Assembly: GCF_003073045.1 (NCBI RefSeq)
Contig: NC_037593.1
Location: 10,216,735-10,280,734, forward strand
Direction: 5' to 3'
DNA from: Pomacea canaliculata
Taxonomy: Eukaryota > Mollusca > Gastropoda > Architaenioglossa > Ampullariidae
Length of the DNA stretch: 64,000 nucleotides
Part shown: positions 1 through 64,000 of the stretch, one piece after another
Position numbering within the stretch: position 1 is the first letter of the stretch
Layout: the number at the start of each line of letters is the position of its first letter
Translations under genes and position numbers: made by a program
The notes under the pieces: generated by a model
Databases searched by the model: none
What the model saw: the letters and a program-made list of their open reading frames with translations, nothing else
Told to the model about the DNA's origin: nothing

Positions 1-1959
1 GTGCATGAGCTTCAGGAGGCGGTCAGAGTCATCAGCCAGAAGCTGACCGCCGTGCGCAGGATACATGCCCTGAAGACCCGCCCAGACATTTTGAGGAGGC
101 TGTACAGGGAGGGGTATACACCTGGCCGCCAGCTGACCATCATAGGTGGGAAGAAGGAAATTGTTTCATGTGATTGTTGACCTTAACCTGTCATCAAACA
201 AGCAATGTACTCTCACTCCTGAGTGATGCTTATTTATTGTCGTGCAAATATTTTTATTAACTTATTACCTTATATAGCAGGAAGTTGTTAAAGTTCTTAC
301 TATTGCAACTGCAGATTTTCAAATAAATAACTGGATTATAAGGTGTTCTGCATTAAAACAAAATGTACATTCTACCAATCTGCTTGCACTGAGCTGAAAA
401 TATTTCAGAATGATAATTTATTATTGAGAAAAATTACTTGTATTTATCAATTTTAGAACTGAGGCAGTGCCACTAAAAGCAGTTGCTTCTAGTGTGTGGC
501 CTCCCTAAAAGAACAATTTTCGCCATATAAAAGGTTCTTAAATAACAAATACACTGAAAAAATAATAAGGAACAATCAACAAATAACATGAGATCAAACG
601 TTAAAACTAATGAAATGCATAAAAAAAGCATGAATTAACAGCTAGACAACATAATTCTATGATCAAAGACAAATTTAAGGGCAAAATCTGAATAACTACA
701 CAAACAGGTGGTTCATGTGAACACCTTTTATCAGTTCTAATTGGCTGTTTTGTCCATTAAAATATCTGTTCTAAACTATTGTAGACTGTATTCGACCAAA
801 AGCTGAGAAGTAAATGGACACATTTTTTTCTTTATCTGTTGCATGATGCTGCATAACCAATAGTGTTTATTTCATTTCACACAAAGGGATTACTGATATC
901 TTGTCCAAATATTTATTAGATCCGCTTGAGGAAGCATTTAGTGTGGCTGCTGCTGACATTGGCAGAGACTGGGAATGCCTCTACAATAACCTTCCCTTCA
1001 TCCCTTACCGTGACCTTGTGACCCGTAGCCATGATATCAGAGGTCAGTCATTCCCTTGACAGCTTTTTCAACAAAAAAAAAAATAAATAAAAAGGCTTCC
1101 TGCAACACCATTCTCTTGCAAAAAAATTTATTACTGGCTTCGAAAATAGTTCTTTTACGAGTGTACGAGTTTGTAGGCTGCTTTTTTGCTCATTTGTTCA
1201 GCTTCTCAACTTTTGCTGTTTTTTGCTCAACGTTTGGTCCCACTTAACATAGATTTTATATTTCTGAATAATTTATATAACTCTTGATATGCATCATATC
1301 AATCAAAAGCTTCTTTGCTTTTAACTTTTTTGCCTACATATGTGTATTTCCCATAGTGCCAGTAATATGCTGTCATTTTTGTTTGTTTGGATGGGTTTGT
1401 ATATTGCTGTATAATGTTAGTCATTCTGCCTTCAGCCAAATGTGAATATTACATTGGCATTAAGATCTTTGTATTTGCTGTACCATCAGCATTTGGCTGT
1501 AGTCATCAAGCTCTGTATGCTGGTTTAACCAAACCCTTCCAAGTAAAAGATCTTAACTAGATTTATATTTTTGAACGTGACTTTTTACAAATTTCTTTCA
1601 CATGACCAGCATATAAAGCAGTCATATATTTAATAATTTAACCTTAATCGCTTTTTTAACTGTGTCCATCTGTGAAAGTGGTATTGTTTTCTAGTTGTTT
1701 TTTATGTTAAACCACGACCCCCTCTTCGGTCATTGTATTGCTTTAAAATGCTAATGCCCGCTATCTGTCTTAAGCCATCATGATGGACTCACAGAGAAGG
1801 TACATGGGACTTCGTGGTGCAGCGCAGCGCAGCCTGGCCAAGTGGAGGCATCTGAGTCGTGCAGCCTCGGTGGACCAACTAGTGCACACCCTGAGGACGA
1901 TCAATAAACAGGCTGTGGCCAGCAGGATAGAGAGGCGTGTCAGCTCGATTAGTGTCTGA
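1..1959 (+). CDS. Death-domain protein, 3' end (5' part outside window)
   Basis: Three exons join in phase: 1-145 (donor GTGGGA), 887-1042 (donor GTCAGT) and 1775-1959, ending in TGA at 1957-1959. They give about 161 residues. The second half reads as a death domain: a helix with AAADIGRDWECLYNNLPF, then a SLAKWRHLSRAASVDQLVHT segment and an INKQAVASRIERR end, which follow the usual W/L spacing of helices 1, 5 and 6. Death domains are adaptor modules in apoptotic and innate immune signalling. The upstream residues (QEAVRVISQKLTAVRRIHAL) look helical and I do not recognise them. The start lies off the left edge, so the full domain set and exact family (ankyrin-death, UNC5-like or other) cannot be told. 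I am fairly sure of the exons and less sure of the name. Confidence 0.6.
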
Positions 1960-2209
1960 TGCTTTAGCTTTCTAGGCTGTCTGATGCTGGTCATAGTTTC
2001 TAGTAAGAAATGGAAACAAGAAACTTTAGCTCCAAATGTGTGTAAGAGTGATAACATGAAGGTCTGTTGTTATTTCTTGTAAATTGAAATACATGCCATT
2101 CAGGTTCATGGTGAGAATTACTACATGATTACATGATACAAGGAGAATCATATTTACCTTGCCAGAACCTGCTGCTGTGTGCCGGAGTCAGGTGAACAGT
2201 CAGCACCTT

Positions 2210-2560
2210 TGCTTTATGGCATGAGCCTGTCCAACACCTGCATGCTTAATGCCTTCAAGCCTAGTGTCAATGGCAGGTTTACAGTACAGGCATATTGTGG
2301 GCATTCCAGACCCACAGGTCAATGCTACAGACATGTCAAACACTACAGCTAGTGTCATGCATGCATCCAGACCAATTGCATGAATGTCCAGCTCCTTCAT
2401 ATTTGTGCCATGGGCACTGTTCAACAACTTCAGGCCTAGTGTCATGAACATGAACAATGTCAGGCCAGTGTCATGGGCATGCTCCACACATACAGACCTC
2501 ATTTCATGGGCATCAGTGTCATAATCCTGTTCCAAACCTAGTGTCATAGCCATGTTTACC
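2210..2560. repeat. Degenerate short tandem repeat
   Basis: The phrase CCTAGTGTCA or GCCAGTGTCATGGGCATG recurs at about 2259, 2350, 2441, 2467 and 2538, with irregular spacing and much divergence. The open frames across it are products of the repeat and not genes. Confidence 0.45.
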
Positions 2561-2599
2561 TACATGACATCACTGGCAGCAGAAGCAACACTTAATACA

Positions 2600-2790
2600 C
2601 AATGTTTAGACCTGTCAATTGACTTGGTACACAATGACTTGTCAATTTACTTGATGCATGTTTAGACCTGTCAATTGACTTGATACATGATGTTTAGACC
2701 TGTCAATTGACTTGATACACAATGTTTAGACCTGTCAATTGATTTTGATACATGATGCTTAGACCTGTCAGTTGACTTGATGTTGTTGGG
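2600..2790. repeat. Minisatellite, unit about 31-34 bp
   Basis: Five to six copies of a unit built on TTTAGACCTGTCAATTGACT followed by TGATACAYRATG. Copies differ by a few changes, and one is shortened near 2636. Between this array and the transposon at 3719 (2800-3718) I see no gene, only AT-rich sequence. Confidence 0.75.
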
Positions 2791-3718
2791 TCCAGCACAT
2801 TAGGTTGACAGCGGATACACTTAGTAGAGTTAACTTCAATACTGTGAACCAAACAACCTCAAACACAGTCTGATCTCAAGCTTCTGCAAGTTATTTATTT
2901 CACTAGAATCTTCAAAATTGTATCAAAAATAAGCCAGACTTCAAACTACATGCTTCAAATAAAAATATACTCTCATTTAGAATGTGTTTGCAACCAGACA
3001 TTCACACTGTTTGTTCTCATGCCAGTCATTAACATCAAAGTGACATAGGATTTCTCCATGCATAAATTACATAAGACAGCTCCAAATAATGCAAGGAAAA
3101 ATTGCTAAGGGAATTTCAAAACAATCTGGTGTTAGGTGTTTGAAAATGTAAACGTTTAAGTTGGCAGTCGCATTGCTTCAGACATTTTGTTAAAGTTTAT
3201 GGACATGCTGGATAAGAAAGCATACATTTTGTCATTAATGATTATCAGATTTTGGTGATGCAGATTTATATGAATAAAAACAGTAATAAAAGCAATTTCT
3301 TGACACTGAAAATGAACTATGTTCTGAAACTGAAATTTAAAACTCAAACTTTGTTTAAGGACAACTGGGGGTAAAGGGGTAAAAAAAATTTTAACTGAGG
3401 GTCTGAAAATTGCCAGCAATTTTTACTGACAACTTGTGTGTAATAGATGGTCAACACTGTGACACATATATCCATGTATGTGTATTTTCCATGTGTGCAT
3501 CTCACAAACGTCCTTAGTTTATTATTACAATTATGTCTAAACATTAATGAATATTTCTAATAGTTCTGAATGAGAACATGTACATAATAATATTGTACAG
3601 GTCTTTTAGTAAACAGGAAACTTAAAAATAATAAAACAGTATGTGCACACAGACCAGTGTAAAAGCATACAGCAGATAATGCCCAGAAGAATTAGAATAA
3701 AAGCTGTGATGCTGGATG

Positions 3719-6700
3719 CAGGGTTCCCAGGGATCAGGGATGGTGCCAAAAAAGGACCTTAAAAGGACCTTTCATGCATTCGAAAGGACCTAAGTGACAG
3801 TCATCAATGCTTAAGTTTTTCTCTTGTGTGGTCGGAAAGATGTATTATTTATGAATCTGTGGTCTTCTCTATGTTCTCAAATACATGTATTTCTAGTAAT
3901 AAATAATCAAAGAGTTAATTTTGATGCCTGTCTGCCATATTTAGATTAGATAACTTAAAAAGTGTCCTTAGCGCGCTGATAACATACACTGTTAATGTTC
4001 CAAGTTTTCTAGAAATCTAAGTAATAATAATTGCAAAACCTGAAAGCCATTCTTTGGTGTAATACAAAAGTCAGTTCACGTGTCTCTCTCTCGCACACAC
4101 ACTCTAATGGGAAGAGAGAGATAGAAATAGAGCTATGCACAGTAGTACTAGAAGATCAAAGTTCAAGAAAGAGTAAGTTTCTAAAGAACTTTTGAAAAAA
4201 AGAGCGTTTTTTGCGAATACGGAAGGGCAACTAGTGTTGTACAGATGTGTAGACCAAACATTTTCTTGTGACTACAAGGAATGCCAAGGATTGGAGGATC
4301 AGATGAGGAATGAAAAGAGTGTGATCCTAATGCTAAACCAAAGATGGAATGAGTCGAAACTGTCAAGCATTACAGCCCATTTATTTTTAACCTTGAGATA
4401 TTATTTAAGCATTCTTATTACACATACATGTAACACATGCAAACATATACATAAACAGCATGATATACTAATACACATAAGATTAAGATTACAAAATGAC
4501 AAAGCAATCCATCTACTATAAGCAAAAGTTTCATTGATGAAATTCAATTCTTTGTCACCCCTACAGCTTTACCAATACTAAACAATACAATTTCTTTACA
4601 CAACCTAATTTCCTCTAAATAGTTCTGGTTTTTTAACATGTTCCATAGCATACATGTACAGAATTGTGCAGGCTTATTTAAACTGAAATAAACATTAATT
4701 CTGAATGTCACAATTCAACACCTTTTAATTTCTTCCTGTAATCTATCAATGTCTGACTGAATCTTTGTTATCTCCTTCTTCTTGTCTTTGGCTAACAAAC
4801 GCATGTTGTTAGATCTTTCAATAAGTGAAAAACTTTTTTGCTCTTCAGCCTGGAAACTATGTCTGTCAGCCAGTTCCAGCAGGTGTCGTTCTTCGGCACT
4901 GGTGGTCTTTAGCCTTTTTGTGAGTATTACCAGCTCATCTCCTAATCTCTTTCTGTGGACCTGCTTTTCTTCTGTTTCCTTCTGCTGCTTCTGCTCAGAG
5001 AGGTAACGTTCATACCTGCCATAGGCACTAGAAGCGGATATCATCAGTGGTTTGGAGATCTCAACATTTTCCACCCCTCCCACACTGTGAATATGATCAA
5101 GAATTACTCTGCGTGCTTTTAGTGCAGTCTGACTAAGATTGTCAGCTACTGTTTCTTTGTTGAATGAAAATCCTCTTTCCACTGTAGCTTGACCATGAGA
5201 GAGTAGGAGTAACTGTCTGACAACAGACCACAACACCTGAAACTCTGCTTTTCCAGCAAGGGCATCATAAAACCAACTATCCAGTCTTTGTGTCATAGGG
5301 TCAAAAGCCTTACTACCACACTCACCTGCAGAACTGTCAAGAAAATTACGGAACTCTGACAATACCTTGTCACAAGTCACATCATCAAACCTTTTCACAC
5401 CTTGGCAATACAACAAAACCTTTTTCATTTTTTGTATTGATTTGTCTTTTTCCCCCATGGTCTTTGGGTTTAAGAAAGTTATGTTTCTCACTAGGGTGTA
5501 CTTCAGTGGAGATTTATCCTGCAATTTTAGAACAACTGCTTTCAAAAAATCTCTGCATTCAGCTCTGAAGGCCATGAGAGTTCCATCGTTTACTGATGAC
5601 TGTTTCTTAGCTACAGCCAGTAGTCTATCAACCCTGAAGCAAGTTCGATCATGCTCAGATTGACATGGTTAGAACTGTTGCATATATCAACCTGCACAAG
5701 TTGGAGGGCAGTTTCACATTTATTAAGTACATTTGACTTGATAAATTTGTGCATCAGATTTTTCATAATGTCATGTAAGTCTAAACAAAGGAAAGGAAGA
5801 AGAGGCTGATCAGCTTGGTATTTTCTCAAAAAAGGTTCAAGTATACTGGCAATTAAACTAAAGAAAGCCAGACGACATGAAAGCAAAGGGGTAGATAAGA
5901 CTCCAGCTTTTACAATATCAAAAGATTTGTTCTTTGGCAATGTTATTTTTTTCTCCATTGCAGCTTTGACAAATTTTTCCAAGTATGGAAGCATAACAAT
6001 TGCTTTTTCAGCAACAGAATTGTTTTCAAGCCATCGGTGAGCACAGAACTTGGCTGGAAAAGATGTGGAACCAGTTACTTTTATATAATCTTCTCTTCTG
6101 GCTGGGCTGTCTCTGAACAAGATATAAGCAGATGTAAGAAATGACTCAAGCTCCCATTGAGAAGCCTCGCACCCACGCCTAAATGCATTGTGCATAACAT
6201 GGAGTCCACAGCTGCCCACATTTAACAAACCAACATTGTGATTGGTAATCATGTCATTATTAATTTTCTCAAGAAGGTTTAGGTTTACAGAAGGTCCATC
6301 CATAGAAATTTGAAGTAAATTAGCTTGCTTGAAGTTTGATTCGCTAATTACCTTACTGAACTTTTGTTGAAGGTCTATGGCCGCGGAATGACCCAAAAAT
6401 TCCGAGGTCAGGTAATGAGTCCTTACAGCATTGTCACTCCAGTAACGAACATGGAAATCCAGCTGTTTAGTTTGAGTCTTATGGTTAGAAGATTCATCAA
6501 ACAAAAGAACATACTCAGGCGACGAATTTACACAGTCCAGAAGCAATTTCGAAAAGTGAGGAGCAAGCCCAAATGAAGTTAGATAACTGGCTTTTGTTTG
6601 ACCGCACTTAAATTCTGCAGCTACTTGGCTGTCTGGGAACATAAGTCGAAACAGTTCAGCAGACTTTTCAGCAGATCTGAAACTGTAGTGTGATTCCACA

Positions 6701-7997
6701 ATCTTGAGAGTCCACAGGATCTCTGCCTTCAATCGTTCATTGCTCATCACGAAACCTATTCAAAGAAAACATTTAAGTTACCATTATGTCTGTAAACATT
6801 ATGTTCTGTCTGAATAAAAGACAGGTTTCAAAAAGCAATAATTAATGACATGATAATATAAATAATACTAAACTAAGTTAAAGTATAAAGATGGCAGCAT
6901 AGTTGAAAATGAAAGTTATTTTCAGCTAACTGATTTAGCTTTAATGTTAAATTGTTTGATTTTAAAAATCCAAAAAATAATGTATTTGCTGGTAAAATAG
7001 GATAATAAGCATACATTATTAATTATACTTTCTTTTTAATCTTTCCTGATCAGATGCCAAAAATTCAGATCAATTTTCTGCAGCAAAGCTGTAGTAAGAT
7101 TCGTGATTGTATAAAACTCTATTTGTAGTTCGAATCATGAGAAAATGAAAATCTCAACTTTTTAATTTAAATAATTCTTTGCTATTTACTGATCTTTAAG
7201 CTATTGGCTTCACCGTAAATTAGACGATAGGCTTAATAAAGAGTGGAAAAAAACCGCAAAATGTTATGCACGCTTTAATTTAATGTGTTTTTCTAAGTAC
7301 CCACATCGTTAACTAAATGAATCGCTAAAGATAAATAATTGTCAACTTACTGGACACACTTGCAGAGCTGGTCGGTGCCGTCTGATTTTGAGCGGGCTGT
7401 GGATGTTCTCGATGACGAAAGTAATCAGTTACACAAAAGCGCGCATCTTTCAGAAATACTTTTATTTGCCTTTGGTGTCTTTCGGTAACCATGTGCTGTT
7501 TCAGAACACTTTCGCCCATTGATGAAAGATTCAGAGATATTTTTGCAGGCAGCACATCGTGCCAAATGTTTATTGCTCGAGTCTTTTATTAACCAATCTT
7601 TATACTTGTCTTCCTTTAGCCACTTCTCCTGAAAAGAGCACTTCCCCGGCATCTTTCAAATTGTTAAGCAGACAAAGAAATGTGGTCGACACGACGAGAG
7701 TGAACTCGCGAACGGCCGAAACGGACGTTCCCGCCGCGAGCGAGACTGGGTAGTCATGTGATTAAAATAGCAATGCAGCGAAAAATCGTCGGTATTTTGC
7801 GCCAAAGTCTACTCCGGAAATAAATTTGTTGTAATATTTTATCGATAAAAGGACTTAAAAGGGTCACAGAGAAAATGTAAGGACCTGTGTGAGAATTTGA
7901 AAGGACCGCATGGCAAATAAAAGGACTTAAAAGGCCTTTTGGCGAAAATTCAATATAAAAGGACTTAAAAGGACCTTGCAAGGACCTGGGAACCCTG
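3719..7997 (-). mobile_element. hAT-like DNA transposon, 4.3 kb
   Basis: Terminal inverted repeats CAGGGTTCCCAGG at 3719 and its complement ending at 7997 bound the element. The flanks share the 6 bp TGGATG (3713-3718 and 7998-8003) and not a clean 8 bp duplication. Both ends carry repeated subterminal AAAAGGACYT blocks (about 3757-3790 and 7849-7985), as expected for transposase binding sites. The transposase runs on the minus strand. It is intact in layout, with only two visible frameshifts, so insertion looks fairly recent. Confidence 0.85.
4715..7652 (-). pseudogene. hAT-like transposase, two exons, frameshifted
   Basis: The reading starts at 7652 (MPGKCSFQEKWLKED) with a BED-like zinc finger: CAAC near 7560, then a QHMVTERH segment. 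Exon 1 ends at 7351 with donor GTAAGT. A 595 bp intron follows and exon 2 starts at 6755; the joint keeps phase and reads SVSSFVMSNERLK. The body continues to about 5611 and then, in another frame, to 4715. The C-terminal part holds HGQATVERGFSFNKE, the hAT dimerisation signature, followed by a charged coiled coil. Two breaks are visible: one extra A in an A-run of the zinc finger (near 7545) and a shift between about 5610 and 5670. The lesions are few, so an intact relative may exist elsewhere in the genome. The superfamily call rests on the C-terminal motif and the CAGGG ends. Confidence 0.75.
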
Positions 7998-9002
7998 TGG
8001 ATGGGACATGAAAAGAATTATTGCTAGGATTGCTTTCCAAGGACATCTGAAAGTCAAAGGCTGCAAAACTAGAACATAACAGCAATTCTCTGCCAGAAGC
8101 AGACAGCAGAAAAGTTACAGCACTGGCATCTGAGATTGGAGACATGCACAACAGCCCTTTAGAAACCCATGCAGCAAAGGAAAATTTCTTTCTCCCAGCA
8201 GACCCAGCTGTGAAATCAGTGCCATACTCATCAAAGGGTTGGGAAAGGTAAGGCAGCAAGGAACAGAAAAAGCTGACTCTGAGGAAAGTGCAGTCTCTAA
8301 CACCTTACTCCATAACAACCAAAAGTTAGGAAATGATCTTTATATCTACTCTCATCCTAAGATCACTGATGTCTAAAAGAAACAAAACATAGAAATAGTG
8401 ACTAGAAAACTGTGCAATAATAGATAGTGCTCCTGCTATCAAAACAAAACTGTAGTGCATTTAATCACAATACCCATACTTCTTACATATTATCACAGGC
8501 ACCCACAGCAATGCTGATATATTCAAGAATAAAACTAACAGAATCAGGGGGATGGGAAGAAGAAAATGGAATGAAGAAAGCAAGAGAGAACCTGCATTCA
8601 TGAACAAGTCTACAACAAGCAAGCAGTTGTTCAATAGATGCATATAAATCTATAACAAAGCATGAAGGCAATAACAATGAAGTGAAAAAGCAATAACAAT
8701 GAAACAAGAATGTGATCACAGCAAGGATGGGAACAAGTCTACAATAAGATGGTACAGAAACAATGCAAGCATGCAACCGTAAAGCAGTGATTCTGTAAAC
8801 GGTCTATTCTTTCTGAATAGACATCTCTGGCAATACCGTTATTAAGGGATAAGAAAGTCTTCTTCCTGATAAACAACGTACTGTTGTGTCTTGTTGCCAT
8901 TACTGTTTGACCAGTTGTTTGACACACACCTAAAATATGATATAAACTGTCTCTGTAAAGATTAATTACAGAGACCTTGGTGTTTGCAAGCAATTTCCAA
9001 AA
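7998..9002. other. Intergenic stretch or PRR11 3' UTR
   Basis: No coding exon could be supported. The sequence is purine-rich and AT-rich, and open frames are short and lack codon structure. Part of it is probably the 3' untranslated region of the minus-strand PRR11 gene ending at 9003. Confidence 0.4.
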
Positions 9003-12000
9003 TTAAAATGAAGAATCAGCAGCTGAACTGCTGAAATCAGGACTTGATGTCGGACTAGGCTCCGAACTAGAAGAAACTGACAGTGTCTTGCCCTGAAACA
9101 CACATTCACAGTGATGTTCAACACATAATTCGTTTCTACATCAAATTCACCCCAAACTGTATTTGTGCTTGTTAGTATATGTAGTTTCTGTATGCATGCA
9201 CCTCAATGTCAGGGAGTGGTTTGTGAAGCTCATTTTGTACAAAATTCACACAAACAGCAAACATGACTTTTACTGCACATCCAGAAAAGAATCAGACTGT
9301 GCTCTGTGCCTGCAAAACAGGTAAAAGTCAGATGGTATGTCATAAAAAAAACCTCTGCCACTCTCTATGCAAGCAGCTTTCTAGTTGTAGTTAAACATTG
9401 GTCAAAAGAGATGAGGATAAAATACAGACAGCAGCAAAGAAAAAGACTGTATTTATACCTGAAATTTCAGACGCAGTGCCCTTGTCATCATGGGTGTCAG
9501 ACCCTGCCCTGATTCTCGTCTTCGTTTTCTGTTGAGCATTGGTGTTCCCCCTGGGCTCCTGCAACATACTGGCTATCTTCAATGTCAGCTTGGTATTAAC
9601 ATATTATCATGAGGATGTTTGTATATGTATGTATAACAATATAATCTGCGTATGGGAGGGGATGTGTATAGGAAAATATACTTATGAATAAATATGCATG
9701 ACACAATTGTAAATATATCCTTTAAAAAAATCTTGTTCACTGAGGGCTACAGATAATATATACCTTTTTACACCAGTTTTTTTCAAGTGTTGCTTCTGAC
9801 GTGCAACATCTTCAAGTGATCTGAAACACGACCCAACAAAAACAAGAAATTCAATATGTGCCAGTGGCCTATATGGCATCTTCAAGTAGACACAGGCATG
9901 ATTTGAAATGTTGATCCCAGAAACCAAAAAGGATATCTTTATAGACTCACACACCTGATCAAATATTCTGCACAAAATACGTTGTTTTCTTCCAGTTATT
10001 TTGTAAATGGAAAGATTTTGGTGAGTATATTTTTCGTTATTTCCTTTGTTGCGTATATCATCAGTTCTTTTAATTGTGTCTATCATCAGTTCCTTTGTAG
10101 TCTGTTGTCTACTGACCTGTCATCTATTTTTGTTATTGTCCAAGATATAATTTTTTTATTTAAAACACACACATGCACACACACACACCATAATATTTTT
10201 CTTGTTTTCTTTACTGTCTTTTATGCAGTTTATGTGTCTTTCCCAAAGCCTAGATAGCAACAGTTACATGTAGTCACTAATTCTTCTACCCACTTATAGA
10301 AACCTCTTATTCTTCCCATCTACATTTGAGTGAAAGCCCAGAAAAAACCAAAAAAAACAAAAACCAAAGACAAAAGTGTTACAACAGGGGCTGAATTTTA
10401 ATCAGTACATACATGGGTACCATGTTTTCTTTGCCACCAATGAAGACATCTGATAGTGCTTTCCTCAGCACAGGTCTTTGCAGGACTGTCAGCAGTACAG
10501 TTGGTTTGACCTAAGATTAAAACAATTTAGATTTTGGCACTGTTCTTGAAGGAAATCAAAAAAACTATTATGAGCATCACCACTGTGACTTGTAATCTGG
10601 AAATTTGAAAATAAAAAATGTTAAACAGTGCTTCTAACAACAGGAAATAGATATATATAAAAAAAACATATTTAACGATTAAAATCTATCAAAATAAGGA
10701 ACTGAATAAACAGATTTACTATAAGGTTATGAAAAATTTATTTTTAGTTTACTTATATCTGCGGTGTTTGTATTCAAGTGGAATAATTAATAATAAAGCA
10801 CACCAATTCCACAGTCTATACTTCCACCACAATGAACTAAGATGGCCACTGTTGAATACATAGCAGTACTAATCTACAATGTCTATGGTTCTAGTATTTG
10901 GTGTTGACTTCTTGCATTAAGTCACAGGCATTGTTCATCAAGCAATGAAGGCCCACAGCAAGCAAGTCAGAACATCCACAAAGCCCATGCAAATTTTGAT
11001 TCTGATGACTGGAGACTTTGTCTGAACCTAGCAAGGGATGTAATATCTCCTCTTCTAAAGAACAATATGTAGATCCTCTGTAAGCTGTAATCAAACAAAT
11101 TTGCAATGGCATGCTCATCCATGTGTATGGCACTCCACCTACATTCTCATCTGTGCCGGCTGATGGTTTTAAGACCCTCTCTTCTGGTTTTCTTAACTTT
11201 ACACTCTGCAGCTCTTCTGCTGTGATGAGAGGTCGTGCATCGGTTTTCTTCTGCCAGGAAAAGTGCAAACATCAAAACAGAATCAGTGTGTTCAGATTAG
11301 CATTGCTGTTCAGTGTCATGGAGGATTAATTAAAGGGATGTGTGGGAGTGTAAATTGCATCCTATTAAGCATGATTTCATGCTTGTTTATGATATAAGCA
11401 TGTGTGTTATAATTTCAAGACATTTTGACACAGTTTCATATGCCATTTCTACACAATACTCTTCCTATACAGTTCACACCTGCATCTTCATAGCTACAAC
11501 TCAATTCATCTGTATTAATGACTCCTTGGTTATCAGGTCAGGCTTAAAATTAAACTTTATACGCCCATTTCTCTTATCACTGCTAGATTCTTCCCCGACT
11601 TATTCCTGTCCCTCACTCCCAAGATTGCTTTTACTTGTTCATTTCAGACCTGAATTTTTTAAAAAGAAAATACATTGCCGTTTTCTGTTATTGTGCCACA
11701 GTTGGAGCTTCCATTGAGAAGGATGGGTATGTTATATTACTGGTAAAATTCATCATCATAAAGGACCTACAATCCTTGGATTATCTGCTAAAAAGTAGCT
11801 CAAGAAGTAAACATATGAATTACATGCAAAAACATAAATACAATAATAGTTATGTTATCTGCATGATACAATAACTATCAAGATCTATAGATGGAGGTAC
11901 CTTAACAGTAACAACTCACTCTTCCCTGCTTTCCAGCTGTTGAGCAGTTAGGTTCCTGAGAAATATTCATTGATTTGAATGATCTGCCTGTGAACCTATG

Positions 12001-14541
12001 TAGTGGTGGTGGTGGTGGTGGTGGTGGTGGCGGTGGCGGTGGTGGTGGCGGTGGTGGTGCTGCTGCTGGAGCATGACCAGAAACAATAAATGATATGCAA
12101 GAAGTATCTTGTGTCATGTCTGCTACCAGCTGACAGTGATTGCATACCCATCTTGAACAAGGATGCCCTGACAACTGCTGATGTTTACCAAGGCTCTTCT
12201 CAAGAGCTTCCTGACAACACAAGAATTCTCCTATTAAAAGTCAGCACAATGTAAGAAACAGTACAAATTAAATATAAATTATAAACCAAGAAGTAAACCA
12301 ACAGACAAAAGAAAGAAAAATGCACTAATTGGTTTGTAAATGAAGCAATATACATATTATACTTAGTGGGGTTTTGCTCACAGGACTGACCCCTTTAAAC
12401 AGTAATGATAAACATTATTCCTTCAAATGCCAAGATGTTGGATGGGAGCTGTTTGATTCTTCTTCTTTCCCTATAATGATTTATAAAATCAGCATACTCC
12501 CAAAACAGCAGCTTACAATGTTAAAGAACAACATGAGTGCAATTTTTTTCTTTGTGATCAGGTTAAGTTCATTTCAAAATAATAATTCCCAAAATAATTC
12601 CCAAAACATAAATACATAATTATGCTTAATTTTAAAGATATAAGTCTTCAAACATCGGCATTCTAACCTGTCACTAAGAAATCAGAAGAAAGTTACTATC
12701 CTACACTGAAAAGTTACGTAGTGTATAATATTTGTAACAGCCAGTCCAGCAAATCTATTCATGTCTTTTAGTCAGATAAAGGAACATTACTCAGTTAATA
12801 AAATATAAACACATTTCAAATGTGATTTGCCTAACTCCTGTAATTTTTTTCATTAGATGATTAATTTTCAGCACTTAAATTTTATTTTTTAGTTATAACC
12901 AATTGCAGATAATGACGTTGTGACTACTAAAAATATAGCAACATTAAAAAAATTTATACACATTTATCGATGTAGAAACTTACTTTCTCATTTAGATGCA
13001 TGCAAAATTTACTGTTTACTTACTCGCACATATTCCCTAAGCTTTTCATATGTTTGTCACCCTCACTTAAATTTTATTTTTTAGTTATAACCAATTGCAG
13101 ATAATGACGTTGTGACTACTAAAAATATAGCAACATTAAAAAAATTTATACACATTTATCGATGTAGAAACTTACTTTCTCATTTAGATGCATGCAAAAT
13201 TTACTGTTTACTTACTCGCACATATTCCCTAAGCTTTTCATATGTTTGTCACCCTCAATTTTTAGTTGTTCTGAGCACTCACATCAATGGTACCCTCACA
13301 CTGTCAGATGTTGGATAAGGATATGACTGATAGTGTGTTTCTGACTGGGTCATGATGTTATTTGTAGACCAGAATAGTGTAGATCTTGCAGATCTGGTGC
13401 TTGATCTTTGTTTAAACTTTTTATCAGCAATCGTAGTTGGTTTTAACAGCTTATTCGTTTTGTATACTTGGCACTTCTGTAGGAAGAAAATCTCTTCCCT
13501 TTATTTAAAGTTCAAAACTTGCTTGTACTGTTTGAGTGACTGGATAACAATCCATTGGTGTTTGTAGCCATTATCTTTGGGGACTAAGTTCATGTAAGTG
13601 TCAAAGAAAACATTTAGAAATAGCACACAGTGTCCTGAACTGTTTTCTTTTACTGAGGATTGCATCTTTCCTCTTTGAATTTAGCTCATGCAGACAACAC
13701 TATTTTTAGGAATACTACCCTTTCATCACTTCCTGTTTTCCGGACAAATCCAGGTGTGATTACAAAAAGAAAAAATTAATATTTCTCGTGCTTCTTCATC
13801 ATAAAATACCACCGGAATACGTTTTTGTGATAATTTATGCTCTATTTCCAGTGATTTTTGTTCAGCGCTCAATTTGCCCTTTAAGGCGAAAGGCCTATCT
13901 AGAATCATTATTATACAGAATGTTATAGAATACAACACAAACGAAACACAACTGAATGCACCTTTCCCAAAGACAACATTCAAAAAACTAGTTGACTATG
14001 AAACAGAGACACAAACCTTTTCTGCCATAAGCTGTTGCATCTGCGTTTCCAAACACCTCACTTTTTCCATTGCTTCTGGGTAATGAAATCCCCCCTGTAC
14101 AAACTCCTGAACACGACTGTAGACCTAAACACAAGGGATACAGTTTATTGCTAAATATATTTTCTAGTAACCTACATTTATTTTATGAATCTAAATATGC
14201 AAATGCTTAATTTAAATTAGAATACCTTATGGTAACTGACAATACAAAAAAAATTCAACTGTACCAAAAATAGGATCCTCTGGCACCAACTGGCTAGAGA
14301 CTCAAGTCCAGTAACACGGGTAGCCATTTGACCATAATGTCTTAAGTTGTGCACAGTAGCTTGTAATGATCCCTGCAGCACCTGAAGTCTTCCCACGATA
14401 GTTAGGTATGTTTGTCTGTTTAGATTTCTGTAAGAAACCGATGTCATGACAGTAAATTACAGTTATACATACATTTCCTATATTGATTAAATATTCGGAT
14501 ACTATAACGGTTTTTATATAAAAACTGCAAACCTGTTTCAT
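9003..14541 (-). CDS. PRR11: Proline-rich protein 11
   Basis: Minus-strand exons in order: 14541-14533 (tentative start, MKQ), one ending at 14265 (start 14427 or about 14388), 14124-14017, 12210-11920, 11250-11143, 10510-10413, 9820-9764, 9558-9459 and 9092-9003. From 14265 on, every junction is in phase. Human PRR11 landmarks are present: WCQ, then LETQMQQL; a Cys pair (CSRWVCNHC, like CPSCGQTC in human); a long proline run; [42 protein letters not shown]; and a Ser-rich end. In human, PRR11 is a cell-cycle protein peaking in late S to mitosis. Its neighbour SKA2 is divergently transcribed, as here. The N-terminus is not settled: the phase of the second exon does not fit the MKQ exon unless an internal acceptor is used. 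Confidence 0.85.
12001..12060. repeat. GGT/GGC trinucleotide run inside PRR11 coding exon
   Basis: An almost pure GGT/GGC run of about 18 triplets reads as polyproline on the minus strand inside the 12210-11920 exon. Human PRR11 has a polyproline block in the same place, so the feature is conserved. The near-perfect repeat suggests length variation between individuals. Confidence 0.85.
12872..13255. repeat. Tandem duplication of 192 bp
   Basis: The 192 bp at 12872-13063 recur at 13064-13255 with no difference I can find. It lies in the PRR11 intron between the 12210 and 14017 exons. It is either a very recent duplication or an assembly artefact. Confidence 0.9.
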
Positions 14542-15160
14542 CTTCGACAACTTTGGTCTTCTATTCCCTTTCTGGCCCCCAGAAATTTTTATTTTCCGTC
14601 CAGAATATCAACACATAATGTAGTATAAAGTTCAAGTTAAATTTGTGGATAATTTATATTTAATTTCGTTGCAGTCATTGTGGGCCAGAAGTTGATCTTG
14701 TGAACAGGCACTATATGCAAGTACGGTAATCTTTATTTCACTTTCATCTTTTCATTTTCTGTCATTTTAATTGCTTAGCCAACTTCTCCATCTATGGAGC
14801 TAGCATCTTCGTGATGGAAACCTACGCTTTGCAAAAATCATTATTTGAACACCTGTTGACATGCGTCTGCGCTTTAGAAGCAGATGAGACTCGAAAGCAT
14901 GTTGTTATTGATTTGTTTGAAAAGAGAAAGGCACACACACTATCTATATATACAAGATACATGTTTTCAACTTACTCAGTCATTTTTATGGGACGTGAGT
15001 GATAAAAATGTTTAGTCTCTAAGGAGCACGACTTTTTCCCATTCAAGTTTACTGTGGGTGGAGTTTACAAATAACAGGAAGTGGTTTTGAAGTAAGCGCG
15101 ATTCTTCGACCAATCAAAATCCTTTTAACAACTCACGGAGGTTTCAAATGTATTTACAAA
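14542..15160. promoter_or_regulatory. Bidirectional promoter of PRR11 and SKA2
   Basis: The start codons of PRR11 (minus) and SKA2 (plus) are about 619 bp apart with no gene between. A CCAAT box in the context GACCAATCAAAA sits at 15110-15114, 47 bp before the SKA2 ATG. An ETS-like AGGAAGTG lies near 15077. TTTGAA near 15087 resembles the CHR element of cell-cycle genes. In human this pair shares one NF-Y-dependent promoter; the same logic here is an inference. Confidence 0.6.
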
Positions 15161-18100
15161 ATGGAAGCTGCTGCGGGATTGTTGGAGGCACAGGTACAAA
15201 CCATCCTGTTAAAATAGGGAAAATTGCTAAAAAGTTAATTTTAGTACAGATTAAATGACGGTTAAGAATTATTTAAACAAATTTATCACCGATTATATAA
15301 TAAAACTATAATTTAGTTAAAATCCACATGTAATAAGCAGGAATGACAGTAGTAACACCTTTACATCAGGAAAATACGTCAAAAGGGAAAGTAGAACCAG
15401 AAAGAGGATGATGTAAAGATCAGTTTCTGATCAAGGCCTTTTGAAAGTATCAAGATATAGCTTTATGTATAATTTTTGTAAAGACATAGCTAATTAGTGC
15501 AGCCGTCCAACATGTGAGAACAGTGAACAAGGATAGCAGACACTCCTGACTACATACATACCTCAGTGTAAATTGCGGTATCATATGGAGCATTCATGCA
15601 GTGTTGAAGTTTCTTAGCCACAGAACGTACAAGCTACACACGAATTCATCTTTCTGCCTGTCATATCGAATGAGCCATTTTCTCTTGCATACCTTCAGCA
15701 AAACTCCCTTGTTTGTATTTATATTTGTGTGTGTTAAGTTTATTGAGATTATGTGGAACATCTGTTCATGTTATTTATGTACGTTTTAAAATGAAAATAT
15801 TAAATGTTTCCGATGTGGGTTTTTCCCCACAGTTTCAGAAAGCAGAATCAGACTTAAATTATCTTTCTCGAAAGTTGGAGCTTCGATGTCAAAACTATGC
15901 AGAAGGAGACTGCAGAGTGAGTCTATGTCATGAGTTATATAGACAGATTTCTTGCATATTCGAAGTACACATGCATGTTCTTAGGTGTGCATGAACTTAA
16001 GAATGAAATGTTTAGTTATAAACAATATGTTTGATACCTTCAACATTTTGTGGAGTCACCAAATCAATAATTACTCTTTTTTCCTATCCCACAAGGATGA
16101 TTATTTATTGTGGTGACTGGCTGAATTGCCAACACTTGCTCCTTAATTTTTTAATGTTTCAAACACTTTTTCTCATGAGCTTCTCTCCTTGTGCAGAAAA
16201 ATCCCATGGAGCTTCTTCAGAAGCTTAAGACTGTAAAGGATCAGTACAAATCTTTAGTGCAAGAAGCTGCAGAAATCCAGAAAGCTCAAGCTGTAAGTTC
16301 TGACCATTTAGCTGGACAAAGCTCATTTTCTTAGTGATCACATTACAAACAGTGAAGAAGATTTCAGACAATGATTAACTTTTGTTCTTAAAACATTACT
16401 CAGAACCTTGTTCTAAAGATGAAAATATCTTAGTACACTGGTTATCTAGTATTTTTTTTAGAAAGACTGGTAAAATTCCTTCAAATGTTAAAATGTTCAC
16501 TGTAGCTTCTTGTTGATTTTTTAGGAAGCTATGGATTATTTCCGGATACAGCTACCAATTGTAATGCAGTTACTGCAGGAAATGCAGGCTCAGACACAGA
16601 TGCAGGTCAGCATATATGATTATGGAAGATCATCATTATCATGTGTTTATATGTACTGGAGACTCAAAGGCTGATGTTTGATGATGCAACTCATTTCTTG
16701 TCAGCAGTGAAAGGTTAGGGTGAAATATTCTATCTTGCTAGAGAAAGAGGCATAATAAATCACGTTTATTAATCACAGAAGTCCATGAAATCAAAAGAGA
16801 AAAATTTGAGAAAATTCCATTTATATTTTTAGACATTAATATTTCACCCATCTAGGCAAAACAATCCCCGCAACAGGGTTTGCTTCTAGTTACATATCTT
16901 TAGCTTAGTAATCTTAGAAATTACCTGAAGTAAGCTTGACTGCCTGCTGTGTATGTAGCAGTAAAGGAGGACCCAATGCGTTAATATGTATGTTTTGTAT
17001 GGAGATCATTTTCACCGGGTTGCCAGAGTAATTCCGGAAGTGTCACACCAATATATGCTGATGATTTTTTAATATTTTCATAGCACCGGTGATTCTTGCT
17101 ATCTTTTTTACCAATTCCTGCACTGTGTTATTGACTGCAACTATATGTTTGTTATCAATAATTTGGCAGGGGGGTGAAGGAACTAGAGCGAAAATTGAAG
17201 AGCTTCAGAATCTGCTTGGAGCTGAGCTACCATCAGCAGCATTCCAGCCACAGTCTGGGAAACTAACACCTGTTGACAAAATGCCCACAAGTCCCAGCAA
17301 CCACACATCAATCTCTTGTGTGCAGGAGGCTGACCAAGAAAAATGTGAAGATTCTTGTGATAAAAATGAGGTAGACAATAATCCAGGTAAGTCTTTGTGT
17401 AGAAGTGGGGACAAGGAGTTTATGTTTACCACAGCATTTGCCTTCATTCTCAAAATTCTTTAGCACCTGTATTGTCATTTTGACAAGTGCTTATTATGTC
17501 CTTGTTACTCTTCAGACTCTTGGGATGTTAAGGAACTGGAATAAATATTAGTCTGCTTCTTTGTATTGTGTTACATATGTAGTTAAAGTCACAGACATCT
17601 CTGGATTCTATCAAGAAAAGATTCTAACAAGCTTTAAAATATAATGTATCTTGCCATCTCCAAACTACTGAATACAAAAGCAGTTCTGCAGTATTTAAAT
17701 ATCCTTATTCAGCCCTCTATCTTTGTCTGCATCTTAGAAAAGTAACAAACATGGGTTTCTCTCAAGAGCTTTGTTTTAATCTTCGGCTAGCTGGGGGCAG
17801 TTGTACATGTTATGTATTGATGGAAACAATATTTTTTGTGTACGCATGTGCTTGTGTATCTGCCCGTTTCTGCCTTGTGGAATGTGCGTACACATTCACT
17901 TGCATGTTGCAGTAAAAGAAGATCCTGTAGTTCTGCAGGCTATGATGCGTGCATCTAGCAAGGGATTTGTTGAAGTCAGTTTGGAAGAGTTTGAATCTGT
18001 CTCTGAACTGGTTCGTGGACGTGTCAAGTTGGTGGATGTTAATTCTGTAAGTTTGTGGATGTTAGTTCTGTAACTTGGTGGATGTTAATTCTGTCTGTTG

Positions 18101-19673
18101 GGACTTACAGTCACTTCCTACTCCCCTACCACCCTTTCCTGGTCAAGACAAGAGTGAGTTTATGCTCCTATCTGGCATTCAACTGTTGCATATAATTAGT
18201 AAAATCTCTGTTGCTATTTTCATCATTTTAAAATATTTCAACATTATTTCACCTAATGTTTACAAAGCAAAACAATCTCAAATCGGATAACTCAAATTGA
18301 AGTGCCAGACACATTTTATTTTTAAAAAAAAAAACCTGCATAGTTTTGATAGTTTCATTTATGACAGACTCAGATTATACTTGGCCAGGATTGGTAATTT
18401 TCACCCATCTAAAATTTGTGCTACTGAAAAAGGCACAGTCTGCTTCCTGTAGATCCTGTAGATAAACATACAGACAACAGCACTTTGACCTTTGAATCAA
18501 ATACAGAATTATCCTGGTTTGCTTGCAGACATACAGAACTCTTTGGAAACACTTCAAGGAAGGAAACAACAGGTATCTATATCTCACCTTCATTTATGCT
18601 GAATATCTTAGTGGGCTTGGCATGTATTGACTCAGTTTATCTAAAAACAATTCAGTAATGATACCTTTTTTTTTTTCAATGTACAGTGCTCTTCTCTCGG
18701 TGGCAGACATGCACAAAATGGGTCTCCGTGTTTCAGGAGCCACTGGAAAAGCAAAATTAAAGGTAGGTGTGGATCACCCACCCTTCATCCTGCATTACTG
18801 ACAAAGTGTGAAGAATCTTCTTTTGAAATTGTTTGTTTATACGTAACATAAGTATCTCATCAGTCTTCGCAATTGGTGAACATGATACTTTGAAAGCATT
18901 TTATTTCCTTACTATTTCATTTTTTTTAAACCAAAGTGCTAGGAAGTTATGAAACCAAAGTTTTCTGATAAACCCTCAACAAATTAATCAAATGAATGTG
19001 TTTCACTCGCATACAACATCTGTCTCTTTTTTTTTTTTAATAATGTGCATATGAATCGATGTAAATGCTGTTTTATATGAGCCATGTATGAATGATCAAC
19101 TGAATCATGTCCCTTTGCTTCTTGGCCTTGAAATGGCTTTTTTTGTTGTTTTGTTTTGTTTTTGTTTTTGTTTTTTTGAATTGATATGTTGTGATCTTGG
19201 TTTTCATCTGTTGTTTCATTTTTGTTTGTCAAAGTGACTGTATGAAATCAGTGCAATGTGGTCTATCCTCTCTGCCTCCTATTCATATGGATCTAAGCAG
19301 CTGATGAACAGTTGTATCTACAAATAAAACTTTTTTGAATATCAATTGATCTGCTTTTGTCAGATTAAATAATGACTTATGAGCAGCAGATCTGCACTTT
19401 GAGCTGTAGAACTGTGACTTATCAAAACTTGATCTGAGAAAAGATGCTTCACCACTGCATTTACTAATCATAACACATCATTGTATCCTCTTGCACCTAT
19501 TCCTCCATTGGTCTTCTGGCCCCTTTAAGTTACCATTAGTAGTGTTATTAGCTGCTTTGACAATGCTCTTACGGATGTTGAAGGGCTCATTGAATTGTTT
19601 TGGGTGTTTCTAGGTACTGAGATCACTTAAGCTGATAACCATCTCCTCCAAAGAGGAGGTAAAACTGGTATGA
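15161..19673 (+). CDS. SKA2: Spindle and kinetochore-associated protein 2, long form
   Basis: Nine exons, all in phase: 15161-15193, 15833-15916, 16197-16292, 16525-16605, 17170-17386, 17913-18046, 18529-18572, 18687-18762, 19614-19673 (TGA). The product is 274 residues. The N-terminus (MEA...[16 protein letters not shown]...KNPMELLQKLKTVKDQYKSL) aligns with human SKA2 ([22 protein letters not shown]...KNPVTLLKEL). This is the coiled-coil part that assembles with SKA1 and SKA3 to hold microtubules at kinetochores. Human SKA2 stops at 121 residues. Here a linker (about 99-170) leads to an extra domain (about 171-274) with GFVEVSLEEFESVSELVRGR, SVADMHKMGLRVSG and ITISSKEEVKLV. It resembles the SKA1 winged-helix microtubule-binding domain around EFNSIPQYMKGRLTYDQIN. 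The exon model is solid; the domain match is my reading. Confidence 0.92.
18029..18097. repeat. Triplicated splice-donor segment, 3 x 23 bp
   Basis: Three 23 bp units (18029-18051, 18052-18074, 18075-18097) of the form TTGGTGGATGTTAATTCTGT repeat the end of SKA2 exon 6 and its donor. The first carries GTAAGT, the second GTAACT and the third GTCTGT, so the copies become weaker as donors. Confidence 0.85.
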
Positions 19674-22604
19674 CAAAGAAGCACTGGGTAGTGTTACATT
19701 GTGTTCAACTGTACCAAGGGAAAGTCTCTTGCCATCCTGCTATCAAGAGACCAGAATGGGAAACCAGGTGTTCAGTTAACCACTGGATTAATGTTCAGAC
19801 TCCACAACAAGAACCATATGACATTCTATATTTGTATATATAGATTTAAAAAGTAAATCTTATGATGATTGCCTGAGGCTTGAAACTTCAGGCTTATTAA
19901 TGGCACCTACAGGCTAAAAAGAATCTTGATTGCTTTGTGTACAAGATGGATTTAGTAAAGAAGTTGCTGAAGATATTTACAAACTCATTTTCAGTCTGCA
20001 CTATCTTTTTTGGATGCTTCCACTGAAGCAGATGTTTAAAGATCTGCACTTTTTACTTTCAATATATTTCTCTCCTGAAGTAACACTTTGTAAGGAAGGA
20101 CTTTGGTTCATGCCTGCCTTATTTATTTAAAAATTTTAAGTTTACATTTTTAAAGTTCTTTGATGCAAAAATAAAAGGAAGTCCAACTCATGTGCATTCA
20201 GCATAAAACAGATTGAGTGAAATACTAAGTGCAGGATTTAGTCTCACACTTCTGCAGTTTATAAATTTGTGTTTGCATATAAACTGCACAATAGACCAAC
20301 TCATACTTGTTTTGTAGCATATAAGTGAGTACATCAAGTCAGCCTGACCCACAAGATCTTTGAATCCAATGCTGACAAACAGCTATCCACCAAATCAAGG
20401 ACAAGACTGTATATATTCATGACTGAATGTTTGATCTGTGGTAGCGAAGCAATTTCAGACACAGATGCTTGAAAAAACATCAGTGTATGTTTATTGATGC
20501 TTGAAAAAGAAATGCATGCCAAAAAAAAAAAATATGCTTCATAGATAAATGTAAAGAGATGCAGAGAAAACTGTCGAAAATGTTGCTATTTAAGTTTCTT
20601 GAACAGAAAAAAATGACTTGATTGTTGTAATTAGTATTTAGTACTTTTCACAAGTACAAATAGTTGTATATATATCGTTGTACAGATTTCTAGATGATGT
20701 TTCTAAAAATAAAAAAAATCAGCATAGGAAGCAGTGGTGCAATGTGATGCTACCTTAAATATAGCAAAATTAACTTATCACCATAACCATCCACAAACAT
20801 ACATACTAGTGGATGCACACCCCTCCATAATTTTAGGTATACACACATGCATGCGTCAATTGTGTCCTAAGGAAACTCGTAGCTCATAGTTGTTTCTTTT
20901 CATAAGTAATTTTCTTTTCTTTTTTTTTTTTTTTCGGTATAAACAATAAAGTCACCTAAATGTTCTGATTTTATCTTTTGTCACTCTTATTGCATGTGTT
21001 AACTGCATCTCTAGCCAGAACCACTGGTCTCTTCAACTTTGTTTTTCAGCTCCCCTTGCAAGTCACAGTCAAATAACTGAATGGGGAGCCAAAGGTAGAG
21101 CATGAATTTAAAAGCATGTCAGAGATTTCAATTTTGCTAGCTCCCCTAAACTGAATATGTGTTTGCCTGTTGGATGAAATGTAGGGTTACCTTATGTATG
21201 CAATTTACAATTAAAAGCCACACAAAAATCGACATTCATATGTTACTGGAAATGAAAAGGTTGCTTCAGTCAAACAACAAATATAAACTTCTGTGAGATG
21301 CATTTCCATATTCTAAAAGTGTTGCAGATTTAAAACATTTTTTTTTAAAACCCTGTGATATACAGACAAACCATTGACTTCTATCTGGTTGCACTTGCAT
21401 ACACTCAAACATGCACAAACTGATGCTGGCATACCACACCATCTGGTGTTGGCTTTTGGCTGAATTCCAAGTCCAATGAATCTGTTATCGCATCTAATTC
21501 ACATTTTATAATCTATTTTAATTAGGTTGAAGTTAAAAGTTTTATTTGATACCATCATTTATTATCAACCTTGCCATTTAAAATCTGTCTAGTACTTTGA
21601 CTCTGTTCTGGACTATGTGTATGTATTCTTGCTGAAACAGCCAATTGTTCACATGCACTATTATTATATTTTTGAGTATGGAAATGAGACTCATTTTTTT
21701 GAAGTTTATTACACAAATAAATATCATGTAGACTGGGATGCACTGTAAAATAAATATAAAATTTTCTTGACTGAACATTGAATAATAAATCTTGATGTTT
21801 AGACTTAAAAAAAAACTGTACCCGCATGTTGTTGACAAGAAGCAAATTACATCACTGCTGATTTCAAAATTTCCCTTGTGCTTATACACATGGCTAAAGC
21901 AGTCCAACTACAGCTTAATTAATGTGCCGACTGTTATCTTCCTGCAGTTGGTCTGAAACAGCAAATTTTAAAGCTAGAGATGGAAAGGTTGTACTTCCTA
22001 CAGGGTGTCAACACTATTGGTTTCCATCATACAACTCTTACTAAAGATGTATGGACAGGAGGCAAGTAATGTGTCAGACCAATTTAGCAAATACACTGCC
22101 ACAAATGTAATTCATCAGGCACAAAAGATTCAACAATTCAGTATTCAATTTACAGATAAACTTAATGAAAAAATATCAGCCTTACCTCAATTGCAAAACA
22201 AGGCAATAGAGCTAAGGCTATGATTTTGTTCATTATGTTCTGCTCCACATTGTGAAGCTGTTTTCTCAGTGTAGAAATTCACTCCTGTTTTGCTTAGCAT
22301 TATTTCAGTATCTAATTATGTTCGATTATAAATTTTGAGGCTGTTTGCTCAGTGTAGAAATAATAAATGACTGGAATTCACTCCTGTCTTTTTTAACATA
22401 ATTTCAGGATCTTATTACAACACCTGTCCACACTCTCAGCTGGGTGAACCATAAAACCGCTGAGAATAATTCTGCATCACCCTTCCGTTTACCCCACCTG
22501 TTTTGTTTATATAAATATGTTTTCACATACCATATACTGTTCTCTCCTGTATAAGTGTCATTCATCATCATTATTATTCCACAAAACTGATGTTTGATAA
22601 ACCA
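19674..22604. other. SKA2 3' UTR and convergent intergenic region
   Basis: SKA2 (plus) and RNF215 (minus) converge here. Candidate AATAAA signals for SKA2 lie near 20169 and at 20945-20950. At about 21948-22060 a plus-strand frame reads LKQQILKLEMERLYFLQG and stops. A second frame (22005-22223) reads EASNVSDQFSKYTATNVIHQ. Neither could be tied to a gene; they may be a decayed exon or transposon remnant. Confidence 0.4.
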
Positions 22605-27058
<4,454 letters not shown>

Positions 27059-27330
27059 GTCTATGCATACTACTTTTTGCTGTTTCTAATTGAAAAAGAG
27101 TGCCATAAACGAAGCTAAAATCTTCATTTTGTGCTTGGCTTTAGTAATTTAGCTTTCTGCACTAATAAAAACCGTGCGTATGCATGCGAGTGAATGCAAA
27201 GTATTGTCGCAACTACACTGCATGCAACGGTAGTTTTCACAAGACTTAGCAAAGCTAGCAGCAGAACCAGGGGATATAACTCTCATGTAGTGGCCAAATA
27301 TAGTCACCTTGCAGCATCAAGAGGATTAAA
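27059..27330. promoter_or_regulatory. Bidirectional promoter of RNF215 and ERAL1
   Basis: Only 272 bp separate the divergent RNF215 and ERAL1 start codons. No ORF or repeat fills the gap, so the two genes almost certainly share one promoter region. No TATA box is placed clearly for either gene. Confidence 0.55.
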
Positions 27331-30300
27331 ATGAATTTTCGGACCATAATGCACATGTATGGTAAGCTAAAGACACAAACACTCATTTTTTACTACGTAA
27401 TATGGTTATTATTCTAGTATATGTGTGTATACATGAAACCACATTATCGTCTGTTTATGAACCAATGCAGCAATTTTATTTTCATGAAGAGTTGCAGATT
27501 GTGGTCAGAAGATTAGATTTTACTTAAGAATTGAGTGGTTGATTGTAAATAAACTAAATATATATGACTTGATTCAGCAGGCTTTACATGGTCACATGTG
27601 GTCCATGGCCTGAAGAATCAGTCAATGCAGCAAGGGAACAAACCTATTCGTCAGGTGCCTTCATGTTCCCGGTTCAAATGGCTGAGCACACAAACCTCAA
27701 CAGGACCTCCACTAAACAGCCTTTCAGACCACCAGGTATCATCCTCAGAACATAAAGAAAATCAGGAAATAGGAAACATCCGTGGAGTTGGCCGCAATGA
27801 GGGTAATTATTAATAAGTGACTGGTTCTCAAAATCATTATCCACAATTGTTAATGGCATGGTCCTGTTTCCTAGCTCTAAGCACCAGACGTGCAGCAGAG
27901 TTCTGTACTCTCTGGAGTTTGTGAAGAAGGTATTTAGAGCAGCCAGCAAGCAAGGAGTTGCAGTAATCAAGTCTGGATAAAACAAACGCACAGACAAGAG
28001 TGTGTGTAGATAGCATGTGATGGATGGCACTGATCTTGCGTATCTCATAATCGGCAGATTGACAGACAGCTGTAACTTGTTTAGTAAGAGTCATAGTTAT
28101 AGTTATGGGATAGCAAAATGTATTTTCACCCCGTAGATGGATATATGGTATAGAACAATCATCTCCCCCTCCCTTGTTGCAATATGTTTTGTATGCATGT
28201 GTATGTCATATAGGTCTAATGCACTTTAACATATCTCTAACTCATCCATCAGTTGTAATAGATAAATGCACTGTTTTTATCATTTTTCTGTGCTTTACTT
28301 ATCTTTATTTTTAGATAGTATATAACAGAAAATCAAGTAAAACTTAAACTGATACAATATATCAAACAAGAAAAAATTAGATGTCATCTCAAAATATTTG
28401 AGAATCTTTTCCCAGATGAACAAATCTCAAGACTACTTCTTCCACCTGATCAACCTGCTGATGCCCGAATATTGCGGGTGGCCATTATAGGACTGCCCAA
28501 CTCAGGGAAATCCACCTTAACCAACAGACTTCTGGGATGGCGGGTATTGCATGTTATTACAATTATTATGTCTTATTATTAGTAGTATTAATTATTATTA
28601 TATAGTAGGCATCATTTTATTGTATAATTTTGCAGATTAGTGTAATGGGCATGAGTATTATTTACACACATCATAGTCTGTTTAACCTTTGCATGCATGT
28701 CAACACAATATTTACAACTATGTTCAAACACATGCACAAGCCCTCTCTTTTTTTGTGCTGTGGATTATTACGCTGTTATTAAGAATAGTTTTGTTTTTTA
28801 GTTGTGCAGGAAAATCAAATCTTTCTTCTATTTTATCTAAATTTTCTGGCTCAACTAAAAAACTCGAGCAAAATTCCCCCCTCCCACCCACCATCTAAAA
28901 AGCACACAGATATACCTATGTGCATGTCTACTGCAAATTTGGAAATTTCAGACATTCACAGCAAGTCTGTATGTTAAAGATATTTTCTTTCTAATCCAGG
29001 TCTCCTCAGTGTCAAAAAAGGTCCACACTACCAGGAAAAATACCTCAGGCATCATGACACAAAGCAATGTTCAGATTGTGAGTGTAATGTAATGAATTTC
29101 TGGTGCTACTTGTAATATTTAGACATTAGGAAGAGACTGCAAGACTGCAATGACATCTTTGTGTTTGTGTGTTTGTGGATGCATTTGCTTGTTGTAGTCA
29201 ACCAATTTCTAAAGAAACAGGGTGTCCCACTCGGGGCTGACCCTTGAAAATTTTGAATAACTTGGGAACGTGTTGGGAAGGTAAGTTGTAAGAACCTGAA
29301 CATAATTTATTTAATGCAAAACAAGTCTACATGAAGGAAGATGCTGAAAATCTCCTCCCCCAACATCTGCACTCAAGGCAATAGAACGCTCAATTATTGT
29401 GATTGTCCTCTGCAACATGTCACTGACGTGGTATGGCTTGATTTTCCCTGGCAGCTCATTGACAGGTAGACTTTGAGTACCCACTTTCTTGAGTAAGCGA
29501 CATATTGATTTTTGGGGGAAATTTTCCAAAGGGTCCTTAATGTCTTGCACAGTCTCATCAGACATGCGAGGTCATCACCACAATACGGATCCACCAGGAT
29601 TCCTGTCTCATCCCACCTTTTGGACAAGTTTTTGATGGTGTTCTTGCTAGGTGGAGTTCTTCCTTCAAATTTCTTCCGATATTGTCACTGACACTGTGTT
29701 ACGGACCATGTGACCCAGTACGTAAAACGCTCTCTGTGGTACTTCATGCTTGCTTTCACCACTCTGCAGGAATGGAGTCTAGGCGTTAGTCATCTGTGCC
29801 ACGCCATGATGGGCTGGCGCTTTGGAGCCACCATAGCAGCACTCACTACTCTACTGCCTCTTTATGACAATTCTGCATTAAATAAGAAATATTTTGAGCC
29901 TTGTTGCATGATGTTAAATGCACATGTTGCAGAGTGATATGCATTTTTAAAGGGTCAGCCCCCAAGTAGGACACCCTGTATAAAACTTCAAAATAAAGAA
30001 CTTAAACTGATTATATCTTCATCAAATGGATAGCTAACAAGAACTTAAAAGTCAGGCAGACTTTGGTTGACATGGAAAAAAATTTATGTTATTTGCATTT
30101 TTTTTCACTGTACATTATTTTTTAATGGATCTATATAATTAGAGAATTTGAGCTAGATAAATGTGAATTCTCGTTCTTCTAAGAAGGGTTTGTTATCTGT
30201 TAACTGAAATATTTGGTAATCGGTTGGTTACCTTGTAGTCTATAGATGAGATTTTTTTGTTAATTTTTATGTTTAAAACTTGTCCATTTGTAACATTACT

Positions 30301-33300
30301 AGGTCTTTTTGGACACCCCTGGAATTTTGGACCTGGCAAGTCGGAAACGGTAAGTAATGACCACTTTCCTATAAGCAATTGGCTTGGGGTCACACTTAGC
30401 CATGATTTTACGCTGCTTCCTCAGGGTAAAACATGCCCCCCCCCCCATCCACCCTTTGAGGTCAACTTCATCCTCCCATACTTTGTTCAGAACATGTTAC
30501 CCTTTGGCTCCTTATCCCCCACAAAATCTGCTGTGCTAGCCAGCTCACCCTTATCTACACAAGTCCTTGTGCTTGGGACAATCTACCCATGCCCTTCTGC
30601 CAGGCTGCCTCTTCAGTGGTTTCAAGAAGCACCTTAAAACTCATCACTTTAAAGTAGTATTTGCAAGCAACGAACCTCAACAGCTCCTTTAAATGTTTTA
30701 TATGATCAGCATTCCATACAAGATTCCTAGTTAAAGGTTTAGTACTAGATTTTTTTTTTTTTAAATACAGTACTGTACCTACTGTTTCATCTGCAACAAG
30801 TTAAAATGACCACTGAGGAAATGTTCTGTTTGCAGACATAATCTTGAAAAGGAAATGGTTATAGACCCTGAGAGAAGTCTTCAATACGCCCATCTTGGTG
30901 AGTTACAGACTTTTGTTGAATTTCTGAAACTTACGTTTAGCTCAGGGGTGGGCAAATAGCGGCCCGCGGGCCGCATGCGGCCCGCCAAGTGGTTCTCTGC
31001 GGCCCGCAGAAGCCCTTTGGCAACACAAAAAAAAAATATTACCGAAAACAAGTTACGCTTAGTCCCTTCCCACGCCTGCTGCGTACGTAATGGCCGGCCT
31101 TGAACTGTCTCGCCGGTAGCCAGTGGACCCTTTGTTACACGAGTTACGAAGCGGCCTGACCAACTTAATTTAGGAAGGTCATGACCAGACAGTGCGGGTG
31201 GGGGGATGTAGACGCGCCGTTAGGTAAGGTGACCAGACGTTCATGTTGATGATGCACCTGATGAATTACAACTTGAACTGATACACCTTCAATCAGATCA
31301 TGCATCGAAGGAAAGGTTTTATTCCCTGTCACTGGTTGAGTTTTATAAGTGCCTCTCCAACAAATCATTTCCTTGTTTAAGAGTATTTGCTGCCCAACTA
31401 TTTTCAACATTTGGTTCAAGTTACATCTGTGAGCAAAGTTTTTCCTGCATGAATATAAACAAGTCAAAGAACAGGTCATTGCTTTCAGATGCAAACTTGC
31501 AGTCAGTTATGAGAGTATCTACCAGTAATTTTGAGCCAAATTTTAAAAGAATTGTTCAGCAAAATTGTATTCAAAAATATTTTTCTCATTAAATTGTGTG
31601 TGCTTAATTGTTCATTCTGGTTTTATATTTATTCCTACAGTGTTACATATTTCATGTGCTCATTATTAAATAAATGCGTTTGTTTACAATTTGGCGATTT
31701 TACGTCGTTTTTGTATTCAATTACAAGGTGCGGCCCTCGGACTAGTCATGACCCAGCAATGCGGCCCTCGCAACAAAAAAGTTTGCCCACCCCTGGTTTA
31801 GCTAGTTGATGTAAACATTTACCCTGACTGTCTGAAATGCATGAGGTTTCCTCATGTTAATCAAGGCTTGAAGGATTTAGCATTGTTCTTAAAGAGTAAA
31901 ATATTCTACATAGACATGCATAGATATCACAACGCTGTTAAATGTAGGATTACAAAATGTAAAGAGATACATGAAATAACTGCTTTTTCTGATCTTTTGC
32001 TTATCCTTTGAGTATTTTTTTTTTTTTTTTTTTTTTTTTTTGGCCATTATATGTTTATGTTACCCAGTTGAAATTTTTCTGAGTTTTTGGCAGAGACTGA
32101 GTTTAGGTAGGCCTCTTTGTGAAAATGATAAGATATTAGCATGTCATGGTAGGATGTGGATTTGATTGTGTGGTGCGTCTTGATGAGATATGAGTATCCA
32201 ATGTGGTCTTGACTGGATTGTCCAGTGGCTGTAGTGGTGGATGTCTCCAACAGATGGACTTGCAATTATCTTGATCCCTTAATACTTCAAATACTTCATC
32301 TTCACAAAGACAAACCTACCATTCTTGTCCTCAATAAGGTATTATTTCCTATTTACCCTTCTTGTGGCAGCATACTTTTATGCAACACATTAGCACTGTA
32401 TCCATCATTTGAGTCTGTCAGTCCATCAGTTCTTTATTTCAAATGCGCATGCATCTGAGTCTGACATTGCATGAAAGGACATGGACATCAGATAAAATAA
32501 GCATGAAGCAACTAAGAGATTACAGATGTTGGTGATTAAGAGACAGCACCGCTCTTAGGGTTGGGAGATGGTATGATTCTTATTTTTATAATCATTTCAA
32601 ACAGGTTATTGTAGAGTGAATTGCTAAGGAGCCAGTAGAGTTGATTAAGTAAATGGCACATGGAATAAATGGGTTGTGATGATTTGTTCTGCATACAAAA
32701 CATATATACTGATGGTGTACATGACAAATCTGTCCCTCGAAAAAAATTTATTCCATAACGGTTTCCATGTGTTTTGCCTCAGTAGCTGTCAGAAGACATC
32801 AAGGGGATGTATCCTGTCATGTAAACTGTAACAGTTCTTTCCTCTCTTGTCACAGGTGGATATACTTAAGCAAAAGCAATTGCTTCTGCAGTTAACACGA
32901 GAGTTGACTCAGGGGATTGTAGGAGGTAAGCCGTTGCCTGCGAAATCCAAGAAGAAATCAGAAGCAGATCGGGTGCCAGACTTCAATACCTTGTTTGATG
33001 CTATGGAAAAACATAGTCAGAACCCACTTGTACAGTCTGAGTCCATGAACCAAGAACAAGGTTTGTGTGTGCGCATGTATGCATGTGTGTGTGCACACAT
33101 GTCCAAAGAAACCACAGTGAAGTTGCAATTTAAGAGAAATATCATGATATAAAGTGCTGTGAATACTTCATGTACAGCACAATAACCAACTGAGAGATGA
33201 TGCCATGTTCCAAGAAGTGTGGCATGGGTGACAAGCTTATAACTGAGTTGTAAAAGCAAGAGTTAATTATCACATGGATTGTATTTTATGTAAATGGTGA

Positions 33301-35340
33301 CAATATGACACAAAACAGCGCTGAATCGCAAGTGGTAAGTTTAATCATTTACAGTAATGCTTGTTTAAAATGCATTTGGTATTCATAATAATAATATTAC
33401 AGGTTATGCTTTGCAATATATTATCCATAAATACTGTTTAAAAAAATAATGGTGTGTTTCTCTAAATGTATGATGTATTGATGTATTACATCACTCAGAG
33501 AGGGTACTTGAAGGAGAGACAATTTCACTTCTCCCAACGGAGCCAGAACTACTTTCTACAAGAGCAAAAGATGCAAAACCATCAGAAAACGGAGAGGCAA
33601 AAGTGTCTGCAGAGCAGCAAGACTGGACAGATTATTTCAAAAGGGTTCAGCAGGCTCGCAGGGCAGTGCGCAACTTGAAAGGATGGCCACACTTCAGTCA
33701 CGTCTTCATGGTTTCAGCCCTGTCAGGAGACGGGATCGCAGATCTCAAAGTAAAGTTTTCACCTACTTATAATTTACTTCCTAATTGTCTCTCTGTCAAA
33801 CAGAACTCATATGAACTGGATTTACATAGTCTGTACGTCTATCTGGCCTTGGTGAGAGGGTTACCCAATATGTAATTTGAAGATCAGAAATGATGGCACT
33901 TGGGTTTGTCAAGCTCTTGTACCGAACCATTTTTCACAATTTTCACCAACTCTTAGATTAGATGCTGTTGAATAGAGATAGGCAGTGGTTAGGAAAATAT
34001 GTAGCATTCTTAAGGTAGTAGCTGTGGGTCAGTGAACTAGGATTGTATGTTTACTTTCATACGAAATACATCCTTTTCCCATTATCATCAGGTATCCTCA
34101 CGCAAGGTCATTAAAGAAATGACATTGATATGCAGTCTTTAAACTACTGAGACCCAAAATATAACACACTCCTAAATATAATGCTAATGAAAGGTACTAC
34201 TACTGATGTATTCCCAGGACTTTCTCATCAAAAGTGCTCATCCAGGTGATTGGGACTATCACAGTTCACTGGTCACAACCCAGAATCCACAAGAAGTGGT
34301 ACTGATGTGTGTGCGTGAAAAACTGCTCGAGCATTTGAAGGATGAGGTCCCCTACATTCTAGATCTGGTAAGTATCTCCAGTAGCTGTAATGTGGTGGTG
34401 CTGATGCTGGCATCATAACTGATTATTGTTTTGTCGACTGGAAATTTTATCACAGCTTTTTTATTTTTGATGCATTCCTGCAATTATCAAAACCAACACC
34501 AGCTCAATGCCAACACCAAAACATGTCATTGCTGCCATTTGTGTGAATTTTCAAAGTCTTAGTCATGCAAAATGATCCTGGTGCCATTTCTTGTGCAAGA
34601 TATAGTACAAAAGCATTTAGTATACTTGAGGGCGGTCCAGTATAGTTCTGATTTAGTTAACTCTTTCTATACTACAGTTTGCACCCATGAATGTGAACAT
34701 CATCATAGTTCAATTGCATCAATACACTCATATCAGACTAGTTAAAAAGTTTATTACACTTCTATGTGGCAACTATAATCACAACAATCTTGTCTGGACA
34801 GGACATGGTTCTATGGGAAGTTGATAAGGATGGAATTTTGAACATCATCATGAATGTCATAGGTTTCAACAAGCGCCATGTGGTATGAACATCTTCAACT
34901 TTTTTTTTTTTTTTTAAACAAGGGGTGCTGGTGTGAGGCTTGGAATCTACACAGAGATGACTAGTTTTGGCTTCCTCTCTAAACAGAATAAATTAAAATT
35001 TGATGTTCTGCATCATTAGAAGAGCTTTAATTTGAAGAATACATTATCATAAACTTGCACTTGTTTATAAAAATTGTCCTTTTTTTTAAATATCTTTAAA
35101 ATATCCTTTACTAGAAATATAGTGTCCATTTTGTGAAATGAATAATAAACGATTCAATAGTGTCCATTTCACCATAACTTTTTTGTCTTTGATTGCCAGG
35201 GTTTTCTCCTAAGGCATCAAGGGAAAACAATTCAGACAATTGCCCAGGAAGCAAAGCAGGAAATGATGAACACATTTCGTTGTGAGATACGGCTGAAATT
35301 AATTGTTAAAATGACACCTAAAAAGCGGCGTAGCCTGTGA
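27331..35340 (+). CDS. ERAL1: Era-like mitochondrial GTPase
   Basis: Twelve exons, all in phase: 27331-27361, 27581-27735, 28319-28543, 29000-29077, 30303-30349, 30836-30897, 32226-32338, 32856-33060, 33499-33749, 34218-34367, 34802-34882, 35200-35340. The product is 512 residues (human 437). The N-terminus is basic and lacks acidic residues over its first stretch ([12 protein letters not shown]), fitting mitochondrial import. GTPase motifs: G1 GLPNSGKS (120-127), G3 DTPG (167-170), G4 NKVD (236-239), G5 SALSG. The C-terminus aligns with human ERAL1 ([43 protein letters not shown]) and is the KH domain. ERAL1 binds 12S rRNA in small mitoribosomal subunit assembly. Between G4 and G5 there is a long charged insert. 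The KH loop reads LRHQGK where human has IGPKGH, so the first Gly of GxxG is Arg. Confidence 0.93.
27836..28094 (-). mobile_element. LINE fragment (reverse transcriptase C-terminal part)
   Basis: On the minus strand it reads [20 protein letters not shown] and then [16 protein letters not shown], the region just after the RT palm in CR1/L2/Jockey-type non-LTR elements. It lies in ERAL1 intron 2 and is 5'-truncated. The same family occurs at 47720-48560. Confidence 0.75.
29218..29978 (-). mobile_element. Tc1/mariner-like element remnant, 761 bp
   Basis: Inverted ends of about 36 bp start CAGGGTGTCCYACT, with an inner arm GGGGCTGACCCTT, at 29218 and mirrored to 29978. Inside, minus-strand frames keep a helix-turn-helix stretch of transposase type ([18 protein letters not shown]-like, SPQKS-like, RRL-like). 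The coding part is short and broken into two frames (29311-29627). I could not see a clean TA duplication, so the family is tentative. It sits in an ERAL1 intron. Confidence 0.6.
30943..31795 (+). mobile_element. hAT element remnant, 853 bp, in ERAL1 intron
   Basis: Ends are CAGGGGTGGGCAAA and its complement, with a perfect 8 bp target duplication GTTTAGCT at 30935-30942 and 31796-31803. A GC-rich palindromic GCGGCCCGCGGGCCGC block follows the left end. A plus-strand frame at about 31378-31592 keeps the transposase C-terminus ([28 protein letters not shown]), the hAT dimerisation region. The rest of the gene is deleted. Confidence 0.9.
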
Positions 35341-35472
35341 TGATGTGCAACATCTAATGCTTTTTAGATAATGGTTGTAGACTTCTGTCTACAAGCAGGA
35401 CTGTGTTGTTATCTTTGATGACAGTAGTGCTGACAGAAAAGATAAGATGATAGATGTCATTTTCATCGATTA

Positions 35473-35478
35473 AATAAA
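35473..35478 (+). terminator. Likely ERAL1 polyadenylation signal
   Basis: AATAAA lies 133 bp after the ERAL1 stop codon, followed by a T-rich stretch. Confidence 0.55.
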
Positions 35479-37170
35479 ATAATTTTTATGTTTCTACCTT
35501 GCTTCTTGAATCAACTTTACAGATATGGGACTTTGCTAATGGGTTTTAATGGAATTTTTGAAAATGAGTCTTGCCATTGGAAAAATCCTTATCAAAGTAC
35601 TTATGCTGATTAGCCAACATGCTTTCTGGATCAGAGGAAGCTAACTGTCAATCTACTATCTGGGTCACAGCTCTATATCTGTTGAACTCTAGATGCACCA
35701 AAGCATTGTGTGCCAGTTTTACACTCATTCCCAGGATCATAAAGTGAAATGCACATCAAGCTGGACATGCATTAAACTCATTTCTCTCACAGTTAAAGAA
35801 AATCACACATTAAAAAATTAAGTTTTATGCAAGGAAATGTGGAGTTTTCAAGCTTTAATGCAATATCAATTACATTTATTTTCTGAATAATCCCATACCA
35901 AAACATGTTTTACAATCTCTCTCCTGAATGCAAACACACATCCAGCTATGGTATACAACCAAAAAAAAAAAAAATGGAAAAAACTATTGTATAGTGTAGA
36001 AAGACAGACACACTAATAATGCACAAAAAATGAGACAATGAGCTTTGACAATTACAATCCAGCAAGAATGAACCACAAAATCCATCTCCTTCAACACCAA
36101 CTTGGATAGTTACATATGAGCAGTTGTCAAAAATTCTTCCCTACCCTCTTCAACACATTCACATATGCAGGGCAACAAGAAACCTGGAACATTCTGAGGA
36201 AATACTGCCATTGACTAGCGAATAGTCTTTGCTTCAATCAATAAGTTTTTGCTATTGTTATTGTTCTATGCCTCTACTGTTGGTAGACAGCTTAAATGAC
36301 ACAGTGTTGATGCTGAGTCAGCAAACTGCTGGTATTGCTGCTGTTATAGCAGTAGGGCAAAGAAAATAAATCCAGTGAACTCTGTATGCATCACTGATAC
36401 CCTCTTGCATGCATTAAAATATGCCCTCTGATAGTACACTGACACTGAAAATTTCGTGCATTGCTACAGTCAATTATGTTTACGTCTGGTTGCATTCTTT
36501 AACTTTTAAAAAAAAGTCTTTATGATAAATTTGTCCACTATTCTAAAACAGAATATTTGTTAATGTCACATATCAAACGTACAGCAAAAAAATCATATCA
36601 AAGTTATTATCACACCAGGAACTACTTTTTTTGTCGCAAAAGATATACATTCTCGCCTATTTGATCATGCCACAAGCTTGTGCCCCCCCCAAAACCCCAT
36701 TTTTATGCTTGCTTTACATCAGTTTAGGGAGATAACCACCAAAAGAAAGTAACAGTGAGAGAGTGTGCATGAGAGAGAGAATGACTCCATAAGCTCACAC
36801 AGGAGGGTTAATACCAGAAAATCTAAAATAATTTTCAGTTCCTATTATTTTCATTATCTCATCATATATGGTGAAGAAAGTGAACCCTGTGATTTTATGA
36901 TTCCAAGATCATATGAACAGGTTCTTGCAAAGCAGAAGAGCTACAAAACTGGTCAGTTCTTAAATAATTTGTCAATAATAGCCCATGATTCATGATGCAC
37001 ATGCATTATTTGGCTACCTGACTGCAAGTGTCTTGACAAATCTAAAACACCATTTGATCTAAAATGATGAGACTATTCTACAGATATAAAATGCTACATA
37101 TAAGCTATTTTGTACATTATCATGCTACCCTGCAACATTACTATTCCAGGATATTTGAGATGTTCTAGGG

Positions 37171-37549
37171 CAGTGATGCACAACCTACGGCCCGCGAAAC
37201 TTCTGCCCACAGTGCAGGAAATCGGCATGTTAGTAATAAAAGAAGACCTTAAAAAAACGAAAAAAGGAAGAAGAAGTATTTATCCCCACGTAGGGGAGTT
37301 TCCCAATCTTTTTTTTCGATGGACGAACATTTCGATTCAGTGCTCGGACTTGGTGTCTCTACAATGCAGCCGAACATTGAGAAGTTGGTTTCGGGAAAAC
37401 AACTTCAAATATCCCACTAATTAGTACATAATTAATGGTATCTGCTCTATTTTTTTTTTTCTTTTTTGTATTTTTGCGGTGAAGTGGTCCGCGACACGGC
37501 TGTCCGAAATGGATATGGCCCGCAGGCCGAAAAAGGTTGGGCATCACTG
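37171..37549. mobile_element. hAT MITE, copy 1
   Basis: Ends are CAGTGATGCACAACCT and AGGTTGGGCATCACTG, with an exact 8 bp duplication TTCTAGGG at 37163-37170 and 37550-37557. Subterminal GGCCCGC motifs lie at both sides. It shares most of its length with the copy at 57886-58304 and has no coding capacity. Confidence 0.92.
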
Positions 37550-38706
37550 TTCTAGGGGAATCTGTTTTAAATCCCAAAATAGTTTATAAAAGTAGACAAA
37601 GACCATAACTTTAAATATTATAGAGATGGTAATCTAGTAAGCCCTGTCTTAGTCTAAACAGAATGGCACATAGCCAAATAAATACTTGGTCACCTTATTG
37701 TTTTTCTTCCAGGCATTTGCTTTTGTTTTTAAAACTCAGACCTAATACCAACACAAAGTACTGTTAACATCCAAAAGAAAAGTAGCTGCAAAGTACACTG
37801 ATCTCATCATAATTAATCAATGTTCTGTTTAGCCAAGGTCTACAAGTCATGTAATTAAAATTCCTATCACTCAACATGCTATTTGAGAAGATGACAAAGG
37901 CATACAAGAAAGTTGAGGGTGCTAGCTCTCTGTTTCTTAGCGTCAGTCTATTTTGATTTAGAGTGCCTATTGTTTGACCTACACTTTTTGCCAGCATCCT
38001 TATCCTTATGCTGGATTAATTCCTTGCCTGTGATCTTTTTATCATCTACTACTTAAAATTTTATATCTGTTGGTCTTTTCCAACTACATAACTATCAATG
38101 AATAGGGAGAGCAGAGGATGCTACATCACAGCATATAAGCTGGCCATAGGGTTAACTATAAGACAGCACCTGCTCTTTTCCTACTGCTGCTAACCCACAG
38201 TTCTTTGGGTTCCATCACATTTACTTTATTATACAGAGCTTTCATTTTCAGTCGGTAGTTACCATCCTGTAAGAACATAGGAGTCATTGTGTGGTCAAAA
38301 CAGATGTAAAAAAACTGCATCATGACCTTTGTCATTCATTCACAGAAGTGTATAACGTCACCATACTTATACAAAAGTGTAGTGTCATCATATTTCTACA
38401 AAAGTTTATGGTGACTGTGACAAGGGATGTTTGTATTTGGGACAGAAGTTTATGCCATTGACACAGTCAGCATGAAGTGCATGTAATACCATGAAGAGAA
38501 AAACTAATGATGTGCCTGGGTCCACGTGTTCATACTCTTATGAGACTTAAGTTTGCTTTATGCTGGTTGCTTCATGGACATTTTGTCTTTTTTTAAAAAA
38601 TATCAACCAAGTTTTTTTGTTTGTTTTTTTTTTTTAGTAAAGTGCTATGAGCCTGGCTTTGGTTTGAGAACTGCACCATATAAGCTCACTGATTATAATA
38701 ATGTGA

Positions 38707-38765
38707 TTTCTATTTTATAGCACCTTTTCCCACTATAAAGGCAGACTCAAAGTGCTTTACAAAAC
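38707..38765 (-). mobile_element. Short LINE/SINE 3' tail
   Basis: On the minus strand it reads AAAGCACTTTGAGTCTGCCT and then GGTGCTATAAAATAGAAAT, the conserved tail box (AAGCGC...GCGCTATAAA) shared by many LINEs and SINEs. The body is missing. Confidence 0.55.
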
Positions 38766-41743
38766 CAAGACAATAATTTTTTCTGCAAAAGTTTGCCAAA
38801 CCACCAACATTCAGTTTGACAGTGAAGTGTAGACATAATTTTTGAAGCATCAATTTGTAAAATCTTTTAATGGGCAACTCCACCCAAAACCTAAATTAGG
38901 TTTAATGCATGCCACAGCAGTCATATAGCCTTTAATCATTGCATTTTCATGTCATAGTGATGAAAACCAAGCAGTAAATCACCAACATCCTGGGAGTTAA
39001 ATAGTAGATAATATGTTCTGAATTGTTTCTGCTCACAAATTCAGTTGCAAAATAGTTGTTTTTAAAATCACTTCTAAAACAGCCCATGCCCAGTTCAAGA
39101 AGTCTGTCTCATTTTGTTGGCGTGACTTTATGATAGTTCACCTTTGGTCTCCTTATGGTGGACTTAAATACGAGACTGGATCTGAGTCATGCTATATGAT
39201 GTCAAACAGAGTGCAGTGAGGAAAGAGCAGAACAAATTGAAGGATGCTGGTGAGACAAAAGATAAGGTTATGAACATGAAGTGCAACTGTGGCAACTCCT
39301 ATCTCAATATGGCAATTGTTTCCAAAGATAATGCCACTGATCAATGTGTGTCAAAAATATAAAAATGCTACAGTATAATGAAACAAATCTCCTTTTGCAT
39401 CATTGTAATCATGTTGAATTCAGTGGAACTGGAAGTACAATGTGTACAGTTTTTTGCACACAAAGCCAAATCCCGCATGCACCCTGCTTGCTCAAAGGTA
39501 GGATGCAGTCATGACATAATTTTTTAGCAACTCAAAATCATGAGCAAAAATAATTTTAAATCTATGAACTAAACTCAAAATTTCTAGTTGCATTTCCTTA
39601 AACCATGGGTGTTAAAATACCTTAAAAGACATGCATCCACACATTAGCAGGCAAAAGACAGCTGAACATGACACAATCATGATGTGTGCTTCGCCACTTC
39701 ACAAGCACATATGAGGTCACAGATAAACAAATGTAAAGGGAATATAAACTTCAAGTGAAAAAAACACACACAATAAAAAAAATCACAATTTAAAATTTTT
39801 CAAAAACAAAGTTTTCCTATGGAATTTAAAAAGCATTCCATGTTTTCATGATCTAAGCACTTGCTTCCTTGCACATCATGCCCTGCAAATCCTCTTTCAA
39901 TTTATTACTGCTCTTGATCTTTTTAACCCCACACACATTTATCATCACCATTTCTGCATGCACACCTATCACCATCTCAGACACACTCATGCATCCACAT
40001 AGATACACTTACCCTACTTTCCAACACCATGCAAATTATTATGAAACAAAATTATTTAACACATTCACCTATGTGTCACATCCCTGTTCGTTTTGTAGGA
40101 TTCAATGAGAGTTAAAATATGTGGTAGGGATGGGATGGATACTACAGCACAGAAGGACCAAATACATAGAGTTTCTGAGCACACCAGCCACACATCTCTC
40201 TTGTGCTTGACACTGTTTTCACTTAAGAACCATTCACTGTAGTGTTTTTGAGAACAAAGTTAAGTCACATTTGTCAGTCTCACTATTGGAAAAGATTAAC
40301 AGTTTATTTCCAGTCTACTGCTATTCACTGGGACTGATAGAGGGCCATTCACCCACCTGCTAATGTCACCAAATCTGTCATCTGTCACCAGATACAACAC
40401 TGCAAGGTTTGTTAAGTTTACAAGCCCCATCATCATTCACAGCTTGTCGAGTCAGTTGATTCTTCACAGAAAAAAGGATCTATTAATCTCATCAGGTCTG
40501 GTCAGCACTGAATGACTTCGCTTGAACTGTCATTTGAAAGGATTTGCCATTCTGAATTAGTCTATAAGAGGACCTTGCACCTCACCACCCAGACTTATTT
40601 TTCTCAATACACTCTGTGTACAGCAATACACAGTTACACTGTCTTGCTATTCCTATCACACATGGAAGCACAAAGCTAGAAATAAAGTTATTTGACAGGA
40701 AGATAATGCTTCTTTTTCAACTGTTTTCTCACTCAAATCTGATGTCTGAAAGATTATATCCTATAAAGCATCACCAGATGATTGTACTGGTGGCATCATT
40801 GAAGCAATCAAGTTTTATAAAATATGTTAAAACAAGTACCTCAGTAGTGCTCGAGTTAAGAAAGCTCAAAGCAACCTTTACATAGGACCTACTCATGCCA
40901 AGCTGCTTGTCTGGCATATTATCACTGAAAGCTAGAGTATTCTAGGTAGCAAGTACCTTTGTCTGTGTCTATGCATGCATGGACATAGTGTAGCCATCTC
41001 AAGAATCAATGTCTGTGTAACAATCCATCTGCAAGCAACAACTGTAGTGTAAATATCTATTATATACATTATTTTCAGAATGTAGCTCATCTGACTGAAC
41101 AGCTGCTTTTTTGTGCTTTCTAAAATATTACGCCAATTGCTACTGAGCAGCCTACTGAATTAATCTTTTAGATTTGGATATTTCCTTCCCTTTTACTTTA
41201 CTAAAAGAAAAAAGGCAATTTCTGACAAAATGTAACAAAAGTTTACTACAATATGTTTTCCTTTTCTTGTCTGGGCACCGATCAAAAATTCATTCTGACC
41301 CAACTGTCAGATGGCTTAATAAAAGTAAAAGGTGCAATATCAAACACAAGAAACACACTGTTCACTCACATTCTAAAGATGCAATGATCTGTTCACTCGA
41401 ATGTCACACTGCATTCTCTTCAGTCCACAACTTGGAAGATGGAAGTACCTTTGTATACTGGCCACAACATGTAGTCCACTGTAGCCTACATAAAGTTTTT
41501 TTCTTGATCCAGAAGCCAAAGGAACCCTTGTTTCCTGCAATGCAGTACAGTACAGACAGGATTCCTAATGAAGTTCTTCCAAGAAAAAAGGTAATGAGAT
41601 ATACCCTGGCAGATGACAAAAACCTGACAGCAGAGATCACTGTAGTTAAATCTGTCTGTCATTGTCTTCTTGCTCACAGGGATAATCTCTCTCCCATCAT
41701 CACACTTGATATCATTGATAATCCAGCAGCAACAACAGCTCAG

Positions 41744-44700
41744 CTACACCTCTAAATGCTTGGGGGCAGATGATTGAATAAATGGCTCATGCCACATTCG
41801 CCGCAGATCACCCTGAAACAGCAAGTAGTAGAATATCTTAAGACACACCAATCTTTTACAATGTATCTTTTGAATGTTGTAAATAAGCTGAGACTTAATC
41901 TATTCAATTTAATCCCATACTGCCAAATTTGCCCCTTTTATCCATCCCAAAACAGTTGACATAATAGGTCAAACTATTTACATTTCCTACAGCATGACTG
42001 AGAACTTTTGCCTATATTAACATTTGATTTGTGAGCTAATAATCTTCCTGGCAGTCACAAGGAGTAGGTTTAGTCTTTAATTATAACTCTTACTTCTTCA
42101 CCTTCTACTCAGTACAGGAAATCTAACTACTTCAGGGCAAATGAAATCTACTGATAACATGTCTGAGTCTCCAGCCTGACCTTGAGGTAGGCCATGGTTA
42201 GGAGAGGCAAAAGCGTGAAGGGCACCAGATACAGCAGTGCCGGTTGTGCTGCTTTGAAGACCTCTGACGACACTGTTGCTGTGAGCAGTCCTGTAACATC
42301 ATGTTGTAATGCTTGTATCAAGGCACATTCAATACCTGCCATAAAACTTGTCTACACTTCTGCTGCACTGCTGGTTGAATGCTTAAATTTTGCATTTAGT
42401 GTTTATCACAACATAATGGATGTAGGGAAGTGGGGAGCTGGGGAAAAAGTGAGAAAGGACAGGTCATCGGACCAACACAAAGATAAATAGCTTGTTTATT
42501 AAAATCTCTATTATTAAAAATCTTTATTAAAATGCAAGATCAAAACCATAGCTGTTATACCCAAAAACGATTTTTTTTTTAATTAAAAAAAAACAACATT
42601 ACAGAACACCTAACACATAATGGGTTACTGTAGCCACAAAGTGGAAAACTGATGCAGAAAAAAGTCTTATCGTAACGGAATTCCATGAATGCTTTAGCAC
42701 TTTTAGCAATTTCAAATCTTTTTACTTCCTCTCTTCTAATCACAAACTCAAGCCTTCACACAAACATACCAAGGAAATAGCCAATAAGTGAACAATGGAA
42801 GTAGGAGATCCGCTGCACATAGTTAGGAGGGGGAGGCACTCCAGCCTCCACAGATGTCAGCTGGGATTTTTTGTAGGTGTCATAACGCAGGACAAAGCAC
42901 AACAATAGGCCTGGCATTACCTGGTGGAGACAAATGTCACTGTAGAAATATCACAAAGCCATAAAAACTAACAGTGAATGCAATGGACCAATACAATTGT
43001 CAAATATCATCACCATGTGCTATGCTACCCAGGGATGCAAACAATATCATGACAAACAGGGACAATATCCACCAAAAAAGTCTTGCTATCAAGAACACAG
43101 TATGGAAAGTTGACATTATAACTGCACGAGGCTCTTCAATAATAAGACTGTCCAAATTCACAGGTATTGCACAAGTAGAGACTCTGCTAACAGAGGGTGG
43201 GTTTAAGAGTGGGAATTGGTGTTTAACACCAAGCTACAAGCTACCAACACTAAAGCTACATCATGGCATTCAGCCATCCCCATAAACAGCAGCTAAAGCT
43301 ACACTCACAATATCACCCAGTCCCAGCATGTTGAAATGGCTCGAGTTCTGTGAACTGTAAGATCAACAGAGGACACAGTCAAAATTTGACAAATGGCATG
43401 CTTGCATAAGACTTCAAGAAAGGTGCAGGCCAGCTAGTGGAAGCATTATTCTGACTACGAACACAAATCTAAAATAGTTATACAATGCTTTTCAATTTTT
43501 AATGAACAGTAAAAGTTAAAAGTTTGTTATCTTTTATACATAATTAGGCATGAGACTTAAATCATGCTTTACCTCAGGTGTCCCTATTGCTTTTTTAATG
43601 TGGAGTAACATCTGTTTACGACATTCTCTAACTGTATTTATTACAGGTAGCTTTGGAACACGATTATTCCAAGAATAATAAAATTCAGAAATAAATGCAC
43701 TTCTTTCTTGGTCTTTCAATCTTTCAAAATTTACCTATTTGGAAGTTATAACAGTAGAAAATTTGAATGCTAGTCATTTTGGTTTATAGGAACATCCAAT
43801 ATTTACTTTTTATTTTTGGGGGAATTTCAGTGACTTACCAACAAGACTACTCTTGACAAGCTAGAACATTAACTTTTATCACAGTAATGTTAAAAGTTTA
43901 ACAGTTTTACAAGAAATACAAATATGCAATTTAGAGAAAGGCATATAACTAACTGTAATATATGACACTGCCTCACCTGGGAAATACAAGTTTGGCTGGT
44001 AATGACAGTTTTGGAGCATCTCTGACAAGCCCAGTAAGATGAAGTTTTTTAGCAAACAGCCCAACCTAACAATGCACCATTTACAACATCATTTTAGTTA
44101 TTGGCAAATCAATATAACAATATAAAAGTATATTTAACAAGCCATTTATATTTTACCTCAAAATGATCTGCTTTCTGGAGTCCTAGATTCAAAATGTCAG
44201 GAATATAACAGTAAGAAATATCAATCAACATTTGTGTCTAAGCTGGTTATAAACAAAGCTGGGACATACTTACAGGGTTTTCTGCAGGCCTTGTAGCTAC
44301 CTTGACCATGACATTTGCACTGAATATATATGAGGAGAAAAAAACCTGCAACAAAAAATATTACTTCAAAATACTAGATGGCACTTAACATGCACTACAC
44401 ACAAAAGAGGACTTAGGAGCACCAATGTGACAAATGTATATTCAATATGACAATCACTGCTGAAGAGAAACACTGTTGTCTTGCTGATGATTGCAAGGCA
44501 ATCGTAAAAAAGAAAAGACAGCAAACTCTAGTGGTTGGCTGCAAAACACATCACTGGTCTGAGGCCTACTTGAACCTGTGGCTGGAAACCCCCCCCAACC
44601 AACCCAGCACCTGCTCTGCAGAAATGGGTACCTGATATCTGTGGGAGGGTGAAGACTATAAAGGGTTTGTTGTCACAAATTTGCTTTTAAAAAAAAATAT

Positions 44701-47700
44701 CATTCACAAGGGAAGGGACTGGAAAGCAGAACAGGTGGGTGGATGGTGACCGGCTAAAATTATTATGGCAAGAAATTTGAGAAACAGATACATCAGCTAT
44801 AAAAAGGGGTGTATTCAAAAACACAAATCAAAAGCATAATGCAGATGGAAGAGTAAAATAAAAATACCAAAGAAAGTGGGTCTCCAAAAGGCAAAGAAAT
44901 ATGACCTAAACCAGTCTTCTTTTGGTAAAATGTTGCACCAACTCAGAAAGACTGCAAATGGTAAAAAGTGATTGAAGTCATGGACTCTCCTCTCTTTTTC
45001 TCAGGGGAGCAAGGGGTAGAGGAGGAGGGGTACTACTATTACCTACCCATTTTGAACAGATTGTACACAGACATAAACACTTATTTGTATGATGCAAAGA
45101 TTACAAAACTATGTGTCTCTTAGTATTTCTTATTTCTGTTTTCCTCTACAAACAGATGAAACAGTGCATCAAAAGGACCAAATGGAGTGGTGATAATTGT
45201 AAGCTAAGATACACTTCACAGGCACTAGTGTAACTCGTTCACATAAATGCCATAAAAGCTTGATACTCAGAGGTAAAGCTTTTTCTACACGTAGGTACTG
45301 CTAGTACACACACACATATATGTATATACATATTTGAAAGATACAAACCCAGAAGACATCATAAATAAGAAGGCCAACCAAAAGCATGGTGGAGACTTTA
45401 AGACTGGGCAAGCGGACCAAGGCAATGAAGGCCACACAAAGACCCATGCCTAATGCTGAAAAGACAAGATTTCAATGACAATTAGAGGTTACTTTTGTAT
45501 GTATGCATGGATGCATATATAAAGTAGCATAATTTTGAGTGTGCATGTGTATATTACATGCATGTGTATGTATGCAAGATTGTATCAAAAGCATGCACAT
45601 TTGCATGTTCATTGTAAGAAACTCTGCCATGATATAAGTATGAGTCATGATACTGACCATCCATAAGCAGCCAGTGGCCCGTAAGAATCCAGACACAGAC
45701 AATCATGAAGGAGAGACAGAAAGCCACAATCTCTGCTGCTGTGAACCGGCCACACATTCCAAATGAGATCCTGCCATATCACATAACTCATGAGCCATTG
45801 TACTATATTACTACTAAGGCTTTCTGATTGATGGCAGCTATAGGTAAACATTTGCATTCACATACATGATAAACCCAACTGAACTGCTGCTCTCAATCCA
45901 GATTCATATACCACACTCTGCATCATCTGACTATCCCATTACATATACATACAAAGAAATACATATGACCACCAGTCTCAAGTTACAACAAAGAAATAAA
46001 CACAGGTCTAAGGTATGTTATAACAAGAAGAATCGTGTTCTTATCACACAATATTTAAATATACATCAGCCAGGCTAAAGTAAAACTAGCTGGACATAAA
46101 TGAAAGCAATACTTACTTTTGGGCCCCAGCACATGGCTGAATCATGTACTGGCACATTGGCAGCAGCAGGAAAGCAAATGCCACAGTGGCAAGGACTGGA
46201 GAAAAAAAAGCACACACTGCTTTCTATACATTGCGTTTTGTCTTCAAAGTCATGCACATTTACTTCATGTTAAATGCATGCACATGCATTAAGTGTTTTC
46301 CTCCAACATGGATGTCACAGAGGGATGACATGAGGCTAAAAAGCTAGCACAGCGAGGGTGGCCCAGTCCCATCTGTCCCATGAATAATAGGTTTTTTATT
46401 CTAGAAGAAAAGGGGAAGACCATATAATTAACTGTTGCTGGCCAGTGCTTCACTTCCCAAGGAGGGGGGGGGGATTGGTTTTTTACGCCGTGCCAGCAAC
46501 TAAGGCTATATTACGGCAAGCAGCCAGCCCTGTGAACAGATGCCACGTGCAGAGAAAGAACAGCGTGCCCGAGACGAGAAATGAACTCTGGGCAGCCAGC
46601 CTTCACTGTATTGGTGACAGACGCTAACCGTTGCGCCACCGGACCGCTACTTCCCAAGGAGACAGGAGACACAGCAAGTGGAGGGACACTACGTGTAGGG
46701 GAGTAAAGGCTGCATATTCCAAGAAAGGTGAAGTGGGGTTTGTTTTGTTTTGTTTTGTTTTGTTTTTGGGGGGGGGGGGGTATCTCGGATCGTTTTTTGT
46801 GTAAGTTGAATTTTTCCATTATTCTTCATACAGAGATATATATTACTAATTTGTTTCTGGTGGGTTTTTTTTTGTAACTATGGTAAGCGCAGCTATTTGG
46901 AGCTGGTTTTATCCTGGAGTATTTGGCCCAGGAATGTTGTGGTCGCTCGTCCCTAAGAGGCAACTCCAGTTTGTATGACCCGTTGGTAGGCGCAGCTATT
47001 TGGAGCTGGTTTTATCCTGGAGTATTTGGCCCAGGAATGTTGTGGTCGCTCGTCCCTAAGAGGCAACTCCAGTTTGTATGACCCGTTGGTAGGCGCAGCT
47101 ATTTGGAGCTGGTTTTATCCTGGAGTATTTGGCCCAGGAATGTTGTGGTCGCTCGTCCCTAAGAGGCAACTCCAGTTTGTATGACCCGTTCCCCAAGAGG
47201 AGATGCTATTAAGAAGAGAGTGCAATTGCTCATCTCAAAGTGGTAGTGCCAGTTGTATAACACCTGTTTCCCCAGAGAAGGTGTCTATAAAAGAAGAGAG
47301 TGCAGTCCCTCGTTCCAAGAAACAGCGCTGACTTTTTTTTTAATGTCTGTACCCTAGTGGAGGTGTCAGTGAATTGTCAGATTATTAGTGGAAAGTATAT
47401 AAATATAATTTCTTGGGTAATAATAATAAATGCAAAATTTGTAAAGTGTATGCTCACATTCCTAAGGAATATGCTCTTAGCGCTTAAGAACAAGAACAAA
47501 ACATGGAAAGCATATGAGAGACAGGAAAACAAATAAATAACATATGAACTATAAAAAAATAACAACCGTACTAACAAAGAATAAAATCAAATATAGAAAA
47601 CACAAAGAGAAATCAAATAACAAGAACAAGAGCTGAGAGTAATATGATATTGCAAAAGGGTGTGAAAAAGGACTAGCATTATGGGAAAGGTTGTTAGGAG

Positions 47701-50700
47701 TAATATTTACAGTAAAGGTGCATTTTCAGCTCACATTTAAAGGATTCAATAGTGAGTAGGTGGCAGATATGGAAAGGGAGAGAGTTACATTGTTTTGCTG
47801 CACGTTAACTAAAAATCCTGTGGCCATATGTCGTTGTTCTGGTGACAGGAAAAGATGATCATCACATGAGGAGTGCAGTTGTCTAGCTGAAATGTAAGGG
47901 AAGAGCCGTTCAGAGAAATAATCAGGGCAGGTGCCAGCAAAGAAATTAAAACACAGCACAGATAGTTTGTACTGGATGTGAGAATGAATGGGTAGCCAGT
48001 GCAAAAAACAAAGTAGAGAGGTGGCATGGTCCTGTTTCCTAGCTCTAAGCACCAGACGTGCTGCAGAGTTCTGTACTTTCTGAAGTTTGTAAAGAAGGTA
48101 TGCAGGACAGCCAGCAAGCAAGGAGTTGCAGTAATCAAGCCTGGATACAACAAACGCACAGACAAGTGTGTTGGTAGCATGCGTAGACAGAATGTGACAG
48201 GTGGCGCTGACACACAGTCTGCGTCCTATAAGTGAGATAGGAGTTGAACAACACTAGTGCAGGTCCAGAAATCCCTTAAAGGGTGTGTAGTCTATGAAGG
48301 AGCAGAGAGTGGTCAATTGTGTCAAATGCAGCAGACAGGTCCAGTAGAGTTAAGGCAGAAACATCACCACTGTCAAGGGCAGATAATATGTCGGTGGTCG
48401 CTTTAATTAGTTTCAGTACTGTGAAAAGGTTTATATGCTGACAGAGCATATAGGGGATGAGCTGGTGCTCTTGTAAGTAGGACTAGAGCCGTGTCAAAAC
48501 TACTTTCTCTATGATCTTTGAGAGAAAAGACAAGTTGGAAACTGGGCGATAATTGTTCAATACCTTGACATCAAGCATGAATTTTTTAAGAAGTGGTTTC
48601 ACCAAGGCATTTTTAAACAGAGATGGGAAAATACCTGATGACATGATGACACTTACAATGTTTGTGATGGCAGGAAGTAAAATATCTAAGCACCCAAGAA
48701 GAAGACTTGTGGGTATTGGATCTAACTGGTAAGTTGTTGGCTTGGCTTTCAGAATAATCGCCTTTATATTGGATTAGTGCAGTATCAGGCTCCAATGACT
48801 ATAATTTAACAGTGTTGAAAAAAGGACATTATCAAGAGTGAACAGTAAAAAGTGACTTTGTGATGGACTTTATAAACTTAAGTATTCTTTGTTAGCAATG
48901 AAACTGAAAATTAACAAACTTTACTTTTAGAATATTTGTTAGAGTTGCTAATTAGTAACTTTCGGTATTTATGTTTTTCTTGAACAATTATCATAGAATT
49001 TTATTAAGTATTTTACAATATTTTTGTTCATATAATTAAATGTATACAGGCCTGCAAAAGGGGCAATTAGATGTCTTGTTTTGTAAAGTAAAAGAATGCA
49101 CAACTGTCCAGGCAACTACGTGTTCGTGTCTGTGAATGTTCAGTGTGGTACTATTATTGTGCATATTATGCCTATCCACTGCATGGGTCTTCTAAATTTA
49201 AAATGCTTGAGCAATTTTCTTTGGTAAATACGTCTACTAAGATTAACTTCTAGAGGTATATACATTAATGGTGGTGTATCTCTAGTGGCATTTAATATAT
49301 TTGCATGGTATACATGCCTGAACATTTAGCTCTCATCTTTAGCTCAACATAGTACCCCTCCACAAGAATCCAACTTAAAAGGTCATAACTCAATTACACC
49401 ATACTCACTTGCAGTAAAAATGGCAAAAATCATCTGGAGGGAATCGAAAAAGAGAAACATGATAAGCAGAGATGCGGAGGCTCCAACAGGCAAGAACATG
49501 GCTTGGCAAGTGTCAATGGTCTGCATTTCTGTAACAAAAATTGAATCTTTAGATACATTCATCAGATTTTGCAAAATATTTGCACAGACAGGCTAGCAAA
49601 CAATGGAAGCAGTCTAGTGGTCTGAATACTGGCATTTGAACCTGGAGGCCCTCTGCTTTGACACCCATGTGGTGCAAGCCCACAAGCCACCCAGCCGTTG
49701 GAAATGGTAATGGACTCATCCGAGTACTGAGGGACCCATTGTAAAGATAACATTCAGTTAACTAGAGCACCAGGCATAGGAAGATAAGAAAACATAGGGT
49801 AGCAAACTGACAAAATTGCAGAGTACCTATAACTTAATAATAATAAAATTTGTAAAGAGTGTTCCCCATGTTGATGCAAGTTTGATGCTTTGAACACAAA
49901 AGACTATTAACTATCCAAGAATTGACTATCAAAGAAACATAAGCTTCAGCAAATAAATGACACAAACCAAGTGCATGGATGAAAATAAAGAAGTGAGGAT
50001 TGAGTGGAAAAATATGCTTGATTATGTACAATATCTCTCAAAGAAATTGGTTTTGAGCCCTGCTTTGAAGGCTTTGAATGCAGACACAGTCTGAAGAGAA
50101 AGGAGAACAGAAAACCTAACAGTAGGGCCCAAGAAAGAGTGCTGAATTTCTCCAGTCTAATGTGTGGCATAGTTAGGAGGGCAACATAAGCAGACCAAAT
50201 AAACCAACTTGAGTGGTAAGGCATCAGTTGCCCAGACAGGTATGCTCAGGTATGCCTTCAAGACAACAATATCATGGTCTATTGTTGTAATCAATGCAAG
50301 CTCAACTGGCAATCAGTGATGTTCATGGAGGAGGGGCGTAGTATGGTCTGCTTTTCACCAATGGAAGACAATATGTGTGGCATTATTATGAACCTGTTGA
50401 AGTATGTCCAGCAGGCAGTTAGGGAGATCAATGAGAGTTGGAGTAATCCAGCTGAGATAACGCAAAAGCAGACATGAGGTTTTTGGTAGAAGAAAATGAT
50501 AGGAAGGGTCAAGTAAGATGCGACTGATCCTGCCAAGCTGAAGGAAGGTGGACATAATAGACTGCATTGATGTAAGATTCAGAAATAACAATGAGTGAAT
50601 TTTGGACAGTTTAGGAAAAAGAGATGTTCACCCCAGAAAAAGTAAAAGTAGCAGAGGATGACACATTTCAGTTTATTTGCAAAGGCTACTGAAATGACCG

Positions 50701-53700
50701 AATGTAAATAAATGTAAAAATTGCAGACTTTTAGTGAAAATATCACTGCAGATTCTTCCTCAACCGCATTAAAAAAAAAAAATACTCACGAGATTCATTG
50801 TCTGTGGATGTGTATGGGGCTTTCTCCTTTTCTTTTTCCTTCTCTTTATTCTCCCTCTCAAGATTTAGTGATCTGTTGACAAATTTTCAAAATGAAAATG
50901 TGCCAGCAAAGCCTACCAAAAGGTCACATGTAATACAAAGTTTTTAAAAAACAGTGATTGTTACAACTTATGATTCATCTGTTCTTTTAACAAGCACTTT
51001 AGACAAGCAATGTTTACTGACTGTATGAAAATATATAGATTTTACATGCAGAGGCTAACATATTATTTTAATGCACCAAAAAAAAATATGTAGCTTAGAC
51101 TTTGTGTGGTTTTTTTTTTTTTTTAAACAGTATGCTTTACCTGAAGCTGCCATACACAATCAGCAGGATTGAAATGACGAAGGTTGAGAGGCGCGAGGAG
51201 TCTACTATACTAAATGCTCTGTGAAAAATATAAATCAAAAAAGATGTGGCAAACATTTTTTTTAGTCTAACATCCAATTATTAATTTTACTTACTGGAAT
51301 AGAAAGAAAGACAAGATTTTTTCCTCAAGATTACTAAAAAGGTGTATTATTTCTCGCAAAACAACCCAGATCAGTCTTTGTGTGCTCACTTTCAAAATCA
51401 ATAAAACTGTTCCTTTTCATGCCACACAACACTTCTTAATCTTTATCACACTAGTTCCATGTAGCACATCAAGTGATCATGACCTAGGCTTATTTGAAAC
51501 TTCAGCTGGGGTGGCCTCTATAATGCTGTAAATAAGGGTCCATGACGTTTGGGGAATCACTTGAACGATTTAAATCTTTGTAAAATTGCAACAATTTCTC
51601 AAAGTCATGGAATGTATAGAAACTAGACTTTTAGTTCCACTGCTGAATTACAAATATATAGAACACTGATCATTTGTCTGCTAACACCTTTTTAATGAAA
51701 TTTGTTTATTAAGTTTTAAATCCTCTATATCCATCTTCTTAAATACTGTTGCAAAGCACAAAACTTAAAGACAATGCATTTTGGAAGCAGTCTTACGTCA
51801 CTGTCGTTGTCTCACTGAGCTGTTCTTCACCCATTGTCAGTCAAGGACCTGCAACACCCAAGACACAGGTGCACTCAGCCTTCATCTTCAACAAAATTCT
51901 ATAAGCAAAATTTTACGGCAAGCAAAACACTTTCCAGTAATTGTAAAACCCCTCCCCACAATCACTGTCGCAAATTCCACACAGGCCATCAAACTTGTAA
52001 TATTCGAAAATGCACTCCCATGGAGTGTGTATCCCTGTATGCACATAACGATTAGAAAGAAAATGATTTTGTTGAGCAAAGATTAGGATCTTCTGTATTT
52101 TTGTTCTTCAGGGTAGGTTACTGATCATAACTAACTGCAGGGCAAACTTGCCATTTGTGATGAAAAAAAAAAAAATTAAAAATAAAGAGTAAAGACCAAT
52201 AATTGCTTACTAGAATATCTCTAAAAGATATGCTTTTGCTCGTGTTCATAGCAATAATCTAATAAAAAAAAAATTATGTTAGAGTCCAGGAGATATTGTA
52301 TTCTACTTTTTGTTTTAAAATTTAAATCACAATGTCAAGAAATGACTCTAAAAAGCAGGCACACAGACTTCTTGGTTTAGCCCAACAGAATTAGGGTTAC
52401 GATTATCATATAAGAGAGGGATAGATATTTTGCTAGCAGTACTAAGCTGTAGTGATTGCATCTATGCTAATAGCATTAACCTTCCTTTCAATAAAAGAAC
52501 ATAATGAGGTCTTTGTTTTGAGACAATTACTATTTTTATGTCTGCGTGTTTAATTTTTTTCTTTGTAAAAAAACTTTGAGCTAGACTTTGATGGTGGGGT
52601 AAAGGGCTATTTAATTCACTTTATTTTTATTATATAATAATGGTGAAATCTCTTATATTCCATATATTTTCTCCAGTCAGATACTGTAAAGCTGCACACT
52701 AAATTCAAGTTGATAAGTACTAACAAAATATGTCCTGTGATGCAGCTGAATTTTTCGGACAAGATGCAGTATTATTTTCATACAATGTGATCTTTATCCC
52801 ATCTTCAGAAGTACAGTTCTGATTCAGTAAAGCCTGCACTTTGCTAGGAGTCGCCTTTGAGGTCAGATAACCTGATTGCTAACTTTGTGAATGTGACACT
52901 GAAAAATATTACTATGAACAAACATATCATTTACAAATAATCTGAAAGTAGACTGCAGAAAAATGTTGAGTTACACTAACTCCTTTTTAAACCCTATGAC
53001 AATAACTTGTTCAGACATAATTATATGCAATCATAAACAATTCATCCCACTATAGAAGGATCTGTAATTAAATTTTAATGAGGAAATGACATAAACAGGT
53101 GTTACTGATTCTAAAAAATCCTACACTTCTCACAACAGAATGAAGTTCCAGTATATATGATGCAGTTTTTGTTTTGAAGACTTGAGCCTATCTTTGACAA
53201 TCTATGCAGCTGTGAAAGCAGACAAGATGCACCAACCACCTAGAACAACAAACCTCACACTACAATATTGTAAGAGTTTTAAATCCTCTGAAAATCTCAT
53301 TCAATAAAATTAAATCAAATTTCCTCAGCATTCCCTGAATCAGAATAATTCTTAAAATTCCAATTTGATTTTTACTTAATTGATGCATCCGAGCTTCTTG
53401 CCTACCAACCATCAAAAAATTTTGGATGTACTTTTGGGTGTCAAAAACGCTGCTGTTTATTGCTTTTGTCATTTGTGAAACAAAACAGAAGTAGGAAAAA
53501 TAATTCCAATGAATTTAATTATTCAATGATTAAATAACGTTATCTGCCTCTGTCCTTTCACTTACCAATCTTACCTAATTCTGCAGCTGTTACGTCACTT
53601 TTTTTTTAAACTGTGATCATACGATCATGTAGCAGACGACTTATCCAAACAAAAACAGGAGGGGGGGATCTTGACTCACATAATCATTACTTACATGCGA

Positions 53701-54107
53701 GGCATAATGCAAGTTCCAGTTCCATAAAACATTTAAAAATAAAAAACTACATATTTCAAATAAAACGTCTTAAATTAAATCACCCATTTATTGCACGTTA
53801 ACATAGTACTGTACGTTAGTAAATTGCAAAAGGCAACAAGGGTCGAAGTTTGGCTCTCAACATGGCGACTATGGATCAACATCAGTCAACGTTTCTTCAA
53901 TTCATCTGTTTAACATGATGCAAGAAATGATTGTCTGCAATAGTGTTAAATATGTAAACTGTATGAAATATTAAAAATTGCTCACCCGTTAAACGGAAAA
54001 GGAAATTTCCGAAAAGAGCGTATCTTCCATTTAATATATTCTGCTGTTAAAAACCAACCGTGCTTTTGCGCGGACTGGACAGGATTCTTCCTGGAAATCT
54101 CTTTCAT
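41744..54107 (-). CDS. SPPL3: Signal peptide peptidase-like 3 (intramembrane protease)
   Basis: Thirteen minus-strand exons, all in phase: 54107-53986 (tentative), 51218-51141, 50872-50790, 49528-49409, 46195-46117, 45770-45658, 45455-45349, 44345-44274, 44065-43977, 43354-43309, 42920-42770, 42290-42181, 41812-41744. The product is about 412 residues (human 384). Catalytic motifs are complete: YD in LLIYDVFW (230-231), GLGD (299-302) and the PAL motif in [12 protein letters not shown] (370-372). Multiple hydrophobic segments match human throughout ([38 protein letters not shown]). SPPL3 sits in the Golgi and sheds glycosyltransferases by cutting their membrane anchors. Exon 1 is odd: it encodes a basic N-terminus (MKEISRKNP) where human has MAEQTYSW. 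It is open and in phase with a strong donor, but another 5' exon could be used. Confidence 0.92.
46465..46648 (-). mobile_element. tRNA-derived SINE with poly-C tail
   Basis: On the minus strand it starts AGCGGTCCGGTGGCGCAACG, which holds an A box. A B-box-like GAGTTCATTTCTCG follows, and it ends GGCACGGCGTAAAAAACCAA and then a run of C. It is flanked by a 13 bp duplication ACTTCCCAAGGAG at 46452-46464 and 46649-46661. It sits in an SPPL3 intron. Confidence 0.85.
46884..47192. repeat. Tandem array, 3 x 103 bp
   Basis: Three near-identical units start CGCAGCTATTTGGAGCTGG at 46888, 46991 and 47094. Two more diverged relatives seem to follow (GAGAGTGCAATTGCTCATC and GAGAGTGCAGTCCCTCGTT) up to about 47340. 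It lies in the SPPL3 intron next to the SINE. Confidence 0.9.
47720..48560 (-). mobile_element. LINE fragment with RT palm remnant
   Basis: On the minus strand the RT motif [18 protein letters not shown] lies near 48285-48350. Downstream come [20 protein letters not shown] and [20 protein letters not shown] (48121-47900) and the element's C-terminal region. It is a CR1/L2/Jockey-like non-LTR element, truncated at the 5' end and frameshifted. It is the same family as 27836-28094. Confidence 0.8.
49605..49745 (+). mobile_element. tRNA-derived SINE, decayed
   Basis: The sequence GCAGTCTAGTGGTCTGAATA looks like a tRNA 5' arm with A box. It is followed by CCTGGAGGCCC and a degraded B box GCTTTGACACC. 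No clear target duplication is seen. It sits in an SPPL3 intron. Confidence 0.5.
50025..50600 (-). mobile_element. LINE fragment (RT C-terminus and 3' coding end)
   Basis: Minus-strand frames keep [17 protein letters not shown] (like the LPxxLLDRLQRVQNNAAR motif after the RT palm). Further on come [19 protein letters not shown] and [14 protein letters not shown], matching the usual C-terminal order of such elements. It is spread over several frames, so it is old, and it is a different family from 47720-48560. Confidence 0.65.
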
Positions 54108-56206
54108 GCACAACAGTTTTACACGTCGTATTTGATGCTAAAATTCTTTATGAAGTCAGAATATGGCGTGATGTGACGCTGAAACTGAGATTTGTAAATG
54201 TCCTCGTATTCTTCTGAGACTACTTTTTGCCAGAATCACCTTTGTTTACTATTGCCCGTCAGGGGTCGCTACACGGAGACACACTTCCTGTATTCTTACG
54301 CCTGGACTAACGTTGTGTGTATGGTATATACATGTACATCCTGATTATTATGGTTCATTCTGTCTGATGGATAGCCTTTCATCATCGTAGAAAAAAATCT
54401 GCTTTTGTCACTGAGGATTCAATGCAGGGCTGACCTTAGAGTCTGATGATTTTTTTTTTTCTTGTTAGTAAAGCCATCAGACTGGACGAACATTATGGAA
54501 GAGGGATCAGGGGACTAAACAAAACGAGGTGTTTGCATGTCTCTAAATTAAACTGTGTACAATATATTTATCTTTTTAAACCGGAGACTGACGTGGACTT
54601 CATAATATTTTATCGTTTGTTGATAGCAAGCATAAAAAATCCCAAGTCTAAACTTTAAGCAGCAAATAATATAACCGGTTTCGATCGATCGATCGAGCGT
54701 CTTTAACACGTATATAATTATATACCTCGAATTCAACAACAGAAAAAGGGTATAGAAAGTGTTAACTACTTAATAATAAACTGCCCACACGGCCAATAAA
54801 CCATATGACTTTTTAAACAGAAAAATGAATAAACAGCCATATTTTTAAATACGTATATTAAGTTAATTGTTATGATTTTAATAGCGTTCAAAACATTTAT
54901 CTTTGATCTTCGATCAATGCATGAATTAAAGGTCGATATCGACCTTATTGGGATCAGTTTGATCACTGATATTTAAGGACATTTTAACGTACGAAACACG
55001 TAGAGATTATGCTATACATATATGCATTTGTGCGCAGGTCTTTACACATATATATATATCACTCTCCTGCATATGGGGTGGACTGGACTCTTATTTAGAG
55101 ACACGTACTGTATATATTATCTTCTTAATCTTGTTTCCTCCATTGGAGCATTTATACGCGGATCTGGTTTTGGGCGTCCTTCTTCAGCTGGGTCCATGCC
55201 ATCCTGGCTGGCTCTCAGCAGGACCGATCTCCTCCACGTCTGTCTGGGTCTCAACCCTGTGCTTCCCCTAGCTGTGGGTTCCATGCCAGGAGAGTGAGGA
55301 GACTATATATATATGTACAATAAACTGTTGCAACGCTCTGCGCTCAAAATAAACACACCACTGCCCATGGCGGAAGTAACACTAAGAGAGCAATGTCAGC
55401 GGACCTAACAGGTATCGCCACAGGTACAGACATCCTCAAAAACAGAAAAAAATATTATGCCAATATATGTCTGATGGATATAAAATATACAAAGTCAAAG
55501 GAGAAAGAGAATAACAGATGCTAAGCACGCATATATTATTACCTATTCCTTTATTATCTTACTTAAATGCATGATGTTTTATGTGCAATATCTTTATTTT
55601 ATTGCACTCTAAAGGTCTATTTAATACTTTTGATTTTTATTTTGTCTTTATTTTATTTGGTCTGCCCTGTTGATCTGCGATAGATCTTCCATCGGTACCC
55701 AAAAGTCACGTGCTTCAACGTTTTAGTGCAATATTTGCTTTGTGATTATCGGGGCATTCTCTTGGTGATTTGATCCACGTTTCTAATTATTGGTCTATAC
55801 TGCTCTAGGCCAATAACTTCCCGATCTGTGACCTGTCTCGTTGACATCTTGGTCTATGAATGTCATCCGGAAGAAGAACGACCTGGTATTCCCATTAACC
55901 TCGCAGAGAGAGTCACATGAATGTTGTCTGTGTTGTGGTTTGTGTTTGTAATGCTTGGAGAGCCTGACTTTAGCTGGAATACCGCGCTATAAAAGCTTGC
56001 ATCATTATGTACAACCGAGAACCCAGATTTCTCGGGTATGCTTTATTAATGAGCTGGTATTTGTGCCATATTTATGCGTTTTGATGCGTCTGTTTGCTGA
56101 CATATTGGACTGTGTCGGTATGAGTGTTGTCTACATTTTGTGCAATAAACTTTCTGCTGCGTAGGGAACTGAGTTATATATATAAATTCGCTTTGTTGTT
56201 ATTACG

Positions 56207-56518
56207 GTGCTCCGCTCTCGTGTATTAGCGACCATATCAAGCTCACATGCATTAATTGTGAAATATGTGTACCCGCTTCCCTTAGTTTGGGCCCATGAAC
56301 AGATTGCTCGATCCTCTTTGAACGAAATGTTCTGGACGGACTCTAAACTTCGTCAATTTGCAGAGGAAGTATGCGCTGCTTGTGTTGCAGGAAGAATGAC
56401 AATTAAGTCCAGACATGAACCGAAAATACGCGATAAATTTCTGTGCAGATCTTTCGTGCAGCTATTTACGAAAAGGTCCATAGCCAATGGTCTCAAAAGA
56501 GCAACACGCGTGAAGTAA
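56207..56518 (+). other. Unassigned 103-codon frame, possible exon
   Basis: The frame contains LVWAHEQIARSSLNEMFW and RQFAEEVCAACVAGRMTIK and reaches a good donor sequence (AA|GTAAGT) at about 56514, just before its stop. I do not recognise it. It may be a real exon of a lineage-specific gene or a chance frame. Confidence 0.25.
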
Positions 56519-56996
56519 GTATATGTTGGTGTTGTTAACAATGCCATCCCCAAAACAAAGATGTTTAGTAGTAGTAGTTAGCCATATTCTGTAGACTAAA
56601 TCGACGAGCACAATAACAAAGCCAGAGGCAAAGAGACATTCGACCTGCTCCACACATTTTCTTCCCCCAAAAAGCTAATCAAGGTTTATCACACCATCCC
56701 ATTACCTACTTCCATAGCTATACAGGCACCAAAAAATACATTATTAAACCATTTACATTCAACATATACACTTAATTAATGATTCCGATCGACAAAGCCT
56801 AATAAACAACAACGAAAGGGACAAGGACTGGTTGTGAACATGGCCCCCAGAGTATTGCCAATAAGGTGGGTTAGCGTGGCTGATGTCTGTGAGATGATAT
56901 GTGTCTGGGTTGATGTAGGTTCCTGACCGGCGATGCGCCAAGAACAGCTCTGCGACAGTAGGCGTAAAACTGCTTCCAAAATACGTTATCTTTTAA

Positions 56997-57416
56997 TCAA
57001 TCAGTTTTGTGGTCTGCAGTCTTTACTAATATGTGTAATGTGAAATTTATGCAATTCCTAAAAATACTGTTCGTAGATGAGAGTTCAAAGCATTCCAATG
57101 TAGCATGCCAACACTCTCGTAATTCAGTATCAGAGATGACTGGCTGTCTAATGAAAACTGTATATTTAATTAGTTGTAGTATAGCTTCCAGACTACCTGT
57201 TTCATTCCATTCTCGATACACCTCAAGAGACTGCCTCGATCTGAATCTGAAGCGATTAGCAATAACCGACAGGTGTCGTGTGGCTATACATGATGTCAAC
57301 AAGGCAGTAAACAAGGTCTCAGAATAGGGCGGTGAGGGCGGTGATCCAGTCAACCCTAGGCCTAGACTAGGGTCCGGGTTTATCTTTATACACCCCGACA
57401 CTATTATCATGGACAT
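56997..57416 (-). other. Unassigned 139-codon frame
   Basis: Its central part (LEVYREWNETGSLEAILQLI, then ISDTELRECWHATLECFEL) has a regular helical look and normal composition, unlike nearby frames. I know no family for it. It could be an exon or a domesticated transposon piece. Confidence 0.25.
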
Positions 57417-57885
57417 TCATGAACCCCTCTGGTCTGTGGTACTCTGAGGCATCAAATATGCACAGATGCGTGCGCAAGCGAATCCACCCGAAGCTGGGAT
57501 ACTTGTGCTTCAGGTATGTTGTTGGTTTCCACTTATTATAATAGTAGAGCTAGTCTTATGGTAAGTTGAGCTTATATGAAATTTGATGGGACATGATTCA
57601 GAACGTCGGTGTCTCTCATTTAAGCCCAACTTACCATCTGACTTGCTTTTCCTTTCCTTGCTTTAATTACCCATTTGACTTCTATCGACGCTACACAGAC
57701 TGTCAATATTCTTTTTCCGTATATACCAGATATAATCTCTTTTTATGGCGGTAGTTAACATTCAGAGTCAGAAAGTGCAGTCAACCCTGGGGCGGTCCAG
57801 AAGCGATCCCCCCAACATTCCAATGTTTGGAGTTAGAAAATCATCTCTAGGTGATAGTACTTTCTTGTTAACAAACCATCTAAGC

Positions 57886-58304
57886 CAGGGATGCACAACC
57901 TACGGCCCGCGGTGCCATCCGGCCCGCGAAACTTCTGCCCACAGTGCAGGAAATCGGCATGTTAGTAATAAAAGAAGACCTTAAAAAACGAGAAAAAAAA
58001 AGGGAAGAAGAAGTATTTATACCCACGTAGGGGCGTCTCTCAATCTTTTTTTCGATGGACGAATATTTCGATTCAGTGCTCAGACTTTGTGTCTCTACGA
58101 TGAGGCCGGACATTCAGAAGTTGGTTTCGGGAAAACAACTTCAAATATCCCACTAATTACTACATAATTAATGGTAAGTACAACTTTTTTCTAATAAAAA
58201 ATGGTATCTGCTCTATTTTTTTGTATTTTTGCGGTGAAGTGGCCCGCGACACGGCTGTCCGAAATGGATATGGCCCGCAGGCCGAAAAAGGTTGTGCATC
58301 ACTG
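57886..58304. mobile_element. hAT MITE, copy 2
   Basis: Ends are CAGGGATGCACAACCT and AGGTTGTGCATCACTG, with an exact 8 bp duplication ATCTAAGC at 57878-57885 and 58305-58312. It is about 40 bp longer than the copy at 37171-37549, with an extra stretch near 58172-58200 and a fuller left GGCCCGC block. Confidence 0.92.
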
Positions 58305-58779
58305 ATCTAAGCCATCAACCTAGCCCAGAAGCATAAACACGATCGAGGAATTTTTGGTTGGTTGGTTTGTACATGTAGTAATGTTTCCTTTTATAATTGT
58401 GATTTCAGGTTAGGAAGACGATGTAGGAGGGAAAAAGGGCGAAATTGTTCCTCCCACAGGAAAATTGCAGTGACCCCTGGAGCTATGTGTAGAGTACGTG
58501 TATATTTACTAAAATACTTGCTCTGTTTATTTTAGCTTATTATATTACATTATTATTATTACTATTATATTTATCAATTGTATTGGTGTCTGAGACAGCC
58601 TAAAGGCAATTGTTTGTGTTATGTAGAAAGAATGCGCGAGTGACTCTGTGCGCGGTGTGAAACACCACAAAGAGTTCCTGGCAGTGACAAAGGGTGCCTG
58701 TTGAGTGCACGTGCTGACCGAACAACTGTAGAAACACTTGTGTTCAGACTTACCACCACTGCACAACCAGACTGCCCAC

Positions 58780-59050
58780 TATAGTCATCAACACATTTAC
58801 TGCAGAATCTCCTAGAAAAAAACAACCTAAGCTGACTGCAGAAACTGCGTTAGTGACCACCAAATCATCTGCAGAAAATACTCTCGTGAATAGTACATTT
58901 ACTGTGGACGTCGCTGTACTGACCAGCTAATTTACCGCAGAAAAGACTGAGTGATCAACAAGTTTATTGCAGAAAATGTTATGATCAGCTCATTTACTCC
59001 GGAAAATGCTGCAGATTAGAGTTACTGCAGAGCAAATTGTAGTGATCCCG
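58780..59050. repeat. Degenerate tandem repeat, unit about 40-50 bp
   Basis: The phrase CATTTACTGCAGAAAATGCT or a close form recurs about seven times, often with AGTGATCAGC or TGACCAGC between. The copies are strongly diverged. Confidence 0.6.
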
Positions 59051-59189
59051 TACTGCCAAAACTGTAATGAAAGTCAGTAAAGATCTGTCACCAAGCTTGC
59101 TGGGAAAACGGACTAGTTTATGACATACAATGACGGATTGTGCAAATATAGCGCATTTGTAATTGTGAGCACTTATATATATAGAGAAA

Positions 59190-59295
59190 GAAAAAATGCA
59201 ACTTGTCTAACGAGAGTGTCCCGAGACGAGATATGAACTCCTGGTGTGATGGCCAGTGTTTTAACCACTACGCTTCCTAGCTGGCACCCTTTAAA
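59190..59295 (-). mobile_element. tRNA-derived SINE, 5' part
   Basis: On the minus strand it reads GGTGCCAGCTAGGAAGCGTA, then TGGTTAAAACACTGG, then a B-box-like GAGTTCATATCTCGTCTCGG. The GTTCATWTCTCGTCTCGGG core is shared with the SINE at 46465-46648, so both are probably related families. Confidence 0.6.
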
Positions 59296-59396
59296 ACGAG
59301 AGTATCCAACGGAATAGAGAGAGAGAGTTTAAAGGAAGGAGTGTGCGTGCATATGTGTGTGCAAGAGAGAAAATGTGAGCATATAAAGATGTATAG

Positions 59397-59495
59397 GTCG
59401 ATATGTATTTTTGTGAAGCGCCTTGAGCTTTTCCTTAGGGTAGGAATAAGGCGCTATACAAGCGACCTTTATTTTATTTTATTTTATTTTTTACG
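59397..59495 (+). mobile_element. LINE/SINE 3' tail
   Basis: The sequence GAAGCGCCTTGAGCTTTTCC, then AAGGCGCTATACAAGCGACC, then (TTTTA) repeats is the classic 3' tail of invertebrate non-LTR elements and the SINEs they mobilise. Confidence 0.7.
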
Positions 59496-61784
59496 CTTAT
59501 ATCTTTGTACAATCTGTATATTTACTCAGATAAGTTTATATTTGTGCTCAGGTATACATGTGTGTGCTCTTCTGTGTAAAGTGCATGTTTATGTGTGATA
59601 TTATATGAGTATATATTTATGTGTGTGACAGACAAACACGAGACGCCTTTTCCGCCCCGTGGCTGGCGCTGCCAACCTCAAGTCAGGGGAGAGGAGATTA
59701 CTTTCAAGCCGTCAAGGATTTCGTGTTTACCTCCGTCCCCACATCATTTGCTCTGCTGACTTTTCACCTCTCAAATCACGTGAACTAAGGATGCCTCTTG
59801 CGCGGGGAAGGGAAATAAGCTTCAAGAACTTCAACTCCTCACGTTCCAAGCTCTTACACTAGCGGACGGGAGATGGTTGCTTCCCGTTTCACTTATTTTC
59901 TCTCTCTAACCCATTGAAGCTGTATGTCAATGTTTCGTTTGCCGCAGTACTATATACATAAATGGGACTTGCAGGATCTGTTGCTACGTGTCTCTAGTTT
60001 CTTCATTTTTATGTGAATGTGCATTTAATGAATATGTGTGTATCTGGGTTGAGAGAGTAAGTGGGCAGGGAAAGCAAGTGAGTTGGATGGATGAGAAAGG
60101 GAAAGGGTGAGTGGGTGATAAAAATAATGTGAGTAAAACAGTTAAGAATACAGTCACTCCAGCAATAGATTCATATCCAAACACACACAACCCAGGTACA
60201 CACAGCTCTACCAGTGTGTGGACACTCATTGTCCACAGCCAGAAAGGCAAAGGTATGGATCATGATTTAGCATCACATTGGATACGACGTGTGTTCAAAG
60301 CGTTGCGTGCAGGTTCATAAACGGCTAACAAACAAAAAACAAAAACAAAAACAAAAAAAAAACCAACAACAACAACAAACCTTAGTGCTAAATGGCTGGT
60401 TTTTGCCTAAAAGGTTATAAAACTCTATATCTCCAGCTCCATGTTTTATTGTCATCCGCCTGCCAAATCACATTGCACCAGCTGAACAGTTCTCGATTGT
60501 GCAATTTCACGTGTTTTCGGGGGGTGTGTGTGAGAGAGAGAGGTGGGAGGGATAGTCATAATCAAGCTGTGTGCAGGATGTGTGTGTGTGTGCGCGCTTG
60601 CGCTTGAGTTAGTTATACAAATGACATCTGCATCTTCGTCGAATTTTAGTACAAAAAAAGGAGCTTAGGATAAGTACAGCATGCCATGTAGTCTAGAATT
60701 TCTTAGAAAATTATGTTTGATAAAATAAGAAAATATAAAACGCGGCAAGCTATTGCTGCAGTTTACTTCCGTTACTGATAATTCTGAATGGATTTCATTG
60801 ATCTGAACGCGAGCACCCTGGCTGCACCATTCACACCGTACGCCATTTCATCAATGCTGCAGCTCCGAAAGCATCCCCTGTGTATGCCTAGAGCGTTGTC
60901 TGACTTTTGTCCCCTCCGTGCATCAACCAAAAACGTCAGGTGTTCGCCAACACTTTGTGCCTCAGCCATATATTTCCACCAGTTATTAAAACTTGTAAAT
61001 ACAAAATTACAGCTATGAGTTTTGAGTGAAGGTGTTTTTAGTGGCTAAGCCATTATTTTTCAGTTCATTTCTTTAGTGACAGCAAGGGAAATTGCGAAGT
61101 GCCCGGCTGGCATGCAGATCGTGAGAATGTCGTAAAATAAAGTTCAAGTACAATGCCTGCTGATACGACGCACCGACTGATGTTTCTTTTCACACGATTC
61201 TGATGTCACGGGTCGTTTCACTGAGTGTGTTGATGCTTTAAATAGCAAACTCTAGGAAAGAGTATGTGAGATACTAAGATGGAGTGTACAATACGTCTCT
61301 ATTTTTTCCCCTCTCTCTCACATACCTGACTTTGATGCAGGATGTGCTATACACAGTTCCTGTACACAAGCTGCAGGTAACCCTAATCGGAGTTATTTGC
61401 TGATGGAAAAGGGAGATAACTTCGCAGGTGGCGGCAGCTTCCCCGAGGATTGCTTTACTAATCGTTCATTGGTTCATACATAAAGCAGGTGACATAAACT
61501 TCTTCCTGCTTCTTCCTCTCCCCTCCCAACACAACAGAGAATTAATTCCCATTCTCCTGAGTATTGATTAATTAATTTTCGCAGATGAAATAATGGATTG
61601 TCCTAGCTGTCGATCAAATTAAAGAGTCATAAACATCTTTGGGAGTACCGTGACATCCTGCTGAACAAGAATTCTGGTGCTTGTCTCCAAAGAACAATGC
61701 ACAGGTGTCGTGTCTTACTGCTGCAATGTGTTGCTTGCTATTTGATATGTTTATGTATGCGTCCCTGCAAGAATGAGTGACGAG

Positions 61785-61850
61785 TTTTTATATATTTGAT
61801 TATGTAACGCCTTTGATGGCTGGGTAAACCGCTTTATAAATATTATTCGC
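61785..61850 (+). mobile_element. Decayed LINE/SINE 3' tail
   Basis: GTAACGCCTTTGATGGCTGG followed by ACCGCTTTATAAATATTATT is a diverged form of the same tail box. Confidence 0.4.
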
Positions 61851-62546
61851 GTGTCAAAAATCGCGTGTTGTCTGGCGCTTTCCTCGCACCAGCATACAAG
61901 TTGTAGGAAAACCAACCGATGAGCTAAACGAACAATAATAAAAATAAAGGTCTCTCTTTTTTCGAGATGAATGTAGAAATAAGCCATCGGTAACGGAATA
62001 TTCCGTTCACCTCGTCGACCTCGATCCTTCCTGCACGCACCCATCCCCGATTTTTAAAAAAGTGCCAAAGCAGATCAGCTGCCGTGGCTATAAACTCTTC
62101 GTCGATATTATGAAGCTTTTGAATGGAAGTACATAGGCCCAACAGACATCTGCAAGCTTCGGGAGATGTCGGGGATGAAGCTGTGGTTTACCGAAAGAAG
62201 CTGTTGTTCCAGAGGTTAGCACTTTTAAGAACTACCACACTGTCTGGCAAACTTGATAAATATTCGAGGCTGGAGGGAAAAAATATACCACTGCAAACCG
62301 ACTTGAATCTGAGGGCCAAAAACAAAAGACTGCCTCAAGATCAAACTCTGAATTTCGCGCACACTCTAGCTCTGGAGTCTCAAGGGATCACGAACAGTTA
62401 AAAGACAACCTGTGGACCTTGCGATCTCGAAACCTTGCGCAAACAATCCGCCCTCTCTAGCACTGGAGGTGTGAATGGCTCCCACCAGCAAGAACGGACA
62501 ACCGCTAAATGTCCCGCTCCTCTCTAGTGGTGGAGAAATAAAAGGG

Positions 62547-63017
62547 TCACAACGGCAAGAAACTTCGAAAAGAACGAGTTCGTCGGTGACGTTTGAGAAT
62601 CAGACGCGCTGTCTCCTGGAAAATCGATGTTAGTCCCTGGTTAATTTTCGCCGAGCATTCAAAGTACGCCTTGGCTCCGATTTCCAAGGCGACCTTTTGA
62701 CCCTCGTCGTAGCTAACGGGGCGTCTGTGGCTAGGGCTGGCAGGAGACTCGCTGAATCTCGACTCCTCCGGGAGGTTGCCGGGGACCGAAGGATCGAAGA
62801 ACGTCGAGCGGAGGTCGGATTTAAGCCCCAGCAGCAGGATGGGCACCTTGGCCAGGTGAGTGCGCACCTCAGGTAGCCAGAGGTTGGAGACGTTGCGCAA
62901 GCTGCTGTGACTGTCCACGGAGAAGCAGATGAGGATGACGTCAGAGTCCGGATACATGAAGGGGCGCAAGTGTTCGTAACCCTCCTGACCCGCTGTGTCG
63001 AACAAACTAAGCATAAT
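62547..63017 (-). CDS. Atypical Rho-family GTPase, last exon
   Basis: An acceptor (TTTGTTTCAG) precedes position 63017, and the exon reads 156 residues to TGA at 62549-62547. It starts in the middle of the G domain: G3 is DTAGQEGYEHLRP, followed by YPDSDVILICFSVDS, G4 as LGLKSDLRS and G5 as FECSAK. The Rho-type pattern (LRPFMYPDSDV, SNLWLPEVRTHL) and a long insert region (about 20 residues rich in Ser and Pro before VSYDEGQ) place it with Rho GTPases. The end is basic (LKRHRRTRSFRSFLPL) with no CAAX box, so it is not prenylated in the usual way. RhoU and RhoV also lack a standard CAAX, but I cannot assign it to them. The exon with the P-loop and switch I lies beyond 64000. Confidence 0.85.
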   Translation of the reverse strand: MMLSLFDTAGQEGYEHLRPFMYPDSDVILICFSVDSHSSLRNVSNLWLPEVRTHLAKVPILLLGLKSDLRSTFFDPSVPGNLPEESRFSESPASPSHRRPVSYDEGQKVALEIGAKAYFECSAKINQGLTSIFQETARLILKRHRRTRSFRSFLPL

Positions 63018-63109
63018 CTGAAACAAAACAAATCAAAAAACGAGTGAACTGCGCGTCCGTAACACATACGAACATCAGCGAAGCAAACTAAAAATAGCAT
63101 CCAAAAATA

Positions 63110-63931
63110 CAGTGGAACCTCGGTTAACGAACTTAATCCGTTCTGGAAAGCTGTTCGTTATCCGAAATGTTCGTTATCCGAAACAATTTTTTCCATAAGA
63201 AATAAAGGAAATAGATTTAATTGGTTCCCAGCCCCTGTTGACTCGCTAATATTTGAAAGTTACAGGCTGTATAGGTTTTAATGAGAACAGTTAGAATGCA
63301 ATTTAAATGGAGTTAAACATAAAAACATTAACGAAAGAATTTAAACATCAGGAAACTTGCCGTTTTAACGGCGTGGTTGGAAGCAGGTGTGGGGAGGAAT
63401 GGGTGGAATTACTGCTTTGATTCCCCCCTCCATGAGCACACGTGACATTATAAAATCGGGGGTGACTTCCCTTTTCTGTAGCTTTGAGGTTAAAGGAAAA
63501 AACTTGTCCAGTGTCTGTTCCTTCTGTCTTTTTGTAAAACTCTTCGATAATACGACATCACATATCCAACAGACACATGCCACCTTCATACTTTGAAATC
63601 ATTTCCGTTTTCAATTCATTTGTTGGCCGCTTCCTTGTCATTACCTCACTACTATTAATTGCTCTTAATCTTCTTTGGAGCCATGATTGAGGATTATCAT
63701 TAAAATAAAGCACAAAAATCACTAAATAAGAAAGATGTGCATAGATAAGGAACGACCGATCGTAACTGTGTCTCGAGCGCGAGTGATTACCTGCTGGTCG
63801 GTCACGTGTGGTTACGTGGCTGTTCGTTATCCGAAATTTTGTTCGCTATCCGAGACAAAACTTTAACGAAATTTTTGTTCGTTATCCGAAATATTCGCTA
63901 ACCGAGGCGTTCGCTAACCGAGGTTTCACTG
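63110..63931. mobile_element. pogo/Tigger-like MITE, 822 bp
   Basis: Ends are CAGTGGAACCTCGGTTA and the mirrored TAACCGAGGTTTCACTG, flanked by TA at 63108-63109 and 63932-63933. Multiple copies of GTTCGTTATCCGAAA lie near both ends. A short minus-strand frame (63365-63589, QTLDKFFPLTSK) may be the end of a former transposase. It sits in the intron of the Rho-like gene. Confidence 0.88.
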
Positions 63932-64000
63932 TAGTATCTTCTGTCGTAAGGTAGTAAGCGTAATTCACTATAAAAAAAAAAAAAATTACGCAGAGCAACA

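Follow-up and report, generated by a model that had tools for sequence, protein, structure and literature searches.

The window, meaning the whole stretch of 64,000 nucleotides of Pomacea canaliculata DNA that was analysed, holds a SKA2 gene at positions 15161-19673 on the + strand. SKA2 is a protein that assists chromosomes in staying attached to spindle fibres. As predicted from the DNA sequence of this single species, the gene has nine exons, every intron is GT-AG and all joins are in phase. Its frame begins with an ATG at 15161 and when spliced comprises 825 nt, encoding 274 aa followed by a stop. The original prediction had joined exons 5-9 (17170-19673) in phase to the SKA2 exons, and the same nine-exon, 274-aa frame was recovered in our analysis. 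The exons are as follows, with residue limits that were calculated manually from the length of each exon:

15161..15193, + strand: exon 1, residues 1-11, with the start codon
15833..15916, + strand: exon 2, residues 12-39, within the SKA2 profile match
16197..16292, + strand: exon 3, residues 40-71, within the SKA2 profile match
16525..16605, + strand: exon 4, residues 72-98, where the SKA2 profile match ends
17170..17386, + strand: exon 5, residues 99-171, acidic linker without a family match
17913..18046, + strand: exon 6, residues 171-215, where DUF3161 starts, with the SKA1-like motif at 192-214
18529..18572, + strand: exon 7, residues 216-230, DUF3161
18687..18762, + strand: exon 8, residues 230-255, DUF3161
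19614..19673, + strand: exon 9, residues 256-274 and the stop, end of DUF3161

The first part of the protein belongs to the SKA2 family by profile. Residues 4-98 match Pfam SKA2 (PF16740) over profile positions 3-96 of 110 with an E-value of 4.6e-19 and 68.7 bits, above the curated cut-off of 30.1, and this match and exon 4 end together. Human SKA2 has 121 residues and consists of a coiled coil only, whereas the snail SKA2 continues for 176 residues more beyond residue 98. The genome was searched over 440,159,624 bases in 24 contigs, with the window lying on contig C4. All eight matches to the spliced protein at E<=10 fell on that contig at 10232561-10236404, equivalent to window positions 15827-19670. 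No second copy of the SKA2-DUF3161 gene was found in the genome by this first-look candidate search, which distant copies could escape and which also failed to bring up the genome's SKA1. A genome-wide search for the SKA2 family returned four weak matches, two of them in the SKA2 gene and two elsewhere, none over the cut-off. The two elsewhere (L006 on contig C2 and L007 on contig C5, with E-values of 0.243 and 0.456) are possibly other coiled coils.

Several other features were seen in the window. Downstream of SKA2, an MMR_HSR1 GTPase frame (28319-28579, + strand, E 1.4e-6) appears by eye to be part of an Era-like (ERAL1) gene, which perhaps reaches about 33.8 kb; a frame at 33474-33872 had no Pfam match at 1e-3. 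A Ras-family GTPase frame lies at 62550-63032 on the - strand (E 1.3e-27). Also on the - strand, two long open frames of 317 and 382 aa at 4718-6759, with no Pfam match at 1e-3, resemble by eye an uncharacterised transposase-derived gene. C-terminal remnants of LINE reverse transcriptases were recognised by eye at 27677-28205 and 47729-48773 (both - strand), and the frames of these putative remnants (27840-28205 and 47729-48253) had no Pfam match at 1e-3. Rfam gave no match on the window.

The predicted extension of SKA2 is a real and specific domain addition, DUF3161, at about residues 190-270. An extra C-terminal domain on SKA2 had been proposed by the original prediction and is borne out by the match of exons 6-9 to Pfam DUF3161 (PF11362, E 1.8e-9), in which residues 195-265 pair with profile positions 11-81 of 83, 71 with 71 and colinear, crossing three introns. 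With the extension alone the E-value is 6.3e-10. The scores of 38.0 bits for the whole protein and 39.5 for the extension exceed the curated cut-off of 25, and most of the profile is covered. Because an independent family matches across them, exons 6, 7, 8 and 9 and their joins are supported. Removal of exon 9 from the extension lowers the DUF3161 score from 39.5 to 28.6 bits, a loss of 10.9, and exon 9 therefore belongs to the gene. Residues 215-274 on their own match DUF3161 with an E-value of 8.2e-4 and 19.9 bits, below the cut-off of 25, while residues 171-214 on their own matched no Pfam family, SKA1 included. By these profile results the extension is primarily a DUF3161 domain, a family that the original prediction did not name.

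DUF3161 is described in Pfam as a domain of unknown function, and no paper dealing with it by name was found in the open-licence literature. The family entered Pfam earlier than mollusc genomes became common. An exon-by-exon search of the genome for DUF3161 was uninformative, as it gave no match, missed even the SKA2 gene and gave no signal in its 14 controls. The NCBIfam search of the extension gave no match, and no relatives were found in bacterial and archaeal genomes, where none of 146 pattern stretches was confirmed, as expected.

Exon 5, which lies between the two parts, has no Pfam match. Of its three frames only frame 0 is open, with two stops in frame 1 and many in frame 2, and its GC content is 0.46 as compared to 0.35 and 0.37 in the flanking introns, which are 564 and 526 bases long. 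The stop-to-stop frame around it extends for 132 codons (17065-17460), and when the bases of 15194-19613 were shuffled 1000 times, 22 of the shuffled sequences contained a + strand frame as long as this. On the basis of phase, splice sites and the open frame only, exon 5 likely links the SKA2 and DUF3161 parts; its in-phase joins to both make a single protein likely. The alternative would be two adjacent genes, a short SKA2 whose end would lie near exon 4 or exon 5, followed by a distinct DUF3161 gene. Such an arrangement would fit with the lack of homology support for exon 5, with joins between exons 4, 5 and 6 that were predicted from DNA sequence alone, with the AATAAA motifs in introns 4 and 5 (16754 and 17540), and with the SKA2 profile match stopping at the exon 4/5 junction. 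However, GT-AG sites and in-phase joins are present throughout, exon 5 is open solely in the frame required, and the introns on either side are short. We regard two genes as very improbable and a single gene as much the likeliest arrangement.

An ordinary SKA1 domain is encoded separately in the same genome, at locus L009 on contig C13 (E 7.8e-40), and was assembled over that domain. By eye, the intron before YMKGR at this locus seems to have a GC donor, the nearest GT donor breaking the frame. As this clear domain belongs to a separate SKA1 gene, the SKA2 extension does not replace SKA1. With a real extra domain on SKA2 and a separate SKA1-domain gene, a picture of two modules in one complex is therefore possible.

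The original prediction had likened the added domain to the microtubule-binding domain of SKA1 and had proposed a search with the SKA1 profile of Pfam; the extension scored 12.5 bits in that search and the whole protein 15.1, both under the cut-off of 29.6. SKA1 was the sole family besides DUF3161 listed for the extension (E 0.13, 24,736 models) and the third of five listed for the whole protein (E 0.021). Similar E-values were obtained from unrelated families, namely DUF4659 on the coiled coil (0.044) and IglE_N on the SKA1 domain (0.024). The SKA1 E-value is notable if taken to test a single hypothesis stated in advance, but a claim of membership fails on it. SKA1 was absent from the Pfam list, from which filters drop weak matches, once the 16 leading residues were removed, and DUF3161 was not listed by Pfam for the SKA1 domains of this genome, human or worm. 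A search of PDB sequences with the extension gave seven matches, the best with an E-value of 0.071, and none was SKA1.

A small SKA1 profile was built from the genome's own SKA1 domain at L009 and from the PDB domains of human and worm. The best local match to it, with a score of 35.0, placed residues 192-214 (VSLEEFESVSELVRGRVKLVDVN) against the beginning of the SKA1 domain (LTTEEFTNVPNYMKGRITYPQIN in this genome). In ungapped comparisons with this three-domain profile 4 of 20,000 shuffles reached 35.0, and in the gapped test none of 1200 reached the observed score. By hhalign against SKA1, one shuffle in 1000 reached the score, with the program's own probability being just 4.3% and global mode giving P 0.3; by hmmsearch, 82 of the 19,804 shuffles reported (20,000 were made) did so. 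Among the 1248 open reading frames of at least 30 residues in the window, the exon 6 frame ranked top at 36.3, some intron included, followed by 31.3. The similarity does not run along the whole domain and is confined to the 23 residues 192-214. Residues 213-274 scored 13.0 against the corresponding part of the SKA1 profile, the shuffle mean being 14.5, and 881 of 1200 shuffles were as good. Of the stretches originally singled out as SKA1-like, FESVSELVRGRVKL lies inside the 23-residue motif that stands out from shuffles, while SVADMHKMGLRVSG and ITISSKEEVKLV fall in residues 213-274 and are no better matched than those shuffles. An attractive full-length hand alignment of the extension with SKA1 (LWKHF-LYHRF, VADM-EADI, VLRS-ILRH) was dropped after failing the shuffle test. 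The SKA1 resemblance of the extension is suggestive rather than established.

Structure prediction was carried out with single-sequence AlphaFold2 and gave poor models for residues 171-274 (mean pLDDT 41.5) and for residues 187-274 (mean pLDDT 56.5). The low-confidence model of 187-274 has the order strand, helix, helix, strand, helix, strand, strand, strand. Foldseek searches with both poor models returned no PDB match under E 0.001, and SKA1 chains were absent from the best 50 of 143 matches for 171-274 and from all 21 for 187-274.

The DUF3161 domain is basic, with a pI of 9.85 and 16 K+R versus 10 D+E, and is preceded by an acidic stretch (residues 99-186, pI 4.49). For comparison, the pI of the SKA1 domain is 9.70 in human and 9.23 in this genome. 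According to PMC3923297, human SKA1 binds tubulin via R155, R236 and R245 together with two lysine clusters, and joint mutation of three arginines, R155 among them, weakens microtubule binding. When mapped by hand, R207 aligns with human R155 inside the motif. R236, R245 and the lysine clusters fall outside any significant alignment to the extension; because the best local alignment ends at residue 214, the clusters K183/184/203/206 and K217/223/226/227 are without a supported counterpart.

The predicted product runs from a coiled coil through an acidic linker to a basic C-terminal DUF3161 domain. It is moderately likely that this domain is related, distantly and in shortened form, to the C-terminal winged helix of SKA1, and that it was retained from a common SKA ancestor and is missing in human SKA2. 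Kinship with SKA1 is the more likely reading, but its basis is one short motif. The other reading accepts one real protein and takes DUF3161 to be unrelated to SKA1, the EEFxxV...GR motif being convergent or due to chance. It would account for the absence of SKA1 signal in residues 213-274, for SKA1 domains that are not listed as DUF3161, for the hhalign probability of 4.3% and for the lack of Foldseek support for a SKA1 fold from the poor models. However, the motif outscores nearly all shuffles, opens each of the two domains and comes from a subunit of the complex that also contains SKA1, and we consider an unrelated domain rather unlikely. It is less probable again, in our estimate, that the domain is SKA1-like without binding microtubules, serving as a docking or dimerising winged helix on, for example, SKA1, SKA3 or Ndc80. 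Winged helices are also involved in protein-protein interactions, as noted in PMC3923297, and the microtubule-binding lysine clusters of SKA1 find no supported equivalent here; yet the DUF3161 domain is as basic as that of SKA1, and the hand-mapped equivalent of R155 is kept.

The explanation that we consider best overall, with the chances for and against it evenly balanced, is a SKA2 carrying a linker and DUF3161, a distant relative of the SKA1 domain that would act as an auxiliary tubulin contact. This contact would be made beside the SKA1 domain, on the same three-helix coiled-coil core, and is the step of which we are least sure. PMC3923297 describes human SKA2 as showing no crosslinks to tubulin. 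The C-terminus of human SKA3 also contacts microtubules and the SKA1 domain, as described in PMC5036024, and therefore offers a precedent for auxiliary contacts on another subunit. SKA1, SKA2 and SKA3 are termed paralogues in PMC6927755.

As a tentative extension of these ideas, somewhat doubtful in our view, an ancestral SKA subunit would have combined a coiled coil with a C-terminal winged-helix tubulin-binding domain that was kept as DUF3161 in snail SKA2. The microtubule would then be held by the complex through domains of two kinds, with four in each dimer, and human SKA2 would represent what is left after truncation. If true, the grip on spindle fibres may be divided between two SKA subunits in the snail, and a second C-terminal domain would stand beside the SKA1 microtubule grip in the SKA complex of some animals. 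DUF3161, whose function Pfam gives as unknown, would thereby gain a place and a function open to testing, and the finding would bear on the divergence of the three paralogous subunits and on possible losses in human SKA2. No title or abstract opening in the open-licence literature concerned a C-terminal domain of SKA2. SKA evolution is reportedly the subject of a comparative paper by van Hooff and others.

Compared with the microtubule-binding domain of SKA1 (PF07160; PDB 4c9y, 4ca0 and 2lyc), the DUF3161 domain of snail SKA2 is shorter, scores under the Pfam cut-off for SKA1, and beyond its motif cannot be aligned above chance. The two are alike in the 23-residue N-terminal motif and in their basic charge, and DUF3161 is placed as in SKA1, at the C-terminus after a coiled coil and linker.
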